A DNA stretch of 64,000 bases from Streptomonospora mangrovi. GTDB lineage: Bacteria; Actinomycetota; Actinomycetes; Streptosporangiales; Streptosporangiaceae. The stretch lies in contig NZ_JAJAQC010000012.1 of the NCBI RefSeq assembly GCF_027604915.1, positions 1 through 64,000 on the forward strand, read 5' to 3'. Below are positions 1-64,000 of the stretch, piece after piece; the stretch's first letter is position 1, and the number at the start of each line of letters is the position of its first letter. Both the position numbers and the translations under genes were made by a program. The notes under the pieces were generated by a model. It was given only the letters and a program-made list of their open reading frames with translations. It made no database searches and was not told the DNA's origin.

Positions 1-80
<80 letters not shown>

Positions 81-98
81 GGGACCGGGGGAGCGGAT

Positions 99-1427
99 GT
101 GGGCGCGGTGAGCGACGACGTGCGCCGCACCGTCGAGGCGGTGTGGCGCATCGAGGGCGCGCGTGTCGTGTCCACGGTGGCGCGCATGGTCGGCGACGTC
201 GGCCTCGCCGAAGACCTCGCCCAGGACGCGCTCGCCGACGCCCTCGCGCAGTGGCCGGAGTCGGGCGTCCCGCGCAACGCGGGCGCCTGGCTCACCGCCG
301 TGGCCAAGCGCCGGGCCATCGACACCTGGCGCCGCAGCGAGCGCCTCGACGATCGGTACCGCACCCTGGCCCACGACATGAGCACGGCGGCCGAGCAGGA
401 GTGGGAGCCGATCGAGGACGACGTGCTCAAGCTCGTCTTCGCGGCCTGCCACCCGGTGCTGAGCCGCGAGGCGCAGGTGGCGCTCACCCTGCGCGTCGTC
501 AGCGGTCTCACCACCGAGGAGATCGCGCGGATGTTCCTCGTGCCGGTGCCCACGATGCAGCAGCGCATCGTGCGCGCCAAGAAGACGCTCTCGGCGGCCC
601 GGGTGCCCTTCGCGGTGCCCGAGCCGCACGAGTGGGGGCGGCGGCTGGCGGCGGTGCTGGCCGTGGTCTACCTCGTCTTCACCGAGGGCTACGCCGCGAC
701 GTCGGGCGACCGTGTCCTGCGCACGGACCTCGCCGGGGAGGCGCTGCGGCTCGGGCGCATGGTCGCGGCGCTGGCGCCGCGCGAACCGGAGGCGCACGCC
801 CTGGTCGCGCTGATGGAGATCCAGGCGTCGCGCTTCGCGGCCCGGGTGGGGCCTGACGGCGCGCCGGTGCTGCTCGCCGACCAGGACCGCAGCCGGTGGG
901 ACCGAGGGCAGATCACGCGCGGGCTCGCGGCCCTCGCGCGGGCTGACGCGTTCGGGCGCGGGCGCGGCCCCTACGGGTTGCAGGCGGCGATCGCGGCCTG
1001 CCACGCGCGGGCGGCCGACGTGGCGGACACCGACTGGGAGGAGATCGTCACCCTGTATACGGCGCTGGAGCAGCTCACCAAGAACCCGGTGGTGACGCTG
1101 AACCGCGCCGTCGCGGTGTCGATGGCCGCCGACCCGGCCACGGCGCTGCGCATCCTGGACGAGGAGTTGGACGCCAAGCGGCTGGCGGGCTCCTACCTGC
1201 TGCCCAGCGCACGCGGCGAACTCCTCGCCCGCCTCGGCCGCCACCAGGAGGCCCGAGAGGAACTGCGCCGCGCGGCCGACCTCGCGGGCAACGAGCGCCA
1301 GCGGGCCGTACTGCTGGAGCGCATCGAAGGGCTCGAAGGGCTTGAAGGGCTTGAAGGGCTTGAAGGGCTCAAGGGGTTGGAAGGACCGGACGATCCGGAT
1401 GGCTCGGAGGAATCGAAAGGTTCGTAG
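99..1427 (+). CDS. ECF RNA polymerase sigma factor with long C-terminal extension
   Basis: This is a sigma-70 family factor of the extracytoplasmic-function class, 442 residues. Region 2 lies at about residues 10-80 (DVGLAEDLAQDALADA, then AVAKRRAIDTWRR). Region 4 lies at about 125-165 (LTTEEIARMFLVPVPTMQQR). A DUF6596-type helical extension follows from about 178, and a C-terminal TPR-like part makes it more than twice the length of a plain ECF factor. This matches the ECF42 group. Members usually lie next to a YCII/DGPF-domain gene, which would fall outside the window here. GTG at 99 has a GGGGGAG ribosome site five bases upstream; GTG at 108 is the alternative. The C-terminus ends in GLE repeats. 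No anti-sigma gene follows. Confidence 0.9.
   Translation: MGAVSDDVRRTVEAVWRIEGARVVSTVARMVGDVGLAEDLAQDALADALAQWPESGVPRNAGAWLTAVAKRRAIDTWRRSERLDDRYRTLAHDMSTAAEQEWEPIEDDVLKLVFAACHPVLSREAQVALTLRVVSGLTTEEIARMFLVPVPTMQQRIVRAKKTLSAARVPFAVPEPHEWGRRLAAVLAVVYLVFTEGYAATSGDRVLRTDLAGEALRLGRMVAALAPREPEAHALVALMEIQASRFAARVGPDGAPVLLADQDRSRWDRGQITRGLAALARADAFGRGRGPYGLQAAIAACHARAADVADTDWEEIVTLYTALEQLTKNPVVTLNRAVAVSMAADPATALRILDEELDAKRLAGSYLLPSARGELLARLGRHQEAREELRRAADLAGNERQRAVLLERIEGLEGLEGLEGLEGLKGLEGPDDPDGSEESKGS
1326..1379 (+). repeat. 9-bp tandem repeat in the sigma-factor 3' end
   Basis: Six in-frame units of GAAGGGCTY, the last one degenerate, encode a Glu-Gly-Leu repeat at about residues 410-428. The unit length keeps the frame, so copy number could vary without breaking the gene. 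Confidence 0.9.
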
Positions 1428-1482
1428 GGAGCGCGGCGGGTGGCCCGGGTGGGTGGTCGTCGGGCCGCTCGGCGATGGTCGG

Positions 1483-1845
1483 GGTTGCGACGGGGCGCGG
1501 CGAAGGCGGCGGCGGCCAGGGTGCGCGGTTGTCGGTTCTCGGGGCGGTTGGCTGAGGTTTCGACGGGGGCGGCGAAGGCGGCGGGTGGGCCGGGTTCGCG
1601 TTCATCGCTGATTTGGGCGGATGGCCGAGGTCGCGACGAGGCGGCGAGGGCGGGTGGTGGCCGGGGGCGCGCCTTATCGGGCTGCTCGGCGGGTGGTCGG
1701 GGGTGCGACGGGGCGCCGAGGGCGGCGGATGGTCGGGGTGCGCGGGCGCCGGTTCTCGGGGCGGGTGCCTGAGGTTGCGACGAGGGGCGGGCGCGCGTGG
1801 TGACGGCGTCGCGGCGGCACGAGGCGCCGGTTCGGTGGGGGTGGG
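1483..1845 (+). repeat. 73-bp degenerate tandem repeat, block 1 (five units)
   Basis: Units begin with GGTTGCGACGGGGCG-like sequence at 1483, 1556, 1629, 1702 and 1773, so the period is 73, 73, 73 and 71 bp. A second conserved element, GGTTCTCGGGGCGG, sits about 50 bp into several units. The period is not a multiple of three and no frame is conserved between units, so the block is probably non-coding. The long reading frames crossing it are by-products of base composition. The related block at 2306-2590 is in the opposite orientation. Confidence 0.75.
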
Positions 1846-2305
1846 TGAACGGAAGCCGAGTGTCGACGGTATGCAGGCGGTCTTTTTGGGGCCAATGCCT
1901 GTTTTGTACTTTCACTCGGCTGTCAGGTGAAGGACTGGGGGTCATCCGGCGGGGCGATTTGACCACATGGTGAGACGCCTTGGGGCTTCTGGGTGCCGGT
2001 TTGCCCGCTATGACGGTTTCTGGGGGCGGCGAGGCCCGTCTACCGTTCGATTGCGGCGGCCGTAGCCGCACCTCGTGGTGAAAGAGCCCTTTCTTGTCTC
2101 ATCATGTGAGATGGGCAGAGGTGTGTGCCCGGCCTGCGTCTTTTGTCCACCCCGGGGTGAGGGGCAGAAGACGGCTGGCGTGGCGTCGACCGCCAAGTCT
2201 GATCCCGGTTGACCGGTTGACCGGTTTACCAGTGGCCCGGGTCACCGGGCCTCCCATCCTCAGTCAGAGTCGTGCGGCCCCAGGTTGGTGCGCGCCGTTG
2301 CGCCC
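1846..2305. other. Non-coding stretch between the two repeat blocks
   Basis: I see no gene here. The stretch is less GC-biased in places (for example 1885-1930) and holds a short T-run near 1883. At 2207-2230 there is a triple 8-mer, GGTTGACC twice then GGTTTACC. Each 8-mer is nearly its own reverse complement, so a protein-binding site is possible but unproven. Confidence 0.5.
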
Positions 2306-2590
2306 GCGTTGCCTCCTCTGTCACGCGCGCGCAGAACCGATGGCCGCACGCCTCCGCCCCGCGCCGCCTTCGGTGCCCCGTCGCTGCCTGTGCCACGCGC
2401 CCGCAGATCCGTTTGCCGCGCGCCCCGTGCCCCTGCTGTCCTCGCCGCCCCCGTTGCCTCCTTTGTCATGCCGCCGGGTGTGGTGCCCGCGGCCCTGACC
2501 ACCCGCCGCCCTCGGTGCCCCGTCGCCACCTCCACCCCGCGCCCGGCAGGCCGCTGGCCGCCGCCCCCGGTCCCGCCCTCTCCCCCCGTC
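2306..2590 (-). repeat. 73-bp degenerate tandem repeat, block 2 (four units, inverted)
   Basis: The complement of the block 1 unit start (CCGTCGCNNCC) recurs at 2306, 2378, 2451 and 2520, spaced 72, 73 and 69 bp. The accompanying TTCGGTGCCCCGTCGC is the complement of the block 1 element GCGACGGGGCRCCGAA. The blocks therefore share a unit but face each other across about 460 bp. No credible coding sequence crosses this block. Confidence 0.7.
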
Positions 2591-2620
2591 CTTGCGGTCC
2601 TCCCGCGTGCAACCTGCCGG

Positions 2621-2677
2621 AAAAAAATAATTAATTAGTATTTATCATTGACGAGACCTGGCCCACAGTGGCATGCT
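2621..2677 (+). promoter_or_regulatory. Probable promoter of the galactonate operon with AT-rich upstream element
   Basis: A 27-base stretch of almost pure A+T (2621-2647) stands out against the GC-rich surroundings. It is followed directly by TTGACG (2648-2653) and, after 18 bases, CATGCT (2672-2677). This is the arrangement of an UP element, a -35 box and a -10 box. It would give a leader of about 60 bases to the lipoprotein start at 2742. The -10 box is weak, so the exact start point is uncertain. The GntR regulator encoded within the operon may act here, but I cannot identify its operator. Confidence 0.45.
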
Positions 2678-2741
2678 CTCAGCCAGTCAGGACGGCATCC
2701 TCCCAGGTGAGGCGGGTGCCTGTACCCCAGGGAGGTCCCCC

Positions 2742-3881
2742 ATGTCTCGATGGCCGCAGCGCCCGCCCGGAGGCGGCCCGGTCCGCGCTCGCGCACACAC
2801 GGACGCCCGCGCCCGGGAGCGAGGCGAGGGCCGGAGTCAGGGCCAGGACCGGAATCAGGGCCGGGATCACGGCCGGGACCACGGCCGGAGCCGGGGCCGC
2901 CTGGGTGTCCGGGCGGTCGCCGCCGTGGCGGCGGTGCTGTGCCTGGTGAGCCTCGCGGGGTGCGCCGGGGGCAGGCTCGGTGAGAACGGGCGCGTCGGCA
3001 TCGTCTACATGGACGCGCAGGGCTACTACGCCGGGGTCCGCGAGGGGCTGCGCGACCACGCCGAGGAGCAGGGGCGCGGGTTCCAGCTCCTGGAGCTGAA
3101 CGCCCAGGGCGACGCCTCCGAGGAGAGCACCTTCGTGGACGTCACCTCCTCGGCCGGTGTCGACGCCCTCGTGCTGTCGCCGGTCTCGGCCACCGCCTCC
3201 GTCCCGGCGGTGCGGCTGGCCCACGAGAGCGGCATCCCCGTCGTCTGCTACAACACCTGCATCAACGACGAGGCGGCCCGCAAGTACGTCACCTCCTACA
3301 TCCTGGGCGACCCACACGAGTTCGGCCGCCTGCTCGGCGAGGCCGCCGCCGACCACTTCGAGCGCGAGGGTGTCACCGACCCCGACATCGCCGTCCTCAA
3401 CTGCGAGTTCGTGGAGGTCTGCGTCCAGCGCCGCGAGGGCTTCGAGGAGGCGCTGTTCGCGCGCCTGCCCGACGCCGAGATCGTCGCCAACCAGCAGGGC
3501 GCCACCATCGACGAGGCCGTCGAGGTGGGCGAGCGGGTGCTGACCGCCAACCCCGACGTGGACGCCTTCTACGGCGAGGCGGGCGGGGCCACCATGGGCG
3601 CGGTGCGCGCGGTCAACGCCAGCGGGCGCGCCGGCGAGGTCGTCGTCTTCGGCAGCGACATGTCCACCGACGCCGCCCGCGCCCTGGCCGACCACACCGT
3701 GCTCAAGGCCAACGTCGACATCTCCGGCCTGGTCGTGGGCCGTATGGCCGGGGAGACGGTCGAGGCCATCATCGCCGGCGACGCCCCCGAGGAGTTCGTC
3801 ACCGACGCGCCCATCGACCTCTACACCACGCCCGAGGACGGCGCCCGGTGGCTGGAGGAGCACCCGGACGGGATCCCCTAA
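2742..3881 (+). CDS. Sugar ABC transporter substrate-binding lipoprotein
   Basis: This is a periplasmic-binding-protein family 4 (ribose/galactose-type) receptor that would capture a sugar outside the membrane for the importer encoded next. The reading frame is open from 2673, but ATG 2742 has GGAGG six bases upstream and gives 379 residues. The lipobox LAGC puts the acylated cysteine at residue 74, after the hydrophobic segment AVAAVAAVLCLVSLAGC. The region before it is about 55 residues, rich in Arg and Gly, and carries a small tandem repeat (RDHGRDHGRS). No closer start codon exists. The mature part shows the family's MDAQGYYAGVREGLRDHAEE opening. It is the first gene of the operon. Confidence 0.85.
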   Translation: MSRWPQRPPGGGPVRARAHTDARARERGEGRSQGQDRNQGRDHGRDHGRSRGRLGVRAVAAVAAVLCLVSLAGCAGGRLGENGRVGIVYMDAQGYYAGVREGLRDHAEEQGRGFQLLELNAQGDASEESTFVDVTSSAGVDALVLSPVSATASVPAVRLAHESGIPVVCYNTCINDEAARKYVTSYILGDPHEFGRLLGEAAADHFEREGVTDPDIAVLNCEFVEVCVQRREGFEEALFARLPDAEIVANQQGATIDEAVEVGERVLTANPDVDAFYGEAGGATMGAVRAVNASGRAGEVVVFGSDMSTDAARALADHTVLKANVDISGLVVGRMAGETVEAIIAGDAPEEFVTDAPIDLYTTPEDGARWLEEHPDGIP

Positions 3882-3936
3882 CCGGTCGCGCGCGACCGCC
3901 CTCCCGCCCGCACCTCGCCCACGAGTGGAGACACCC

Positions 3937-5556
3937 ATGAGCAGCGACACCCCGTCCTCGCCCGCACCCGACCCCGGTACCGCACCCGACCCCGGTACCG
4001 CGCCCGACGCCGGTACCGCGCCCGACGCCGGCGCCGCCGCGAACCCGGGCACCATCCCCGCCCCCACCTCCGCCGTCGTGGCCGCCACCCGCGGCGCGAC
4101 CAAGACCTACCCGGGCGTGCGCGCCCTGGACGGCGTCGACTTCGAGGTCCGCGCCGGCGAGGTCCGCGCGCTGCTGGGCCGCAACGGCGCCGGTAAATCC
4201 ACTCTCATCCGCATGCTCTGCGGGGTGGAGACCCCCGATGAGGGCACCGTCGAGATCGGCGGCACGCCGCTGGCCGGCGGCGGGGTCCGCCGCGCCGCCG
4301 AACTCGGCGTCGGCACCGTCCACCAGGAGCTGAGCCTGGTGCCCCAGCTCTCGGCGGCCGAGAACCTGTGCCTGGGCGCCTGGCCCACCGCCGGCGGCCG
4401 CATCGACCACGCCGCCGTCCGGGCCGGCGCCCGCGAGGCGTTCGCCGAGCTGGGCGTGGACATCGACCCCGACACCCCCGTCGGTGAACTGCCGCTGGCC
4501 CAGCAGCAGCTCGTGGAGATCGCGCGGGCGCTGCGCTCGCGCCCCCGGCTGCTCATCCTGGACGAGCCCACCAGCGCCCTGGCCGCCGGCGAGGCCGAGA
4601 TCGTGCTGTCGGCGGTCACCCGCGTGGCCGGGCGCGGCGTCGGCGTCGTCTACGTCAGCCACCGCCTGGACGAGATCCGCCGGGTCGCCGACACCGTCAC
4701 CGTCATGCGCGACGGCGCCGTCGTGGAGACCGCGCCGGTGCGCGGCGCCACCACCGCGCGCATCGTCTCGCTCATGCTCGGCCGCGACGAGGCCGAGGAG
4801 GCGCGCCGCCCCGCCGGCGCGGTCGACCGCTCGGGCACCCCGCTGCTGTCGGTGCGCGATCTGGCGGTGCCGCCCAAGGTCGACGCGGTCTCCTTCGACC
4901 TCTACCCCGGCGAGGTGCTGGGGCTGGCCGGGCTCATGGGTTCGGGCCGCACCGAGGTCCTGCGCGCCCTGGCCGGGTTCGCCCCCTCCACGGGCACCGT
5001 CGCCGTGGAGGGCGCCCCCGTGGCCCGCCGCACGCCCCGCGCCATGAAGCGCCTGGGCGTGGGCATCACCCCCGAGGACCGCAAGGGAGAGGGCGTGGTG
5101 CCGCTCCTGGGCGTCTCGGAGAACATGGTGCTGACCTGGTTCGGCGGCGCCTCCACCGCCGCGACCGTGCGGCCCTCGCGGGTGGCGGCCATCGGCCGCG
5201 GCCTGGTCGAGCGCCTCTCCATCAAGACCGCGCGGCCCGACACCCCCATCGTCAACCTCAGCGGCGGCAACCAGCAGAAGGCCGTCATCGGCCGCTGGCT
5301 GCACGCCCGCAGCCGGATCCTGCTGCTGGACGAGCCCACCCGCGGCGTCGACGTCGAGGCCAAGGCCCAGATCTACCGGATCGTGCGGGAGCTGGCCGAC
5401 CAGGGGGCGGCCGTCGTGTTCGTCTCCAGCGAGCTGGAGGAGCTGCCCCTGGTGTGCGACCGGGTGCTCACCCTGCGCGCGGGCCGGCTGGAGCAGGAGC
5501 TGACCGGCGACGACATCACCCTGGACAACATCATGACCGCCGCGATGGCGGCCTGA
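3937..5556 (+). CDS. Sugar ABC transporter ATPase, two fused nucleotide-binding domains
   Basis: This is an RbsA/MglA-type ATPase of 539 residues that powers sugar uptake with the neighbouring permease. The first domain has Walker A GRNGAGKST (about 81-89) and Walker B LLILDEPTSAL (about 204-214), but a degenerate signature, LPLAQQQ. The second domain has the degenerate Walker A usual in this family (GLMGSGRTE, about 331), an intact signature LSGGNQQK (about 441) and LLLDEPTRGVD. ATG 3937 is preferred over GTG 3925 because the GTGGAG around 3925 serves as its ribosome site. The first 35 residues are an Ala-Pro-Asp-Gly-Thr linker made by a short DNA repeat at about 3966-4035. It lies 55 bases after the lipoprotein gene. 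Confidence 0.92.
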   Translation: MSSDTPSSPAPDPGTAPDPGTAPDAGTAPDAGAAANPGTIPAPTSAVVAATRGATKTYPGVRALDGVDFEVRAGEVRALLGRNGAGKSTLIRMLCGVETPDEGTVEIGGTPLAGGGVRRAAELGVGTVHQELSLVPQLSAAENLCLGAWPTAGGRIDHAAVRAGAREAFAELGVDIDPDTPVGELPLAQQQLVEIARALRSRPRLLILDEPTSALAAGEAEIVLSAVTRVAGRGVGVVYVSHRLDEIRRVADTVTVMRDGAVVETAPVRGATTARIVSLMLGRDEAEEARRPAGAVDRSGTPLLSVRDLAVPPKVDAVSFDLYPGEVLGLAGLMGSGRTEVLRALAGFAPSTGTVAVEGAPVARRTPRAMKRLGVGITPEDRKGEGVVPLLGVSENMVLTWFGGASTAATVRPSRVAAIGRGLVERLSIKTARPDTPIVNLSGGNQQKAVIGRWLHARSRILLLDEPTRGVDVEAKAQIYRIVRELADQGAAVVFVSSELEELPLVCDRVLTLRAGRLEQELTGDDITLDNIMTAAMAA

Positions 5557-5568
5557 GGCGAGGTAGCA

Positions 5569-6576
5569 ATGACCACCACCACCGCAGTCCCCGGCGCCGC
5601 CGCCCCCGCGCGGCGCGGCCTCGGCCGCTACGGCCGCCGGCTCAACGAGATCGGCCTGCTGGCCGCCATCCTCCTCCTCTACGTCGTGCTCGGCGCCTCC
5701 GCCAGCGGCTTTCTGAGCCTGGACAACCAGCTCGGGCTGCTGCGCAACGCCGCGACCATCGGCATCGCCGCCTGGGGCGTGACCCTGGTCATCGTCGCCG
5801 GCGAGATCGACATCAGCATCGGCCCGGCCGTGGCCTTCGCCTCGGTGCTGGTCGCCAAGGGCGCCGCCGAGTGGAACCTCGGCGTGGCCGGCGCGATCAC
5901 CCTCACCCTCCTGCTGGGTGTGGCATGGGGCGCCCTGGCCGGGTGGCTGCGCGCCCGGTTCAACGTGCCCTCCTTCATCACCACGCTGGGCCTGTGGAGC
6001 GTCCTGGGCGGGCTCGCCCTGTACATGACCGACGCGCTGCCCGTGCCGCTGCCCGAGAGCGCGGTGTTCGACGTCCTCGGCGGATCGGTCCTGGGCGTGC
6101 CCACCTCCGCCCTGGTCATGCTGGTGCTGTTCGCGGTGTTCGCCTACGTCGCCCGCTACACCGCCTACGGGCGCTCGGTCTACGCCATCGGCGGCAACGC
6201 CGCCGCCGCCCGCCTGGCCGGGCTCAACGTCACCCGGGTGCGGGTGGTGCTGTTCGCCACCACCGGCCTGCTCGCCGCCGTCACCGGGATCCTGCTGGCC
6301 GCCCGCCTGGGCTCGGGCAACGGCGGCGCCGCCGCCGGCCTGGAGTTCGACGTCATCGCGGCCGTGGTGATCGGCGGCACCGCGCTGGCCGGCGGGCGCG
6401 GGTCGCTGCTGGGCACGTTCCTGGGGGTGGTGTTCATCAGCGTCATCGCCAACGGGCTGGTGCTGCTGGGGGTCAACCCCTTCTTCCAGGACGTGGTGCG
6501 CGGCCTCATCATCGTCGCCGCCGTCCTGGTGAACGTCCTGGTCAACAGCCGCTCGGCCGCCAACCGCCTCACCTGA
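5569..6576 (+). CDS. Sugar ABC transporter permease
   Basis: This is an RbsC/MglC-family (BPD_transp_2) inner-membrane permease of 335 residues. It is mostly hydrophobic, with about eight to ten membrane segments. The family's conserved core is visible: WGVTLVIVAGEIDISIGPAV near residue 65, and GTALAGGRGSLLGTFLGVV near 270. It starts 12 bases after the ATPase gene with GAGGCGAGG upstream. With the binding lipoprotein and the fused ATPase it forms a complete class II monosaccharide importer. The family often handles ribose, galactose, xylose or arabinose. The downstream catabolic genes suggest galactose or a related sugar here. Confidence 0.92.
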   Translation: MTTTTAVPGAAAPARRGLGRYGRRLNEIGLLAAILLLYVVLGASASGFLSLDNQLGLLRNAATIGIAAWGVTLVIVAGEIDISIGPAVAFASVLVAKGAAEWNLGVAGAITLTLLLGVAWGALAGWLRARFNVPSFITTLGLWSVLGGLALYMTDALPVPLPESAVFDVLGGSVLGVPTSALVMLVLFAVFAYVARYTAYGRSVYAIGGNAAAARLAGLNVTRVRVVLFATTGLLAAVTGILLAARLGSGNGGAAAGLEFDVIAAVVIGGTALAGGRGSLLGTFLGVVFISVIANGLVLLGVNPFFQDVVRGLIIVAAVLVNVLVNSRSAANRLT

Positions 6577-6620
6577 GCGACGCGCATCAGCAAGAGGCAT
6601 TCCAGAGAGGGAGGAACCGC

Positions 6621-7709
6621 GTGAACGCGACCACCACCGCGCCGACGCCCGCGACCATGCGCGGGGTCCGGCTGCCGGGCGACTCCACCGCCGTGGTCGA
6701 CACCCTGCCCGTGCCCGAGCCCGGCCCCGGCCAGGTGCTGCTGCGGGTGGGCGCCTCGGGCATCTGCGGCAGCGACATCGGGTTCATCTACCACGAGCAC
6801 AAGACCCACCGCGGGATCGACGGCCCCGCCTACCGGGGCGTCGTCGCCGGCCACGAGCCCTCGGGCACCGTCGTGCAGGCCGGGCCGGGCTGCCGCCGGT
6901 TCGGCCCCGGCGACCGGGTGATCGTCTACCACATCGCCGGGTGCGGGCTGTGCGACAACTGCCGCCGCGGCTACATGATCAGCTGCACCGGCCCCTCCCG
7001 GGCCGCCTACGGCTGGCAGCGCGACGGCGGCCACGCCCAGTACCTGCTGGCCGAGGAGGCCACCTGCGTCCCGCTGCCCGACGAGCTGTCCTTCGTCGAC
7101 GGCGCCCTCATCGCCTGCGGGTTCGGCACCGCCTATGAGGGGCTGCGGCGCATCGGCGTCAGCGGCGAGGGCGACCTGCTCGTCGTCGGCCTGGGGCCGG
7201 TGGGGCTGGCCGCCGGGATGGTGGGCCGGGGCATGGGCGCCGCCCGCGTCATCGGCGTGGAGCCCTCCGCCCGGCGCCGCGAGTGGGCCGCCGGCCTCGA
7301 CGTCTTCGACGCCGTGGCCGCCCCCGAGGATGCGGCCGAGACGGTCGCCGCCGCCACCGCCGGGCGCGGCGCCGCCACCGTGATCGACTGCTCGGGCTCG
7401 CGCCCCGGGCGCTCCCTGGCGCTGGAGCAGGCCGCCGAGTGGGGGCGGGTGTCGCTGGTGGGCGAGGGCGGCACGCTGGAGACCGAGGTCTCCGACACCC
7501 TCCTGCACAAGCAGTTGACCCTCTACGCCTCCTGGGTCACCTCCCTGCCGGCGATGGCCGACCTGGCGCGCAACCTGGTGCGCTGGGGGCTCTCGCCCGA
7601 GCGGGTCGTCTCCGACCGCTTCGACCTCGCCGACGCCGACGCCGCCTACCGCCTGGCCGCCGGCGAGAGCCGCGGCAAGGTCGTACTGACCGCCGCGGAG
7701 GAGCGGTGA
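6621..7709 (+). CDS. Zinc-dependent medium-chain alcohol/polyol dehydrogenase
   Basis: This 362-residue MDR-family NAD(P)-dependent dehydrogenase probably oxidises a sugar or polyol for the operon. Catalytic-zinc ligands are Cys49 (GICGSDI) and His78-Glu79 (AGHEPSG). The structural-zinc lobe is Cys108, Cys111, Cys114 and Cys122. The Rossmann motif VVGLGPVGLAAG sits near residue 190. GTG 6621 has GGAGGAA seven bases upstream and is the only well-placed start. It overlaps the next gene by four bases (GTGA). The exact substrate cannot be read from sequence; L-idonate, threonine and inositol dehydrogenases share this architecture. Confidence 0.88.
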   Translation: MNATTTAPTPATMRGVRLPGDSTAVVDTLPVPEPGPGQVLLRVGASGICGSDIGFIYHEHKTHRGIDGPAYRGVVAGHEPSGTVVQAGPGCRRFGPGDRVIVYHIAGCGLCDNCRRGYMISCTGPSRAAYGWQRDGGHAQYLLAEEATCVPLPDELSFVDGALIACGFGTAYEGLRRIGVSGEGDLLVVGLGPVGLAAGMVGRGMGAARVIGVEPSARRREWAAGLDVFDAVAAPEDAAETVAAATAGRGAATVIDCSGSRPGRSLALEQAAEWGRVSLVGEGGTLETEVSDTLLHKQLTLYASWVTSLPAMADLARNLVRWGLSPERVVSDRFDLADADAAYRLAAGESRGKVVLTAAEER

Positions 7710-8674
7710 CCGGCCGGGTGCGCGTCACGCGCGAGGGCGCCGGGCCCGACGAGCGCGTGGTGCTGGACAACGGCGCGCTGCGCCTGACCGCCGCGCCCGG
7801 CCTGGGCGGGCGCGTGCTGTCCCTGCGCCTGGCCGGGCGGGAGTTCCTCTACCGCAACCCGCGCCTGCTCGACGCCGACCTGCGGCGCCGCGAGGGCGTT
7901 GTGCTGGAGCCCACCGAGGGGCCGATGAGCGCCTGGAACAACGTCGGCGGCGACAAGACCTGGCCGGCGCCCCAGGGCTGGTCGCACCCCGGCGAGTGGG
8001 CCGGGCCGCCCGACCCCGTGCTGGACTCCGGCGCCTATGCCGCCGAGGCCGGCCACGGCGCCGCCGGCGCCGCCGTGCTCACCATGACCAGCGGCGACGA
8101 CCCCCGCACCGGCCTGCGGCTGACCCGCCGGATCACCCTGGAGCCCGGCGCGCGGGGCTACCGGCTGGAGCTGACCGCGCGCAACACCTCCGCCGCACCC
8201 CGCACCTGGGCGCTGTGGAACGTCACCCAGCTCGACGGCGCCGCCGCCCCGGCCGACGGCACCGGCGGCGTCTACGTCGGCGTGCGCGGCGAGGGGCCCC
8301 ACACCGTGCCGCTGGTGGCCGGCGACGCCAACCCGCGCGTGGTCGAGCACGCGCCCGGCGTGCTGCGGGTGCCCGCCCAGGACGTGGTCGGCAAGGTCGG
8401 GTTCCCCACCGCCGAGGGCTGGCTGCGCCACGTCGGCCGCGCCGGCACCCTCACCCAGACCTTCACCGTGGCCCCCGGCACCTACCCCGACCAGGGCTCG
8501 CGCGTGGAGGTGTGGCTGGAGTACCCGCTGGAGCGCCCCCTGGAGCACCTGGGCGGGCTGCGGCCCCGCGACCGGGTGGTGGAGTGCGAGGTGCTGGGGC
8601 CGCTCACCGACCTGGCACCCGGCGCCCAGACCACACTGAGTATCGCGTTCGACCTCGCGCCCGCGGGGGACTAG
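7706..8674 (+). CDS. Aldose-epimerase-fold protein (DUF4380-like)
   Basis: The protein has 322 residues. Its opening (LDNGALRLTAAPGLGGRVLSL) resembles the start of the galactose-mutarotase/aldose 1-epimerase beta-sandwich. It also contains GDKTWPAPQGW (about 75-90) and a late block WLEYPLERP. I associate this pattern with the DUF4380 family, whose biochemical role is not established. I do not see the two active-site histidines of a classical aldose 1-epimerase clearly placed. In this operon it could interconvert sugar anomers before the dehydrogenase step or bind a sugar acid. It is coupled to the dehydrogenase by a GTGA overlap. Confidence 0.7.
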   Translation: MTGRVRVTREGAGPDERVVLDNGALRLTAAPGLGGRVLSLRLAGREFLYRNPRLLDADLRRREGVVLEPTEGPMSAWNNVGGDKTWPAPQGWSHPGEWAGPPDPVLDSGAYAAEAGHGAAGAAVLTMTSGDDPRTGLRLTRRITLEPGARGYRLELTARNTSAAPRTWALWNVTQLDGAAAPADGTGGVYVGVRGEGPHTVPLVAGDANPRVVEHAPGVLRVPAQDVVGKVGFPTAEGWLRHVGRAGTLTQTFTVAPGTYPDQGSRVEVWLEYPLERPLEHLGGLRPRDRVVECEVLGPLTDLAPGAQTTLSIAFDLAPAGD

Positions 8675-8691
8675 CACCGACCGGGAGAGAC

Positions 8692-9447
8692 ATGGCACAC
8701 AAGCGACACGAGGGGGCCGCCGCCGTCGTCACCGGCGCGGCCCAGGGGATCGGCGCGGCCGCCGCCCGCCGCCTGGCCGCCGAGGGCGCCGCGGTGGTCA
8801 TGACCGACCTGTCCCCGGCGGTGGAGGAGGCGGCCGAGCGCGTGCGCGCGAAGGGCGGGCGCGCGGTCGCGGTGCGCGCCGACGCCGCCGACGAGGCCGA
8901 CTGGGCGCGCGTCGTCGACACCGCCCGCTCGGCGTTCGGGCCCGTCGGGACGCTGGTCTCCAACGCCTACACCGTGGAGGTCGCCCCCGCCCACGAGACC
9001 TCGCCCGCCTCCTGGGAGCGCCAGCTCACGGTCAACCTCACCGGCGCGTTCCTGGGCGTGCGGGCCTGTCTGGACGACCTCACCGCCACCCGCGGCTCGG
9101 TGGTGCTGGTGTCGTCGGTGCACGCCTGGTTCGGGCTGCCGGGCCGGCCCGCCTACGCCGCCACCAAGGGCGGCCTCACCGCCCTGGCCCGGCAGTTGGC
9201 CGTGGAGTACGGGCCCGACGTGCGGGTCAACTGCGTGCTGCCCGGCCCCGTCCTCACCGCCGCCTGGGACGGGATCGGCGAGGACGACCGCCGCGACAGC
9301 GCCGCCCAGACCGCCGCCGGGCGCCTGGGCGACCCCGACGAGGTCGCCGCCGCGGTGGCGTTCCTCGCCTCCGCCGACGCCTCCTACGTCACCGGGGTGA
9401 GCCTTCCGGTCGACGGAGGATGGAGTATCTACAAGGCGTCGTCCTGA
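8692..9447 (+). CDS. SDR-family sugar dehydrogenase (galactose 1-dehydrogenase candidate)
   Basis: This is a classical short-chain dehydrogenase of 251 residues. It has the cofactor loop TGAAQGIG (14-21), the catalytic serine in VLVSSVHAW (about 142), the Tyr155/Lys159 pair (YAATK) and a conserved C-terminal end, TGVSLPVDGG. GGGAGA precedes ATG 8692. In the De Ley-Doudoroff route, an enzyme of this type oxidises D-galactose at C1 to the lactone that the downstream lactonase would open. That assignment rests on operon context, because SDR sequence alone does not fix substrate. Confidence 0.85.
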   Translation: MAHKRHEGAAAVVTGAAQGIGAAAARRLAAEGAAVVMTDLSPAVEEAAERVRAKGGRAVAVRADAADEADWARVVDTARSAFGPVGTLVSNAYTVEVAPAHETSPASWERQLTVNLTGAFLGVRACLDDLTATRGSVVLVSSVHAWFGLPGRPAYAATKGGLTALARQLAVEYGPDVRVNCVLPGPVLTAAWDGIGEDDRRDSAAQTAAGRLGDPDEVAAAVAFLASADASYVTGVSLPVDGGWSIYKASS

Positions 9448-9466
9448 GGCGCTGGAGAGGAAGGAC

Positions 9467-10195
9467 ATGATGGCGGCCTACTCCGAACGCGGGGTCCACG
9501 GGCAGATCGTGCAGCTCCTGGGCGAACGCGTGCTCTCCGGCGAGATCGCCGAGGGGGAGACCATCGACCTGGCCGCGCTCAGCACCGACCTGGGCCTGAG
9601 CCTCACCGCGATCCGGGAGGCCATCCGGGTCCTGGCCGCCAAGGGGCTGGTCGGGTCCCGGCAGCGCAAGGGCACCTTCGTACGGCCCCGGGCCGACTGG
9701 AACCTGCTGGACCCCGACGTCGTCAAGTGGCAGGTCGCCACCGGAGCCGGCGACCTGTTCTTCCGCGACCTCGCAGAGCTGCGCGGCGCCCTGGAGCCCA
9801 CCGCCGCCCGGCTGGCGGCGCTGCGCCGCACCGACGCCGACGTGGCCGAGCTGCGCGCGGCGGTGCGGGCGATGGCCGACACCCACGCCTCACCCGAGGA
9901 CGCCGCCGCCAGCGACCTGCGCTGGCACCGCGCCCTGCTCGCGGCCACCCACAACGAGCTGTACACCCGCACCGACATCTTCCTGGCCGCCGGGCTGGTG
10001 GAGCGCGACCGCCTGGTGCACGCGGGCGCCCACAAGGACCCCGTGCCCAGCCACACCTCGGTCACCGAGGCCGTCGCGGCGGGCGACGCGGCCGCCGCCG
10101 AGACCGCGATGCGCTCGCTGCTGGAGCAGGCCGAGGAGGACCTGTTCCGCGCCACCGGCGACGGCGCCGACGACGAACTGGAGAGACCCGCATGA
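9467..10195 (+). CDS. GntR/FadR-family transcriptional regulator
   Basis: This 242-residue regulator has an N-terminal winged helix-turn-helix (about 10-75, with LGLSLTAIREAIRVLAAKGL) and a C-terminal FCD ligand domain. The FCD metal-binding pattern is seen at Asp150/His154 (DLRWHRALLAATHNE) and in the later HTSVTEAVAAGD. The sequence WNLLDPDVVKWQV after the helix-turn-helix is characteristic of the sugar-acid regulators DgoR and LgoR. It most likely represses this operon until galactonate or a related sugar acid binds; that is inference from family and position. GGAAGGAC precedes ATG 9467, and the stop overlaps dgoD (ATGA). Confidence 0.9.
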   Translation: MMAAYSERGVHGQIVQLLGERVLSGEIAEGETIDLAALSTDLGLSLTAIREAIRVLAAKGLVGSRQRKGTFVRPRADWNLLDPDVVKWQVATGAGDLFFRDLAELRGALEPTAARLAALRRTDADVAELRAAVRAMADTHASPEDAAASDLRWHRALLAATHNELYTRTDIFLAAGLVERDRLVHAGAHKDPVPSHTSVTEAVAAGDAAAAETAMRSLLEQAEEDLFRATGDGADDELERPA

Positions 10196-11337
10196 GGATC
10201 ACCCGCATCGAGACGTTCCTGGTCCCCCCGCGGTGGCTGCTGTGCCGCGTGGAGACCGACGAGGGCGTCGTCGGGTGGGGCGAACCGGTGGTGGAGGGCC
10301 GCGCCGCGACGGTGCGCGCCGCCGTCGAGGAGCTGTCCGACCTGCTCCTGGGCGAGGACCCCACGGCGATCGAGCACCACTGGCAGCGCCTGACCAAGGC
10401 CGCCTTCTACCGGGGCGGCCCGGTGCTCTCCAGCGCCGTGGCGGGGCTGGACCAGGCGTTGTGGGACATCGCCGGCAAGCGGCTGGGGGTGCCGGTGTAC
10501 CGCCTGCTGGGCGGGCCGGTCCGCGACCGGGTGCGCGTCTACGGCTGGGTCGGCGGCGACGACCCCGCGCAGTTGGGCGAGGCCGTGGCCGCGCGGGTGG
10601 AGGCGGGGTTGACGGCGGTGAAGATGAACGCCGCCGGGGTGGTGAGCCGCTCGCCCACCGCCCGCGAGATCGACGCCGTGGTGGACCGGCTGGCCCAGGT
10701 CCGGGCGGTGCTGGGCGAGGACCGCGACGTGGCCGTGGACTTCCACGGCCGGTTCAACGCCGCCGCCGCGCGCCGCGTGCTGCCGCTGCTGGAGCCGCTG
10801 CGGCCCATGTTCGTGGAGGAGCCGGTGCTGCCGGAGTACGGCCACCTCCTCGCCGACGTGGTGCGCTCCAGCCCGGTGCCCATCGCCACCGGCGAGCGCC
10901 TGTACTCGCGCGGCGACTTCCTGCCCGCCCTCCAGGCCGGGATCGCGGTGGCCCAGCCCGACCTCTCCCACGCCGGCGGCATCTCCGAGGTGCGCCGGAT
11001 CGCGGCGCTGGCCGAGACCTACGACACCCTGCTGGCCCCGCACTGCCCGCTGGGCCCGGTGGCGCTGGCCGCCAGCCTCCAGGTCGCGTTCGCCACCCCC
11101 AACTTCCTCATCCAGGAGCAGAGCATCGGCATCCACTACAACCAGGACGCCGAACTGCTCGACTACGTCGTGGACACCGGGGTGTTCGCCTTCCCCGACG
11201 GCCACATGCGGCGCGGCGAGGCGCCGGGCCTGGGCATCGAGGTGGACGAGGCCGCGGTGCGCGCGGCCGACCGGGCGGGGCACCGCTGGCGCCCTCCGGT
11301 GTGGAGCCACGACGACGGATCGTTCGCCGAATGGTAG
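10192..11337 (+). CDS. dgoD: D-galactonate dehydratase
   Basis: This enolase-superfamily dehydratase converts D-galactonate to 2-keto-3-deoxy-D-galactonate in the cytoplasm. At 381 residues it matches E. coli DgoD (382). Metal ligands are Asp183, Glu209 and Glu235, with His185 in VDFHGRF. The catalytic base is His284 in LAPHCPLGPVALAA. The stretches FVEEPVLPE, QPDLSHAGGI and QEQSIGIHYN are DgoD-specific rather than generic mandelate-racemase features. ATG 10192 overlaps the regulator stop. This is the strongest functional anchor of the operon. Confidence 0.93.
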   Translation: MRITRIETFLVPPRWLLCRVETDEGVVGWGEPVVEGRAATVRAAVEELSDLLLGEDPTAIEHHWQRLTKAAFYRGGPVLSSAVAGLDQALWDIAGKRLGVPVYRLLGGPVRDRVRVYGWVGGDDPAQLGEAVAARVEAGLTAVKMNAAGVVSRSPTAREIDAVVDRLAQVRAVLGEDRDVAVDFHGRFNAAAARRVLPLLEPLRPMFVEEPVLPEYGHLLADVVRSSPVPIATGERLYSRGDFLPALQAGIAVAQPDLSHAGGISEVRRIAALAETYDTLLAPHCPLGPVALAASLQVAFATPNFLIQEQSIGIHYNQDAELLDYVVDTGVFAFPDGHMRRGEAPGLGIEVDEAAVRAADRAGHRWRPPVWSHDDGSFAEW

Positions 11338-11365
11338 GCAAATGGTAGGGACAGGAGCACACGCG

Positions 11366-12244
11366 GTGGAGACACCCCCCGAGACCTGGACACCGGACCG
11401 GTTCGACCTGGGCGAGGGGCTGCGGTGGACCCGCGCCGGCCTGCTGGGGGTCGACATCCTCGCGGGCCGGCTGTTCGCCCTGGACCCCGCCCGGCCCGGA
11501 CCGGTCCGCACGCTGGCGCAAATCGACGTCCCCCTGGGCGCGGTCGCCCCCGTGCGCGGGGCCGAGGACACCTACGTCGCCGCCGCCGGCACCGGGGTGG
11601 CCCTGCTGACCGTGCGCGAGGGCCGCGCCCCCGGCGTGGAGTGGCTGGCGCGCCCCGAGGAGGGCGCCCCCACCGCCATGCGCATGAACGACGGCTGCTG
11701 CGACCCCGCCGGGCGCTTCTGGGCGGGGTCCATGGCCTACGACGGCACCCCCGGCGCGGGCGCGCTGTACCGGGCCGACCCCGACGGCGCCGTGCACCGC
11801 GTGCTGGAGGGCTACACCATCCCCAACGGCCCGGCGTTCTCCCCCGACGGTCGGCTGATGTACCTGGCCGACAGCGCCGAGGGCCGGATCGACGTGTTCG
11901 CTGTCGACGCCGAGGGCCGGCCGGGCGGCCGCCGCGTGTTCGCCCGCCTGGCCGAGGGCAGCCCCGACGGCATGCAGGTCGACGACGCCGGGCACCTGTG
12001 GACGGCCGTGTGGGGCACCGGGCGCGTGCACCGCTACACCCCCGAGGGCGCCCTGGACCGCGTGGTGCGCCTGCCCGCCGCCCAGCCGGCGAGCGTGTGC
12101 GTGGTGGGGGAGGACCGGCCGCACCTGTTCGTCGCCACCGCGGCGATCGGGCTGGAGGCGCCCGGACGGGCTGACGGCGCGGTGTTCCGCGCGGCCGCCG
12201 ACGCGCCCGCCCGCCCCGCCGCGGAGTTCGGGGGCGCGGCGTGA
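11366..12244 (+). CDS. SMP-30/gluconolactonase-family sugar lactonase
   Basis: This six-bladed beta-propeller lactonase (about 292 residues) would open an aldonolactone such as galactonolactone to the acid. Metal ligands match the SMP-30 pattern: Glu17 (GEGLRW), Asn154 (IPNGPAF) and Asp201 (PDGMQVDD). Asn108 (MNDGCCD) is the usual substrate contact. GTG 11366 is preferred because CAGGAG lies nine bases upstream. ATG 11342 is in frame but sits in a small duplication of AATGGTAGG next to the dgoD stop and has a poor ribosome site. It lies between dgoD and the kinase, with a GTGA overlap into the latter. Confidence 0.9.
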   Translation: METPPETWTPDRFDLGEGLRWTRAGLLGVDILAGRLFALDPARPGPVRTLAQIDVPLGAVAPVRGAEDTYVAAAGTGVALLTVREGRAPGVEWLARPEEGAPTAMRMNDGCCDPAGRFWAGSMAYDGTPGAGALYRADPDGAVHRVLEGYTIPNGPAFSPDGRLMYLADSAEGRIDVFAVDAEGRPGGRRVFARLAEGSPDGMQVDDAGHLWTAVWGTGRVHRYTPEGALDRVVRLPAAQPASVCVVGEDRPHLFVATAAIGLEAPGRADGAVFRAAADAPARPAAEFGGAA

Positions 12245-13212
12245 GCGGGCCGGTGGTGTGCGTGGGCGAGACGATGGCGCTGCTGGTGCCCGCCGACCCG
12301 GTGCCGCTGGAGTCGGCGCCGCGCCTGGCCCTCACGGCGGCCGGGGCGGAGTCCAACGTCGCCTGCACGCTGGCCGGGCTGGGGCACGGCGCGGCCTGGC
12401 TGAGCGCGGTGGGCGACGACCCCTTCGGCCGGGTGGTGCTGCGCGCGGTCGCCGGGCGCGGCGTGGACGTGTCGGCGGTGCGCACCGACCCCGACCGCCC
12501 CACCGGCCTCTTCGCCAAGGACCCCGCGCCGCAGGGGAGCACCGTGCACTACTACCGGGCCGGCTCGGCCGCCTCGGCGCTGGGCCCCGAGGCCGCCGAC
12601 GACCCGCTGGTGCGCGGGGCGGCGGGCGTGCACCTGTCGGGGATCACGCCGGCGCTGTCGCCGGAGTGCGACGCGCTCGCCGAGCGGCTGCTCACCGACC
12701 CCGCGCTTGTGGTGAGCTTCGACGTCAACCACCGGCCCCGGCTGTGGCCGCCGGGGCGGGCGGCGGCGCGGCTGCTGGAGCTGGCGCGGCTGGCCGACGT
12801 GGTCCTGGTCGGCCGCGACGAGGCCGAGGCGCTGTGGGGCACGGCGACCGCCGAGGAGGTCCGCGCCCTGCTGCCCGACGTGCCGCGCCTGGTGGTCAAG
12901 GACGCCGAGCACGGCGCGACCGAGTTCGCCGAGGGCCGCACGCACGTGCCCTCGCCGGTGGTGGAGGTGGTGGAACCGGTCGGCGCGGGCGACGCCTTCG
13001 CCGCCGGGTACCTCGCGGGCGGGCTGCGCGGCCTGGACGCGGCGGGCCGGCTGCGCCTGGGGCACCTGTGCGCCGCCCGGGTGCTGCGCGAACTGGGCGA
13101 CCTGGCCCCGCCGCCGCAGGCGGGGGAGTGGGACGCGGCGCTGCACGCGCCGGAGGAGCGCTGGGTGGAGCTGGCGTCGGCCCGGTCAGTGAGCGGGCGG
13201 GTCAGTGAGTGA
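12241..13212 (+). CDS. PfkB-family sugar kinase (2-keto-3-deoxy sugar-acid kinase)
   Basis: This ribokinase-superfamily kinase of 323 residues would phosphorylate 2-keto-3-deoxygalactonate (or -gluconate) with ATP. The N-terminal GETMALLVP and ESNVACTLAGLG (substrate side) and PfkB signature 2, GAGDAFAAG with catalytic Asp251, are intact. SFDVNHRPRLW is a typical KdgK motif. E. coli DgoK is unrelated in fold, so this is a KdgK-type replacement serving the same step. GTG 12241 overlaps the lactonase stop. The last residues (VSGRVSE) look like read-through of a small repeat. Confidence 0.9.
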   Translation: MSGPVVCVGETMALLVPADPVPLESAPRLALTAAGAESNVACTLAGLGHGAAWLSAVGDDPFGRVVLRAVAGRGVDVSAVRTDPDRPTGLFAKDPAPQGSTVHYYRAGSAASALGPEAADDPLVRGAAGVHLSGITPALSPECDALAERLLTDPALVVSFDVNHRPRLWPPGRAAARLLELARLADVVLVGRDEAEALWGTATAEEVRALLPDVPRLVVKDAEHGATEFAEGRTHVPSPVVEVVEPVGAGDAFAAGYLAGGLRGLDAAGRLRLGHLCAARVLRELGDLAPPPQAGEWDAALHAPEERWVELASARSVSGRVSE

Positions 13213-13276
13213 GCGAGTCAGGGAGTGCGCGGGGGAGCGGGGGCGGAAAGTGCGTGAGCGAGAGAGGGAGCACCGG

Positions 13277-13885
13277 ATGAGCAGCGGCAACGACAGCGGC
13301 AGCGGCCTGGACCGGCTGTTCGAGGGCCACCGGGTGATGGCCATCCTGCGCGGCCTGTCCCCCGAGGACACTGTCGCGGTGGCCACCCGGGCGTGGGACC
13401 TGGGCATCACCGTGGTGGAGGTGCCCGCGCGCGACCCCGGCGGCCTGGAGGCGATGCGCGCGGCGGTGCGGGCGGGCGCGGAGCGGGGGCTGCGGGTGGG
13501 CGCGGGCACCGTCGTGGACGTCGACCAGGTCCGCGCGGTCGCGCGGGCGGGCGCGGCGTTCACCGTGGCCCCCGGCTTCGACCCCGAGGTCATGGTGGCC
13601 TCGGAGGAGGCGGGCATGCCCCACCTGCCCGGCGTGGCCACCCCCTCGGAGGTCCAGGCCGTCCTGCGCGCGGGCGGGCACTGGGTGAAGGCGTTCCCCG
13701 CGTCGGTCCTCGGCCCGGCCTGGATCCAGGCTCTTCACGGCCCGTTCCCCGACGTCCGCGTGGTGGCCACCGGAGGCGTCGACGCCCGCAACGCCCCGGC
13801 CTTCCTCCAGGCCGGAGCCGCCCTGGTCGCCGTGGGCTCGGCCCTCAGCGACCCCGACCAGATCCCGGCCTTGAAGGACCTGTAG
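13277..13885 (+). CDS. dgoA: KDPG/KDPGal aldolase
   Basis: This class I aldolase of 202 residues splits a 2-keto-3-deoxy-6-phospho sugar acid into pyruvate and glyceraldehyde 3-phosphate. The Schiff-base lysine is Lys138 (HWVKAFPAS), the catalytic glutamate is Glu48 (VVEVPAR), and GAGTVVDVDQV matches the family loop. The frame is open from 13205, but ATG 13277 has GAGAGGGAG upstream and gives the normal family length. The reading upstream of it is Arg/Glu-rich repeat-like sequence. Eda-type and DgoA-type enzymes are hard to separate by sequence, so the galacto preference rests on the adjacent dgoD. It is the last gene of the operon. Confidence 0.9.
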   Translation: MSSGNDSGSGLDRLFEGHRVMAILRGLSPEDTVAVATRAWDLGITVVEVPARDPGGLEAMRAAVRAGAERGLRVGAGTVVDVDQVRAVARAGAAFTVAPGFDPEVMVASEEAGMPHLPGVATPSEVQAVLRAGGHWVKAFPASVLGPAWIQALHGPFPDVRVVATGGVDARNAPAFLQAGAALVAVGSALSDPDQIPALKDL

Positions 13886-13892
13886 GCGGGGC

Positions 13893-13914
13893 GGGGGCGA
13901 GAGTCCTCGCCCTC
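13893..13914 (+). terminator. Hairpin after the galactonate operon
   Basis: GGGCGAG (13895-13901) pairs with CTCGCCC (13906-13912) around a four-base loop, extended by two more pairs. It lies eight bases after the dgoA stop. No T-run follows, as is common for actinobacterial terminators. Confidence 0.5.
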
Positions 13915-14146
13915 CAGAGCACGAGACCAACGGATCTCGGGGCGCGTGGTGCAGGCCGTAACAGGGCAGCGAGGGCGGCTGGGGTGGCGGGCGTGCGGCC
14001 ACCCATGCCGCCCTCGCCGCACCTCGGTCATCTCCTCGGTCATCCGCCCCGATCTGCGGCGACCGCACTCCGGGACCATCCACCGCCCGTGGCGTCCCGC
14101 CGACCCCTGACTGCCCCCTCCGGCCCCGCTTGTGGCGTTTGGAGCT
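13915..14146. other. Intergenic region before the ABC exporter
   Basis: I see no gene. The sequence contains CTCGGTCATC-type short repeats around 14025-14045 and ends at the iron-box-like site. It separates the galactonate operon from the exporter operon. Confidence 0.4.
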
Positions 14147-14169
14147 GGTTAGATTAGCCTGCACTAACC
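14147..14169. promoter_or_regulatory. Probable IdeR/DmdR iron box
   Basis: TTAGATTAGCCTGCACTAA (14149-14167) matches 14 of 19 positions of the DtxR/IdeR consensus TTAGGTTAGGCTAACCTAA. It is framed by perfect inverted arms, GGTTAG (14147-14152) and CTAACC (14164-14169). It lies about 125 bases upstream of the exporter start. In actinobacteria such a site is where the iron-loaded repressor shuts off siderophore and iron-transport genes, so the exporter is probably made under iron limitation. Confidence 0.6.
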
Positions 14170-14290
14170 TTCACTTTCGGTTCGGGCGAGCGGAACCCGC
14201 CCCACCCCCTCCACGGGCGGCGGGTGGCTTGCGGTGCCCGGGCGCGGTGGGGGAGGCGGCGGCGAGTAGGGGAGTAGGGAGAGGGACGCG

Positions 14291-16267
14291 ATGGCAGGTC
14301 GGACGAGGCGGCCCTGGGCGCGGGTGCCGGAGGAGCCGGTGCCGGTGGAGCTGCCGCCGACAGGGCCGGAGCAGACACCCCGGCGCTTCACCATCGGGGT
14401 CATCCTCGCGGCCAAGCGCTACACCCTCCCCGCCGCCGGGCTCATCGTGCTCTGGCAGTTGGGCGAGGCGCTGGTGCCCGTCCTCATGGGCGTGGCGATC
14501 GACCGGGCCATCGGCGGGGCCGACCCCGTCGAGTTGGTCCTGTGGATCGGGGTGCTGGTCCTCAACTACCTCATGTTCATGCTGTCCTTCCAGTTCGGCT
14601 CCCGCATCGGGCTCTTCGGGATGCAGGCGGTCCAGCACCGGCTGCGCACGGCCGTGTCCGAGCGCCTGCTGGACCCCGGCGGCCTCGAAGGCGCCGCGCG
14701 GCTGCCCGGCGTCGGGCTGTCCGTGGCCTCCTCCGACGTCTCGCGCCTGGCCATGGCCGTCGCGATCGCGGTCTACCCCCTCGGGGAGTTCGCGGCGATC
14801 ATCTTCGGCGGGGTCGTCCTCTTCACGCTCTCCTGGCCGCTGGGGCTGGCCGTGTTCGTCGGCGCCCCGGCGATGATCCTGCTCATCGACCGCGCGGGCG
14901 GGACCCTGCGGCGGCGGTCGGGCCGCGAGCAGGCGCTCGCCGCGTCGGCGGCGGGCAAGGCCGCCGACCTCATGGCGGGCTACCGGATCGTCACGGGACT
15001 GCGCGCCGGACCGGAGGCGGCGGCGCGCTACCGGCGGTCCTCGCGCGACGCACTCCAGGCCACCCTGCACGCGAAGTCCGCCCAGGGGGTCCTGCTCGGC
15101 TCGATGAACGCCGCCACCGGCGTGTTCCTCGCCGCGATCACCCTCACCGCCGGGTGGCAGGCGCTGTCCGGCTCCCTGAGCGTGGGCGCGCTCATCACCG
15201 TCGTGGGCCTCGCACAGTTCCTCGTCGGGCCGATGACCATGGTCGCGACCAACTTCGGCACCATCTGGGCGTCGGCGACCGCCTCGGCCGAGCGCGTTCT
15301 CGACGTCCTGCGCTCCCCGAAGCCCTACGAGCGGCCCGCCGCGTCCGCAGCCTTCGCCAACGGCACCACCGAAGCCGCCCCCGCCCCCGGCCACGGCGCG
15401 ATCGGCACCGCACCCGGGGCCGGGCAGCCGACCGGCGGGGACACCGCCGCCGACGGCGACGCGGACACCGACGGCCGCCACCCCACCGACCCCGAACCCC
15501 TCGACCTCGATCCCGACCACCTCCACCTCGACCTCGATCTCACCCTCGGCGCGGCGGCCCTGCGCGACCGCGTCGCCCCCGGCGAGTGCGTGGCGGTGCC
15601 CGTTGACGGCACGCAGGCGGCCGAACTCGTGGCGGTGCTGTCCGGCCGCGCCGAGCCCGGGGGAGGGGAAGGCGTGCGGCTCGCGGGCCGCGCCCTCGCC
15701 GACGCGCCACCCGGAACCCTCCTCGTGGCGCCCCACGCCGCCGACCTCTTCGACGGCACCGTCCTGGACAACGTCGCGGTCGGCGGCGCGGACACCGACC
15801 GCGCCCTGGCGGCGCTGGAGGACGCCGGTTGCGCGGAGTTCCTCCGCGCCATGCCCGAGGACGTGCACACCGCCGTCGGCGAGGGCGGGCGCCGCCTCTC
15901 CGGCGGGCAGCGCCAGCGGGTGGCGCTGGCCCGGGCGCTCGCCCAGGACACCCCCGTCCTCGTGCTGCACGACCCCACCACGGCGGTCGACTCGGTGACC
16001 GAGCAGGCGGTGGCCGCGCGGCTGCGCACGTGCCGGCAGGGCCGCACCACGGTTCTGCTCACCCGCTCGCCCGCGCTGCTGGCGGCCGCCGACCGGGTGC
16101 TGCGGCTCGGCAGCGCCCAAGAGACCCAAGAGACCCAAGAGACCCAAGAGCCGCAGGCGGCACAAGGCCACGAGTACACCGACGCCCCCGGCACCGGCAC
16201 CCCCACCACCGCCACCACCCCCACCACCGCCTCGACCGCCACCACCGCCCAGGGAGGCACGCGATGA
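14291..16267 (+). CDS. ABC exporter half-transporter A (catalytically dead nucleotide site, intact signature)
   Basis: This 658-residue protein has a six-helix exporter membrane domain (about 30-340), an acidic, Pro/Asp-rich linker (about 355-425) and a nucleotide-binding domain. The domain has lost its own ATP-site residues. The Walker A position reads PVDGTQAAELV (about 437) with no GKST. Walker B is VLHDPTTAVD, with proline where the catalytic Glu should be. The switch histidine is replaced (LLTRSPAL). The signature LSGGQ (536-540) is perfect. The C-terminus carries QET repeats (about 617-628) and a Thr/Pro tail. AGGGAGAGGG precedes ATG 14291. It overlaps the partner gene (ATGA) and sits under the iron-box-like site. 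Confidence 0.88.
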   Translation: MAGRTRRPWARVPEEPVPVELPPTGPEQTPRRFTIGVILAAKRYTLPAAGLIVLWQLGEALVPVLMGVAIDRAIGGADPVELVLWIGVLVLNYLMFMLSFQFGSRIGLFGMQAVQHRLRTAVSERLLDPGGLEGAARLPGVGLSVASSDVSRLAMAVAIAVYPLGEFAAIIFGGVVLFTLSWPLGLAVFVGAPAMILLIDRAGGTLRRRSGREQALAASAAGKAADLMAGYRIVTGLRAGPEAAARYRRSSRDALQATLHAKSAQGVLLGSMNAATGVFLAAITLTAGWQALSGSLSVGALITVVGLAQFLVGPMTMVATNFGTIWASATASAERVLDVLRSPKPYERPAASAAFANGTTEAAPAPGHGAIGTAPGAGQPTGGDTAADGDADTDGRHPTDPEPLDLDPDHLHLDLDLTLGAAALRDRVAPGECVAVPVDGTQAAELVAVLSGRAEPGGGEGVRLAGRALADAPPGTLLVAPHAADLFDGTVLDNVAVGGADTDRALAALEDAGCAEFLRAMPEDVHTAVGEGGRRLSGGQRQRVALARALAQDTPVLVLHDPTTAVDSVTEQAVAARLRTCRQGRTTVLLTRSPALLAAADRVLRLGSAQETQETQETQEPQAAQGHEYTDAPGTGTPTTATTPTTASTATTAQGGTR

Positions 16268-18135
16268 CCGCGCGCGACAGCGACACGGCCGCCGAAGCGG
16301 GAGCGTCCCGCGCGGGGCGGCGGCTGCCCGTCGCCGACGCCCGCCAGGTCGCCCGCGCGGTGCGCGCGGCGCTGGGCGGGCGGTGGTGGTCGCTGGCCGG
16401 TGTGGTCGCCATTCTCACGGCGGGAGCGGCCGCCGACCTCATCGCTCCGGCCGCGCTCGGCGGGCTGGTCGACGCCGTGGAGTCCGGCGAGACGGGCACC
16501 GCCTGGCTGTGGACCCTGGGCGCGGCCATGGTCGGCGGCGCCCTGGTCGGCGCCGTCCTGACGGCCGTCGGCGTGGTGACGGCCTCCCGCCTGTACGAGA
16601 CGGTCATCGCCCAATTGCGCGAGCGCATGGTCGCCCGCGCGTTCGAGCTGCCGCAGGGCATGGTCGAGGAGGCGGGCAGCGGCGACCTGGTCTCGCGCGC
16701 CACCGACGACGTCGCCGAGATCTCCCAGGCCGCGCCGCGCATCGTGCCCGCGCTGACCAGTTCGCTCTTCACCATCGCCGTGACGCTGGTCGGCATCGCG
16801 GTCGTGGACTACCGCTACGCGCTGGCGGTCGCGGTGATCGTGCCCATCCACGTGTTCGCCGTGCGCTGGTACCTGCGCAACGCCCCGCAGGTGTACACGG
16901 CGCAGCGCGCCGCCATGGCCGAGCGCGCCCACCACCTGCTGACCTCCCTCCACGGGATCGACACCGTGCACGCCTACCGGTTGCAGGACCGCCACAACGC
17001 CCGCATCGCGCGGGCGTCGTGGCAGGTGGTGGGGTGGGAACTGCGGGCCCGCGTCGTGCAGAACCGGTTCTTCGGGCGGCTCAACGTGGCGGAGTTCCTC
17101 GGCATGACGGGGCTGCTGGTCGTGGGCTACCTGCTGGTGACCAACGACCTGGGCACCCTGGGCGGCGCGACGACGGCGATCATGTTCTTCATCCGGCTGT
17201 TCAACCCGATCAACAGCCTGCTCATCGTCATCGACGACATGCAGTCGGCGCTGGCATCCCTGGCGCGGATCGTCGGGGTCATCGACGCCACGCCCGAACC
17301 CCAGGAGCCGGGGCACGACGCGGTCAGCGCGCCCGGCGACGCGGACGACCGGGAGGACGCCGCGGACAACGGGGAGGACGACGCCGTCAGCGCGCTGGCG
17401 GACGCCGGCGCTCCGCCCGTCCTGGCCCTGCGGGACGTCGCGTTCCACTACGACCCCGACCGCCCGGTCCTCAACGGGGTGAGCCTGGAGATCGGCCGCA
17501 CCGAGACGGTCGCGCTCGTCGGGCCCTCCGGCGCGGGCAAGAGCACCGTCGCCGCACTGGCGGCCGGCGTGCACGAGCCGACGGCGGGCTCGGTCCGCCG
17601 CCCTCCGGCGGCGGAGGGGCGCGACCGCGACCTGGTCCTCATCACCCAGGAGGTGCACGTCTTCGCCGCGACCCTGCGCGAGAACCTCACCCTGGCGGCC
17701 CCTTCGGCCGACGACGAGCAGGTCAGGGCGGCGCTCGCCACGGTCGGCGCCGACGGCCTCCTGGCCCGCCTTCCCGAAGGACTCGACACCGTGGTCGGCA
17801 CCGAGGGGCACAGCCTGACACCGGCCGAGGCCCAACTGCTGGCCCTGGCCAGGATGGTCCTCGCCGACCCGGCCGTGGCCATCCTCGACGAGGCCACCGC
17901 CGAGGCGGGGTCCGCCCACGCCGGCACCCTCGACAGCGCCACGGCGGCGGCCCTGTCGGGCCGAGCCGGCCTCGTGGTCGCCCACCGCCTGGACCAGGCC
18001 AAAGCCTGCGACCGCATCCTCGTCATCGAGTCCGGCCGCATCATCGAGGAGGGCAGCCACACCGACCTCCGCGCCCTCGGCGGCACCTACGCCGCCCTCT
18101 GGGAGGCCTGGAGCCGCCAGACCGCGCCGCGTTAG
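16264..18135 (+). CDS. ABC exporter half-transporter B (active nucleotide site, degenerate signature)
   Basis: This 623-residue partner of the preceding protein has a six-helix membrane domain (about 40-345), an acidic linker (about 352-382) and a nucleotide-binding domain. Here Walker A GPSGAGKST (420-428), Walker B AILDEAT with catalytic Glu543, and the switch histidine His574 (VAHRL) are intact. The signature has become LTPAEAQ (518-524). Combined with the intact LSGGQ of partner A, one composite ATP site is complete and the other is broken on both faces. Substrate is unknown. The iron box upstream suggests siderophore or iron-stress-related export. Confidence 0.9.
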   Translation: MTARDSDTAAEAGASRAGRRLPVADARQVARAVRAALGGRWWSLAGVVAILTAGAAADLIAPAALGGLVDAVESGETGTAWLWTLGAAMVGGALVGAVLTAVGVVTASRLYETVIAQLRERMVARAFELPQGMVEEAGSGDLVSRATDDVAEISQAAPRIVPALTSSLFTIAVTLVGIAVVDYRYALAVAVIVPIHVFAVRWYLRNAPQVYTAQRAAMAERAHHLLTSLHGIDTVHAYRLQDRHNARIARASWQVVGWELRARVVQNRFFGRLNVAEFLGMTGLLVVGYLLVTNDLGTLGGATTAIMFFIRLFNPINSLLIVIDDMQSALASLARIVGVIDATPEPQEPGHDAVSAPGDADDREDAADNGEDDAVSALADAGAPPVLALRDVAFHYDPDRPVLNGVSLEIGRTETVALVGPSGAGKSTVAALAAGVHEPTAGSVRRPPAAEGRDRDLVLITQEVHVFAATLRENLTLAAPSADDEQVRAALATVGADGLLARLPEGLDTVVGTEGHSLTPAEAQLLALARMVLADPAVAILDEATAEAGSAHAGTLDSATAAALSGRAGLVVAHRLDQAKACDRILVIESGRIIEEGSHTDLRALGGTYAALWEAWSRQTAPR

Positions 18136-18466
18136 CGGACGGCGGCCGCCCAACACCCCCGATCCCCGACTCCGCCTCCCCGAATCCGCTTCAATCCCCG
18201 AACCCCCGGATCCCGGGGGCCGTGCCGCGCGTCGTAGGCGACAGCGGCGGACACCCCCCGCCCGCCGCGCCGGTCCGGCAGCACGCCGACCCGGCAGGCC
18301 CCGCAGGCCCCGGGGCCGAACGGCCCCGCCGGACCATGGCCGACCCGTCGACTCCTCGCCCCCGCGCCGACAGCCCGCAGCGGCGCGGCGGCCGGCGGAT
18401 CCGGTGAAAACGGGATGACCCCGGACGGGTCTGTCCGCAAGGGTGGGGGCGGACCAGGAGGCACAC
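18136..18466. other. Intergenic region with terminator-like hairpin
   Basis: There is no gene. The pyrimidine-rich stretch 18155-18205 repeats ATCCCCGA-like words. It is followed by a hairpin at 18203-18219, listed separately. The end of the region carries the promoter and ribosome site of the next gene. Confidence 0.4.
18203..18219 (+). terminator. Hairpin after the ABC exporter operon
   Basis: CCCCCGG (18203-18209) pairs with CCGGGGG (18213-18219) around a three-base loop, about 70 bases after the exporter stop. There is no T-run. Confidence 0.4.
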
Positions 18467-20809
18467 ATGCATGACGCGACCGACCACGGCGGGCTGGAGG
18501 CCCGCCTCATCCAGGCCACCCTGCGCGTCCCCGCGCGCGCCGGTGCGCCCTCCGGCCGGGCGGAGAACGTGGCCCGACAGGCGGACGCCGCGCTGCTGAC
18601 GGCGGGGTTCGCCTGCTCCCGGGAACTGCTGGAGCACATCGCCGGGCTGGAACCCGGCGCCGCGATCGACACCGCCGTCGCCGTCCTCGCCGCCGTGCGA
18701 GGCCTGGCGGGCGGCCACGTCGACCACAACGTCTACTTCGCCGACTTCCCGGCCAACGTGCCCGACACCCTGGACTTCTGGGCGGACTGCCTGGCCCGCG
18801 CGCTCGTCGGCGCCGCCGAAGGCGACGACGAGGACGCCGCCGCCGGGACGGACGCCGTCGTCGCGGACCCCACCAAGGCGGACGCCGCCGCCGAAGGCGC
18901 GGACGACGCGGCCGAGGACGGGCACCCCGGCGCCGACCCCGCGCCGCGCCCCGACGGGGTGAACCTGCTGGGCCTGCCCGCCTACGGGCGCTACCAGCAC
19001 ACCTACGCCGACCTCCTCCTGCGCCACGACGACCTCGTGGCCTCGGCCAAGGACCGCGTCACCGTGCTGCACCTGGGCGGTCCCCTGCCCGAGGAGGCGC
19101 ACCGCCACTACCTGCGGCTGGCCGCCTCGCCCGTCCCGCTGGGCGAGGCCGACCGCGACCTGCTGGGGCTGCTGGCCGCCTACTGCGTCGACGACCCCCA
19201 GCCCGAGGAGATCGGCATCCGCGAGAACCGGGCGCTGGTCAACCGGGTGCGCCTGGCGCACGGCCGCCCGCTGCTCGTGGACACCGCCACCGACGTCCTG
19301 CGCCTGGCGTGCGCCCTGTCGGGAGGCGACGTCACCCTCGCCACGCCCACCCGCTTCACCTCGCTGCCGCGCGCCGACCGCCGCGCGCTCATGGCCGCTC
19401 TGGACCGGGTGGTCGCCGGCCAGCCCGCCAAGCTCGGCGACGTCAACCGCCACGCGGGCCGCTGGAAGCGGCTCGGCGAGCGGCTGCACCCCCACGAGCA
19501 CCCCGAGCACCCGCACGCCCAGGAGGTGTTCGCGGTCGCGCGCGGCGACCGGCGCGCCGTCTCCCTGGCCGGACGCATCGAGGCCGCGTTCGCCGCCGGC
19601 GACACCGCCGAGGCGGTGCGGCTGCTCGCCGCGTCGCCCGGGCAGCTCGTGCGCAACCTGGACCGACTCCTGCGCACACCCGGCACCCCCGCCCCGGACG
19701 CGACCGCCTCGGGAAAGACCGCTCCGGGAGGGACCGCCCCGGACGCGGTCGGCCTGATCGCCGGTGCCCTGGCCGAGGCCGCCCCGCACGTCGCCGGGCG
19801 GGTGCTGGTGGGCGCCCGCGAGCACCTGAGCGGCCGCACCGGGCTCGGCGGGGCGCGGCTGTTCGCCAACCGCTCCGCCCGCGCGTGGGTGGCGCCCGAC
19901 GACCGGGTACCGCTCGGCACCGAGGCCGTCGCGCGCGTCACGGCGGTCCTGGACGCGGAGATCGCCGCGCGCCTGCCGGCCGCCGAGCGGGTCCTGGTCG
20001 ACCCCGACGTCCTGGAGGTCGCCGTGCCCAGCGCCCGCGCGCCCGAGGGCGGGCTGGGCATGCTGCCCCGCGGCTCCACCACCCGGGTGGACGGCGACCA
20101 CCTGCGCTTCTTCGTGTACTGGCGCCAGGCCCGGGAAATCACCGACCTCGACCTGTCGGTGCTGTTCCTCGACGCCGGCTTCGGCTTCCAGGGGCAGGTG
20201 TCGTGGACGTCCCTGTCGGGCTACGGCGGCACCCACTCGGGCGACATCGTCGAGGCGTCCGAGGGCGCCACCGAGATGATCGACCTCGACCTGGCCCGGG
20301 TCTCCGCCGCCTACGTGGTGCCGCAGGTCAACGTCTTCCAGGGGGAGGGCTTCGCCGAGCTCGCCGAGGGGTTCTTCGGCTACATGACCCGCGACGCCGA
20401 TCAGGCCGGCATGCCCTTCGAGGCCCGCACGGTCCGCGTCAAGTCCGACCTGGTGGGCACGGGCCGCGTCGTGCTGCCGCTGGTGTTCGCCCGCGACCCC
20501 GACACGGGCGGGTGGCGGGCGCGGTGGATGCACCTGAGCCTGTCGGGCCAGGCGGCGTTCAACCGGGTCGAGGACAACCACGCCGACACCGGCGCGCTCG
20601 CGCGCGCCATCGTGGAGTACCGGTACCTGACCATCGGCCACCTGGTGGAATCGATGCGCCACCGCGGCGCGCGGGTGGAAATCCGCAAGGAATCTCCCGG
20701 CCGGCTGAGCCCCGGCGACGTCTACCTCGGCCTGGAGCACCCCGAAGACCTGGGAGACGACGGAGAGGTCTTCACCCCCGCCCGCTTCCCGGAACTCATT
20801 GGCGGCTGA
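18467..20809 (+). CDS. Large TerD-related protein (MXAN_6230/SCO0854-like)
   Basis: The protein has 780 residues and ATG 18467 follows CAGGAGG. The C-terminal part (about 545-740) has TerD-like features: FFVYWRQAREITDLDLSVLF, then GYGGTHSGDI and EMIDLDLARV. TerD proteins bind calcium and belong to tellurite/stress-resistance systems. The whole resembles a family of large myxobacterial and streptomycete proteins that, as I recall, carry a RING-like zinc motif after the N-terminal helical domain. Here that place (about 115-165) is an Asp/Glu/Ala-rich linker without paired cysteines. A His-rich stretch (RLHPHEHPEHPHAQ, about 345) could bind metal. No other ter gene is adjacent. Function unknown. 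Confidence 0.75.
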   Translation: MHDATDHGGLEARLIQATLRVPARAGAPSGRAENVARQADAALLTAGFACSRELLEHIAGLEPGAAIDTAVAVLAAVRGLAGGHVDHNVYFADFPANVPDTLDFWADCLARALVGAAEGDDEDAAAGTDAVVADPTKADAAAEGADDAAEDGHPGADPAPRPDGVNLLGLPAYGRYQHTYADLLLRHDDLVASAKDRVTVLHLGGPLPEEAHRHYLRLAASPVPLGEADRDLLGLLAAYCVDDPQPEEIGIRENRALVNRVRLAHGRPLLVDTATDVLRLACALSGGDVTLATPTRFTSLPRADRRALMAALDRVVAGQPAKLGDVNRHAGRWKRLGERLHPHEHPEHPHAQEVFAVARGDRRAVSLAGRIEAAFAAGDTAEAVRLLAASPGQLVRNLDRLLRTPGTPAPDATASGKTAPGGTAPDAVGLIAGALAEAAPHVAGRVLVGAREHLSGRTGLGGARLFANRSARAWVAPDDRVPLGTEAVARVTAVLDAEIAARLPAAERVLVDPDVLEVAVPSARAPEGGLGMLPRGSTTRVDGDHLRFFVYWRQAREITDLDLSVLFLDAGFGFQGQVSWTSLSGYGGTHSGDIVEASEGATEMIDLDLARVSAAYVVPQVNVFQGEGFAELAEGFFGYMTRDADQAGMPFEARTVRVKSDLVGTGRVVLPLVFARDPDTGGWRARWMHLSLSGQAAFNRVEDNHADTGALARAIVEYRYLTIGHLVESMRHRGARVEIRKESPGRLSPGDVYLGLEHPEDLGDDGEVFTPARFPELIGG

Positions 20810-20912
20810 GCCCTCGGGTGCCTTAAACTCGGGGGCGGTGAGGCCATGGCGGCGCTTCCTTCTCATCCTTTCTTATGGTCTAGCTCCGCCACTCTCCTCA
20901 CCTTCACACTTC

Positions 20913-20938
20913 GAGGGGTCGGCCACCGCCGGCCCCTC
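20913..20938. terminator. Hairpin between convergent genes
   Basis: An 11-base stem (GAGGGGTCGGC with GCCGGCCCCTC, one T-G pair) encloses a CACC loop. It lies between the TerD-related gene and the MFS gene, which converge, so it may serve either. The rest of the 306-base gap (20810-21115) shows no gene. Confidence 0.45.
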
Positions 20939-21115
20939 ACTCGTTTCCTTGCGCCGGAGGGGTGACGAGACGGAGGGTGGCCGACACACCCCGAAAGAGC
21001 GAATGAGGAAGCGGCCACCGCCCGCGAGGAACGCGGGGCTGATGGGGTCCGGTCCGGTTCCAGGTTGGCGACCATGCGATGAAGGGCGCACGCCGAAGGC
21101 GCCGGCCTTTCGACG

Positions 21116-22345
21116 TCAACTCGCCTGCCGCTCCGGAGCGCCATCGCGTCCTGTTGCGCCGCGCCGCCCGTGCAGCAGCGAGATGGGCAGCAGCAGGGTC
21201 GCGGCCAGACCGCCGAGCAGGGCGAAGGCCATCCGGAAGTCGCCGGCGGCGTCGCGCAGGATCCCCACCAGCACAGGGGCCAGCGCCGCGCACCCGTAGC
21301 CGACGATGAACGCCATCGCGCTGAATCGCCCGGCTTCGGCGGAGTCGCGGCCGACCACCGCGGGCAGCGCCAGTACCAGGGTGAACAGGCCGCCATGGCC
21401 CACACCGACGAGGGCGATCCACAGCCAGGTCACCGCGGTGGGGGCCAGCCCCAGCCCCGCCAGGCCGACGGCGGTCAGGGCGGCCGTGAGCGCCAATCCG
21501 ATCCGCGGGTCGCGCTTTTCCCCGAGGAGGGCCGGGACGGCCACCATCGCCGCGACCTGGATCGAGATCATCACGGTCAGCAGCGCGCCGGCTGCCGCCG
21601 GAGTGTGGTCGGCGTCGTCGTGCAGCAGCGGCGCGACCCAGGCCAACTCGCAGTAGTACAGCGCGGAGTTGGCGGCTGCCAGGGCGGTGACGCGCCAGGC
21701 GGTGCCGCTGCGCCAGGGAAGGCCGCGAGGCGCAGGGGCGGAGCCGGCCGCGGCTCCGTCGAGGTCCAGTGGCCCCCGGGCGGCGGACCACAGCACCATC
21801 CCGGCCACCGCCAGCACCGCCCAAGACGCCAACGCACCGGGCCAGGAGCCGAGCGCATCGGCCAAGGGCGCGCTGACCCCCGCCGCCACCGCGCCACCCA
21901 GGCCGAGGCCGGCGGTGTAGACGCCGGTCACCAGGCCCACGCGTCCTGCGAACCGCGACTTCACGACGGCGGGCAGGAGCGTCTGCGCGATCGCGATGCC
22001 CGCTCCCACGACCGCCGCGCAGCTCAACTGCACCCAGGTGGAGGGGCCCGCGGCGCGGGCCGCGGTGGCGACTGTGATGACGGCCAGGCCGAGCAGGACG
22101 CCGCGGTGCAGGCCGAAGCGGCGGCCGGCGACCGCGGCGAGGGGGGCGCACACGCCCATGGCGAGTGTGGGGACGGTCGTCAGCAGCGCCGCGGCCGTGG
22201 CGGGGAGGTCCAGGTCGGCGCGGATGCGGTCCATCAGCGGGGACACGGCCGCGATCGCGGGGCGCAGGTTCGCGGCGGCGACGAACAACGCGGCGGCTCC
22301 CAGCACCGCGGGTGCCGCGTCGACTCGGGAGGAGGCGTGGGTCAC
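21116..22345 (-). CDS. MFS transporter, CynX/NimT-like
   Basis: This 12-segment major-facilitator protein of about 409 residues resembles the cyanate/nitroimidazole group (CynX, NimT, YeaN). The opening LFVAAANLRPAIAAVSPLM with NLRP is typical, and LGLGGAVAAGVSAPL follows in the fifth segment. The frame is open to TTG 22357, but GTG 22345 has TTGGAG six bases upstream, so I prefer it. The gene is divergent from an Rrf2 regulator, and an operator-like sequence sits 18 bases upstream of this start. Substrate is unknown. CynX homology and the cyanase gene 9 kb away do not prove a link. Confidence 0.88.
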   Translation of the reverse strand: MTHASSRVDAAPAVLGAAALFVAAANLRPAIAAVSPLMDRIRADLDLPATAAALLTTVPTLAMGVCAPLAAVAGRRFGLHRGVLLGLAVITVATAARAAGPSTWVQLSCAAVVGAGIAIAQTLLPAVVKSRFAGRVGLVTGVYTAGLGLGGAVAAGVSAPLADALGSWPGALASWAVLAVAGMVLWSAARGPLDLDGAAAGSAPAPRGLPWRSGTAWRVTALAAANSALYYCELAWVAPLLHDDADHTPAAAGALLTVMISIQVAAMVAVPALLGEKRDPRIGLALTAALTAVGLAGLGLAPTAVTWLWIALVGVGHGGLFTLVLALPAVVGRDSAEAGRFSAMAFIVGYGCAALAPVLVGILRDAAGDFRMAFALLGGLAATLLLPISLLHGRRGATGRDGAPERQAS

Positions 22346-22362
22346 AGAGGGCTCCAAGAACG

Positions 22363-22384
22363 ATCTCGGACGGTTTTTATCCGG
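22363..22384 (-). promoter_or_regulatory. Operator copy 1 in the MFS/Rrf2 intergenic region
   Basis: The sequence reads ATCTCGGACG, eight bases, CCGG on the plus strand. The same pattern recurs in the opposite orientation at 22408-22429. It lies just upstream of the MFS start and is a strong candidate Rrf2 binding site. Confidence 0.6.
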
Positions 22385-22407
22385 AATGCTTGGAGTTCTA
22401 CCACAAC

Positions 22408-22429
22408 CCGGACACTAAACGTCCGAGAT
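22408..22429 (+). promoter_or_regulatory. Operator copy 2 in the MFS/Rrf2 intergenic region
   Basis: This is the inverted copy of the site at 22363-22384 (ATCTCGGACG-N8-CCGG on the minus strand), ending 11 bases before the rrf2-family ATG. Its position over the regulator's own start region suggests autoregulation as well as control of the MFS gene. Confidence 0.6.
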
Positions 22430-22440
22430 AGACTCGCCCC

Positions 22441-22923
22441 ATGAAGCTGTCCAACGGGGTGGAATGGGCCCTTCACTGCTGCGTCTCGCTCAGTCAGAGC
22501 CGGACGCCGGTGCCGGCGGCGCGGCTGGCCGAACTGCACGGCATTCCGCCGGCCTACCTGGCCAAGCACCTCCAAACCCTGTCCCGGGCCGGGATCGTGC
22601 ATTCGACCGCGGGCCAGGTCGGTGGCTACCGCCTCACCAGGTCGGCGGAGGCGATCAGCGCCTTGGACGTGGTCCGGGCCATCGACGGAACCGAACCCGC
22701 CTACCGCTGCGCCGAGATCCGGCAGCGTGGACCGCTCGCCGTTCCCGCCGAGCAGTGCACACGCCCGTGCGCGATCGCCCGCGCCATGGCCGCCGCCGAG
22801 GACGCCTGGGCCGGCGTCCTCTCCCGCATCACCATCGCCGACCTCGCCTCCGCCATCGACACCGACTCCGACGGCGCGGCGCTCGCCGACCTCCGCCGCT
22901 GGCTGGCCGCCGCTCCCCGCTGA
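22441..22923 (+). CDS. Rrf2-family transcriptional regulator
   Basis: This is a 160-residue winged helix-turn-helix regulator starting MKLSNGVEWALHC, the usual Rrf2 opening. The recognition region is IPPAYLAKHLQTLSRAGIVHS (about 35-55), followed by the wing AGQVGGYRLTR. Three cysteines (Cys90, Cys106, Cys110) lie where Rrf2 proteins such as NsrR and IscR hold an Fe-S cluster or sense redox or electrophiles. The gene is divergent from the MFS transporter, with two inverted operator copies between them, so it probably controls both. The signal is unknown. Confidence 0.9.
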   Translation: MKLSNGVEWALHCCVSLSQSRTPVPAARLAELHGIPPAYLAKHLQTLSRAGIVHSTAGQVGGYRLTRSAEAISALDVVRAIDGTEPAYRCAEIRQRGPLAVPAEQCTRPCAIARAMAAAEDAWAGVLSRITIADLASAIDTDSDGAALADLRRWLAAAPR

Positions 22924-22950
22924 CGCGGACGAGCGCCGCCGCGTCGCGGC

Positions 22951-23490
22951 CTAACCGGCGAAGTCGGCCGGGATCAGGCTGTAGGCGGCGAGGTCCCCGC
23001 GTCCTGAGCGGGTCAGCGCGGCGTTGCGCAGAACGCCCTCGAAGCGGAACCCGGCGGCTTCGGCCACGCGGATCGACGCGGCGTTGTCCACCATGGCCAG
23101 CAGGGCTACGCGGGTCATGTTCCGGGTGTTCAGCGCCCATCGGGCCACGGTGCGCACCGACTCGGCGGCGTAGCCGCTGCCCCGCCCCCAGGGCGCCGTC
23201 CAGTAGTGGATCTCGGTGACCATCGCGGTCCAGTCCGTGCGGATCAGCGCGACGTGCCCCACCAGTCGCCCGTCCTCACGGCGCTCGACGGCGAAGACCG
23301 GCCCGCTCGAACACCACTCGACGGCCCGTGGCAGATCGGCCCCTGCCGTGGACAGCCCGACGGGCGCGAAGCGCAGGTAGGTTTCGTCGTTCCACACCGC
23401 GTGCACATCGGCGGCGTCCTCCGGTCGGAACGGGCGCAGCGTCAGGCGCTCGCTTGTCAAGCCTGCTCGGGGGCACGCGTGCTCGGTCAC
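22951..23490 (-). CDS. GNAT acetyltransferase, RimJ/RimL-like
   Basis: This 179-residue N-acetyltransferase opens with LTSERLTLRPFRPEDAADV, typical of the RimJ/RimL group. The acetyl-CoA loop GRGSGYAAESVRTVARWAL lies near 105-125, followed by the conserved NAASIRVAEAAGFRFEGVLR. The closest characterised relatives acetylate ribosomal protein N-termini or amino-sugar antibiotics; the target here cannot be inferred. It converges with the Rrf2 gene, 27 bases away. Confidence 0.88.
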   Translation of the reverse strand: MTEHACPRAGLTSERLTLRPFRPEDAADVHAVWNDETYLRFAPVGLSTAGADLPRAVEWCSSGPVFAVERREDGRLVGHVALIRTDWTAMVTEIHYWTAPWGRGSGYAAESVRTVARWALNTRNMTRVALLAMVDNAASIRVAEAAGFRFEGVLRNAALTRSGRGDLAAYSLIPADFAG

Positions 23491-23627
23491 ACTGTGAGCC
23501 TACGGCGCACGCCACCCGTGGAGGAAGCGAAGGGTGCTCCCACGGCCCGCCCCTCTCGACCCGCGGCCGCTCGTTTGGGCGCCCGCGTCGAGAAGGCCCT
23601 AGCCGTCGTCGAGCGCACCGTGGGCCG

Positions 23628-24227
23628 CTAGTGGGGCATGGGCCCGGACCGGCGGCGCAGGTAGTAGGCGCCGGCGAGCACGAGGACGACCGGTCCCCAC
23701 ACGCGGAGCGGCGCGGTGCACACCCGTGCGAGCGCCCGCCACCAACCGTTGTCGTAGGTGATGTCCTGGCTCACGCCGAGCAGGGACAAGGACTGTCCGC
23801 CGCCGATCGGCACGGAGCAGAACAGCACGGTGAGGGCCAGCCCGCCGAGCACGGCGGGCACGGCTGCCGCGAGGGGAGGGACGCGCCTCCCGCCGATGAC
23901 GGGCAGCCAGACGGGTACGACCTCGCCCCAGCGGCGCACCAGGCCCAGGCACAGGAACGCGACCAGTTCGGTCACCAGACTCAGGCCCAGCACATAGGGG
24001 ATGCTTACCCACAGGGCCGGCAGGGTGGCCTCGTGCTGCTGCCCCATGTCGAAGTGGAAGGCGAACGGCAGCCGCCACAGGCACGAGGGCAGGAGCAGGA
24101 GCGGCATCGTGTAGGCCAGCCGCAGCACCCAGCGTGGAACGGGCCGCTCGGTGTCGGCGCTGTCGGGAGGGGTGTGCGAAATCGCGCGCAGGAGCCGGGT
24201 ATTCGTCATGGCCGACAGTCTCGCCAC
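23628..24227 (-). CDS. Integral membrane protein of unknown function
   Basis: This 199-residue protein has four to five predicted membrane helices: residues about 32-50, 66-90, 105-130 and 165-185 by hydrophobicity. A short polar loop (GGGQSLSLLGVSQDITYDNGW) lies before the last helix. The C-terminus ends in a basic RRRSGPMPH tail. GTG 24227 is the longest start and ATG 24209 is equally plausible; neither has a strong ribosome site. I do not recognise the family. A large inverted repeat lies just upstream (24244-24284). Confidence 0.7.
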   Translation of the reverse strand: MARLSAMTNTRLLRAISHTPPDSADTERPVPRWVLRLAYTMPLLLLPSCLWRLPFAFHFDMGQQHEATLPALWVSIPYVLGLSLVTELVAFLCLGLVRRWGEVVPVWLPVIGGRRVPPLAAAVPAVLGGLALTVLFCSVPIGGGQSLSLLGVSQDITYDNGWWRALARVCTAPLRVWGPVVLVLAGAYYLRRRSGPMPH

Positions 24228-24243
24228 CGGCCCTGGACCTGGT

Positions 24244-24284
24244 GATCCCCCGTGCGGGTGAAGAGGCTCCCCTCACGGGGGATC
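24244..24284. promoter_or_regulatory. Inverted repeat upstream of the membrane-protein gene
   Basis: GATCCCCCGTG (24244-24254) is perfectly complementary to CACGGGGGATC (24274-24284), with a 19-base spacer. It begins 17 bases from the start of the minus-strand membrane-protein gene. It could be an operator, a leader hairpin, or a terminator for transcription coming from tRNA-Pro. Nearby, at 24363-24384, an 11-mer beginning ATGTGCACCG is tandemly duplicated. Confidence 0.45.
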
Positions 24285-24415
24285 CCACCGCCGACGCGAT
24301 GGACAGAGGGCGGATGAAGGCGGCGGCGCGGGCCGCGCAATCCCAGCTCAGCGACGGGAGCCATGTGCACCGAATGTGCACCGGCGGCCCTCAGCCACCG
24401 GACCCCGGAAACGAC

Positions 24416-24447
24416 GAACGGGCGCTCACCTGTGTGAACGCCCGTTC
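24416..24447 (-). terminator. Terminator of tRNA-Pro
   Basis: A 14-base stem with a single mismatch (GAACGGGCG...CGCCCGTTC core) and a CTGT loop lies directly after the tRNA 3' end on the minus strand. A short T3 tract follows. Its strength and position fit a dedicated tRNA terminator. Confidence 0.7.
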
Positions 24448-24452
24448 CTATG

Positions 24453-24526
24453 TCGGGACGGCGGGATTTGAACCCACGACCCCTTGACCCCCAGTCAAGT
24501 GCGCTGCCAAACTGCGCTACGTCCCG
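24453..24526 (-). tRNA. tRNA-Pro (GGG anticodon)
   Basis: On the minus strand a 7-bp acceptor stem (CGGGACG with CGTCCCG) encloses a standard cloverleaf. The anticodon arm is CTTGA-CTGGGGG-TCAAG with anticodon GGG, and the T arm contains GGTTCAAATCC. The length is 74 bases including the discriminator A. CCA is not encoded. It reads CCC/CCU proline codons. Confidence 0.95.
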
Positions 24527-24827
24527 GTGTCCTGCGGGTTTCCCCTTCGGACGAGTAAGACTCTATCGCATCCTGAGGGCTGGTTGGGACGGGATTTCCG
24601 GGCCGGGCGAGGGCCGCCGGTGGCGGTGGTGAGGGGTGGGTGTCGCTGCGGGCGCGCTTGGCTGCTGCGTGGCGCCGCCGAGCCGGCGGCGCCGAGGTCG
24701 GCCGTGCTGCTCGCCGGGGGACCCCGCGCGCGTTTGTGCGGTGGCATGACGTGCCGCGATGCGGTTGGGGCCGGGCTAAACGGGGGGTGAACGGGCACCT
24801 CGCGCGGGGCGCCTTACGTTGTTGGCC
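24527..24827. other. Intergenic region between tRNA-Pro and the methyltransferase
   Basis: There is no gene. Near 24813-24820, TTACGTTG lies seven bases before the methyltransferase ATG. If TACGTT is a -10 box, that mRNA would be nearly leaderless. No clear -35 box is visible. Confidence 0.35.
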
Positions 24828-25427
24828 ATGACGAAATACGCGTTGATGTACCGGCTCGGCTTCACCCCCTGGGAGCGGTACGGGGCCGCGGGCGGGGCGC
24901 AGTTGGGGGCGCTGCTGGACCGCGAGGCGGCGGAGCGGCCGGCCGGGCCGGGGCGGGCGTTGGACGTGGGGTGCGGGCGCGGGCAGTTCACGCCCGTGCT
25001 TGCCGCGCGCGGGTGGGCGGCGGTGGGCGTCGACATCGTGCCCGAGGCGGTCGAGGCGGCTCGGCGCAAGGGCCCGGCCGAGGTCAACTACGTCGTGGGC
25101 GACGTGACCGACCTTGAGTCGGCCGGCCTCGGGACTTTCGACCTCTTCGTTGACATCGGCTGCTTCCAGGGCCTGGACGCCGGCCAGCGGGCCGCCGAGG
25201 GGCGCGGGATCACGGCGCTCGCCGCCCCGGGCGCCGGACTGCTGATGCTCGCCTTCGGGCCGTCGCGGTACCGGGGGCTTGTCGAGGGCGTTTCGCAGGC
25301 CGAGGTCGAGGCCGCCTTCCCGGGGTGGGACCTCCGCGAGGTCGAGGACGCCGACACCGCCGGGCTGGGGTGGCCGATGAACCGGACCTCGCCGAAGTGG
25401 TACCGGTTCCGGCGCGCCGCCGGGTGA
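24828..25427 (+). CDS. Class I SAM-dependent methyltransferase
   Basis: This 199-residue Rossmann-fold methyltransferase has SAM-binding motif I LDVGCGRGQF (45-54), an acidic end of strand 2 (VGVDIVPEAVEAARR) and motif II region NYVVGDVTDLE. The C-terminus (MNRTSPKWYRFRR) resembles small-molecule methyltransferases of the thiopurine/tellurite TehB-like type. The substrate is not known. No ribosome site precedes ATG 24828, and a possible -10 box lies only a few bases upstream, so it may be leaderless. Confidence 0.82.
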   Translation: MTKYALMYRLGFTPWERYGAAGGAQLGALLDREAAERPAGPGRALDVGCGRGQFTPVLAARGWAAVGVDIVPEAVEAARRKGPAEVNYVVGDVTDLESAGLGTFDLFVDIGCFQGLDAGQRAAEGRGITALAAPGAGLLMLAFGPSRYRGLVEGVSQAEVEAAFPGWDLREVEDADTAGLGWPMNRTSPKWYRFRRAAG

Positions 25428-25537
25428 CACGGCGGGGACGCGGGGCGTTCCCGTCCCCGTCCCCCCTCTCCTCCGGCCACGCCCCTTCGGCTCCCCTCCG
25501 GCCCCGCCCCCCGTTTTTCGGCCCCGCCCCCGCCCTT

Positions 25538-25588
25538 CGGCGTCCTCTCCGGCCCCGCATCCCCGTCTTCCGGCGTCCTCTCCGGCCC
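25538..25588. repeat. Short direct repeat in a C-rich spacer
   Basis: An 18-base word starting CGGCGTCCTCTCC occurs at 25538-25555 and again at 25571-25588 within the pyrimidine-rich spacer 25428-25715. That spacer repeats CCTCTCCGGCCCCGC-like phrases. It looks like slipped-strand expansion, not a gene. Confidence 0.5.
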
Positions 25589-25715
25589 TGGCGGCGGCGG
25601 GGCGCCGTATCTTCCCCGAGCGGGGACGGGGCCACTTCCTTGGATTGGCTGTTGTGCGGACGGTCCCGAGCCGGTGGGATGGCTTCAGTGGGCGGACGAC
25701 GCGGAGGCGGTGGGC

Positions 25716-26645
25716 ATGGCGGGGATCGGTGAGGCGCCGGGCGGCGGTGCGGCCGCGGTGGGGTTTCTCGGGCTCGGCATCATGGGACAGCCCATGGCCC
25801 TCAACCTCGCCCGGGCGCGCGTCCCGCTCGTGGTGTGGAACCGCACCCCCCAGCGGTGCGCGCCCGTGGCCGCCGCCGGGGCGCGCGTCGCGGACGGGCC
25901 GCGGGACGTCCTCGCCTCCTGCCGGACCGTGATCCTGATGCTCGCCGACGAATCCGCCGTCGACGAGGTGCTGGGGCGGGACACCGAGCGGTTCGGCGAC
26001 GTGCGCGGGCGCACCCTGGTGCAGATGGGCACCTTCCGGCCCGCCTACTCCGCCCGCCTGGCCGCCGACGTGCACGCCGCCGGCGGCGCCTACGTCGAGG
26101 CGCCCGTCTCCGGCTCGCGCGGCCCCGCCGAGGACGGGCGGCTCGTGGCCATGCTCGCCGGCCCGGAGGAGGAGGTGCGGCGCGTGCGGCCCGTCCTCGA
26201 CCCCATGTGCTCCGCCGTCTTCGAGTGCGGGCAGGTGCCCTCCGCGCTGGAGACCAAGCTGGCCGTGAACGTCTTCCTCATCACGATGGCCACCGGCTTG
26301 GCGGAGTCCTTCCACTTCGCCGAGCGCCACGGCATCGACCCGGCCCTGCTGGAGCGCATCCTCGACGCCGGCCCCATGGCCTCGGCGGTCTCCCGTGCCA
26401 AGGCCCGCAAGCTCACCACTGGCGACTTCGCGCCCCAAGCCGCCATCGCCGACGTGCTGAAGAACAGCCGCCTCGCCGCCGAGGCCGCCCGCGAGCGCGG
26501 GGTCTCCGCGCCGCTGCTGGAGGCCGCCCACGCCCTCTACGCCGAGACCCGCGAGCTGGGGTTCGGGCGCAGCGACATGGCGGCGGTCGTGCACGCCCTG
26601 CGCGCGCGGGCGGCCGCACCGCCCGACTCCGCCGCCCCGGCCTGA
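25716..26645 (+). CDS. NAD(P)-dependent beta-hydroxyacid dehydrogenase
   Basis: This 309-residue protein belongs to the 3-hydroxyisobutyrate dehydrogenase/tartronate semialdehyde reductase/glyoxylate reductase family. It has the nucleotide loop GFLGLGIMGQPMALNL (16-31), the substrate signature EAPVSGSRGPAEDG (about 127-140) and the catalytic Lys181 (LETKLAVNVF). ATG 25716 has GGAGG eight bases upstream; the frame extends to 25674 without a better start. Candidate substrates are small beta-hydroxy acids or glyoxylate. It converges with the DUF523 gene. Confidence 0.88.
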   Translation: MAGIGEAPGGGAAAVGFLGLGIMGQPMALNLARARVPLVVWNRTPQRCAPVAAAGARVADGPRDVLASCRTVILMLADESAVDEVLGRDTERFGDVRGRTLVQMGTFRPAYSARLAADVHAAGGAYVEAPVSGSRGPAEDGRLVAMLAGPEEEVRRVRPVLDPMCSAVFECGQVPSALETKLAVNVFLITMATGLAESFHFAERHGIDPALLERILDAGPMASAVSRAKARKLTTGDFAPQAAIADVLKNSRLAAEAARERGVSAPLLEAAHALYAETRELGFGRSDMAAVVHALRARAAAPPDSAAPA

Positions 26646-26698
26646 CCGGATTGACCGCTCCCCGCTCCCCGGGGCGCGCCCCGCCGCCCCCGCGCCGC

Positions 26699-27244
26699 TC
26701 AGCCGTCCTGGGCGCGCAGGTGGGCGTCGGCCTCGGCCAGCGCCGTCTCGGGGAACACCGCGATCCCGTGGTCCAGCAGGAGCCGGGTGGTCACCCCGGG
26801 CCCGGGCGCGGTGTGCCCGCTGAACGTGCCGTCGTAGACCCGCAGCAGCCCGCACGACGGGCTGGACTCCTTGAGCACGGCCGTGCGCACGCCCTGCCGG
26901 CGCGCGGTCTCCAGCGCCGCGCGGGCGCCGGCCACGAAGTGGGCGGTGACGTCGGCCCCCTCGGGGGTGAGGATGCGCGCCGCCCCCGCCAGGACGTCGG
27001 CGGCGCTGGCGCCCGGCTCGATCTCCGCCGGCGGCCGGGGCACCGGCAGCCCGCCCGCGACCTCGGGGCAGTGGGCGACGACGCGCCGCTCGGCCCGCCA
27101 GCGGTCCACGACCGCGTCGGCCACGGTCTTGGCGCGCCCGTCGAAGCGCACCCGGCTGCCCAGCAGGCACGCGCTGACCAGCACGCGGGCCGCCGCGGCG
27201 GGCTCCGGCGGCCCGCCGGGCGCGGCGAAGGCGTGGCGGCGCAT
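26699..27244 (-). CDS. DUF523-family protein
   Basis: This 181-residue protein carries the DUF523 signature VLVSACLLGSRVRFDG (about 18-33), then VVAHCPEVAGGLPVPR and the SSPSCG motif (KESSPSCGLLRVYDG). Its conserved cysteines suggest metal or Fe-S binding. Biochemical function is not established in general, although the family has been linked to thiouracil desulfuration (TudS). ATG 27244 is preceded by AAGGAGGG. Longer upstream reading frames are composition artefacts. Confidence 0.88.
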   Translation of the reverse strand: MRRHAFAAPGGPPEPAAAARVLVSACLLGSRVRFDGRAKTVADAVVDRWRAERRVVAHCPEVAGGLPVPRPPAEIEPGASAADVLAGAARILTPEGADVTAHFVAGARAALETARRQGVRTAVLKESSPSCGLLRVYDGTFSGHTAPGPGVTTRLLLDHGIAVFPETALAEADAHLRAQDG

Positions 27245-27401
27245 CGTCCCTCCTTCAGCGCGGGCGCGGCGGCTGTCGACTCCTGCGACCGACTCTAGCG
27301 CCGCGCCCCGCCCGGGGCGCCCGCCCGTTTGAGCCCCCGCCCGCGCGGTTACTGGGCCTGGGCAAAGACCGTCGGACGAGCGGACGGGGAAGTGGTGCGC
27401 C

Positions 27402-27716
27402 ATGGGCGACGACACGCGCGCGAGGTGGCTGAGCCCCCGGCTGGAGGCGGCCCGCCACCACCCGGAACTGGTCCCCGCGCAGGCGCGGCCGGTCGACCTG
27501 GTCGTGCGCTCCTGCGGCACCATGGCCGACGACACCGGCGCCCAGCGGGAGATCGCGGTGGCCGCCGCCCGGACCGCCGTGGCCGAGGAGATCGAGCGGC
27601 GCCGCCCCGGAGAGCCCTACGTGGTGCGCCAAGGGCGCGTGCACGACTTCTGCGACGTGGTCCCCGAATGCCCGCTGGAGGAGTTCGTCGTGGTCGGGGT
27701 GGTCTACCGGCGCTGA
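27402..27716 (+). CDS. Small hypothetical protein
   Basis: This is a 104-residue soluble protein without recognised domains. The C-terminal half (VHDFCDVVPECPLEEFVVVGVVYRR) has two cysteines and a hydrophobic end. Codon usage matches its neighbours (strong G/C third position), and it lies in a 600-base gap with nothing on the other strand. It is probably real. No function can be proposed. Confidence 0.55.
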   Translation: MGDDTRARWLSPRLEAARHHPELVPAQARPVDLVVRSCGTMADDTGAQREIAVAAARTAVAEEIERRRPGEPYVVRQGRVHDFCDVVPECPLEEFVVVGVVYRR

Positions 27717-27850
27717 GGCCCGGGCACCTCGCGGGCGCCGCCCGCGCGGCGTGGCGAGGTCCACACCGCCGCCCGCCGCGGAATGCGCGGCCGGGAGCGC
27801 TTGGTTGGTGCCCACTGGAAGATCGTGCACTTGAGCAACGTGGAGGATTC

Positions 27851-28678
27851 ATGTCGACGGTTCCCGAGGTCACCCTCAACAACGGCGTGCGGATCCCGCA
27901 GTTGGGCTTCGGCGTCTGGCAGGTCGACAGCGGCGACGTCGTGGACGTGGTGCGCACCGCCATCGAGACCGGCTACCGCAGCATCGACACCGCGGCCGCC
28001 TACGGCAACGAGGAGGGCGTCGGCGAGGCCATCCGCCGCTCGGGCGTGCCCCGCGAGGAGATCTTCGTGACCTCCAAGCTGTGGAACACCGACCAGGGCT
28101 TCGACAGCACCCTGCGCGCGTTCGACGCCACCGTGCGGCGCCTGGGCGTGGAGGTCCTCGACCTCTACCTGATCCACTGGCCGATGCCCGCGCGCGGCAC
28201 CTACGTCGAGAGCTGGAAGGCCATGGAGCGCCTCTACGCCGAGGGCCGCGTCCGCGCGATCGGGGTGTCCAACTTCCACGCCGACCACCTCACGCGGGTG
28301 CTGGAGGAGGGCGGGATCGTGCCGACCGTCAACCAGATCGAGCTGCACCCGCGCCTGACCCAGGAGCGGCTGCGGGAGTTCGACCGCCGGCACGGCATCG
28401 CCACCGAGGCGTGGAGCCCGCTGGGCCAGGGCAACGTGCTGAGCGACCCCACCGTCGGCAAGATCGCCGAAGCCTACGGCAAGACCCCCGCGCAGGTGAT
28501 CCTGCGCTGGCACCTCCAGATTGGCAACATCGTGATCCCCAAGTCGGTGACGCCCGAGCGCATCCGCTCCAACTTCGACGTGTTCGACTTCCAGCTCTCC
28601 AGCGGCGACGTCGACACGATCTCGGGGCTCAACACCGGGGAGCGGTTCGGGCCCGACCCCGACACGCTCAACTCCTGA
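27851..28678 (+). CDS. Aldo/keto reductase
   Basis: This NADPH-dependent carbonyl reductase of the AKR5 type (2,5-diketo-D-gluconate reductase-like) has 275 residues. The catalytic tetrad is complete: Asp46, Tyr51, Lys76 and His109. The cofactor end IPKSVTPERIRSNFDVFDF is canonical. TGGAGGA lies six bases before ATG 27851. Likely substrates are aldehydes or keto sugars; physiological role unknown. It stands alone. Confidence 0.93.
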   Translation: MSTVPEVTLNNGVRIPQLGFGVWQVDSGDVVDVVRTAIETGYRSIDTAAAYGNEEGVGEAIRRSGVPREEIFVTSKLWNTDQGFDSTLRAFDATVRRLGVEVLDLYLIHWPMPARGTYVESWKAMERLYAEGRVRAIGVSNFHADHLTRVLEEGGIVPTVNQIELHPRLTQERLREFDRRHGIATEAWSPLGQGNVLSDPTVGKIAEAYGKTPAQVILRWHLQIGNIVIPKSVTPERIRSNFDVFDFQLSSGDVDTISGLNTGERFGPDPDTLNS

Positions 28679-28768
28679 ACGCGCGGCACCGGCCCGCAGC
28701 GGTGATCGCGGCCGGTCGCTCCCCGACGGGGCGGCCGGCCGCCGCGCTGCGCGGGGCGTGCGCCGCCC

Positions 28769-28927
28769 TCAGGCGAGTTCGCGGCGCTTGGCGGCGTCGG
28801 CGAGGGTGGCCTGCGTGCCCCGCCGGGCCAGCCGGACGACGTAGACGATGGCGCCCGCCAGGATGGCGACCGGAACCCCCACGATGACGACGAGCGCGAG
28901 CAGGCTGATGATGCCGAGTTCTCCCAT
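28769..28927 (-). CDS. Small single-pass membrane protein
   Basis: This 52-residue protein has one long hydrophobic helix (IISLLALVVIVGVPVAILAG) and a basic cytoplasmic-looking tail (RLARRGTQATLADAAKRREL). The start is ATG 28927, with a G-rich ribosome site. Such phage-shock-like or unnamed 50-residue membrane proteins are common in actinomycetes. The hydrophobic-then-basic layout and codon bias support a real gene. Function unknown. Confidence 0.6.
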   Translation of the reverse strand: MGELGIISLLALVVIVGVPVAILAGAIVYVVRLARRGTQATLADAAKRRELA

Positions 28928-29349
28928 GCCCCCATCGTAGGCAACACCCCGTGGCGCGGCGAGGCGGGATGTGTCACCCGCCCACCTCGGGCCGGCGTGC
29001 CAACCGGACCGGCGGCAAGCGCGTCGTGCCCCGATGGGCGGCGGTTGCCCCGCGGCCCGGCGCGGGAGGCGGATTCGCGCCGACAAACCGGCTAGTGTCC
29101 CGGTATGCGCAGCTCAGCCCGGCTGCCGGGGGAGTGGCGACGGGCTGGTGCGGCGCCGCCGACGGGTTCGCCGGGGCCGGGACCCGCCATCGGCCGAGCG
29201 GCCCGACCACCCGTCCCGCGCGGGCGGGCCGCTCCAGCGGCCACCCGGCCGCGCCGACCCACCGGCCCGCGGTCGCGCGCCGCCGCACGGCGCGCACAGC
29301 GACTCTGCGTTCGCCAGGAGTGGCCGGCCGGAGTGGAAAGGGGCGCCAG
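28928..29349. other. Intergenic region before the RidA-like gene
   Basis: There is no convincing gene in 422 bases. TAGTGT near 29094 could be a -10 box for the RidA-like gene, but no clear -35 box is seen. Open frames here are Arg-rich composition artefacts. Confidence 0.35.
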
Positions 29350-29784
29350 ATGGGTGCGGACGCGCACCGGATCGTCAACCCGCTGACCTTGGCCCAGCCA
29401 GTCGGCTTCGCCCATGCCGTCGTCGCCGCGCCCGGCCGCACGGTCTACCTCGGCGGCCAGACCGCGCAGCGCCTCGACGGCGTGATCCCCGAAGCCGGCC
29501 TGGTCGAGCAGTTCGACCTGGCCCTGGAGAACGTGGTCAAGGCCCTCGCCGCGGTGGGCGGCCGGCCTCGGCACCTGGTCAGCATGCAGGTGTTCACCAC
29601 CGACATCGGCGCCTACCGCGCCAACACCAACGCGCTGGGCACCGTCTACCGTCGCCATTTCGGACGCCACTATCCCGCCATCGCCCTGCTGGGCGTCTCC
29701 GCCCTCATCGTGCCCCAGGCCAAGGTGGAGTTGATGGGCGTGGCCGTGGTGCCCGACATCGAGGCGTGGGCCGCCGACACCTGA
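29350..29784 (+). CDS. RidA/YjgF-family protein, non-archetypal
   Basis: This 144-residue RidA-superfamily protein has the family core VYLGGQTAQRLDGVIPE and LENVVKALAAVGGRPRHLVSMQVFTTD (in order, about 36-90). Archetypal RidA enzymes use an arginine just before the last strand (E. coli Arg105, in VARLPKD) to deaminate 2-aminoacrylate. Here the matching segment reads SALIVPQAKVELMG without it, so enamine deaminase activity is doubtful. It is followed 123 bases later by an alpha/beta hydrolase, a common partner of catabolic Rid proteins. Confidence 0.85.
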   Translation: MGADAHRIVNPLTLAQPVGFAHAVVAAPGRTVYLGGQTAQRLDGVIPEAGLVEQFDLALENVVKALAAVGGRPRHLVSMQVFTTDIGAYRANTNALGTVYRRHFGRHYPAIALLGVSALIVPQAKVELMGVAVVPDIEAWAADT

Positions 29785-29907
29785 CCCGGCGCGCCCCGCC
29801 CCCCGGTGCGGCCGTGCCCGCCGTTGGCGGGGGGTGACCGCACCGTCGCCGACCGCGTCCGCCAGGATGGGCCCACCACGCGGCGGCGGAGCCAGGGGGA
29901 GGAGCCC

Positions 29908-30792
29908 ATGGGCGGTGCGAGCACGACCCGGCGGCACAGCAGGCACGTCTTCGACTACGGCGGGCACGCCGGCCAGGTCGTGCACATCCACCAGCCGGTG
30001 GCCGACGACGACGCGCCCTTCCCCGTGGCCGTGCTGCTGCACGGCGGCTGGTGGCGCGCCGCCCACGACGCCCGCCTGATGGATCCCGTCGCCGCCCACC
30101 TCGCCGACCGGGGATGGCTGGTGTGGAACGTGGAGTACCGCCGCACCGGCGGGGACGGCGGCGGCTGGCCCCAGACCCTGGAGGACGTGCGCGCCGCGCT
30201 CGCGCTGCTGGGCGCCCGGCTGGCCGACGGCGCCGAGCCCGGCGACCCCGCCACCGTGGTGGCCGTCGGCCACTCCGCGGGCGGCCACCTCGCGCTGATG
30301 GCCGCGCCCGGGTCGCCGCTGACCGGGGTGGTGGGCCTGGCGCCCGTCACCGACCTGCGCGCCGCCGCGCGCCTGCGCCTGGGTGAGGACGCGGTCGCCG
30401 ACTTCCTCGCCGCGGACCGCCGGAGCGGTGCGGCGGACAGCGGGACCCAGGCGGCCGGAGCCGGCGGCGCCCGCCCCGCTGCCGGGGGCACCGGCGGCGC
30501 CGAGCAGGAGGCGGCGGCCGTGGAGGGTGCTGCGGCCGCGGCACCCGCCGACCTCGATGCCGCGTCGCCGCTGCACCGGCTGCCCCTGGGGACACCCCAG
30601 CTCATCGTCCACGGCGCCGCCGACACGCGCGTGCCCGTCGAGCAGAGCCGCGCCTACGTGGAGGCGGCGCGGGCGGCCGGCGACGCCGTGGACTACGTCG
30701 AACCGCCCGACGCCGACCACTTCGCCGTGATCGACCCCGCCCACCCGGCGTGGAAGGCGGTCCGCACCTGGCTCGACCGCACCCGGCCCTGA
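29908..30792 (+). CDS. Alpha/beta hydrolase (esterase/kynurenine formamidase-like)
   Basis: This 294-residue hydrolase has the oxyanion motif HGGWW (about 42-46), the nucleophile elbow GHSAGGH (about 125-131), the acid in HGAADTRV and the catalytic His in DADHFAVI. A Gly/Ala-rich insertion of about 50 residues (about 172-215) precedes the last part of the fold. GGGGGAGG lies ahead of ATG 29908. HGGWW with GHSAGGH is typical of BD-FAE/kynurenine-formamidase-like esterases. Substrate unknown. Confidence 0.88.
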   Translation: MGGASTTRRHSRHVFDYGGHAGQVVHIHQPVADDDAPFPVAVLLHGGWWRAAHDARLMDPVAAHLADRGWLVWNVEYRRTGGDGGGWPQTLEDVRAALALLGARLADGAEPGDPATVVAVGHSAGGHLALMAAPGSPLTGVVGLAPVTDLRAAARLRLGEDAVADFLAADRRSGAADSGTQAAGAGGARPAAGGTGGAEQEAAAVEGAAAAAPADLDAASPLHRLPLGTPQLIVHGAADTRVPVEQSRAYVEAARAAGDAVDYVEPPDADHFAVIDPAHPAWKAVRTWLDRTRP

Positions 30793-31003
30793 GCCCCTCG
30801 GGCCGGACGGTCCGCCCGGTCCGGTCGGCCGCCGCACCGGCGCGCGGCGGCGGTTGTCCGGCGGGGGCGGTTTTCCACAGGCGCGCACGAGCGCTGGATC
30901 CGGTCGGGCGGTGGTCCCTAGATTGGGGTGCGCAGCCGGACGTGTGCGGCGGTGCCGTCCACCGCAGGCGTCCGGGCCGTCCATCCTGTGGAGGTGCAGT
31001 CCC

Positions 31004-31468
31004 ATGTCCGTCGCCGGCATCGGCCCTGTGGGCCGTCCCGAGGCCGCCGAGGCGGTCCTCGACGCCAAGCGCCGCAAGAACGTCTCCTGGCAGCGCATCG
31101 CCGACGAGATCGGCCGGTCCAAGGTGTGGACCACCGCCGCGCTGCTGGGGCAGCACCCGGTGAGCCAGGAGCAGGCCCGCGCGGTGGCGCGGCTCCTGGG
31201 GCTGGACGACGTCACCGCCGAGGCCCTGCGGCTTCCGCCGGTGCGCGGCGAGGACTCCGTGGACCCCACCGAGCCCGTTGTGGCCCGCCTGGAGGAGATC
31301 GTGCAGGTCTACGGCGGCGCCGTCAGCGAGCTGATCCGCGAGGAGTTCGGCGACGGCATCATGAGCGCCGTCGACTTCACCATGGACCTCCGCAGATCCG
31401 ACACTCCCGAGGGCACGCGCGTGGTCATCACGCTCGACGGCAAGTACCTGCCCTACCGGGAGTTCTAG
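31004..31468 (+). CDS. cynS: Cyanate hydratase (cyanase)
   Basis: Cyanase catalyses bicarbonate-dependent breakdown of cyanate to ammonia and CO2, as a cytoplasmic decamer. The protein has 154 residues, close to E. coli CynS (156). The catalytic residues align: Arg95, Glu98 and Ser121 (E. coli Arg96, Glu99, Ser122), within the conserved QVYGGAVSELIREEFGDG. GTGGAGG precedes ATG 31004. A TAGATT -10-like box lies at about 30920. No cynT/cynR is adjacent, so it is a lone cyanate-detoxifying gene. Confidence 0.95.
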   Translation: MSVAGIGPVGRPEAAEAVLDAKRRKNVSWQRIADEIGRSKVWTTAALLGQHPVSQEQARAVARLLGLDDVTAEALRLPPVRGEDSVDPTEPVVARLEEIVQVYGGAVSELIREEFGDGIMSAVDFTMDLRRSDTPEGTRVVITLDGKYLPYREF

Positions 31469-31522
31469 GCCGCGTCCGCACGAGCCCGCGTCGGCCCGCG
31501 CCCACCGCGCACCGCTCCGCCG

Positions 31523-32407
31523 CTAGTGCCCCTTGGCGTAGCCCAGCCGCGACAGCTCGGCGCCCGCCATGGTCCGCACCGCCTCGCGCTCCTCGGCGCC
31601 CAGGCGCTTGCGCCACGTGCCCACACCCGTGTCCTCGCGCACCAGCTCCACCGCCGACACCCGCGCGCCGGTGAACTCCCGCAACTGCTCCGCCGCCTCC
31701 ACCTCGCCGCCGAACACGTCCTCATAGCGCAGCGTCATCAGCCGGTCGGGCCCCAGCGCCCCGCGCAGCCGCGCCGACAGCCGCACCGCCCCGCGCCAGC
31801 GCAGCGCGCACTTGGCGGCCGTGGACAGCCTCGGGTAGTCCGCGCGCTCCTCCTCGGTCTCGATCCCGAAGAACGGGTTGGGCAGCTCGTGCTCCAGGTT
31901 GGCCAGGGCGGGCCGGAACCACGCCAGGGCGTGCTCGTCGGCGAGCATGTCGGCCACCACGTCGCGGCCGTCGCGGATGATCTGCACGAACGCCGCGTCC
32001 TCGAACGCCGAGCTGAGCGCGGTCGCGCAGTAGAGCAGGTCGGGGCTGGCGTCGCCGTAGTGGGTGGTCTCGGCGGCGTGCCGGCACGGCGCGGCCGCCT
32101 CGCGGGCCGGCACCGGCCCGCCTGGGCACATCGGACACGTCAGGGGGGTGAGCTGCCAGGACTCCGCGAACGCCGCCCGCAGCAGGCTCGCCGTGCCCGA
32201 GGCCCGGTCCTCGGCGATCGAGGGCCGCCGGGCGAGCGCGTAGACCGAGTCCAGCACCGAGGGGTGGCCCGAGCCGATGTGGAAGCCGGGGGCGCGGTCC
32301 AGCGCGTGCGCGATCAGGTCCACACCGGAATGCGGGGCTCCCAGGACGAACACCGGCCGGTGGACCTTCGTCCCGTTCACGATGAGGATGTAGGGCGGCT
32401 GTTTCAT
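31523..32407 (-). CDS. Sulfotransferase-family protein
   Basis: This 294-residue protein begins with a PAPS-binding-like loop (FVLGAPHSGVDLIAHAL, about 20-36) and has the later IIRDGRDVVADML (3'-phosphate-binding block, about 155-167) and LRYEDVFGG of bacterial sulfotransferases. A cysteine-rich insert (CPMCPGG, then CRHAAE, about 90-115) is unusual and could bind zinc. The acceptor is unknown; polysaccharides, lipids or small molecules are possible. No strong ribosome site precedes ATG 32407. It is transcribed away from the sirtuin gene. Confidence 0.8.
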   Translation of the reverse strand: MKQPPYILIVNGTKVHRPVFVLGAPHSGVDLIAHALDRAPGFHIGSGHPSVLDSVYALARRPSIAEDRASGTASLLRAAFAESWQLTPLTCPMCPGGPVPAREAAAPCRHAAETTHYGDASPDLLYCATALSSAFEDAAFVQIIRDGRDVVADMLADEHALAWFRPALANLEHELPNPFFGIETEEERADYPRLSTAAKCALRWRGAVRLSARLRGALGPDRLMTLRYEDVFGGEVEAAEQLREFTGARVSAVELVREDTGVGTWRKRLGAEEREAVRTMAGAELSRLGYAKGH

Positions 32408-32847
32408 GACTGAGGAGATCTTTGCACTCTTCGCCGGATTCCGGGTGATTGCGGTCCCGGTGCGGCCGGGCGCGGCCTCGGCCGCCGTTGCGTCGCAGCG
32501 AACCCCATCGCCCCTGAGCGCCCTCGTCTTCCCCGGGTGTCGGCGCGGCGCCGAACGTCCCTCGGCCGTGTGCCGGCGAGTCCTTCTCGCTCCCCACTGG
32601 CAGGTGAGATTACCGCGAAGCACCACTCGCCCAGGTATGTCCGGTGCGGTGTGCGATGAGAAGTGCTGGATACGTGGTCGATGTGTGATCCCGCCGTGAG
32701 CCGGCTCACCACCACACCCGCTGGCCGCGCCCTTCGGCCCGGCGTTTCCGCGCCGCCCGGCGGCGCTGCGACAATGATCGGCATCCTCAGTCCCCGCAGC
32801 CGAGCACCCGCCGCGCCCGACCGTTCCCGACCCGAGGACCGACCGCA
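32408..32847. other. Divergent intergenic region, sulfotransferase/sirtuin
   Basis: There is no gene in 440 bases. It must hold both divergent promoters. The stretch 32620-32690 is less GC-rich, but I cannot name boxes with confidence. Confidence 0.35.
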
Positions 32848-33621
32848 ATGACCGCAGCCGCCCGCCCCGCCGACGTCGCCCCGCTCCTGGCCGGAGCCGA
32901 CCGGCTGACCGTGCTGACCGGCGCGGGGATCTCCACCGACTCCGGCATTCCCGACTTCCGCGGCCCGCAGGGCGTGTGGACCCGCGACCCCGGTGCCGCC
33001 GCCCTGTTCGACTTCGACATCTACATGTCCGACGCCGACGTCCGCCGCCGGGTGTGGCGCATGCGCCGCGACCACCCCGCCTGGACCGCGCGGCCCAACG
33101 CCGCGCACCGGGCGCTGGCCGACCTCGACCGCGCCGGGCGGCTGCGCGCCCTGATCACCCAGAACATCGACGGCCTCCACCAGGCCGCCGGCACCGACGA
33201 CCACCACGTCATCGAGGTCCACGGCACCATCCACTGGGTGGTGTGCATGGGCTGCGGCGCCCTCACCCCCACGCCTGAGGTGCTGGCGCGCCTGGAGGAG
33301 GAGTCCGACCCCCGCTGCGCCATCTGCGGGGGCATCCAGAAGGCCGACACCGTCTCCTTCGGCCAGCGCCTCAAGACCGAGGTGCTGGAGCGCGCCGTGG
33401 ACGCCGCCGCCACCTGCGACGTGTTCGTCGCCGTGGGCACCTCGCTGTCGGTGCACCCGGTGGCGGGCCTGTGCGACATCGCCCTGGACAGCGGTATCCC
33501 GCTGGTCATCGTCAACGCCGAGGAGACCCCCTACGACGACCGGGCCGAGGCGGTGCTGCGCGACCCCATCGGCGAGGCCGTGCCCGCGCTGGCCGCCTAC
33601 GCCCTGGGCGCCGCGCGCTAG
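32848..33621 (+). CDS. Sirtuin, NAD-dependent protein deacylase
   Basis: This 257-residue Sir2-family enzyme removes acyl groups from lysines using NAD. The NAD loop LTGAGISTDSGIPDFRGP, the QNIDGLH motif (from 105), the catalytic His125 (VHG) and the zinc site Cys133/Cys136/Cys157/Cys160 are all present. It is therefore a canonical CobB/SIRT4-like enzyme and not the zinc-free NADase type of phage-defence Sir2 proteins. It ends 31 bases from the stop of the convergent NACHT gene. Confidence 0.93.
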   Translation: MTAAARPADVAPLLAGADRLTVLTGAGISTDSGIPDFRGPQGVWTRDPGAAALFDFDIYMSDADVRRRVWRMRRDHPAWTARPNAAHRALADLDRAGRLRALITQNIDGLHQAAGTDDHHVIEVHGTIHWVVCMGCGALTPTPEVLARLEEESDPRCAICGGIQKADTVSFGQRLKTEVLERAVDAAATCDVFVAVGTSLSVHPVAGLCDIALDSGIPLVIVNAEETPYDDRAEAVLRDPIGEAVPALAAYALGAAR

Positions 33622-33652
33622 CGCCGCCGGGCGGCCCGGCCGCGCGGGCGGG

Positions 33653-36600
33653 TCAGCCCGCGCCGCCCGACCCCGAGCCGTTGTTGCCGTAGAACGGATC
33701 GTAGGGGCGGTGGCGGGGCCGCGGGCTGCGCCGCGGCGGTCCGCCCGCCGACGGTCCCGGTTCGCCCGCCGAGGACATCACGGCCCCGCCGCCCGCGGTG
33801 GCGGTGCCCGCGTCGGCGGGGGAGGAGACGGTCTGGTCGGAGTCGGCGCGGGGGCGGACGCGCCCCGACCATCCCTGCGGGGTGGGCTCGGCGCCGGGGT
33901 TGAGCAGCCGGTCCAGTAGCCGGTCCAGCGACTCCTGCGGCCACCCCAGCCCCGCCACGATGCCGGAGGGCCCGCGGGTGAGCTGGTGGAGCACCCGCTC
34001 CACCACCTCGGGTGCGGCCGCCACATCGGGGGACAGCCCCTCGAACCGGTAGAGGCCGGAGTACACGGTCCGCCACAGGACATCGCCGTAGGAACCGCGC
34101 AGTTGCCCCTCGCCGACCCTGAGCAGCGACAGGTCCTCCGCGGCCTGCCGCAGCACCAGCACATGGGAGCTGTCCAGCCGCTCGCCGGACAGCAGCCGCT
34201 CATAGCACCGCACCCGGCGTTCGGCCTCGGCCTCGGTGGCCGGCCGGGGCGGGCCCAGCCGCAGCTCCAGGATGTCGTGCGCCTCCGACCACGGCTCCCC
34301 GCCCTCCGGGTCCGCCAGCCAGGCCACCAGTTCGTCGCCCACATGCGTCAGATAGGGCAGCAGCATGAGCACCAGCCGGCCCACGGTCCCCTGCACGCGC
34401 ATCGCGCTGGACCGCAGCAGGGTCCCGGTGAGCCCCCGGCCGGGAATGACGATGTCGTAGGGGCTGCGGACCGCGACCTGGCCGCGCGTCTCCGAGACCA
34501 GTTCGAAGCCGACGCACTCGCCCACGTTGACCGGCTCGCCCTCGTCGGGCACCAGCACGCTGCGCGGCTCGGGGCCGTCGAAGCCCAGGTGCCGCAGCCG
34601 GATCGCGTCGACCTGGCCGTGCCACTGGGAGTTCGGCAGCCGGCGCCATTGCGAGGCGAGCCCGCCCCACTCATGGAGGACGCCTCGCTCGGTCCCCAGC
34701 AGCTCGCTCAGCTCGACCCCCTCGGGGCACACCCGGGTGACCAGCAGGGCGAGGTTGGCGGTGTAGGCCGCCTGGCGCCCGGTGACCGGCATGCGGCGCG
34801 GCTGGTAGGCGGTGTAGGACCGGCCGGCCGCAGGATAGGGCGCCTCGCGGAACAGCTCGACCAGCAGCTCCCGGTAGGCCGCCCGCTCCTCCTCGTCGCC
34901 CGCGATCCGCCGGTCGAGCAGGTCCTGGGTGAACTCCACCATGGGCCGGGTCCCCGCCAGCAGCGCGAACGACGTGAGCGCGTAAAGCAGGCCGTCGTCC
35001 AGCGGCGGCGCGCCCCGGTGGCGGCGCGCGGCGAACCGCCGCGCCTCCAGCAGCTCGGCCAGCTCGGCGGTGACCGCCCGCGCCACCAGGTACTCGCCGA
35101 ACGTGGCGTGCAGGAACTCGAACACGCTCGCGTCGCGGGTGTCGGTGCGGGCCTGCGACTCGTGCACGAAGAAGAACCGGCCCAGTACCTGGTGGGCGTC
35201 GCTGAGCGCGCCGTGCAGCCCGGGGTCGGCCGGGCGCACCCCGGCGTCCGGCATCAGCACCGCGAGGTCCTGGTCGAGTTCGGCCGCCGTCACGTACTGG
35301 CGCAGCCGCGCGAACATGGCCAGCGCCACGACCTCCAGGCGGTGCAGTTCGTCCTCGACCGCGCGCGCCAGCTCGGCCGGGCCCAGGTGCGCGTGGTGCT
35401 TGCGCACCTCGCGCTCGGCGAACATGGTCAGCAGTTGCTCGTAGAGGCCGCTGCGCGACAGCCCCGCCGCCGACCGCGCCAGCGCGTTGTCGGCGGAGTC
35501 GTAGACCAGCAGCATGAGCAGCAGCAGCGGCTGCTCGGCCAACTCGCGGAACCGCAGGACCGCCTCGGGGGAGAGGGGCACCAGCCCGCGCGCCCGCAGC
35601 GCGGCGGCGTTGGCGTCGTTCCAGATCTCCACCATGCGCGCCACGCGCCGGGCGTCGAACGGCTCCAGCCGCACCGCCGGGGTCAGGGCGGGGAACCGGG
35701 CGCGGTCGGCGACCACGGTGCGGCTGGTCACGATCACCGCCACCGGCTGCCCGATGGCGCGCTGCCGGTCCTGGAACTCCTGCACCTGCTCCAGGTAGTC
35801 CGAGCGGTTGACACCGGTGGCCTGGAGCAGTTCGTCGAACCCGTCGAGGATCACCACCGGCAGCGCGCCCTCGGCCGCGTCGGCGAGGTCGCGCCACCGC
35901 ACCGACGTGTTCAGGGTCGCCGCCATGCCCTCCTCGATCTGGGCGTGGATGGGCGCGTTGGGCCGCACACCGCGCAGTTCCACCCGCAGCGGCAGGAAGT
36001 CGGCCGCCGACAGCCGCGCGGCCAGCATCTGGGTGAGCACGGACTTGCCCGCGCCGGGGTGGCCCAGGATCACGATGGGCCGCAGCACCGCACCCGGCTG
36101 GGTGAGCAGGCCGGCAAGGACCGTGGGCAGGTCCTCACGCACCGGCAGGTGCTTCCAGGCCGACTCCGACGACGGGACCGACCCGGTGGTGACCACGTCC
36201 AGCCGCCCGGCCGGCGCCAGGTAGGAGGACTCCAGGGTGGGCAGCCGCAGGCCGTCGGGCAGGTCGGCGGTGCGCAGCAGCGGCTGGTTCAGCACGGCCT
36301 GGTACACGGCGGCGAGTTCGGTGCGGCGGCGGTCGGCCGCCGCGCGCGGCTCCATCGCGGCGAGCGTGTCGCGCAGGCCGCCCAGCCCGGTCTGGACCTC
36401 GGCCACCCGGTCGCGGGTGGCGCGGTGCTCGGCCATGGCCGCCCACACGCCGAACTCCGGGACGTCGGCGGCCAGTTGCCGGAAGAGTTCGGTGAACTGG
36501 CGTTCGGCGTGGTGGGAGAACGCGGAGCCGACCTGCTGCCAGGCGTCGGCGTCGGCGTCGGCGCCCGTCGCGCGCACCCGGCCCTCCAGGGAGCCCAGCA

Positions 36601-37048
36601 GGTCGCCCTCCAGCGCCATCCACTCCACCGCCCGGCCCTCGGGGTCCAGCCACGCCGACACGGCGTCGGCCGCCGAGGGGCGGGCGGCCAGGGCGGCGGT
36701 CTCCCACCGCTCGGCGGTGGTCAGCCCGATGTCGTCGGCCGACAGCAGGTCGCCGGCCTCCTCCAGAGCCCGGCCCAGCCCTTCGAAGGTCGCCACCACC
36801 ACCAGCACGTCCAGCGCGGCGGCCACGCGCTCGGTGCGGTCCATGCGGCTGACGCCGGTGACCTTCTCCCGCAGCCCGGTGAGGGCGCGGCGGCCCAGGC
36901 GCACCATCTCGGTCCGCAGGCCGAACAGGTCGGGCACGCCCAGCGCCGCCAGGCCGCCGTCGGCCAGCTTCTCGCCGGCGTCCAGCACGGCGGAGTCGTC
37001 GCGGCCCAGGAGCTTGAGGGCGTCGGCGTAGCGGAGGCGGCTGGCCAT
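33653..37048 (-). CDS. NACHT-domain STAND NTPase, 1131 residues
   Basis: This is a very large signal-transduction ATPase. Residues 1-300 are alpha-helical and resemble the helical N-terminal domains (NNH type) of actinobacterial NACHT proteins. The NACHT core has Walker A GHPGAGKS with Lys335, Walker B VVILDGFDELL with Asp402, and the sensor strand VIVTSR (about 445). Residues 500-700 look like a winged-helix/helical STAND relay (EFLHATFGEYLVARAVTAEL). Residues 700-1060 are of unknown fold, and the last 70 are disordered, basic and Gly-rich. NACHT proteins include bacterial phage-defence sensors, but no partner effector gene is adjacent. AAAGG precedes ATG 37048. It stands alone. Confidence 0.9.
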   Translation of the reverse strand: MASRLRYADALKLLGRDDSAVLDAGEKLADGGLAALGVPDLFGLRTEMVRLGRRALTGLREKVTGVSRMDRTERVAAALDVLVVVATFEGLGRALEEAGDLLSADDIGLTTAERWETAALAARPSAADAVSAWLDPEGRAVEWMALEGDLLGSLEGRVRATGADADADAWQQVGSAFSHHAERQFTELFRQLAADVPEFGVWAAMAEHRATRDRVAEVQTGLGGLRDTLAAMEPRAAADRRRTELAAVYQAVLNQPLLRTADLPDGLRLPTLESSYLAPAGRLDVVTTGSVPSSESAWKHLPVREDLPTVLAGLLTQPGAVLRPIVILGHPGAGKSVLTQMLAARLSAADFLPLRVELRGVRPNAPIHAQIEEGMAATLNTSVRWRDLADAAEGALPVVILDGFDELLQATGVNRSDYLEQVQEFQDRQRAIGQPVAVIVTSRTVVADRARFPALTPAVRLEPFDARRVARMVEIWNDANAAALRARGLVPLSPEAVLRFRELAEQPLLLLMLLVYDSADNALARSAAGLSRSGLYEQLLTMFAEREVRKHHAHLGPAELARAVEDELHRLEVVALAMFARLRQYVTAAELDQDLAVLMPDAGVRPADPGLHGALSDAHQVLGRFFFVHESQARTDTRDASVFEFLHATFGEYLVARAVTAELAELLEARRFAARRHRGAPPLDDGLLYALTSFALLAGTRPMVEFTQDLLDRRIAGDEEERAAYRELLVELFREAPYPAAGRSYTAYQPRRMPVTGRQAAYTANLALLVTRVCPEGVELSELLGTERGVLHEWGGLASQWRRLPNSQWHGQVDAIRLRHLGFDGPEPRSVLVPDEGEPVNVGECVGFELVSETRGQVAVRSPYDIVIPGRGLTGTLLRSSAMRVQGTVGRLVLMLLPYLTHVGDELVAWLADPEGGEPWSEAHDILELRLGPPRPATEAEAERRVRCYERLLSGERLDSSHVLVLRQAAEDLSLLRVGEGQLRGSYGDVLWRTVYSGLYRFEGLSPDVAAAPEVVERVLHQLTRGPSGIVAGLGWPQESLDRLLDRLLNPGAEPTPQGWSGRVRPRADSDQTVSSPADAGTATAGGGAVMSSAGEPGPSAGGPPRRSPRPRHRPYDPFYGNNGSGSGGAG

Positions 37049-37175
37049 CGGCAGGGCCTTTCACATCGGGGGGTGGGCGGTGCGGCGGGGCGGAGCCGCA
37101 CCCATTCAAGTACGGCGCCGCCCCGCCGCTCAAACCCCCGGCGCGCGCCGCTGCCGCGCCGCGCGGACCCTCCGG

Positions 37176-37850
37176 CTAGGGCAGGCGCCAGTCGACCGGC
37201 TCGGCGCCCTGCTCCTGGAGCATGGCGTTGGCGCGGCTGAACGGGCGCGAACCGAAGAAGCCGTTCTTCGCCGACATCGGGCTGGGGTGGGTGGACTCCA
37301 CGCACGGCACATCGGGCATCAGCGGCCGCAGGCTGCGGGCGTCGCGGCCCCACAGGATGCCCACCATCGGGACGTCGCGGGCGGCCAGCGCGCGGATGGC
37401 CTGGTCGGTGACCTCCTCCCAGCCCTTGCCCCGGTGGGAGGCGGGCCGGCCCGGCGCGACCGTGAGCACGCGGTTGAGCAGCAGGACGCCCTGCTTGGTC
37501 CAGGGCGTGAGGTCGCCGCTGGAGGGCAGGGGCAGCCCGAGGTCGTCGCTGTACTCCTGGAAGATGTTGCGCAGGCTGCCCGGCGGCTTGCAGTCGGGGG
37601 CCACCGAGAAGCTGAGGCCCACCGCGTGGCCGGGGGTGGGGTAGGGGTCCTGGCCCACGATCAGCACCCGCACGTCGGAGAAGGGCTGCTGGAAGGCGCG
37701 CAGCACGTTCTCGCCGGCGGGGAGGTAGGTGCGTCCGGCGGCGACCTCGTCGCGGAGGAAGTCGCCCATCTGGCTGATCCGGTCGGCCACCGGTGACAGC
37801 GCCTCGGCCCAGCCGCCGTCCATGATCTCGTTCAAGGGTTTGCCTGACAT
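37176..37850 (-). CDS. ung: Uracil-DNA glycosylase
   Basis: This family 1 uracil-DNA glycosylase of 224 residues removes uracil from DNA in base excision repair. The water-activating loop [16 protein letters not shown] with Asp68, the LLLNRVLTV segment, and the DNA-intercalation loop [10 protein letters not shown] with His188 are all canonical. Length is normal. It lies 127 bases beyond the NACHT start on the same strand, so it is probably separately transcribed. Confidence 0.96.
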
Positions 37851-37945
37851 GGCAGCACCCTAGCGGTCGCCTGTGACGCGTCGGACCACGCCAAAGCCCG
37901 CGTGCGCCGGGCTTCGCGCGCCGGGCGCGTGCCGCGCGCCGGCCC

Positions 37946-38665
37946 TCACTCCTCGTCGCCCGGCTCGCCCGTGCGCACCGACAGCACCCCCTCGATCTCC
38001 GGCAGCGCCTCCGCCAGCCGCTCCACCTTGCCGCTGCCGCGCACCTGCACGATCAGGTGGATGACGGCGCCCCGGGCGTGCACCCCCTCGGCGCGCTCGG
38101 TGGCCACCGAGCGGACGTCGAACCCGCGCCCGGTGATCTCGGCGAGGATGGCGCGCAGCGCCCCCATGCCGTCGAGGTAGGACACCCGCACCGGCGCCGT
38201 GGCCGGCCGGGCGCGGGTGATCAGCCGCAGCAGCGGCGGGTAGCCCACCGCCACCAGGAAGTGCGCCGCCGTCACCGCCGTGGCCACCAGCCACAGCCCG
38301 CCGCCCGCCGCGGTGCCCACGGCCGCCGACACCCAGATGGTGGCCGCGGTGGTGAGCCCGCGCACGATGTCCTGGCGCACGAAGATCACCCCGGCGCCGA
38401 TGAAGCCGATACCCGAGGCGATCTGCCCGGCCACCCGGGAGGGGTCGAGGGTGACCTCGTCGCCCAGGACGTCGGAGAAGCCGTACTTGCTCACGACCAT
38501 GAACAGCGCCGCACCCACCCCCACCAGGGTGTGGGTGCGCAGCCCCGCGGTCTTCTGCCGCAGTTCGCGCTCCAGGCCGATCAGCGAGCACAGCACCAGC
38601 GCGACGGCCAGGGCCAGCAGTTGCGGCCAGCCCTGGCCCTCCAGACTCCCCATGAATTCCGCCAT
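37946..38665 (-). CDS. MgtC/SapB-family membrane protein
   Basis: This 239-residue protein has four to five membrane helices and the MgtC core ([20 protein letters not shown], then [11 protein letters not shown] and [18 protein letters not shown]). An ACT-like cytosolic domain (about 150-239) follows. MgtC proteins influence magnesium homeostasis and F-ATPase in pathogens, but many actinomycete homologues are uncharacterised. No Mg riboswitch-like leader is obvious upstream. Confidence 0.9.
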
Positions 38666-38681
38666 GGGGCAGGGGTACCCC

Positions 38682-38703
38682 CGCCGGGCCGGGTCTCCCG
38701 GCG
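38682..38703 (-). terminator. Hairpin after the GH15 gene
   Basis: CGCCGGG (38682-38688) pairs with CCCGGCG (38697-38703) around eight bases. It lies nine bases beyond the GH15 stop on the minus strand. Confidence 0.4.
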
Positions 38704-38711
38704 CGGAAGGG

Positions 38712-40544
38712 TTAGTCCTCGGTGCCCGCGGCGCCTTCGGAGGGGTCGGGGCCGCGCCGGTGCCCGTTGTGGTGGGAGAGGTTCAGCGCCGTGGTGACCA
38801 GCGGCACGTGGCTGAACGCCTGGGGGAAGTTGCCCACCTGCCGGTTGTTCTTGGCGTCCCACTCCTCGGCCAGCAGCCCGACGTCGTTGCGCAGCGCCAG
38901 CAGCCGCTCGAACAGCTCGCCGGCCTCCTTCTCACGCCCGATGGACAGCAGGGCGTTGGCCATCCAGAAGCTGCACGCCAGGAACGCGCCCTCGTCGCCG
39001 GGCAGGTGGTCGGCGGTGCCCTCGCGGTCGGTGCGGTAGCGCATCACGAAGCCGTCGACCATCAGGTCCTCGCGAATCGCTTCGATGGTGCCGATGACGC
39101 GGGGGTCGTCGTAGGGCAGGAACCCGACCTCGGGGATCAGCAGCAGGGCGGCGTCCAATTCCTTGCTGCCGTAGTACTGGGTGAAGGTGTTGCGCTTGGA
39201 GTCGAAGCCGTACTCGCAGACCTCGGCGTGGATGGTGTCGCGCAGCGCGCGCCACCGCTCGATCGGGCCCTCCTTGCCGAAGTCCTCGATCATCCGCACC
39301 GCGCGGTCGGCCGCCACCCAGGCCATCACCTTGGAGTGCACGAAGTGCTGGCGGGGGCCGCGGACCTCCCACAGGCCCTCGTCGGGCTCGTCCCAGCACC
39401 ACTCCAGGTAGTTGACCAGGGAGCGCTGAAGGCCCCACACGTGCTCGCCGCCGTGCAGGCCGCTGCGCCGCGCCAGGTGCAGGACGTCCATGACCTCGCC
39501 GTAGACGTCGAGCTGGTACTGGCCCACCGCGGCGTTGCCGATGCGCACCGGCCGGGAGTTCTCGTAGCCGGGCAGCCAGTCGGCCTCCCACTCGGCCAGG
39601 CGGCGCTCGCCGCGCACGCCGTACATGATCTGCATGTGCTGGGGCTCGCCCGCCACCGCGCGCACCAGCCACTCGCGCCACGCCTGCGCCTCGTCGGTGT
39701 AGCCGCTGCGGATCAGCGCCTCCAAAGTGATGGTGGCGTCGCGCAGCCAGCAGTAGCGGTAGTCCCAGTTGCGCACGCCGCCGATCTCCTCGGGCAGCGA
39801 GGTGGTGGGCGCGGCCACGATGCCGCCGCTGGGGCGGTAGGTCAGCGCCTTGAGGGTGATCAGGGAGCGGACCACGGCGTCGCGGTACTGGCCCTCGTAG
39901 GTGCACTGGTCGACCCACTGGCGCCAGAAGCGCTCGGTGCGAGACAGCGCTTTCTCGGCGTCGAGGTGGTCGGACTCCTCGACCTGGGAGGGGTGCCAGG
40001 TCATGACGAAGGGGACCCGCTGGCCGGCGCTCACCGTGAAGGTGGCGTCGTGGACGAAGTTGTGGCCCTCCAGCGGCACCGGCGAACTCATCCACACCGC
40101 GTCGGGGCCGGCGATGGCCACCAATTCGGTGCCGCTGCGGTGGATCCAGGGCACCACGTTGCCGTAGTCGAACCGCAGCCGCAGCGCGGTCTGCATGCGC
40201 ACGGTCCCGGCCACGCCCTCGACGATGCGCACGATGTGGGGGGCGCCGCCGCGCGGCGGCATGAAGTCGATGACCCGGACGGTGCCCTCGGGGGTGTCCC
40301 ATTCCGTCTCAAGGATCAGGGTCTCCTGGCGGTAGCGCCGCCGGGCGGCCCGCGGCTCGCCGTTGGCCGGGCGCATCCACCAGTTGCCGTTCTGTTCGTC
40401 GCCCAGCAGCGCGGCAAAGCACGCGGGGGAGTCGAAGTGGGGAAGGCAGAGCCAGTCGATGGAGCCGTCGCGCCCAACGAGAGCAGCGGTCTGCATGTCG
40501 CCGATCAGCGCGTAATCCTCGATCAGGCCGGACACGCGACTCAC
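38712..40544 (-). CDS. Glycoside hydrolase family 15 (trehalase/glucoamylase-like)
   Basis: This 610-residue cytoplasmic GH15 enzyme has no signal peptide. An N-terminal beta-sandwich (1-240, [20 protein letters not shown]) precedes the (alpha/alpha)6 barrel. Barrel motifs include [16 protein letters not shown] (about 258), [12 protein letters not shown] (about 390, general acid Glu) and LLAEEWD (about 558, general base Glu). Mycobacterial relatives hydrolyse trehalose, and others act on malto-oligosaccharides; the sequence does not decide. GTG 40544 has AAGGGGGTGAG upstream. Confidence 0.92.
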
Positions 40545-41071
40545 CCCCTTGAAACCTCGTCAATCAAGATCACGTCTACGCGGACGTACCGTATCCAACT
40601 CCCGGCCACCCTGTGGACACGCGGCGGCGACGTGGTTTCCGGCCGGGGCGGGGTTGTCCGCGCCGTCGACCGGTTCCGCGAAGGGGTGATGGCCCGCAAA
40701 CGCCTTTGTGTGCCGCTGCGGTCACGTTACCGGCTGGCGGGCCTTCGCAGGTGGAAGCCGAAGCAAATGTGCGTCAGGTGATAGTCGGAGGACGGTGGGG
40801 GACGGGTCGGCAAATGGCGGACGCGCTCGGTAATGCCCGTATGCGGGAGGGCGGGGGCGGATTGCCGGTGCGCACCGCTGGTTTGTGTCTGAGAATCCGT
40901 TATTGCGCCGTAATCGGTGGCCGGGGGAGGACCGGTGTGCCCGGCCGCGCGGTGACCGCTTCCGGACGCCGCGAGGCCGGCCGGCCCGGTGGCCGGGTCG
41001 CCCGGCCCGGCCGCCCGGACGGCCTCGACCGGCGGGCGGAGCGGCGGGCGGCCCGGCCCGCGCGGAGGCGC
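40545..41071. other. Intergenic region, GH15 to YczE
   Basis: There is no supportable gene in 527 bases. 40700-40930 is comparatively AT-rich. 40970-41070 is an extremely GC-rich string of nested GGCC/CCGG palindromes that could form several hairpins and end yczE transcription. Confidence 0.4.
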
Positions 41072-41710
41072 TCAGGGGGCGGGGGACCGCTCCGGTGCGG
41101 GCGCGGGCGCCGGGACGGCCCCCAGCGGCATGAGGACCTGGGTCAGCGGGCCGATCACCACCGCGAACAGCACGGTGCCCACGCCCAGGGTGCCGCCGAG
41201 CAGCACGCCGGCGGCCACCACGGCGACCTCGATGACGGTGCGCGCCACCCGCAGGGAGACGGGCAGTCGCTCGGTCAGGCCGACCATCAGGCCGTCGCGT
41301 GGCCCCGGTCCGAGCCGGGCGCCGATGTAGAGTGCGGTGGCGCCGGCGATGGCCAGGATGCCCAGGGCCAGCATGAGGCAGCGCACGGGCAGCGCCTCGG
41401 GCTCGGGCAGCCACCGCAGCCACAGGTCGGTCCAGACCCCCACCAGCAGCACGTTGGACAGCGTGCCCACACCGGGGCGCTGGCGCAGCGGGATCCACAG
41501 CAGCATCACCGCCGCCCCGACCAGGATCATGCAGGCGCCCACCGACAGCCCGGTGATGCGCGCCAGGCCCTGGTGCAGCACGTCCCAGGGCATGGAGCCC
41601 AGGTGGGCGGCCATCAGCAGGGCGCAGCCCGCGCCGTAGAGGTGCAGCCCGACCATGAGGTGCACCAGGCGGCGCAGCCGGGGGCGCGGCAGCACGGGTG
41701 CGAGGAACAC
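41072..41710 (-). CDS. YczE/YitT-like membrane protein
   Basis: This membrane protein of about 212 residues has five helices. The YczE core is clear: LHLYGAGCALLMAAHLGSMP, then WDVLHQGLARITGLSVG and GPGPRDGLMVGLTERL. The C-terminal PAPAPAPERSPAP tail is disordered. The start is uncertain: GTG 41710 gives the usual length, but no good ribosome site is visible and the frame is open much further upstream. It is divergent from a MocR-type regulator, the same arrangement as the bacillar yczE-yczR pair. Confidence 0.82.
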   Translation of the reverse strand: MFLAPVLPRPRLRRLVHLMVGLHLYGAGCALLMAAHLGSMPWDVLHQGLARITGLSVGACMILVGAAVMLLWIPLRQRPGVGTLSNVLLVGVWTDLWLRWLPEPEALPVRCLMLALGILAIAGATALYIGARLGPGPRDGLMVGLTERLPVSLRVARTVIEVAVVAAGVLLGGTLGVGTVLFAVVIGPLTQVLMPLGAVPAPAPAPERSPAP

Positions 41711-41884
41711 GCGGCGCGGCAGGCGGGCCAGGCGGGAGGTGAGGGACGGGCGGGACAGCGGGGACCGGGGTCCCGGTGCGGAGGGCTCCGCACCGCGAGA
41801 ACGAGAGAACTTGTGAGCCACTCCGGTAATGTTGGACCGCTTCTGGGGCGAAGAACAGCGCCAATTCGGGAAAGTGGCACCTTC

Positions 41885-43309
41885 GTGGTCGGTGAACGAC
41901 GTATCAATGGCCATCTGCTGGCCCGCCTGATCGGGGCCGCCGCGCGCGAGCGGCCCTACTACCTCGGGGTGGGGCGCGCCATCAGCGGCCTCGTGCTCGA
42001 CGGCCGCGTGCCCACCTACACCCGGCTCCCCGCCGAACGCGACCTCGCCGCCGCGCTCAACGTGAGCCGCAACACCGTCACCGCCGCCTACGCCTGGCTG
42101 CGCGAGAACGGCTACCTCGACAGCCGCCAGGGCGCCGGGAGCTGGACCGTGCTGCCCGACTCCGGCCCCGGCGGCGGCCACCTGCTGCCCCACACCGAGC
42201 ACGTGGACCTGGGGATCGCCGCGCCCTCGGCCATCGACGGCCTCCAGCGGGCCGCGCGGCTGGCCGTGGACCAGCTCGCCGCCCACGTCGGCGGCATCGG
42301 CTACAACCCGCGCGGCCTGCCCGAGCTGCGCCACGCCATCGCCCGCCGCTACGTCGAGCGCGGCCTGCCCACGGCACCCGAGCAGATCGTCGTGACCAAC
42401 GGCGCCCAGCACGCGGTGGCGATGCTGCTGAGCCTGCTCGCCGACCCCGGCGACAGCCTGCTGGCGGAGTCGCCCACCTACCCCCACGCCCTGGACGCCG
42501 CCCGGCGCCACGGGCTCCAGGTGCGCGCGGTCGGGGTCACCCCCTCGGGCTGGGACATGGACCACGTCCTCGACGCGTTCCGCCGGTTCCGGCCCCGCCT
42601 GGCCTACCTGATCCCCGACTTCCAGAACCCCACCGGCGCCCTCATGGACGACGAGGAGCGCGCCGCCGTGGTCGCCGAGGCGCGCCGGGCCGACGCCGCG
42701 CTCATCGTGGACGAGAGCGTCGCCGAACTCGCCATCGACTCCGGCGACCAGCCCGCGCCCACCGCCGCCCACGACACCGACGGCCGGGTCTACACCGTCG
42801 GGTCGGTGGCCAAGACCTTCTGGGGCGGGCTGCGCATCGGCTGGGTGCGCACCACCCCGCCGATGGTGGAGCGCCTGGCGGCGGCCCGCCAGCGCGTGGA
42901 CCTCGCCAGCTCGCTGATGGACCAGCTCACCGTCACCCACCTGTTCGCCGACATGCTGCGGGTGCGCGCCGAGCGCAGCCGCCAGTTGGCCCGCAACCGC
43001 GACGCCCTGGTGGCCCTGCTGCGCGAGCACATCCCGGAGTGGCGCTGCTCCCGCCCCTCGGGCGGCCTGGTGCTGTGGACGGGCCTGCCGCGCCCGGCGG
43101 CCACCGCCCTGCGCGAGGTCGGCGCCCGCCACGGCGTGCACCTGGCCCCCGGTCCGCTGTTCGGCGCCGACGGCACGCTGGAGCACTACGTGCGGCTGTC
43201 CTACACCCAGCCGCCGGAGGTGCTCGCCGACGGCGTCGAGCGCCTCGCCCGCGCCTGGGCCGAGACCGCGTCCCGGCCCGGCACCCCGCGCCACGACCTC
43301 TACGTGTAG
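41885..43309 (+). CDS. MocR-family (GntR plus aminotransferase) regulator
   Basis: This 474-residue fusion joins an N-terminal GntR winged helix (about 10-85, LPAERDLAAALNVSRNTVTA) to a fold-type I PLP domain. The PLP lysine is Lys310 (SVAKTFWGGLRIGW), with FQNPTGALMDD in the cofactor site. MocR proteins often sense PLP or a PLP adduct. Because it lies divergent from yczE, it most likely corresponds to YczR and controls that gene. GTG 41885 is chosen since no in-frame ATG exists nearby; the frame upstream runs antisense through yczE and is spurious. Confidence 0.9.
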   Translation: MVGERRINGHLLARLIGAAARERPYYLGVGRAISGLVLDGRVPTYTRLPAERDLAAALNVSRNTVTAAYAWLRENGYLDSRQGAGSWTVLPDSGPGGGHLLPHTEHVDLGIAAPSAIDGLQRAARLAVDQLAAHVGGIGYNPRGLPELRHAIARRYVERGLPTAPEQIVVTNGAQHAVAMLLSLLADPGDSLLAESPTYPHALDAARRHGLQVRAVGVTPSGWDMDHVLDAFRRFRPRLAYLIPDFQNPTGALMDDEERAAVVAEARRADAALIVDESVAELAIDSGDQPAPTAAHDTDGRVYTVGSVAKTFWGGLRIGWVRTTPPMVERLAAARQRVDLASSLMDQLTVTHLFADMLRVRAERSRQLARNRDALVALLREHIPEWRCSRPSGGLVLWTGLPRPAATALREVGARHGVHLAPGPLFGADGTLEHYVRLSYTQPPEVLADGVERLARAWAETASRPGTPRHDLYV

Positions 43310-43679
43310 GCGCGCGCGGGCGGGTCGCCCCGACCCCCGACCGGCGGCGGGAGCGCCGCCGGTGAGCCCCCCGCGCATCGGGGCTGAGGCCGTGCGCGGA
43401 TGCGAGGGGCCGCGACCAGCCGGTGCCGACCCGCCCACCCCGGCCACCCCTGCCCCATGCGGTCCTCGGCGCCCGTGGAAGCCGTGGGAGCCGTCACGGA
43501 ATGCCATCACCGCGTGCCACAGCGAGAGGCTTGAAAACCAGCCGGAAGAGGAGTTCGGACGTTTCCCGTGGAGCGGGCGCCGACCGGAAAACCGGGCCCG
43601 AGCGGTGCTTGCGGGTGTCGGCGCGCCGTGGTCCGATTACGCCAGGCGACGTGATGTGGAGCACACAGCGGGAGCGGCC
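43310..43679. other. Intergenic region before the acyl-CoA ligase
   Basis: There is no gene in 370 bases. The reading frame of the ligase is open back to 43362 but lacks a better start. No clear promoter boxes are seen. Confidence 0.35.
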
Positions 43680-45554
43680 ATGGACCCCAGCGAGACTTTG
43701 CGCGTCCGACAGGGCGTCGAGGACGAGATCGGCGGACTCACCCTCGTGGACTGGTTCCGCGACACCGCCGAGCGGCACGGGGGGCGGCCCGCGCTGTCCT
43801 GGCGCGACTCCGCCGCCGCCGACGCGGAGTGGACCACGCTGACCTGGGCGGAGTACCGGCTGGCGGTCCTGGAGGCCGCCGCCGCGTTCGTCGTCCACGG
43901 CCTGGCGCCCGGCGAGGTGGTGGCCCTCATGCTGGGCAACCGCCCCGAGCACCTCGTCGCCGACCTGGGCGCGCTGCACGCCGGCGGCGTGCCGTTCACC
44001 GTCTACCCCACACTGGCGCCCGAGCAGATCGAGTTCGTCGCCGGCGACTGCGCCGCCTCCGTCGCCGTGCTGGAGGGCGCAGCCGAACTGGAGCGCTGGG
44101 CTGCCGCCCTGGAGCGGCTGCCCGGCCTGCGCACCGTGGTGCTGCTCGACGCCGACGCGGTGCCCCCCGACACCGGCGGCACCGGCCCGCGCTTCGTGAG
44201 CTGGGCGGAGTTCGTCCAGACCGGGCGGAGCGCCCACGCCGCCGACCCCGGCCCCGTGCGCGCCCGCATGGCGGCGGTGCGCCCCGAGGACAGCGCCACC
44301 CTGCTCTACACCTCCGGCACCACCGGCGCGCCCAAGGGCGTGCTGGAGTCCCACCACCAGGTGCTGTTCCAGGTGACCATCACCCTGCGCGCCAACGACC
44401 TGCCCTTCGGCGGCTCGTCGGTGTCCTACCTGCCCATGGCCCACATCGCCGAGCGGGTCCTCAGCGCCTACCTGCCCATCCGCATCGCCGGACACCTGCA
44501 CTTCTGCCCCGACCCCAAGCAGTTGGGCGCCTACCTGCCCCTGGTGCGCCCGCACGGCCTGTTCGGGGTGCCGCGCGTGTGGGAGAAGCTCCAGGCCGGG
44601 CTCACCGCCGCGCTGGCGGCCGCGCCCGCCGAGCGGCGCGCCGCCGTGGACCGGGCCGCGGAGACCGCGCGGGCCTACCTGGAGGCCGGCCAGTACGGCC
44701 GCACCCGCGACCCCGACCTGGAGCGGCGCTTCGCCGAGGCCGACGAGGCGATGCTGCGGCCCATCCGCGCGCTGATCGGGCTGGACCGCTGCACGGCCTT
44801 CACCACCGCCGCCGCGCCGATGCCCGAGGAGACCCTGCGCTTCTTCTCCGGGCTGGGCGTCCTGCTGCGCGACATCTACGGCATGACCGAGAACTGCGGG
44901 GCGGTCACCGTCAACCGCCCCACCGCCTACCGCTTCGGCAGCGTGGGCCGCCCCTCCGACGGCATGGAGATCGCCCTGGCCGCCGACGGCGAGATCCTGG
45001 TGCGCGGGCCGGTCAACACCGCCGGCTACCTCAACCGCCCCGAGGAGACGGCCGCGCTCATCGACGCCGAGGGCTGGCTGCACACCGGCGACATCGGGCG
45101 GCTGGACGAGGACGGGTTCCTCTACGTCGTGGACCGCAAGAAGGAGTTGATCATCACGGCCGGGGGCGAGAACATCGCGCCGGCCGTGATCGAGAACCGG
45201 CTCAAGGAGCACCCGCTCATCGGGCAGGCCCTGGCCTACGGCGACCGCCGCCCCTACCCGGTGGCGCTGCTGACGCTGGACCCCGACGTCGCCCCCGCGT
45301 GGGCCGCCGCCCACGGCATCGACGCCGCCGGCCTGGTCGAGCTGGCCGAGCACCCCAAGGTGCTGGCCGAGGTCGAGACGGCCGTGGTCGCGGCCAACGC
45401 CCGGCTGGCGCGGGTGCAGCAGATCAAGCGGTGGCGGCTGCTGGCCGACGAGTGGACGGTGGAGGGCGAGGAGCTGACCCCCTCGCTGAAGATGAAGCGC
45501 CGGGTGATCCAGCGCAAGTACGCCGAGGCCATCGCCGCGCTCTACGCGGACTGA
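43680..45554 (+). CDS. Long-chain fatty-acid-CoA ligase (AMP-binding)
   Basis: This ANL-superfamily ligase of 624 residues activates a fatty acid with ATP to an acyl-AMP and then acyl-CoA. It has the P-loop YTSGTTGAPKGV (about 208-219), the adenylate motif DIYGMTENCG (about 400), GWLHTGDIGRLDEDG and the catalytic-lysine end (ELTPSLKMKRRVI). It is FadD15/AAE-like in length and motifs. GGGAGC precedes ATG 43680. It converges with the lipase-like hydrolase, which could supply fatty acids. Confidence 0.93.
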   Translation: MDPSETLRVRQGVEDEIGGLTLVDWFRDTAERHGGRPALSWRDSAAADAEWTTLTWAEYRLAVLEAAAAFVVHGLAPGEVVALMLGNRPEHLVADLGALHAGGVPFTVYPTLAPEQIEFVAGDCAASVAVLEGAAELERWAAALERLPGLRTVVLLDADAVPPDTGGTGPRFVSWAEFVQTGRSAHAADPGPVRARMAAVRPEDSATLLYTSGTTGAPKGVLESHHQVLFQVTITLRANDLPFGGSSVSYLPMAHIAERVLSAYLPIRIAGHLHFCPDPKQLGAYLPLVRPHGLFGVPRVWEKLQAGLTAALAAAPAERRAAVDRAAETARAYLEAGQYGRTRDPDLERRFAEADEAMLRPIRALIGLDRCTAFTTAAAPMPEETLRFFSGLGVLLRDIYGMTENCGAVTVNRPTAYRFGSVGRPSDGMEIALAADGEILVRGPVNTAGYLNRPEETAALIDAEGWLHTGDIGRLDEDGFLYVVDRKKELIITAGGENIAPAVIENRLKEHPLIGQALAYGDRRPYPVALLTLDPDVAPAWAAAHGIDAAGLVELAEHPKVLAEVETAVVAANARLARVQQIKRWRLLADEWTVEGEELTPSLKMKRRVIQRKYAEAIAALYAD

Positions 45555-45608
45555 GGGCCGCGCGCCCGGCCCCGCCGACCCCGGCCGGAGGGGGCCGGGC
45601 GCGGCCGC

Positions 45609-45629
45609 CGGGGGCGCACCGCGCCCCCG
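45609..45629. terminator. Hairpin between convergent genes
   Basis: CGGGGGCGC pairs perfectly with GCGCCCCCG around an ACC loop, centrally placed between the convergent ligase and hydrolase genes. Right after it, CCCGCTCATCCC is duplicated, which doubles the hydrolase stop codon. Confidence 0.6.
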
Positions 45630-45648
45630 CCCGCTCATCCCCGCCCGC

Positions 45649-46479
45649 TCATCCCCGGGCGGCGGCGCACCGCCGCGCGAAGCGCACGACCTCGGCCAGC
45701 ACCTCGTCGCGGTTGGTCTCGTTGAACACCTCGTGCCGGGCGCCGGGGAAGATTCGCGCGGTCACGTCGTCGCCGGCGAACGCCTCGATGCCCACGCGGG
45801 TGTCGGAGAGCGGCACCAGGCGGTCGTCGGAGCCGTGCACCCACAGCAGCGGCGTGCCCGCCAGGCGGCCGTGCTCGGTGATGCGCCGCAACTCGGTGTC
45901 GATGGCCTGGAGCGTGGGGCGCTTGAAGGGGCCGTGCCAGATCAGCTCGTCGGCGGCGTAGGCGCGCCCCACCTCGGGGTCGCGCGAGAGCGTGTCGGTG
46001 TCGATGGGGGTGTCGGGGATCTCCGCGGCCGCCAGCAGGCGCTGCGCGGAGGTCCAGCGGCCCAGCACCGGCCCCGACAGCACCAGGCCGGCGAGGTCGG
46101 CCCCGTGTAGCTGGGCGTAGCGGGCGGCAATCAGCCCGCCCATGGAGTGGCCGACGAGCACCAGCGGCAGCGTGCGGTAGGCGGTGCGCGCCTGGGTCAC
46201 CAGCCGGTGCACGTCCTCGACCACGCCGGCGAAGTCCTCGATCAGCACGCGCTCGCCGGAGGACCGGCCGTGCCCGCGGTGGTCCAGGCCGTAGACGGCC
46301 GCGCCGCCGGCGCACAGCGCCTCGGCGACGTGGGTGTAGCGCCCGATGTGCTCGCCGTAGCCGTGCACCAGCACCGCCAGCCAGTCCGGCTCCCCGCGCT
46401 CGGGCGCCCACGCCCGCGCGGCCAGCCGCCCGGCGCCCCCGGGCCCTCCCGCCAGTTCCCATTCCCGCGTGCTGACCAC
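45649..46479 (-). CDS. Alpha/beta hydrolase, monoacylglycerol lipase-like
   Basis: This 276-residue serine hydrolase of the Hydrolase_4 family has LVHGYGEHIGRYTHVAEAL (oxyanion region), YGLDHRGHGRS, the nucleophile GHSMGGLIAARYA, Asp in HGSDDRLVP and His in ARHEVFNET. These match bacterial monoacylglycerol lipases and lysophospholipases. GTG 46479 follows GGGAGGAG. No signal peptide is visible, so it probably acts on intracellular monoglycerides. The adjacent acyl-CoA ligase could use the released fatty acid. Confidence 0.9.
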   Translation of the reverse strand: MVSTREWELAGGPGGAGRLAARAWAPERGEPDWLAVLVHGYGEHIGRYTHVAEALCAGGAAVYGLDHRGHGRSSGERVLIEDFAGVVEDVHRLVTQARTAYRTLPLVLVGHSMGGLIAARYAQLHGADLAGLVLSGPVLGRWTSAQRLLAAAEIPDTPIDTDTLSRDPEVGRAYAADELIWHGPFKRPTLQAIDTELRRITEHGRLAGTPLLWVHGSDDRLVPLSDTRVGIEAFAGDDVTARIFPGARHEVFNETNRDEVLAEVVRFARRCAAARG

Positions 46480-46580
46480 CTGCGACTCCTCCCGTACCCG
46501 CCGACGACACGTGACCGGCAGCCTACGGGGTCGCGCTTGTCGGCCCCCAGCCCGGGCCGGACCGGCGGCCCCGCGCGCAC

Positions 46581-47744
46581 TCAGCCCGGGGCGGCGTCGG
46601 CGGCCGGTTCGGGGCGGGGGCGGTCCACCAGGAAGGCCGCCACCGGGCCGGCGGTGGCCAGGATGACCACGTAGGCGGCGGCGAAGGGCACCAGTTGCGG
46701 TGCCACCCCCGCCGCCAGGCCCGCGATGACCACGGAGAACTCCCCCCGGGGGATCAGCACCGCCCCGGCGCGCAGCCGGCCGCGCCGGCCGACCCCGTCG
46801 CGCCCGGCCGCGTAGTAGCCCACCGCGACCTTGGTCAGCGCGGTGGCGGCGGCCAGCGCGGCGGCGGCCGGCAGCACGGGCAGCAGGTCGCGCGGATCGA
46901 TCGTCAGGCCGATGGCCAGGAAGAACACCAGGGAGAACAGGTCGCGCAGCGGTTCGACGGCCGACCGGACGCGCTGGGCGAGCTGGCCGCTCAGCGCCAG
47001 GCCCACCAGGAACGCGCCCACCGCCGCCGAGGCGTGGGCGGCCTCGGCGGCCCCGGCCACCAGCAGCGCCAGGCCCAGGATCCGCAGCAGGAACTGCTCG
47101 GAGTCGGCGGTGTCCAGCAGCCGGTTGAGCGGGTCGCGCAGCCGGTGGGAGGCGAACAGCGCCACCGCCACCGCGCCCAGGGCCGTGGCCAGCGCCAGCG
47201 CGGTGCGCCCCGGTGAGCTGCCGACCAGCGCCGCGCCCAGCAGCGGCAGGTACACCGCCATGGCGATGTCCTCCAGGACCAGCACCGACAGCACCGAGGG
47301 GGTCTCGCGGTTGCCCAGCCGGCCCAGGTCGGTGAGCAGCCGCGCGACGATCCCCGAGGAGGAGATCCAGGTGATGCCGGCCAGCGCCAGGCACCCGCGC
47401 CAGTCCAGGCCCAGCAGCCACCCGGCCAGCGCGCCCGGGGCGGCGTTGAGCACGGCGTCCAGCACCGAGGAGGGCAGGTGCAGCCGCAGGCTCTGGGTGA
47501 ACTCCTCGGGGGAGAACTCCAGTCCGAGGAGCAACAGCAGCAGCACCATGCCGATGGCGGCGCCGGTGCCGATGAAGTCGCCGGCGGCCGGCACCGGCGC
47601 CACCCCGCCCTCGCCCAGCGCCAGGCCCGCCAGCAGGTACAGCGGCACCGGCGACAGCCCCACGCGGCGGGCGGCGGCCGAGGCGACGCTGACGATCAGC
47701 AGCACGGCCCCCAGTTCCACGAACAGGGCGACGGAGATCTCCAT
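46581..47744 (-). CDS. Cation/proton antiporter, CPA2 type (KhtU-like)
   Basis: This 387-residue protein has about 12 membrane helices and the CPA2 fold: PLYLLAGLALGEGGVAP at the start, GLEFSPEE after helix 3, and LAGITWISSSGIVARLLTDL in the core. It has no cytosolic RCK domain of its own. The preceding gene, ten bases away and on the same strand, supplies one. Together they match KhtTU-type K+/H+ antiporters used in pH and potassium homeostasis. Confidence 0.9.
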   Translation of the reverse strand: MEISVALFVELGAVLLIVSVASAAARRVGLSPVPLYLLAGLALGEGGVAPVPAAGDFIGTGAAIGMVLLLLLLGLEFSPEEFTQSLRLHLPSSVLDAVLNAAPGALAGWLLGLDWRGCLALAGITWISSSGIVARLLTDLGRLGNRETPSVLSVLVLEDIAMAVYLPLLGAALVGSSPGRTALALATALGAVAVALFASHRLRDPLNRLLDTADSEQFLLRILGLALLVAGAAEAAHASAAVGAFLVGLALSGQLAQRVRSAVEPLRDLFSLVFFLAIGLTIDPRDLLPVLPAAAALAAATALTKVAVGYYAAGRDGVGRRGRLRAGAVLIPRGEFSVVIAGLAAGVAPQLVPFAAAYVVILATAGPVAAFLVDRPRPEPAADAAPG

Positions 47745-47753
47745 GGCGCCGCG

Positions 47754-48233
47754 CTATGCGCCGACGATGTGCTCGACGCCGGCGATGCCCTCGGCCGTGC
47801 CGACCACCACCAGCACGTCGCCCGCGCGCAGGGTCTCGGCGGGTGTGGGGGAGGCGATCACGTGGTCGCCGCGCACGACGGCCACGATGGAGGCGCCGGT
47901 GCGGGTGCGCGCGCGGGTCTCGCCCAGCGCGCGGTCGCGGTAGGGCGAGCCGGGGCCGACCTCGACCTGGCCCGAGACCAGGCCGGGGACCTCGCGGGTG
48001 AGGTCGGCGAAGCGCTCGGCGATGCGCGGCGCGCCCAGGATCTCGGCGACGGTCTCGGCCTCCTCGCGGGTCAGGTGGAGCAGGTGGCGGGGGGTGTCGG
48101 GGTCGCCGCCGCTGTAGCTGAGCAGTTCGGTGTCGCCGTTGCGGCGCGCCACCACCCCGATGCGCGCGCCGCGCGCGGTGGTGAACTCGTAGCGGATGCC
48201 CACGCCGGGCAGCAGGACCTCGGTGACCTCCAT
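47754..48233 (-). CDS. Antiporter regulatory subunit with RCK_C/TrkA-C domain (KhtT-like)
   Basis: This 159-residue cytosolic protein has a unique N-terminal half (TEVLLPGVGIRYEFTTARG). A TrkA-C/RCK_C ligand-binding domain (about 80-159) follows, with VVRGDHVIASPTPAETLRAG and DVLVVVGTAEGIAGVE. This is the KhtT architecture, which gates the antiporter in response to nucleotides or pH. It is encoded directly upstream of the transporter on the minus strand. Confidence 0.9.
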   Translation of the reverse strand: MEVTEVLLPGVGIRYEFTTARGARIGVVARRNGDTELLSYSGGDPDTPRHLLHLTREEAETVAEILGAPRIAERFADLTREVPGLVSGQVEVGPGSPYRDRALGETRARTRTGASIVAVVRGDHVIASPTPAETLRAGDVLVVVGTAEGIAGVEHIVGA

Positions 48234-48603
48234 GGCGCACCTATTCCCGGCGGCGGGGCGGCGTACCCGCGCCCGCGCACCCGGGGAGACGGCGCGGGCA
48301 CCGTGCGTGGCGCCGCCGCGCGGCCGACGCGTACGCCCCCGCTGAGGTGGCGGGCCGGTTCCGGTCAGAGCGGGACGGGTTGGCGGGCCGCCGGAGGGGA
48401 AGCGGGCCGTCCCACCGGCCGGACGGAATTCGCGAAATCGACGAACGCGACAATCGTCCGCTATCGCTCAGGATTCCCCAGACAGGGCGAAGAAGGCATC
48501 TTTTAGGCTGGAAGCGCTGCGGGCATGAGTCAGGTGACGTCACCACCGACGCATCCGCACCTGTCGACGCCCGGCAGCCAACGAATCAGAGAGGTGACGC
48601 CCC
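48234..48603. other. Divergent intergenic region before moaA
   Basis: There is no gene in 370 bases. Transcription diverges here. It contains a 12-bp palindrome (48533-48544) and the moaA ribosome site AGAGAGGTGA. I could not recognise a Moco riboswitch fold. Confidence 0.4.
48533..48544. promoter_or_regulatory. Palindrome upstream of moaA
   Basis: GGTGACGTCACC is a perfect 12-bp palindrome 59 bases before the moaA ATG. It could be an operator. The half-site AGGTGACG recurs at the ribosome site (48594-48601). Confidence 0.35.
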
Positions 48604-49593
48604 ATGCTGGCCGATTCCTACGGCAGAGTCGCCACCGACCTACGCGTCTCGCTCACCGACCGCTGCAACCTCCGCTGCACCTACTGCATGCCCCCCGAGG
48701 GCCTGGAGTGGCTGCCCAAGGACGACCTCCTGACCGACGACGAACTCGTCCGCCTCATCGGCATCGGCGTGACCCGCCTGGGCATCGAGGAGGTCCGCTT
48801 CACCGGCGGCGAACCCCTGCTGCGCCGCGGCCTGGTCGGCATCGTCGCCGCCACCACCGCCCTGCGGCCCCGCCCCCACACCGCCCTGACCACCAACGGC
48901 ATCGGCCTGGCCCGCACGGCGCCCGCGCTCGCCGAGGCCGGCCTCGACCGCGTCAACGTCTCCCTCGACACCCTGCGCCCCGACGTCTTCGAGAAGCTCG
49001 CCCGCCGCCGACGGCTCACCGACGTCCTCGACGGCATGGCGGCCGCCGCCGCGGCCGGGCTCACCCCGGTCAAGGTCAACAGCGTGCTGATGCGCGGCGT
49101 CAACGACGACGACGCCCCCGACCTGCTGCGCTACTGCCTGGACCACGGCTACGAACTGCGCTTCATCGAGCAGATGCCGCTGGACGCCCAGCACGGCTGG
49201 CGCCGCGACACCATGGTCACCGCCGACGAGATCCTGGACCGCCTCGGCGTCCACTTCGACCTGGAGCCCGCCGACGCCGACACGCGCGGCAGCGCCCCGG
49301 CCGAACTGTTCCACGTCGACGGCGGCCCGGCCACCGTCGGCATCATCGGCTCGGTCACCCGGCCCTTCTGCGGGGCCTGCGACCGCGTGCGGCTGACGGC
49401 CGACGGCCAGATCCGCAACTGCCTGTTCGCCCGCGAGGAGTCCGACCTGCGGCCCCTGCTGCGCGGCGGCGGCACCGACGAGGAGATCGCCGACCGCTGG
49501 CGCGCCGCCGTGGCCGCCAAGCTGCCCGGACACGGGATCAACGACCCCAGCTTCCTGCAACCCGCCCGCCCGATGTCGGCCATCGGCGGCTGA
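48604..49593 (+). CDS. moaA: GTP 3',8-cyclase (molybdenum cofactor biosynthesis)
   Basis: This radical-SAM enzyme carries out the first step of Moco synthesis, turning GTP into the 3',8-cyclo intermediate. The protein has 329 residues. The N-terminal cluster cysteines are Cys21, Cys25 and Cys28 (CNLRCTYC). The C-terminal GTP-site cluster uses Cys256, Cys259 and Cys273. The essential C-terminal Gly-Gly is present. FTGGEPLLR is the SAM glycine-rich motif. No moaC/moaE lies adjacent; mobA is 3.6 kb downstream. Confidence 0.96.
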   Translation: MLADSYGRVATDLRVSLTDRCNLRCTYCMPPEGLEWLPKDDLLTDDELVRLIGIGVTRLGIEEVRFTGGEPLLRRGLVGIVAATTALRPRPHTALTTNGIGLARTAPALAEAGLDRVNVSLDTLRPDVFEKLARRRRLTDVLDGMAAAAAAGLTPVKVNSVLMRGVNDDDAPDLLRYCLDHGYELRFIEQMPLDAQHGWRRDTMVTADEILDRLGVHFDLEPADADTRGSAPAELFHVDGGPATVGIIGSVTRPFCGACDRVRLTADGQIRNCLFAREESDLRPLLRGGGTDEEIADRWRAAVAAKLPGHGINDPSFLQPARPMSAIGG

Positions 49594-49770
49594 CCCCGCC
49601 CCGCGTCCGTCCCCGGTCTCCCCGAAGGGGGAAGCGCGCCCCGGGGGCGCACCGCACCACGGCCCGCCCGCCGCACCCCGCCCCGCCGCATCTCGGGCGC
49701 CGGACGCCGCCCGCCGCCCCCGGCGCTCAGGCTCGGTCCGGACCGCCCCTGCCCCCGGCGCCCGCCGCGC

Positions 49771-50922
49771 TCAGCGGCCGCGGTCCGCCACGGGGACGCG
49801 CCGGCCGCGCTCGCCGCGCCCGGTCGCCATCCACACGCGCTGGCCCGCCGGCCCCACCGTCACCCCGAAGCGCGAGTGCGCGGGGCGCCCGGCACCCACC
49901 CACCAGGCATAGGCCGCGGCGACCTCGTCGAACAGGCGCCGGCGCCCGTGCTGGCGCACCCGGTAGGCCCCCACCGTGTCGGGGGTGACGCGCCACGACG
50001 CCCACGAGTCCGCCTCCGGCGCCGCCAGGTACACCGTGAAGCACTCCGATGCGGGGTCGTCGCCGTCGCAGACCACCGTGCACGCGGTGTCGGGGACGCG
50101 CAGCCCCACCGCGAACGACGCGTCGAAGTCGCCCACCGCCTCGTAGGGGTGCAGCGCCGTGGCGGTCTCGGCGTAGTCGTGGCCGGGCAGGACGCGGTCC
50201 TCCACGGCGCCGTGCGGGGTGCGCTGGCCGCGCACCCACATGAAGCCCGCGTCGCCGTCGAAGTGCCCGTGCGCGGTGCCGTCGCCGGCCACCTCCAGGC
50301 GCAGCAGCGTGCCGTTGTGGAAGGCCGTGCCCCACGGCGTGAGGATCCTGCCGCCGGGCCGGGTCTGGGCCACCCAGGCGTGGGGCACCCACCGCACCGC
50401 CGCCGTGGCGATCACCCGGTCGAACGGCGCCCGCTCCGGCCACCCGGCCGTGCCGTCGCCCACCACCGCGCACGGGTGGAACCCGGCGGCGGCCAGGGCG
50501 GCGCGGGCGCGCCCGGCCAGCGCCGGGTCGACCTCGACGGTGGTCACCCGCTCGTCGCCGAGGCGGGCGCTCAGCAGGGCGGCGGTCCACCCGGTGCCGG
50601 TGCCGATCTCCAGCACGCGCATGCCCGCCTCGACCGCCAGCTCCCGCAGCATCAGCGCGACGAGGGAGGGCATGGAGGCGCTGGAGGTGACGTAGCCGCG
50701 ACCGCTGCCGTCGCCGTCGTCGAACTGGGTGACGATCGCGGCGTCGGTCTCGACCAGTTCCCGCCACCGCTCGGGGGCGGCGGCCCGGTCGACGCGGTTG
50801 CGCCCCAGGTCCCACACGGTGTCGGGGATGAACCGGGCGCGGGGGGCGTGCGCGAACGCCTCGGTCCAGTCGGGTCCGATCGCGCCGGCGGCGCGCAGCC
50901 GGGCGACGAGGTCGTCGGCCAC
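49771..50922 (-). CDS. PCMT/PIMT-type protein methyltransferase
   Basis: This 383-residue actinobacterial protein has a protein-L-isoaspartate methyltransferase-like N-terminal half. FAHAPRARFIPDTVWDLGRN lies at about 18, SSASMPSLVALMLREL at about 80, SAM motif I VLEIGTGTGWTAALL at about 103, and RVIATAAV follows. A C-terminal domain of about 170 residues follows. This long form occurs in peptide-modification loci (ATP-grasp/Tgm and FxLD groups) as well as alone. No ATP-grasp gene is nearby. GTG 50922 overlaps by one base the stop of a 29-codon ORF with a good ribosome site. Confidence 0.82.
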   Translation of the reverse strand: MADDLVARLRAAGAIGPDWTEAFAHAPRARFIPDTVWDLGRNRVDRAAAPERWRELVETDAAIVTQFDDGDGSGRGYVTSSASMPSLVALMLRELAVEAGMRVLEIGTGTGWTAALLSARLGDERVTTVEVDPALAGRARAALAAAGFHPCAVVGDGTAGWPERAPFDRVIATAAVRWVPHAWVAQTRPGGRILTPWGTAFHNGTLLRLEVAGDGTAHGHFDGDAGFMWVRGQRTPHGAVEDRVLPGHDYAETATALHPYEAVGDFDASFAVGLRVPDTACTVVCDGDDPASECFTVYLAAPEADSWASWRVTPDTVGAYRVRQHGRRRLFDEVAAAYAWWVGAGRPAHSRFGVTVGPAGQRVWMATGRGERGRRVPVADRGR

Positions 50923-51011
50923 TACGCCGCCCCCGGCCCGGCCGGGGGCGGGCCGGCGGCCGCGCCGGTCGCGCGGCCGCCGCGGTCGCCGGTGTCCTCG
51001 CGTTCTCCCAT
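50922..51011 (-). CDS. Possible 29-residue leader or precursor peptide
   Basis: ATG 51011 is preceded by GGAGG at a five-base spacing and starts a 29-codon frame. The peptide is Gly/Ala/Pro-rich with an acidic/basic N-terminus (MGEREDTGDRGGR). Its TAG stop shares one base with the methyltransferase GTG, ideal for translational coupling. It could be a coupling leader, a modified precursor, or chance. The very GC-rich low-complexity composition lowers confidence. Confidence 0.3.
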   Translation of the reverse strand: MGEREDTGDRGGRATGAAAGPPPAGPGAA

Positions 51012-51278
51012 GTCCGCCTCCCGGGCCGGCGGCCCCGGCCCTCGGCGCCGCCGCGAGCACGGTAACCCGGTGCGACCGCGTGTGACGGGGCGTGTGCGCG
51101 TCGGCCCTCGTCACAGGGGGCTCGGCCCGGCCGGGGAAGTGGCGGCGGGCGTCCGACCCGGTGGCCAGGTCCGGTGCGGAAAACCGGTTGCCCCGCCGGG
51201 GCCGCCTCTGGCGTCATAGGTGGGCGCGATCATGGGGTAGTCGCGCACCGCACCGGCATCCATCGAGGAGGTGGCCCC
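51012..51278. other. Divergent intergenic region before rtcB
   Basis: I see no gene. It holds the divergent promoters of the methyltransferase and rtcB units. No specific box is confidently seen, and I found no adjacent rtcR-like gene or sigma-54 site. Confidence 0.35.
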
Positions 51279-52466
51279 ATGCCCTACACCGAGGTCCCCG
51301 GAGCGCGGGTTCCCATCCGCATGTGGGCCGACCCTGACACCGTCGAGTCCGCCGCCATGGACCAGCTCCGCAACGTCACCCGGCTGCCGTGGGTGCACGG
51401 CCTGGCCGTGATGCCCGACGTCCACTACGGCAAGGGCGCGACCGTGGGCTCGGTGATCGCCATGCGCGACGCCGTCTCGCCCGCCGCCGTGGGCGTGGAC
51501 ATCGGCTGCGGCATGACCGCCGTGCGCTCCACGCTGACCGCCGCCGACCTGCCCGACGACCTCGGGCGGCTGCGCTCGCGGCTGGAGGCCGCCATCCCGG
51601 TCGGCCCCCACGCCCACGACCGCCCGGTCGACCCCCGCCGCGTGCACGGCCTGCGCACGGCCGGCTGGGACGACTTCTGGTCGGGGTTCGACTCCCTGGC
51701 GCGGCCCGTGCACCACCGCCGCGAGCGCGCCGCCCGCCAGTTGGGCACCCTGGGCGGGGGCAACCACTTCCTGGAGGTCTGCCTGGACGACGGCGGCGCG
51801 GTGTGGCTGGTGCTGCACTCGGGCTCGCGCAACATCGGCAAGGAGTTGGCCGAGCACCACATCGAGCGCGCGCGGCGCCTGCCGCACAACCAGGACCTCC
51901 CCGACCGCGACCTCGCGGTGTTCGTCGCCGGCACGCCCGAGATGGACGACTACCGGCGCGACCTGTTCTGGGCGCAGGACTACGCCCGCCGCAACCGCGA
52001 CATCATGATGGGCCTGGCCTGCGACGTCCTGCGCGCCACGGTGCCGGGCGTGCGGTTCGACCAGTGGATCTCCTGCCACCACAACTACGTCGCCGAGGAG
52101 GAGTACGACGGCGTCCGGGTGCTGGTGACCCGCAAGGGCGCGATCCGCGCGGGCACGGGCGACCTCGGGATCATCCCGGGCTCCATGGCGACCGGCACCT
52201 ACATCGTGCGCGGGCTGGGCAACCCCGCCGCGTTCGACTCCGCCTCCCACGGGGCCGGCCGCCGCATGAGCCGCAACAAGGCCAAGCGGCGCTTCACCGA
52301 GGCCGACCTCGTGGAGCAGACCCGGGGCGTGGAGTGCCGCAAGGACGTCGGGGTCCTCGACGAGATCCCGGCCGCCTACAAGGACATCAGCGCCGTGATC
52401 GAGGCCCAGACCGACCTGGTCGAGGTCGTCGCCCACCTGCGCCAGGTGGTGTGCGTCAAGGGCTGA
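51279..52466 (+). CDS. rtcB: RNA-splicing ligase RtcB
   Basis: This GTP- and Mn-dependent RNA ligase joins 2',3'-cyclic phosphate or 3'-phosphate ends to 5'-OH ends, repairing cleaved tRNA or rRNA. The protein has 395 residues. Metal-site motifs are VGVDIGCGM with Cys77, GGGNHFLEV and HSGSRNIG. The guanylylated histidine is His324 in SHGAGRRMSR. GAGGAGG precedes ATG 51279. The next gene, a NADAR glycosidase, follows 47 bases later on the same strand, suggesting a nucleic-acid repair unit. No archease gene is adjacent. Confidence 0.95.
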   Translation: MPYTEVPGARVPIRMWADPDTVESAAMDQLRNVTRLPWVHGLAVMPDVHYGKGATVGSVIAMRDAVSPAAVGVDIGCGMTAVRSTLTAADLPDDLGRLRSRLEAAIPVGPHAHDRPVDPRRVHGLRTAGWDDFWSGFDSLARPVHHRRERAARQLGTLGGGNHFLEVCLDDGGAVWLVLHSGSRNIGKELAEHHIERARRLPHNQDLPDRDLAVFVAGTPEMDDYRRDLFWAQDYARRNRDIMMGLACDVLRATVPGVRFDQWISCHHNYVAEEEYDGVRVLVTRKGAIRAGTGDLGIIPGSMATGTYIVRGLGNPAAFDSASHGAGRRMSRNKAKRRFTEADLVEQTRGVECRKDVGVLDEIPAAYKDISAVIEAQTDLVEVVAHLRQVVCVKG

Positions 52467-52513
52467 CCCCGCTGCTGGGCGGGCGCCGGCCGATGGGAAG
52501 GAGTGAGTGAGCG

Positions 52514-53092
52514 GTGGAGGGCACGACCCCGCCGGAGGCGGCCGAACCGCTGTCGGCCGAGGACTTGCGCGCGCGGGTGGCGCGCGGCGAGCGGCACCGG
52601 TTCCTGTTCTTCTGGGGCCACCGGCCCGCCCGCGACGGATCGGTGGGGCCGGGCTGCCTCAGCCAGTGGTGGCCGGCCGGGTTCACCGTCGAGGGGGTGG
52701 CCTACCCCACCGCCGAGCACTGGATGATGGCCCAGAAGGCCCGGCTGTTCGGCGACGACGACGCCCTGCGGCGGGTCCTGGCCGCGCCCCACCCCGGCGC
52801 GGCCAAGGCCGTGGGCCGCGAGGTCCGCGGCTTCGACCAGGACGTCTGGGACGCCCACGCCTTCGACATCGTCGTCCGCGGCTCGGTGCACAAGTTCGCC
52901 CAGAACCCCGACCTCGGGGCGTTCCTCCAGGCAACCTCCGGCCGGGTGCTGGTCGAGGCCAGCCCCGTGGACCGGGTCTGGGGGATCGGCCTGGCCGCCG
53001 ACGACGACCGCGCCGCCGACCCCGCGCGGTGGCGCGGCCCCAACCTGCTCGGGTTCGCCCTGATGCGCGCGCGGGCCGAACTCGCGACCTGA
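52514..53092 (+). CDS. NADAR-family N-glycosidase (YbiA-like)
   Basis: This 192-residue member of the NADAR/YbiA family has FLFFWGHRPARDG, SQWWPAGFTVEGVAYPTAEH, then WMMAQKARLFGD and the C-terminal PARWRGPNLLGFALM. These are the conserved active-site blocks. Family members cleave N-glycosidic bonds, either of riboflavin-pathway intermediates (YbiA/COG3236) or of ADP-ribosylated guanine left by DarT-type toxins. The start is GTG 52514. The rtcB neighbour favours a nucleic-acid repair role, but that is inference. Confidence 0.9.
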   Translation: MEGTTPPEAAEPLSAEDLRARVARGERHRFLFFWGHRPARDGSVGPGCLSQWWPAGFTVEGVAYPTAEHWMMAQKARLFGDDDALRRVLAAPHPGAAKAVGREVRGFDQDVWDAHAFDIVVRGSVHKFAQNPDLGAFLQATSGRVLVEASPVDRVWGIGLAADDDRAADPARWRGPNLLGFALMRARAELAT

Positions 53093-53184
53093 GGGGCCGG
53101 GGCGCCCGCGCGCGGGCGCCCCGGCACGGCCGCCCCCGCCGGTGGCATGCTGGGGGCGGGTGGCCCAGCGTTGAGGAGGGTGCG

Positions 53185-53799
53185 ATGCCCGCAGCGGAGC
53201 CGTTCGACGCCGTGGTCCTGGCCGGGGGAGCCGCCCGGCGCATGGGCGGCGGCGACAAGCCCGGCCTCCGGGTCGGTGGCACGCCGCTGGTGGAGCGGGT
53301 GGCCGCCGCGGCGCGTGCGGCCGAGGAACTGGTCGTCGTGGGTCCGCCGCGCGACCGCCCCGCCGCGCGCTACGTCCGCGAGGACCCGCCCGGCGCCGGT
53401 CCGGTGCCCGCGCTGCGCGCCGGGCTCGCCTGCGTGCGGCGGCCGTGGTTCGCGCTGCTGGCCGGCGACCTGCCGTTCGTGCGGCCCGAGGACCTGGCCG
53501 CGCTGCTGGCGGCGGCCCGGCGCCACGGCACGGGCGCGGTGCTGCTGGACGCGGACGGCCGGGAGCAGTGGCTGCTGGGCGCCTGGCGCACCGAGCGCGT
53601 CCGCGCCGCCCTGGCCGGCTACACCGGCGGCTCCCTGCGCGGCCTGCTCGGGTCGCTCGGCCCCGCGCCGGTCCCGGCCGCCGCCCTGGCCGACGGCGCC
53701 CGCGCCGCGTTCGACTGCGACACCCCCGAGGACCTGGCCGCGGCCCAAACGGCGGTACCGGCCGATCCGCCCGAGGCGCCCGGCGGCCCCTCGGCGTGA
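53185..53799 (+). CDS. mobA: Molybdenum cofactor guanylyltransferase
   Basis: This 204-residue MobA-type nucleotidyltransferase attaches GMP to molybdopterin. The GTP-binding signature LAGGAARRMGGGDKP (12-26) and the metal-binding Asp in LLAGDLPFV (about 92-100) are present. The C-terminal part is short and acidic/Pro-rich. GAGGAGGG lies before ATG 53185. With moaA upstream it indicates Moco synthesis genes scattered in this locus. Confidence 0.9.
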   Translation: MPAAEPFDAVVLAGGAARRMGGGDKPGLRVGGTPLVERVAAAARAAEELVVVGPPRDRPAARYVREDPPGAGPVPALRAGLACVRRPWFALLAGDLPFVRPEDLAALLAAARRHGTGAVLLDADGREQWLLGAWRTERVRAALAGYTGGSLRGLLGSLGPAPVPAAALADGARAAFDCDTPEDLAAAQTAVPADPPEAPGGPSA

Positions 53800-53872
53800 G
53801 GGGGAGCGCCTCGGGCGCGCGCGGCGGTGGACGCCTGACGGAGGCGGCGGGTAAGAGGGACGGGTGCGGCCG

Positions 53873-54166
53873 TCAGCCGGTGAAGTCGGCGAAGGGGACC
53901 GTCTCCAGCAGGAACCCGCGCACACTCAGGAAGTCGGCGAGGTAGTCGCGGTGGTCGTCGCAGGCCGTCCAGGTCTTGCGGCGGTCCACGGTGTGGATGC
54001 GGGGGTTGTTCCACACCAGCACCCAGGCCGCCGGTGCGCGGCAGCCGCGCCGCGAGCACAGGATCTCGGGCTCGGGCGCCCCGGCGGGGCCGCCGCCCGG
54101 TGCGGGCTCGGTGTGCTCGGGGCGGTGTTCGCCGCCGTCCCCCGGTGCCGGTGCGCTGGTGTCCAC
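53873..54166 (-). CDS. Small conserved actinobacterial protein with cysteine pair
   Basis: This 97-residue protein has a disordered Pro/Gly/Glu N-terminus (1-35). A compact core with CSRRGC, the Trp-rich AAWVLVWNNPRIH and ACDDHRDYLADFLSVRGF follows. The Cys-Cys-Cys-His spacing suggests a small zinc site. I recognise the core as widely conserved in actinomycetes, but it has no proven function. GTG 54166 follows GGGGAG. Confidence 0.75.
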   Translation of the reverse strand: MDTSAPAPGDGGEHRPEHTEPAPGGGPAGAPEPEILCSRRGCRAPAAWVLVWNNPRIHTVDRRKTWTACDDHRDYLADFLSVRGFLLETVPFADFTG

Positions 54167-54254
54167 GCCGCTCCCCAGTCGTAGCGGGGCGGGTGCCTCC
54201 GCTCGTCGGTCAGGTGCCGGTCACGAGCATGCCACGGCACGGTCTTTGGCGCAC

Positions 54255-54301
54255 AAAAAAGCGACGTCGGGTGGCTACGGGGGCAAACCACCCGACGTCG
54301 C
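54255..54301 (-). terminator. Intrinsic terminator of the 6C-like RNA
   Basis: A perfect 14-bp stem (GCGACGTCGGGTGG, 54261-54274, with 54288-54301) is followed on the minus strand by six T (54255-54260). It is the only textbook T-run terminator in the window and has CCCCC in its loop. Confidence 0.9.
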
Positions 54302-54366
54302 AACGGTGTTCCGACGGGGGCTCGGAACACCGGCCCAGCGCTTCGACGGGGGACCGAAGCGCTGAG
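54255..54366 (-). ncRNA. 6C-like small RNA
   Basis: On the minus strand, three consecutive perfect hairpins occupy about 110 bases. They are CAGCGCTTCG/CGAAGCGCTG (54336-54364), GTGTTCCGA/TCGGAACAC (54306-54330) and the 14-bp terminator stem (54261-54301). Every loop carries CCCCC followed by GT. Paired stem-loops with C-rich loops define the actinobacterial 6C RNA, a C-rich-loop regulator that can pair with G-rich ribosome-binding sites. A sigma-70-like promoter lies at the right distance and a T6 tract closes the unit. It lies between a small minus-strand gene and dodecin. Confidence 0.75.
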
Positions 54367-54370
54367 GCCC

Positions 54371-54402
54371 AATCTACACCGACAACCCCCTGTGTACGTC
54401 AA
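54371..54402 (-). promoter_or_regulatory. Promoter of the 6C-like RNA
   Basis: Read on the minus strand, TTGACG (54397-54402) is followed by TAGATT (54371-54376), with a spacing of 18-20 depending on alignment. It is placed to start transcription near 54362-54368, just at the first hairpin. This is one of the few near-consensus housekeeping promoters in the window. Confidence 0.6.
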
Positions 54403-54646
54403 GACTTAGTTACGACGTGGTCTCGGGAAAGTCCAGCAGGTCAGTACATCAATGGTCCTGAACAGGCAGGAAAGGTGCATTACCCACAGGAGTCACAGGG
54501 CGACGAAGCGGTCACCCGCGCCCCCGCCGACGGTCCGTCCGCAATCCGCCGCACCACCCGCGCCGACGCCGCATGCGTGCCGAACCGGTGATTGCCGCCA
54601 CGCGCGGCGGGCAGTGTGCAACCGAGCACCTACGGAAGGGAGCCGC

Positions 54647-54856
54647 ATGTCGCACCACACCTACCGCGTCACCGAGATCGTGGGTACCTCGACCGAGAGC
54701 GTGGACCAGGCGATCCGCAACGGCATCGAGCGGGCCGCCGCCACCCTGCGCGAACTCGACTGGTTCGAGGTCACCGAGATTCGCGGCCACCTGGAGAACG
54801 GCCAGGTCGGGCATTTCCAGGTGGGCCTGAAGGTCGGGTTCCGGCTGGACGAATAG
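54647..54856 (+). CDS. Dodecin
   Basis: This is a 69-residue dodecin, a dodecameric flavin-storing protein. The sequence YRVTEIVGTSTESVDQAIRN and the flavin-stacking tryptophan in RELDWFEVTEIRGHLENG are canonical. Length is normal and GGAAGGGAG precedes ATG 54647. It likely buffers free FMN/FAD or lumichrome in the cytoplasm. Confidence 0.95.
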   Translation: MSHHTYRVTEIVGTSTESVDQAIRNGIERAAATLRELDWFEVTEIRGHLENGQVGHFQVGLKVGFRLDE

Positions 54857-54955
54857 CGCGCCGGCGCCCGCCGCCCGGCGGCCGGCACCGGCCGCCGCGC
54901 GGACGGCGCACCGCGACCCTGCGCCCGGCGGGGGCGGTGGCCGCGCCCTTCGCGG

Positions 54956-56431
54956 CTACCGCCGCGCCTCCCCTGCGCCGGGCGCAGCATGCCGCACCCG
55001 GGCAGCGACCCGGGCGGCCGCGACCCCCGCTCCCACCGCCGCAAGCACCGCCACCAGCACCGTCAGCGCCGGCCACAGCCCGAACACGTCCGCCGGGGTG
55101 TAGCTGTTGCCCTCCAGCGCGGGCGCGACCCCGAACAGCAGCACCGCCAGCGCCGGCGCGGCCGACTGGGGGAGCAGGCGCAGGCAGAACCGCCACCCGG
55201 GCCAGGCGGCGCGCCGCGCGGCCCACCGGCCCGAGCGCCGCACCCCCAGGACGCCCAGCCCCAGCCCCGCCGCGGTGAGCCCGCCCAGGACCAGGTCGAC
55301 CACGGTGGCGGTCGGCGCGCCGGGGTCGGCGGCGCGCCCCTCGGTCAACTCGATGATCCCCGAACTGAGTTCGTAGGCCTGCTCGCGCGAGGGGGTGTAG
55401 CTGTTCAGCAGCACCACCACGCCGTAGCCGCTGCCGGTCACCAGGTCCTGCTGGGCGTTGAACCCCGGCACCACCCCGCTGTGCGAGACGCGCGCGGGCG
55501 CGACGCCCGGCCCGCTGTGCCGCCAGCCCAGCCCCGCGCGGCCCGCGCCGGGCTGGCGGGTGCGGGACTCCTCGACCAGTTCGGCGGACAGCAGCCGCCG
55601 GCCGTCCGGCGCGGTCCCGCCGCGCTGCTGCATCGCCAGCCAGGCGGCCATGTCGTGGGCCGTGCTGACCACGCCGCCCGCCCCGCTGTTCATCTCCTGC
55701 GGCCCGGTGAGGGGCAGCGCGCCGCCGTAGGCGGTGACGTGCCCCTGGGCCAGACCCTCGACCGGCTCGCGCGTGGTCGCGGTGCCGACCGTGTCCGCCA
55801 TGCCCAGCGGCGCGAAGACCTGATCGGCCAGGAAGGCGTCGAACGGCTGCCCGGCGACCACCTCCACCACCCGCGCCGCCACCCAGTAGTTGGCGTTGCT
55901 GTAGGCGTAGGCCGCGCCGGGTTCGGCGGACAGGTCCCAGCCGTCGATCCGGGCGACGCCCTCCTCCAGCGACTCCGCAGGGGCCACGACGGTGGGGTTG
56001 GGCAGCCCCGAGGTGTGCGCCAGCAGGTGGCGCAGCGTGATGCCGGCGCCGGGCCGGAAGCCGGGCAGGTAGCGGTCCACCGGCGCGTCCAGTTCGACCT
56101 GGCCCTCGTCCACCAGCCGCAGGACGGCGAACGCGGTGAAGGACTTGGACACCGAGCCGATGCGCAGCCGGCTGTGCTCGGTGAGCCGGCCGCCGTTGCC
56201 GTCCGCGCCGTAGCCGGCCTCGTGGACGGTCTCGCCGTCGCGGACCACGGCGACGGCGGCCCCCGGCAGCCCGTGGCGGTCCAGGTAGGCGGTCACGAAG
56301 GCGTCCACCTCGGCCGTATCCAACCCGCCCGGTCCACCCGGCCCGCCCGGGTCGGCGGCGGCCGGCCCCGCCGGGGCCAGGGCCGCCGACACGGCCAGGA
56401 GGAGGGACAGGACAGCGGCCGGCACACGCAT
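54956..56431 (-). CDS. Secreted, membrane-anchored serine hydrolase (class C beta-lactamase fold)
   Basis: This 491-residue protein has a signal peptide (1-26, VLSLLLAVSAALAPAGPAAA) and a penicillin-binding-like esterase domain. Motif 1 is SVSK with Ser93/Lys96, motif 2 is YSN (near 180), and motif 3 is HSG (VSHSGVVPGFN). A C-terminal stretch with three to four membrane helices (about 385-480) follows. This EstB/FmtA-like layout fits D-amino-acid peptidases, lipases or esterases at the cell surface. True beta-lactamase activity is not implied. Confidence 0.88.
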   Translation of the reverse strand: MRVPAAVLSLLLAVSAALAPAGPAAADPGGPGGPGGLDTAEVDAFVTAYLDRHGLPGAAVAVVRDGETVHEAGYGADGNGGRLTEHSRLRIGSVSKSFTAFAVLRLVDEGQVELDAPVDRYLPGFRPGAGITLRHLLAHTSGLPNPTVVAPAESLEEGVARIDGWDLSAEPGAAYAYSNANYWVAARVVEVVAGQPFDAFLADQVFAPLGMADTVGTATTREPVEGLAQGHVTAYGGALPLTGPQEMNSGAGGVVSTAHDMAAWLAMQQRGGTAPDGRRLLSAELVEESRTRQPGAGRAGLGWRHSGPGVAPARVSHSGVVPGFNAQQDLVTGSGYGVVVLLNSYTPSREQAYELSSGIIELTEGRAADPGAPTATVVDLVLGGLTAAGLGLGVLGVRRSGRWAARRAAWPGWRFCLRLLPQSAAPALAVLLFGVAPALEGNSYTPADVFGLWPALTVLVAVLAAVGAGVAAARVAARVRHAAPGAGEARR

Positions 56432-56646
56432 GGGGAGGCTTTCGTCGTTGAGGGTGGAGAGTGGGGGAGGCAGGGCGCGGGGGCCGCTCCCGGCCGCCCG
56501 CGCCCGGCGATCGGGTGCCACCCTCCCAGCGGCACCGGGCCGTCCGGGTCAGGGAGCGCCCCTGGCCCGGCCCCGGCCTTCCCCGCACCCGCCCCTGGGG
56601 GCCATCCCCGACCTCCGCCCCGGCCCGCCCCCCAAAAACGCCGCGA

Positions 56647-56674
56647 GGGCCGCCGACCCCAGGGTCGGCGGCCC
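56647..56674 (-). terminator. Terminator of the tldD-pmbA operon
   Basis: A perfect 13-bp stem (GGGCCGCCGACCC with GGGTCGGCGGCCC, 2-base loop) lies 46 bases past the pmbA stop. On the minus strand it is followed after eight bases by five T. Confidence 0.7.
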
Positions 56675-56719
56675 CTCCCGCGCGTCCCGGCGGCCTCCTC
56701 CGGCGCGCCGGCGGCGCGC

Positions 56720-58147
56720 CTAGGACGCCTGGCTCACCGTGGACATGTTGAAGTCGGGCACGCGCAGCGGCGGCATCGCCGTGCGGGTGAACCCGTCGCC
56801 GAACTCCCGGCCCAGCGCCGGAACGGTGGCCCCCGCCTGCACCGCCCGCTCCAGCAGGCTCACCGGCGACTCGTTGAAGCGGAAGTTGTTCACCGCGCCG
56901 GTGACCCGGCCGTTCTCCACCAGGTAGACGCCGTCGCGGGTCAGCCCGGTCAGCAGCAGCGACTGCGGGTCCACGGTACGCATGTACCACAGGCACGTCA
57001 GCAGCAGGCCGCGTTCGGTCTGGGCCACCATCTCGTCCACCGTGGCCGCGCCGTCGGCCTGCCACAGCACCAGGTTGCCGATGAACGCCGTCAGCGGCAG
57101 CCCGGTGGTCTCGGCGGTGCGGCGGGTCTGCGTCAGCGCCGCCAGTTCACCGCTGGAGATCCACTCCGTGCGCCGCAGCGGCAGCCCGTTGTCGAACGCC
57201 GTGACGCGGCGCCCCGGCGCCGTCGCCGAGACGAACGGGGAGCACTCCAGCCCCGGCAGGTGGGGGTCGCTGAACAGCGTCAGCGGCAGCGTGGCCAGCC
57301 GGTCGCCGACCCGGGTGCCCCCGTCGGGCGCCGAGAACACCGTCCGCCCCTCGGCGGCGTCGCGCCCGTTGGCGTTGAGGTAGAGGAAGGCCATCATGTC
57401 CGCCACGGCGCTGGGCGGCAGGATGGTCTCGTAGCGCCCGGCCGCCAGGTCCACCCGGCGCTCGGCCCAGCCGATCCGCCGGCCCAGCTCGTGCTCCAGC
57501 GCGTCGACGTCCACGTCGGAGAAGTCCCGGGTCGCCTGACCCACCCAGGCGGAGTGGCCGGTGCCCGGCCCGGACTCCGCCTCCCCGGCGGACTTCGCGT
57601 TCACGTCGATCGTGCCGGTGGGCTGGTCGTGGCGCAGCCGCACCCCCGTCGAGGTGCCCAGGAACGTCGAGGTCACCGTGTGCTCGGCGTAGCCGTACAG
57701 GCGCCGCCCGCCCGCGCCGGCGCGCTCGAAGGCGCGGCCCAGGCCCGGCGCCACCCCCGAGAACGCGGACATGTCGGTGGCGGCCGCCGGCGCGTCCCAC
57801 GGGGTCGCCTTGGCGGGCGCGCAGGCGTCCTCGGGCGTCAGCAGCGGCGACGCGTCGTCGGTCGGCAGCGCCTCCTCGCCGGCCGCCTCGGCCGCACGGA
57901 CCAGGTCCTCCAGTTCGTCGTCGCGGACACCGGTGCGCGAGCGGGTGCCGACGGCCACGCCGCGCGAGGTGCGGTTGAGCGCGACCACGGTGACCGTGCG
58001 CCCGCGCGTGGCGCCGTTGGTCGTCAGCGAGTTGCCCGCCCAGCGCAGGTTGGCCGAGGAGGTCTCCTCCACCAGCACCATGCACTCGTCGGCGCGCGCC
58101 AGCTCCAGCGCCCGCTCCACCACCGCCTGAGGAGCGGTCCCGCTCAT
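56720..58147 (-). CDS. pmbA: TldE/PmbA, non-catalytic subunit of the TldD/E metalloprotease
   Basis: This 475-residue PmbA/TldE-family protein lacks the HExxH zinc motif, as expected. It forms a heterodimer with TldD that trims unfolded or modified peptides (microcin B17 maturation, CcdA turnover in E. coli). The C-terminal blocks (LLLTGLTRDGVYLVENGRVTGAVNNFRFNES, seen as LTRDGVYLVENG and VNNFRFNES) are typical. ATG 58147 overlaps the tldD stop (ATGA), so the two are translationally coupled. Confidence 0.92.
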   Translation of the reverse strand: MSGTAPQAVVERALELARADECMVLVEETSSANLRWAGNSLTTNGATRGRTVTVVALNRTSRGVAVGTRSRTGVRDDELEDLVRAAEAAGEEALPTDDASPLLTPEDACAPAKATPWDAPAAATDMSAFSGVAPGLGRAFERAGAGGRRLYGYAEHTVTSTFLGTSTGVRLRHDQPTGTIDVNAKSAGEAESGPGTGHSAWVGQATRDFSDVDVDALEHELGRRIGWAERRVDLAAGRYETILPPSAVADMMAFLYLNANGRDAAEGRTVFSAPDGGTRVGDRLATLPLTLFSDPHLPGLECSPFVSATAPGRRVTAFDNGLPLRRTEWISSGELAALTQTRRTAETTGLPLTAFIGNLVLWQADGAATVDEMVAQTERGLLLTCLWYMRTVDPQSLLLTGLTRDGVYLVENGRVTGAVNNFRFNESPVSLLERAVQAGATVPALGREFGDGFTRTAMPPLRVPDFNMSTVSQAS

Positions 58148-59631
58148 CGCCCTGCCTCCTGCACTGTGTTGAGAACCCGGATGTCGGAGAAGACCGCCGT
58201 GGGGCAGCCGTGGCTGACGGCCGCGACCTGCCCGGGCTGGCCCTTGCCGCACATGAACGACCCGCCCAGCTCGTAGGTCTGCGGCCCGCCCAGAGCGCGC
58301 ATCGAGTTCCAGAAGTCGGTGGTGGTGGCCTGGTAGGCGACGTCGCGCAGCATGCCGGTCAGGCGGCCGTTCTCGATGCGGTAGAAGCGCTGGCCGGTGA
58401 ACTGGAAGTTGTAGCGCTGCATGTCGATGGACCAGCTCTTGTCGCCCACGATGTAGATCCCGCGTTCCACCCCGGCGATCAGCTCGTCGGTGGAGGGGCC
58501 GTCGGGGTCGGGGGCCAGCGACACGTTGGCCATGCGCTGGATCGGCATCGTGGCGGGGGAGTCGGCGTGGGCGCAGCCGTTGGAGGACTCGTAGCCCTGG
58601 AGGCGGGAGATGCGCCGATCGCGCTGGTAGCCCACGAGCACGCCCTCGCGGATGAGGTCGAAGGAGGAGGTGGCGACCCCCTCGTCGTCGTAGCCGATGG
58701 TGGCCAGGCCGTTCTCGGCGGTGCGGTCGCCGGTGACGTTCATGATCGGCGAGCCGTACCGGAGGGTGCCGAGCTGGTCGGGCGTGGCGAAGGAGGTGCC
58801 CGCGTAGGCGGCCTCGTAGCCCAGCGCGCGGTCCAGTTCGGTGGCGTGGCCGATGGACTCGTGGATGGTCAGCCACAGGTTGGAGGGGTGGATGACCAGG
58901 TCGTAGCGCCCGGCCTCGACGCTGGGGGCGGCCAGCTTCTCGGCGAGCAGTTCGGGGAGGGCGTCGAGTTCGGGCTCCACCTGGGCGGTGTACTCCCAGC
59001 CGCGCCCGGCGGGCGCGGAGATGGTGCGCATGCTGTCCAGCCGCCCGTCGCGGGTGGCGACGATCTCGACCTCGGGGGCGATGCGCACCCGCTGCTGGGT
59101 GGTGACGGTGCCGGCGGTGTCGGCGTAGAACTTCTGCTCCTTGACCGCCTCGAAGGACGCGTCGACGTGGTCGACGCGGCTGTCCTCCAGCAGGCGGCGG
59201 CTCCAGCCGGCGAGCAGCGCGGTCTGCTCGCGCGGTGTCACGGTGAAGGGGTCGACCGTGTAGGAGGACACCCAGGTCACGTCGCGGTGGGCCGGCTCGG
59301 GCGCGAGTTCGACGCGCTCGGTACTGGCGGCGGCGGACACGGCCGCCACCTCGACCGCCCGGCGGGCCACGGCGACGGCGGCGTCGACGGTGAGGACGGT
59401 GTCGGCGGCGAACCCCCAGACGCCGTTGTGGATCACCCGGACGGCGAAGCCGAGGGTATCGGTGTCGCTCTCACTGTCGAGTTCGGCGTCGGAGAGGGAG
59501 ATGTAGCGCCCCCGGATCCGCTCCAACCGGAAGTCGGCATGATCGGCCCCGAGTTCCCGGGCCGCCTGCAACGCCGCGTCGGCCAGTTGCCGCATCGGCA
59601 GGGCAAGGAAGTCAGCATCAATGTCAGGCAC
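58144..59631 (-). CDS. tldD: TldD, zinc metalloprotease subunit
   Basis: This is the 495-residue catalytic subunit of TldD/TldE. The zinc motif HESIGH (257-262) sits in SNLWLTIHESIGHATELD. A later conserved block has GYESSNGCAHADS and SFMCGKGQPGQ, with cysteine. The frame remains open through the CRISPR array, but GTG 59631 (VPDIDADFLAL) is the natural start; its ribosome site (GGGGGA) is close and weak. It lies 65 bases from the last CRISPR repeat and is transcribed in the same direction. Confidence 0.92.
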   Translation of the reverse strand: MPDIDADFLALPMRQLADAALQAARELGADHADFRLERIRGRYISLSDAELDSESDTDTLGFAVRVIHNGVWGFAADTVLTVDAAVAVARRAVEVAAVSAAASTERVELAPEPAHRDVTWVSSYTVDPFTVTPREQTALLAGWSRRLLEDSRVDHVDASFEAVKEQKFYADTAGTVTTQQRVRIAPEVEIVATRDGRLDSMRTISAPAGRGWEYTAQVEPELDALPELLAEKLAAPSVEAGRYDLVIHPSNLWLTIHESIGHATELDRALGYEAAYAGTSFATPDQLGTLRYGSPIMNVTGDRTAENGLATIGYDDEGVATSSFDLIREGVLVGYQRDRRISRLQGYESSNGCAHADSPATMPIQRMANVSLAPDPDGPSTDELIAGVERGIYIVGDKSWSIDMQRYNFQFTGQRFYRIENGRLTGMLRDVAYQATTTDFWNSMRALGGPQTYELGGSFMCGKGQPGQVAAVSHGCPTAVFSDIRVLNTVQEAGR

Positions 59632-59696
59632 AGTCCCCCAACCTAACGAGAGACGCAACCCGGAGCCAGATTCACGGAACGAACAGGGCATTCGGG

Positions 59697-59907
59697 GCAC
59701 CATCCCCGCGCGTGCGGGGAGCACGGAGAGGAACCCCGATGAGCGACGAGTACCGGGGGACCATCCCCGCGCGTGCGGGGAGCACTCGATCGGCCCGCAC
59801 GCCGCGATGACGTCCGGGGGGCCATCCCCGCGCGTGCGGGGAGCACCCGCCGATGTCGCCGCGGTCGGCGGCGCCGGTCGGGCCATCCCCGCGCGTGCGG
59901 GGAGCAC
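59697..59907 (-). CRISPR. Short CRISPR array, four type I-E-like repeats, three spacers
   Basis: 28-base repeats lie at 59697-59724, 59758-59785, 59819-59846 and 59880-59907, at exactly 61-base intervals, with 33-base spacers (29 + 32 is equally possible). On the minus strand the repeat begins GTGCTCCCCGCG, contains the hairpin CCCCGCGCGTGCGGGG and ends GGATGG. This is the actinobacterial I-E pattern. The repeat core is invariant; the repeat nearest tldD differs at its end, as the distal repeat usually does. This places the leader at higher coordinates. No cas gene is in the window. Confidence 0.95.
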
Positions 59908-60536
59908 CCTTGTTGACCTGGGGGTTCTTCGGCGTGGGGTAGCGCTTTTGGTCACTTGCCGCTCCTGCGGCCAGGACGACGGTACTCCCTCCGAGGGGTG
60001 CGTGGGGGGAACGTGAAAGTCGCCTGAGGCCCGCCGTTCGTTTACGGGTCGGGGTGTGGCATGGGCCACCGAAATTCGGGGTTGCCATGGGTCGCGTTCG
60101 GCATTCCTCGGCTGTTAGCTTGGTTATGTCACGCGGTCATCACGGTCCACCATCGGTGGTCCGGGCCGGGTGAGGCTTTCCATCCCCAGGCGCGGACTCG
60201 GTCCGTGGTTGGGAAATCGGAGTGGCGCCACGGCGCATACTCGTCGTCCTACACGACAGCGCTTCTGCCTGCTGCGGTACGCCCTGGCAGGTAAGGGGCT
60301 CTGGGGCATGCCCACCGTAGGTCGGCGGGCACTCCGGCGACCGTTCACGATGTGAACATACTGCGACTCAGTCGGTGAACGCGATCAGCCATGCCCGAAT
60401 TCGGGTGGCACGGGCAATCGCATTCGCGGGCTGAACAACCCTGCCCGAATTACCGACGGCGCGTTCGACAACGCCGCTCGGAATTCCGGCGACCCCTAAA
60501 ACCCACCCACTGCATTTTTTGTCCGCAGGAGCCGCC
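59908..60536. other. Leader/intergenic region between the CRISPR array and the MFS gene
   Basis: There is no gene in 629 bases. The part next to the array should hold the CRISPR leader on the minus strand. An imperfect palindrome (GGTCCACC-atc-GGTGGTCC) lies near 60147. The part before the MFS gene has three GAATT-centred sites, listed separately. Confidence 0.45.
60392..60488. promoter_or_regulatory. GAATT-centred palindromes upstream of the MFS gene
   Basis: CCCGAATTCGGG (60394-60405) is a perfect palindrome. TGCCCGAATT recurs 50 bases apart (60392 and 60442), and CGGAATTCCG (60479-60488) is a second palindrome. All lie within 145 bases of the MFS start and may bind a dimeric regulator. 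Confidence 0.4.
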
Positions 60537-61916
60537 ATGTCGGTGAGGATTCTCGCCCTCGCTCTCGGTAACTTCGCCGTTGCCACCGGTGCCTATGTCA
60601 TCGCCGGAATGCTCTCCGATATCGCCTCCCATACCGACGTGACCGTGTCCCTCGCCGGGCAACTCGTCACCGTCTACGCGCTGACCTACGCGCTCGCCGC
60701 GCCCGTGCTGTCCACCCTGTTCGGGCACTGCGACCGCCGTCGGCTCCTCGCCGCCGCCCTGGTCCTGTGCGCGGCGGGCAACCTGCTGACCGCGCTGGCG
60801 CCCGGGTTCGAGGCGCTCCTCGCGGCCCGTGTCGTCACCGCCATCGGCGCCGCGACGTTCACCCCGCTGGCCGTCGTCACGGCCGCCGACCTGGTCGCCC
60901 CGCACCGGCGCGGCAGCGCGGTCGCGCTCGTGGTCACCGGGTCCACCCTGGCCACGGTGCTCGGCGTGCCCGCCGGGGTCGCCCTCGCCGGGCCCGTGGG
61001 GCCCCAGGGCGTCTACGCCGCCATCGCGCTGCTGGGGCTGGCCGCCATGGCGACCCTGCCCGCCCTGCCGCGCACCGATCCGCTGCCCCGGATCCCGCTG
61101 CGCGCCCGGTTCGGCGTCCTCCGGGGCGCCACCGTGCCCGCCGTCCTGGGGGTGTCGCTCCTCGCCGCCGTCAGCGACTTCGCCGTCTACACCTTCGTCG
61201 TCCCGGTCCTGTCCGACCTGGGCAGCCCCGACCCCGGCGAGCTGAGCGCGCTGCTGGTCGTCTACGGCCTGGCCGGTGCGCTCGGCAACGTCGCCTCCGG
61301 CTGGGCGACCGACCGCATCGGCTCGGACGCGACGATGCTCGGCGCTCTCGTGCTCCTGGCGGCCGGACTGTTCGCGCTGCCCTTCACGGGCGGTGCGGTG
61401 GTGCCCACGGTCGCGGCCCTGGCGCTGTGGGGGTTGGGCGGCTGGGGCGTGCTGCCCGCCGTCCAGGCCAAGCTCATCGACGCCGCGCCCGCCGCCGCCG
61501 GGTCGGCGGTGGCGCTCAACGCGGCCGTGATGTGGCTGGGTATGGGCGCCGGAGGGATCGTCGGCGGCGGGGTCATCGAGGCGGCGGGCACCGGGACGCT
61601 GGCCGTGGTCGGCGGGGTGATCGCCGTCGCGGCCCTTGCGCCGCTGGCCGTGGCCGCCCGCGCCACCCGGCGCGGCGCGCCCGCCGGGCTCGCGGCGGCC
61701 GCCGGATGGGCGGCGGCGCCCGTGGCCGACGCCGGTACCGGGACCGGCGTTGTCTTCGCCACCGACCCGGTTCCGACGACCGACGCGACCGGCCCCTCGG
61801 TCCCGACGCAGGAGGGGTACGCGCCCGTCCGGGAGGAGGTCGGGGAGGCCGCTCCCTCGCCGGTCGGCGGACCGGCGGTCGCGGTCGGCGAGGCGCGCAT
61901 GGCCGCCGACGTCTGA
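60537..61916 (+). CDS. MFS efflux transporter, arabinose/chloramphenicol-exporter type
   Basis: This major-facilitator protein of 459 residues has 12 helices. The opening (LALALGNFAVATGAYVIAGM) and GHCDRRRLLAAALVLCAAGN are typical of the AraJ/YdhP/chloramphenicol-resistance group. The final 65 residues are a soluble Thr/Pro/Glu-rich tail. AGGAG lies five bases before ATG 60537. Substrate is unknown; drugs or sugars are usual. A strong hairpin follows the stop. Confidence 0.9.
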   Translation: MSVRILALALGNFAVATGAYVIAGMLSDIASHTDVTVSLAGQLVTVYALTYALAAPVLSTLFGHCDRRRLLAAALVLCAAGNLLTALAPGFEALLAARVVTAIGAATFTPLAVVTAADLVAPHRRGSAVALVVTGSTLATVLGVPAGVALAGPVGPQGVYAAIALLGLAAMATLPALPRTDPLPRIPLRARFGVLRGATVPAVLGVSLLAAVSDFAVYTFVVPVLSDLGSPDPGELSALLVVYGLAGALGNVASGWATDRIGSDATMLGALVLLAAGLFALPFTGGAVVPTVAALALWGLGGWGVLPAVQAKLIDAAPAAAGSAVALNAAVMWLGMGAGGIVGGGVIEAAGTGTLAVVGGVIAVAALAPLAVAARATRRGAPAGLAAAAGWAAAPVADAGTGTGVVFATDPVPTTDATGPSVPTQEGYAPVREEVGEAAPSPVGGPAVAVGEARMAADV

Positions 61917-61954
61917 CCCCGTGTGATCAACCCGGGCACTCGGCCCACGAAAGC

Positions 61955-61993
61955 GGCACGGCCGCGAACGCGAGACGCGTTCGCGGCCGTGCC
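61955..61993 (+). terminator. Strong hairpin after the MFS gene
   Basis: A perfect 18-bp stem (61955-61972 with 61976-61993) with an AGA loop lies 38 bases after the MFS stop. It is one of the strongest hairpins in the window. There is no T-run, but this stability suffices for many actinobacterial terminators. Confidence 0.75.
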
Positions 61994-62326
61994 CGGTTGC
62001 GTTGATTGCGGTGAGGGCGGCGGTTGCCCGGGTCGGGTGTCATCGGACCGTACGCCGATGCGCGAAGCACACGACGGGGTGGCGAGGCGGCGGATGGCAT
62101 GGGTGAGCGGTGATCGGTTGGCGCGCCAGCGGTCGGCGCGGGCGACGGGGCGGCGGCGATGGGCCGGGTGGGCTGGGTCGGCTCGGCTTGGCGGCGGCCT
62201 CTCACGCGAACACAGCATGGGTGAGCCGGGCGCGGGGCCGGGGCGCTGTCCGGCCCCGCGCCGCGCTTGGTCTTGGTGCCTCGGTCCGACGCGCCGCAGT
62301 CCCGGCACACGCCCGGCCGCTCCGCA
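61994..62326. other. Intergenic region between convergent genes
   Basis: I see no gene in 333 bases. Frames here are composition artefacts. A VldE-like gene ends at 62327 on the other strand. Confidence 0.4.
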
Positions 62327-63103
62327 TCAGCGTGCGCTGTCGCCGCCCTCGTGGACGTCCACGTGCACGTGGTCGAGGTGGCGCAGGATGTCGTTGTTGG
62401 GGTCGGGGGAGCGGTAAGGCCACCAGCCGCCGCGTGAACCCCGGGCGTTCCAGATCTTGTCGTCGAAGATGACGTTGGCGACGTGCAGTTCCTCGGCGTG
62501 GGCGACCAGCCAGTGCGCCAGCAGCCAGCCCTCCCGCCGGTTCTCCTCGGTGACCGGGCGGTAGAAGACGTCGATCGCGCGGCCGTCGTAGTGCGCGGAG
62601 TCCTCGCCGTGGCCGGTGCCGATCCCGCCCGGCTCGTAGCCGCCCAGGCTCATCTCGCCGAAAACCTCGCCCATCGCGTCGAGCACGGCTTGCGCGCGCG
62701 GCGTCAGCCCGGTCTCGGTGAGGCCCTCGCGCTCCAGGCCGTCGGCGACGGAGGCGCGGCAGGTCAGGCTCGGTCCGGCGTCGTCGGGCGGGCCTTCGCG
62801 GAGCCGCCGCAGGACCGCCGGATCGATGCCGGAGGTGTCGGGCCCCTCCTCGCCGCGCGCCTCCAGCGCCACCGCCGTCGTGGCGCGGCGGGCCTCGGCC
62901 AGGGTGAGCATGACCGTGCCCTCGTCGGTCTCGACCGAGCACGGGTCGGCCCACGGCAGCGCGGTGCGGTCCAGATCGATGCCCGCCTGCGCCAGCAGCC
63001 ACGGCGCGGCGGCCGCCAGCCCTGTTCCGCACAGGGCGACGACCACGACGAGCACCAGGGCGCGGCGGGCCCGGCCGGGCCGCGACCTCCTGTGCGAGTG
63101 CAT
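62327..63103 (-). CDS. Secreted/membrane-anchored VldE-like (ARB-07466-type) protein
   Basis: This 258-residue protein has a basic N-terminus and one hydrophobic segment (ALVLVVVVALCGTGLAAAAP, about 15-34), so it is secreted or anchored. The C-terminal domain (about 125-250) has HYDGRAIDVFYRP and HLDHVHVDVH. These resemble the metal-binding histidines and aspartate of Hedgehog/DD-peptidase-like folds, as in the ARB-07466-like domain. A peptidoglycan-related role is possible but unproven. TAAAGT lies eight to ten bases before ATG 63103, so the mRNA may be leaderless. Confidence 0.8.
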   Translation of the reverse strand: MHSHRRSRPGRARRALVLVVVVALCGTGLAAAAPWLLAQAGIDLDRTALPWADPCSVETDEGTVMLTLAEARRATTAVALEARGEEGPDTSGIDPAVLRRLREGPPDDAGPSLTCRASVADGLEREGLTETGLTPRAQAVLDAMGEVFGEMSLGGYEPGGIGTGHGEDSAHYDGRAIDVFYRPVTEENRREGWLLAHWLVAHAEELHVANVIFDDKIWNARGSRGGWWPYRSPDPNNDILRHLDHVHVDVHEGGDSAR

Positions 63104-63475
63104 ATGCCGGACTTTAGCGGGCTTGTTGGCGGAAGTCCCCCTTATGTTTGTTACGTTCGGTGATGGTTTGAGTCATCCGGGCTACCGCCGCAGGCCCGCG
63201 TCACGGCCGGTTCGCCGGACGGCCGGCACGTGAGGTGCGCCACGGAGCGTGTCCGCCCCGGCCGGGCGTCGTCCGCCGCGCGCCCGGGTGGCCCGCCCCG
63301 GCCGTGCCGGCGCGGGCGCGGCCCGGGGCCGCCACCGCCGCCCGGGTGCCGTTCCTCCCGCCCCGCAGGGGAATACCGGCGCGGCGGTGGCGGCTGTGCG
63401 AAGGGGACCGGGCGCGGCACGGACCGCACCCCAGGACGACGACCCGGCCGGACCGGCCGGCGGATGGAGGCGTGC
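63104..63475. other. Divergent intergenic region
   Basis: There is no gene in 372 bases. 63110-63180 is locally AT-rich and should hold the VldE-like promoter. The remainder is GC-rich and ends with the GGAGG ribosome site of the flavin reductase. Confidence 0.4.
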
Positions 63476-64000
63476 GTGCGCACTTCGGCGGAGGCGGCAA
63501 CCGGATTGGACGACCACGGCGAGCGGCGGCTGTCCCGCGACGGCGCGCTGACGGCCGACGCCTTCCGGAGCGTCATGGGCGCCCACGCCGCCGGCGTGGT
63601 CGTGGTGACGGCCGAGGGCGCCCGGGGACCGGTGGGCGTGACCGCGACCTCCTTCACCAGCGTCAGCCTCGAACCGCCGCTGGTGTCCTTCTACATCAAC
63701 GACCGCTCGGGCAGTTGGCCCGCCCTGCGCCAGGCGTCCTCGTTCGCCGTCAACATCCTCGCCGAGGACCAGCGGGAGGTCGCCGCGCGGTTCGCCACGC
63801 CCGGCATCGACCGCTTCGCCCACCCCACCCGGTGGCGGCGCGGCGCCGACGGGCTGCCGCTGCTCCAGGGCGCGGCCGGGCACGTGCTGTGCCTCAAGCA
63901 CGACGTGCTGGCGGTGGGCGATCATTGGCTGGTGGTGGGCCGGGTGGCGCAGGCGCACGTGTCGGAGGACACCGAGCGCCCGCTGCTCTACCACCGCGGG
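63476..64000 (+). CDS. Flavin reductase-family protein, cut by the window end
   Basis: GTG 63476 has GGAGG five bases upstream, and the frame is open to the window end (175 residues seen). The flavin-reductase split-barrel is plain: FRSVMGAHAAGVVVVTA, TATSFTSVSLEPPLVSFYIN, SFAVNILAEDQ, then FAHPTRWRRG and a late VLAVGDHWLVVGRV. The family supplies reduced FMN/FAD to two-component monooxygenases. The first 20 residues are polar, and the partner oxygenase would lie beyond the window. Confidence 0.9.
   Translation, partial: MRTSAEAATGLDDHGERRLSRDGALTADAFRSVMGAHAAGVVVVTAEGARGPVGVTATSFTSVSLEPPLVSFYINDRSGSWPALRQASSFAVNILAEDQREVAARFATPGIDRFAHPTRWRRGADGLPLLQGAAGHVLCLKHDVLAVGDHWLVVGRVAQAHVSEDTERPLLYHRG

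Follow-up and report, generated by a model that had tools for sequence, protein, structure and literature searches.

A conserved pair of actinobacterial ABC exporter halves that appears to retain a single composite ATP site and is linked to iron

Two overlapping genes of Streptomonospora mangrovi, analysed here within a window of 64 kb (the whole stretch of DNA under study), encode the halves, denoted A and B, of an ABC transporter in which exactly one composite ATP site appears to be left, as supported by the sequence, by conservation among homologues and by the structural model of half A. As far as the open-licence literature shows, this one-site design is a real, conserved and iron-linked form of heterodimeric ABC exporter that has not been described before; in that literature, we found no earlier report that CchG/CchI or any other bacterial siderophore transporter has lost these motifs. 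A preliminary description of the locus stands in its reading of the motifs and of the single surviving site, but overlooked Pdr5 and missed the iron and siderophore context.

Gene pair and ATP-site motifs

Half A is preceded by an intergenic stretch, upstream of which lies a KDPG-aldolase gene (13205-13885), and the ATG of half B overlaps the stop codon of half A by 4 bases. The features of the locus are as follows.

14149-14167, no strand assigned: predicted IdeR/DmdR-type iron box, TTAGATTAGCCTGCACTAA, 124 bp upstream of the half A start codon
14291-16267, plus strand: half A gene, 658 aa, six-TM domain and degenerate NBD that keeps the signature
15590-15625, plus strand: missing P-loop site of half A (residues 434-445), VAVPVDGTQAAE; motif reading, homologue alignment and model
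15725-15751, plus strand: Q-loop position of half A without Gln, VAPHAADLF; motif reading
15872-15910, plus strand: intact X-loop and signature of half A, AVGEGGRRLSGGQ; motif reading, with the signature in 108 of 108 homologues
15959-15994, plus strand: altered Walker B and intact D-loop of half A, LVLHDPTTAVDS; motif reading and homologue alignment
16055-16075, plus strand: switch region of half A without His, LLTRSPA; motif reading, with His in 3 of 108 homologues
16264-18135, plus strand: half B gene, 623 aa, six-TM domain and catalytic NBD with a degenerate signature
17521-17547, plus strand: intact Walker A of half B, GPSGAGKST; motif reading and homologue alignment
17638-17664, plus strand: intact Q-loop of half B, LITQEVHVF; motif reading and homologue alignment
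17815-17835, plus strand: degenerate signature of half B, LTPAEAQ; motif reading, canonical in 0 of 109 homologues
17878-17913, plus strand: intact Walker B of half B with catalytic Glu, and altered D-loop, AILDEATAEAGS; motif reading and homologue alignment
17974-17991, plus strand: intact H-loop of half B, VVAHRL; motif reading and homologue alignment

Both genes show strong coding periodicity, with GC fractions at codon positions 1/2/3 of 0.77/0.56/0.95 in half A and 0.76/0.52/0.96 in half B. Each half contains PF00664 (ABC_membrane) followed by PF00005 (ABC_tran), above the Pfam cut-offs; these are the only Pfam matches of half A, and half B adds a sub-threshold AAA match. AlphaFold2 single-chain models were built for each half from 49-row alignments (half A, mean pLDDT 83, six TM helices; half B, pLDDT 89), and the top structural matches are type IV transporters, namely CydDC, TmrAB, YbtPQ, MsRv1273c/72c, IrtAB and P-glycoprotein, which assign no subfamily because many are tied. 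Tested by Pfam domains, models and fold matches, both halves have the type IV (ABCB-type) ABC exporter fold.

Motif reading confirms what the preliminary description reported, that is, a half A devoid of the Walker A Lys, the catalytic Glu and the switch His but endowed with LSGGQ, and a half B that keeps Walker A, Glu and His but has LTPAEAQ in the place of the signature. A GKS/T motif elsewhere in half A would have spoken against this description; GK[ST] is absent from the entire half A, and the sole GK (AAGKAA, residue 222) lies in the membrane domain. The Walker B of half A reads LVLHDPT, which contains, besides the replacement of Glu by Asp that had been listed, a replacement of Asp by His that had not, whereas the X-loop (VGEGG), the signature (LSGGQRQR) and the D-loop (AVDS) are intact. 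In half B, the Walker B is AILDE and the D-loop is altered to EAGS. Given that the Walker motifs of half B and the signature of half A are intact, whereas the Walker motifs of half A and the signature of half B are lost, the site formed by the former elements is complete in its motifs and the opposite one is damaged on both sides. In the model of half A, the strand 433-436 is predicted to pass into the helix 440-450 via a 3-residue turn, with the P-loop missing; in the half B model, an ordinary 6-residue loop (420-425) precedes the helix 426-434.

Conservation, origin and relationship to known transporters

Homologues were collected by whole-protein searches in the family of the host and by scanning a single genome for each species, which yielded at least 577 relatives, the best 80 of which were kept. 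These best 80 loci of at least 577 are all actinobacterial, from Streptomyces, Tsukamurella, Gordonia, Rhodococcus, Williamsia, Microbacterium, Corynebacterium, Actinoplanes, Amycolatopsis and other genera, and the A gene adjoins the B gene in all 80. Among the aligned actinobacterial homologues, the P-loop is found in none of the 108 A halves, and [LF]SGGQxQR in all of them; the switch His is present in 3, the Walker B Asp in 9 and the catalytic Glu in 19. The 110 aligned B rows invariably contain the Q-loop Gln and the Glu, the latter, like the D-loop, being partly selected for in the 80 loci because the peptide pattern of the scan held [VI]LDEATA[ED]A; the P-loop and the His are each present in 109 of the 110 rows. 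The pattern selected nothing regarding half A or the P-loop and signature of half B. A canonical signature occurs in 0 of the 109 true B halves; the lone one among the B rows (1 of 110) belongs to a stray neighbouring exporter on the opposite strand of locus L050, which is not a B half. The invariant losses are thus those of the half A P-loop and the half B signature; the Glu of half A is sometimes retained, and the D-loop of half B is near-normal in a deep Streptomyces branch. The survey for paired losses that the preliminary description had called for recovered the same split in 108 A and 109 B homologues, contradicting the possibility it had raised of a decayed copy among relatives with both sites intact. 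All 31 sampled Streptomyces genomes match both the A and the B profiles, and two sampled genomes of the same genus as the host gave no half B match above the level of ordinary exporters.

Phylogenetic analysis was performed on membrane-domain columns only, leaving out the ATP-site motifs, for 32 A halves, 32 B halves and 11 other exporters. In this quick tree, which includes some long rows, the A halves form one group (SH-aLRT 99) and the B halves another (SH-aLRT 95), both separate from the other exporters. The deep Streptomyces branch, included in the tree, shows the same losses (for example, VCGDPDAAGRLA...SLSGGQRQR...VFTSSPL in A and LTPAQAQ in B). Because A and B each come out as one clade in a motif-free tree, the paired loss is most simply explained by one old event, kept since, such that a single origin is most likely from the sequence data. 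The window pair falls in the same clades as the pairs of coelichelin-type clusters (tree rows L141 and L143).

The preliminary description treated the pair as unique, on the premise that known exporters keep both Walker A lysines, which is too strong in two respects: the trait goes back to the ancestor of a large actinobacterial family, to which the CchG/CchI-type pairs of Streptomyces belong, and Pdr5 and its PDR relatives have the same paired losses. In fungal PDR transporters (Pdr5/Cdr1), the Walker A Lys, Glu and His are lost in one NBD and the signature in the other; specifically, NBD1 of Pdr5 carries K to C, E to N and H to Y replacements, and NBD2 has LNVEQ (PMC7756269, PMC8421411). These proteins, however, are single polypeptides with the NBD-TMD order and the ABCG fold, whereas A and B are TMD-NBD halves with PF00664; given the differences in fold and domain order, the losses in Pdr5 and in A/B are most likely independent. 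Moreover, the degenerate site of Pdr5 holds ATP (PMC8421411), so that motif loss is no proof of lost binding, whereas in half A the P-loop is shortened away. TmrAB, TM287/288 and MsRv1273c/72c are closer in architecture, being likewise heterodimers of TMD-NBD halves with one impaired site and a matching fold. The replacement of the catalytic Glu in one NBD that is typical of the TmrAB/TM287/288 type is found here as well (Asp in half A), but that type has Walker A in both halves and an ATP-binding degenerate site, whereas half A has no P-loop. An asymmetric exporter pair elsewhere in the host genome (L164) keeps both Walker A motifs.

These comparisons leave some room, if limited, for the tentative alternative that the degenerate site of A/B binds ATP non-canonically, in the manner of Pdr5 or TmrAB, with two nucleotides bound and one hydrolysis event. 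The Pdr5 site retains ATP despite the same losses, and that of MsRv1273c/72c still holds it in the Walker A groove (PMC12038006). What makes this alternative rather unlikely is that half A lacks the whole P-loop, replaced in the model by the 3-residue turn, and not just the lysine, that its Q-loop and Walker B Asp are lost too, and that the partner signature is absent.

Iron box and siderophore gene neighbourhood

The predicted iron box upstream of half A matches the consensus TTAGGTTAGSCTAACCTAA at 15 of 19 positions, compared with 12 of 19 for the next-best site in the 64-kb window, and none of 3000 shuffled versions of the intergenic stretch reached a score of 15. By sequence, then, the A/B promoter region contains a putative 19-bp palindromic iron box that is unique in the window. 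Matches to the pattern TTAGNTTAGNCTNNNCTAA were set aside as circular, because that pattern was derived from the box site itself, and the test against the consensus was used instead. A box with a score of at least 15 is present in 56 of the 80 related loci (the best 80 of at least 577), immediately upstream of A in 31 of the 80, and in 1 of 20 control loci around ordinary exporters. The host genome (6.36 Mb in 121 contigs) contains 7 palindromic boxes when up to 3 mismatches are allowed, compared with none for the reversed pattern; one of them, at C56:127048, lies ~1.3 kb upstream of FecCD genes.

To characterize the neighbourhoods, genes for NRPS, FecCD, binding protein, SIP reductase, ornithine monooxygenase and isochorismate enzymes were counted as siderophore genes. 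Such genes are found in 71 of 86 related loci and in 1 of 20 control loci, with the caveats that NRPS genes are not confined to siderophore synthesis and that the control genomes were not paired individually with those of the related loci. Among the 86 loci, 55 contain biosynthetic markers and 16 contain uptake genes with no biosynthetic marker. In annotated plasmid records, the pair lies within siderophore clusters of Tsukamurella, Streptomyces and Rhodococcus, and in other such records outside siderophore clusters. The deep A/B members, present in every sampled Streptomyces genome, have neither siderophore genes nor boxes. Around the window pair, no siderophore biosynthetic cluster or siderophore gene was found in the window; elsewhere, the host genome contains FecCD genes and encodes a hydroxamate-siderophore-type lysine/ornithine monooxygenase (C46:8699). 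The nearest kin of the window pair, from Microbacterium, Agreia, Herbiconiux and Naasia, have the gene array SBP-FecCD-FecCD immediately upstream of A-B, with an ATPase gene where scanned (L056) and, in L037, an iron box preceding the operon.

In four Streptomyces genomes (G108, G110, G112 and G115), A and B are located ~11 kb apart. The gene order in G112 is formyltransferase, ornithine monooxygenase, FecCD, FecCD, ATPase, binding protein, B, a 10.9-kb NRPS gene, A and esterase, which we take to be the order of the coelichelin cluster. By gene order, B occupies the CchG position and A the CchI position in coelichelin-type clusters, and these pairs, matched in this manner, share the paired motif losses of the window pair. 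The arrangement differs in that the coelichelin-type A and B flank the NRPS gene, whereas the window A and B overlap and stand alone. In Streptomyces coelicolor, CchGI (SCO0491, SCO0493) is presumed to export coelichelin (PMC12161575).

Proposed function and implications

We consider it probable, with substantial room for doubt, that A/B is an iron-regulated transporter with one ATP site, most likely exporting or recycling a siderophore, a proposal for which we infer the dimer, the one-ATP stoichiometry, the iron regulation in vivo, the substrate and the direction of transport. Under this proposal, A and B would form an obligate heterodimeric type IV (ABCB-type) ABC transporter that would bind and hydrolyse ATP only at the site composed of Walker A, Walker B, Q-loop and H-loop of half B together with LSGGQ and the D-loop of half A, the opposite site being presumably structurally dead, with no P-loop in half A and no signature in half B. 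ATP binding at the complete site would drive closure of the NBD dimer and a switch of the membrane domains, and hydrolysis by the Glu and His of half B would reset the transporter; the NBD of half A would act as signature donor and mechanical partner, providing the signature, the D-loop and the coupling surface. An IdeR/DmdR-type regulator would control the A/B operon, with expression under iron limitation, and the substrate, most likely a siderophore, would be moved outwards, in secretion or in recycling after iron release. P-glycoprotein with a single functional Walker A lysine retains ~15% of wild-type transport (PMC4846820), which shows that one such lysine can power weak transport, and the natural pair may have tuned activity of this kind. 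As judged from gene content, the location of the pair in biosynthetic clusters suggests secretion, and its location next to SIP reductase and FecCD importers, where biosynthetic genes are missing, suggests that the siderophore is recycled once emptied of iron.

Several observations run against the export reading: the window copy adjoins no siderophore gene, the 16 uptake-only loci among the 86 fit recycling or import equally, the deep Streptomyces members lack siderophore genes and boxes, and the same fold supports siderophore import. The mycobacterial IrtAB and the YbtPQ of Yersinia are exporter-fold siderophore importers; both are heterodimers, as proposed for A/B, with a good fold match. 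That the same one-site machine imports ferric siderophores in this way appears unlikely to us. It would accord with the shared fold, with the ~20-26% identity to IrtA/IrtB and with the position of the nearest relatives, which adjoin genes for a binding protein and FecCD but none for biosynthesis. The loci of these relatives, however, have a dedicated importer of their own (binding protein, FecCD, ATPase), and 55 of the 86 loci are biosynthetic clusters. Furthermore, both ATP sites of IrtAB work and its IrtA subunit carries a siderophore-interaction domain (PMC10246721), whereas A/B has one complete site and no fused siderophore-interaction (FAD-binding) domain on either half, so that membership in the IrtAB group was rejected.

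We hold it to be quite improbable that A/B is a general or drug exporter that keeps the one-site design, with the siderophore link confined to other branches of the family; the lack of siderophore genes in the window and of siderophore context for the deep Streptomyces and some plasmid members would fit such a role, but the iron box lies immediately upstream of half A and the nearest relatives sit in iron-uptake operons. A decaying or non-functional copy, which the unusual motif losses and the lack of half B matches above the ordinary-exporter level in the two sampled same-genus genomes might evoke, can be dismissed given that both frames are open with strong codon periodicity, that each retained motif is intact and that the identical losses recur across 108 A and 109 B homologues, a conservation that excludes chance as well.

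The question of whether an ABC exporter needs ATP bound at both of its sites for NBD closure and transport has usually been addressed with point mutants. The A/B pairs, present in 31 of the 31 sampled Streptomyces genomes, constitute a large natural family in which one ATP site appears to have been removed from both sides. We consider it an evenly balanced proposition that these are natural exporters with a P-loop-less NBD unable to bind nucleotide, using one ATP per closure, which, as a bacterial type IV counterpart of fungal Pdr5, arose independently of it, are more reduced than it and serve mainly siderophores. If confirmed, the pair would offer a clean one-site system for comparison with Pdr5 and TmrAB, and the substrate can be guessed since relatives lie in identifiable siderophore clusters. 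The finding is also relevant to how actinobacteria export and recycle siderophores, since the exporters of this group, such as CchGI, are mostly presumed.

The half A tail and the gene downstream

16117-16150, low-complexity tail at the end of half A
18443-20809, gene downstream of the A-B pair

The tail of half A, which combines an ETQ repeat (ETQETQETQE) with a Thr-rich stretch, is predicted to be disordered. The gene 3' of the pair encodes a protein that has no Pfam match and hits NF041916, the MXAN_6230/SCO0854 RING-domain family, at E = 1.5e-103, under the family's curated cut-off.

Family members in Streptomyces and Williamsia

L144, 4906-8855; L149, 5573-9207; L150; L151: deep-branch A-B pairs, Streptomyces
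L092, 8194-9597: second, partial B-like frame, Williamsia limnetica (572 bits, 468 aa)

The same paired losses, of the P-loop from A and of the canonical signature from B, are also found in a deep Streptomyces branch of the family, the A and B genes of which are adjacent, as a pair, in most of the 31 sampled genomes; in the sampled loci, these pairs are surrounded by neither siderophore genes nor an iron box. In Williamsia limnetica, the partial frame lies directly 3' of B and may represent a duplication.

An ordinary asymmetric exporter in the host genome

L164 (G000:C42:51000-60023), ordinary asymmetric exporter pair

This pair, with LDDAT and AYR in one half and LSAGE in the other, retains the Walker A motifs in both halves and provides a useful contrast to the A-B pair of the window.

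Follow-up and report, generated by a model that had tools for sequence, protein, structure and literature searches.

The C-loop small RNAs of actinobacteria are the closest described systems. The 6C RNA (RF01066; B11 in mycobacteria and scr3558 in Streptomyces coelicolor) is a short intergenic RNA made of C-loop hairpins, the last of which is terminator-like, and PMC8388888 defines it by two stem-loops that contain at least six C each. According to PMC10470900, 6C/B11 acts on ribosome binding sites through its C-rich loops, and in M. abscessus one B11 C-loop, either of them, is enough for repression of a reporter that carries a G6 tract. For Streptomyces, PMC3765725 describes two groups of conserved and highly expressed sRNAs with a C-rich loop, scr1434/sar6912/svr1031 and scr5583/sar2652/svr5279, which are seen on northern blots; it reports that C-rich loop sRNAs are expressed and developmentally regulated in this genus, and mentions C-rich loop sRNAs of staphylococci, RNAIII among them. 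Both scr1434 and scr5583 are named after the right-flanking gene. In staphylococci, an unrelated clade, the C-rich loops of RNAIII-type sRNAs target mRNAs. The alphaproteobacterial ar7 RNA (RF02342) also shows hairpins with CCCCC-type loops. To our knowledge, actinobacteria are mostly without known Hfq-type sRNA chaperones, and few conserved actinobacterial sRNAs have a known function.

The window, which is the whole 64,000-nt stretch of Streptomonospora mangrovi DNA analysed here, contains on its minus strand, between 54402 and 54255, a -35/-10 pair followed by three strong hairpins that display CCCCCG(U) and a T6 tail. By direct reading and folding, this region contains the following elements:

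54409-54424, minus strand: upstream motif GAGAYNACGTCGTAAC, a possible activator site (direct reading; present, with variants, in most of 48 homologues)
54397-54402, minus strand: -35 element TTGACG (direct reading)
54371-54376, minus strand: -10 element TAGATT (TANNNT), at a spacer of 20 bp (direct reading)
54336-54364, minus strand: hairpin 1 (H1), loop UCCCCCG, with CCCCCGT at 54346-54352 (fold)
54304-54332, minus strand: hairpin 2 (H2), loop GCCCCCG, with CCCCCGT at 54314-54320 (fold)
54261-54301, minus strand: hairpin 3 (H3), the terminator stem, loop UGCCCCCGU, with CCCCCGT at 54277-54283 (fold)
54255-54260, minus strand: T6 tail, intrinsic terminator (direct reading)

The predicted folding energy of the full RNA is -79.6 kcal/mol, compared with -47.3 +/- 3.8 kcal/mol for its shuffles (z -8.5; none of 200 shuffles is as good), and H1, H2 and H3 taken singly fold better than all 200 shuffles (z -5.1, -5.9 and -6.8, respectively). 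The window contains the three-motif pattern a single time, against an expectation of 0.01, and one of 100 shuffles has it. The last U of CCCCCGU is the stem-closing base in H1 (G-U) and in H2 (A-U), which leaves UCCCCCG and GCCCCCG as the respective open loops. The first-pass annotation had described three stems with CCCCCGT in the loop, a near-consensus promoter, and a T6 terminator whose own loop carries the motif. The T6 terminator, at 54260-54255, and the CCCCCGT of the H3 loop are as it described them; the three strong hairpins with the motif and the -35/-10 pair are also there, but the last U is paired in H1 and H2 and a spacer of 20 bp is not consensus. A consensus scan of promoters and terminators reports neither element at this locus: its sigma-70 part allows spacers of 16-18 bp, against 20 bp in the window promoter, and the terminator may have been missed because its loop reads as nine bases and the scan maximum is eight. 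Judged from the sequence, the locus shows the first trait of a C-loop sRNA, a free-standing intergenic RNA with its own predicted promoter and intrinsic terminator. With three stem-loops of five C each, it falls outside the definition of 6C, which asks for two loops with at least six C. 6C differs also in its longer pure C runs, compared with CCCCCG(U) here, and in its other locus, and the RNAs described here have from one to three C-loops.

A DNA search finds homologues in all six genus genomes and in 196 of 200 family genomes; the other four family genomes give no match, either by DNA search or by covariance model. Among the matches listed, the carriers include Nocardiopsis alba, N. alborubida, Nonomuraea and Microbispora. 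Extraction from the best BLAST loci and 19 hand-picked ones gave 48 sequences, from which an alignment set of 45 rows (A1) was taken: L008 (the same RNA as that of the window), L011 and L012 (missed by the regular expression) and L021 (a duplicate) were left out, and L010, L023, L030 and the window itself were added by hand. In these 45 sequences 99.4% of the stem cells are paired, and 16 of the 36 stem pairs show double compensatory changes (six of nine in H1, five of 11 in H2 and five of 16 in H3), a number equalled by none of 500 shuffles and far lower in slid versions. The CCCCCG loop is retained by 44 of the 45 in H1, 44 in H2 and all 45 in H3, and CCCCCGT by 40, 44 and 45, respectively; of the five sequences whose H1 departs from CCCCCGT, four close the stem with G-C, not G-U. 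The alignment shows a second trait of a C-loop sRNA, conserved unpaired C-rich loops on compensated stems. Protein coding was considered and rejected: linker lengths vary by 1-4 nt, which makes coding unlikely, and one member (L026) is short of one C in two loops. Among the 80 loci listed for a loose form of the three-motif pattern, eight carry the RNA by model R1, seven of them at 118 bits or more and the eighth, one Streptomyces, at 41.5 bits. L197, also among these 80, gives an R1 match at E 0.079, and the remaining loci were taken as chance matches. As far as sequence comparison can tell, the locus is a conserved sRNA gene that belongs to a new family beside 6C, of which the window's family holds the three-loop variant. 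We consider it probable that it encodes a free-standing minus-strand sRNA of ~115 nt, from a family distinct from 6C, whose C-loops pair with G-rich mRNA sites.

The promoter is also shared by the homologues. The -35 element is TTGAC or TTGAT in 48 of 48, a figure to be read with the regular expression that collected them, which itself demanded one of these two, and the spacer is 20 bp in 47 of the 48 and 21 bp in the other. The 20-bp spacer and the upstream motif GAGATCACGTCGTAAC suggest an activator-dependent promoter. A MerR-like dyad in the spacer was rejected, its best centre showing 46% complementarity that comes mostly from a few fixed columns, and the locus shows no sign of a PafBC-type promoter. 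Upstream of the predicted start, the spacer itself (54377-54396) contains a run of G in most homologues; members of the window's genus also have a TACAC...GTGTA dyad there.

Outside the family, model R1 finds shorter two-hairpin RNAs in 10 of 296 phylum genomes and in 113 of 394 class genomes at E<=0.01; H2 is the extra hairpin relative to these forms. A second model, R2, was built from 27 two-hairpin sequences, none of them from the window's family, in which 12 of 21 pairs are changed on both sides and 98.4% of the cells are paired. This set (A2) dropped L102, L107, L112 and L115-L119 from L101-L128 and took six of L059-L067, omitting L063 and L066, with L070 in place of L059 (same gene); since its regular expression demanded C-loops, it is unfit to show two C-loops in all members. 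With R2 the window RNA scores 64.4 bits (E 4.1e-9), and 153 of the 394 class genomes have a match at E<=0.01. At E<=1e-5 R2 matches 129 of them, by hand count 41 in the window's family and 88 in 13 other families, the latter mostly f3 (39) and f86 (21); f3 is Streptomyces-like by our own reading, and one named Streptomyces carries the RNA. In 246 phylum genomes R2 gives just two matches outside the class, both at 34 bits (E about 0.002), so its noise level is placed at ~34 bits.

The number of C-loops was surveyed in a chosen set, 20 fetched loci and five earlier ones. Families f77 (seven of seven read), f81 (L107 and L115), f80 (L361) and one f94 genome (L360) show H1 without a CCCCCG-type loop and keep the terminator CCCCCGU; because f77 and f81 keep the terminator loop alone, several C-loops are dispensable. 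The universal core is the CCCCCGU terminator loop, with a C-loop count that ranges from one to three. The f82 RNA has a G run in its 5' part: of the 11 read, six show ACGGGGG, three GCGGGGG and two CCGGGG (L344 and L349). The carriers of (A/G)CGGGGG are L102 (reverse strand), L118, L119, L342, L343, L345, L346, L347 and L348. This run is complementary, exactly or nearly, to the CCCCCGU terminator loop of the same RNA, and loop-loop pairing of the two is possible. As a tentative reading, which we find conceivable but doubtful, these RNAs would form a second actinobacterial C-loop sRNA family, widespread in the class and fixed next to moaA, with a CCCCCGU core and gain and loss of near-identical loops, in which the f82 RNA switches itself off by loop-loop pairing. 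The series would then run from one loop in f77 and f81, through two in Streptomyces and others, to three in the window's family, and the f82 RNA would hold its own antidote. Such a natural series of one, two and three near-identical loops would make it possible to ask if the range or strength of targeting depends on how many loops there are.

For the free-standing sRNA with pairing loops that we favour, transcription would start from the conserved promoter and end at the intrinsic terminator, and each C-loop would pair with a G-rich stretch of a target mRNA (complement ACGGGGG). By analogy with 6C/B11 in mycobacteria, with which the window RNA likely shares its pairing logic, such pairing would mostly block translation, and with the extra loops each molecule would offer more binding sites and gain redundancy. 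The target search covered two genus genomes, with 800 kb (~13-14%) taken from each, which gave 304 orthologue pairs. Each genome has a single ACGGGGG between -25 and +3 relative to the start, conserved in none of the 304 pairs, and the start-site counts of this motif are no higher than those of its permutations (42 arrangements compared). CGGGGG near starts is conserved in three of the 304 pairs, and its permutations in one to four; one of these three genes has a start that we take to resemble the carbamoyl-phosphate synthase large chain. Since neither motif shows an excess over its permutations, broad ribosome-site targeting is not visible in this sample, and the G-rich ribosome sites that were to be checked as targets lend such pairing no support. 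A small target set for the window RNA is possible.

The lack of excess of the loop complement at ribosome sites would also suit a decoy, in which the repeated loops bind a C-binding protein or another partner that is not an mRNA and the RNA titrates the protein, as would the conservation of the loops as a motif plus hairpin context in one to three copies. We find this explanation unlikely and count against it that we know of no such C-binding protein in actinobacteria. The nearest analogue, 6C/B11, works instead by pairing with G tracts, according to PMC10470900.

Position was examined by searching the RNA neighbourhoods for the proteins that flank the RNA in the window, which contains these neighbours:

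54647-54856, plus strand: dodecin gene (PF07311, E 4e-29; synteny)
56720-60069, minus strand: pmbA and tldD genes (similarity, gene order; the called tldD frame is over-long upstream)
48604-49593, plus strand: moaA gene, on the other flank (similarity, gene order)
53873-54166, minus strand: gene of a small Cys-containing protein, next downstream of the RNA (signature WNNPxxHTxxRRKTW)

We take the window genes to be pmbA, tldD and moaA from recognition of their proteins. The moaA gene lies ~5 kb from the RNA, separated from it by rtcB, a NADAR gene and a mobA-like gene. The 19 family loci show pmbA in 19, tldD in 18 and dodecin in 15. The 28 distant loci (L101-L128) are outside the family or doubtful, L117 being a second match in a family genome, and moaA and/or dodecin adjoin the RNA at 25 of them. 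The other three, L112, L116 and L117, show neither moaA nor dodecin nearby and their sequences are without C-loops, so they are regarded as false matches. The putative RNA family sits between tldD-pmbA(-dodecin) and moaA. Gene order in the Streptomyces form is tldD, pmbA, tyrS, GlsB-like, DUF3099-like, RNA, small protein and moaA, which by S. coelicolor numbering would presumably lie near SCO1816-1821, not SCO1434 or SCO5583. Identity with scr1434 or scr5583, compared by neighbourhood alone, has no support from this gene order. Four CCATCCCCGCGCGTGCGGGGAGCAC repeats with a spacing of 61 nt at 59682-59910 of the window form a short CRISPR array, presumably of type I-E, which is enclosed by the over-long frame that was called upstream of tldD.

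The small Cys-containing protein has two Cys, is conserved from Streptomyces-like genomes to the window's family and gives no Pfam match. As in the window, its gene comes next after the RNA in Streptomyces and in several further families. Its gene is not a constant partner of the RNA, since it is found at 10 of the 28 distant loci and directly downstream of the RNA in three of the 19 family loci. These occurrences, together with a start ~22 nt past the RNA in the Streptomyces-like locus L068, would favour a 5' leader or attenuator of this gene with signal-dependent read-through of the terminator. We regard this as rather improbable, because the gene is not adjacent to the RNA at the majority of the 19 family loci or at the f86 loci read, where the RNA is equally conserved; no region varies less than the terminator stem, and unsystematic inspection reveals no competing antiterminator fold. 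A plain strong terminator region of GC-rich intergenic hairpins with no sRNA function is very unlikely: H3 makes a good terminator and high-GC genomes often have intergenic regions rich in hairpins, but termination needs neither a promoter with a fixed 20-bp spacer nor compensated stems and near-invariant loops.

RF01066 gives no match in the 64-kb window at the gathering threshold, and none at E<=10 in 54200-54500. The same genome shows a 6C-like RNA on another contig (L001 1501-1576) that scores 43.2 bits, against a cut-off of 47, and the C. glutamicum 6C control likewise scores under the cut-off, so this threshold misses genuine-looking members. The genome's own 6C has two loops, of C8 and C6, the second on the last, terminator-like hairpin, and the contrast drawn by the first-pass annotation, in which a C-loop on the terminator hairpin set the window RNA apart from 6C, does not hold. 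Among 18 RNA-carrying genomes, 6C is at a separate place in 16 (over the cut-off in 10); the search found none in G261 or G744, both of which still show the window-type RNA. On the 6C of this genome R1 scores no more than 7.9 bits (best overlap), which is not a credible match. That the window RNA is a divergent member of the 6C family is highly improbable: in its favour are the shared plan of C-loop hairpins with a terminator-like last one and the presence of both RNAs in the same genomes, and against it are the missing RF01066 match, the low R1 score and the separate loci. Orthology with 6C was rejected on the same missing match and on the second locus beside a separate 6C. What had been called a 6C-like RNA thus keeps its minus-strand sRNA gene, by conservation, compensation and position, and a plausible mode of action, but loses its membership of 6C, for which the proposed covariance-model check is negative.

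With similar hairpins at separate loci, the two RNAs have a common architecture and probably a common mode of action, and coexist in the same genomes; they may have a deep common origin by duplication, and the window RNA looks like a partner of 6C, not a copy. No family of Rfam 15 matches the window RNA or the nine homologous loci of other families tested; the tenth locus scanned is a 6C locus, also beneath its Rfam cut-off. The gene is apparently undescribed so far: a literature search of main texts found no description of it, and supplements may list the Streptomyces form. A widely conserved family with no Rfam 15 match, which antibiotic-producing groups carry in addition to 6C, could serve to test whether structured C-loops stand in for chaperone-assisted pairing. 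The best Rfam line for the window RNA is ar7, at 20.2 bits (E 0.043), far under the gathering score of 60 and from another phylum, a resemblance that is probably convergent or due to chance.
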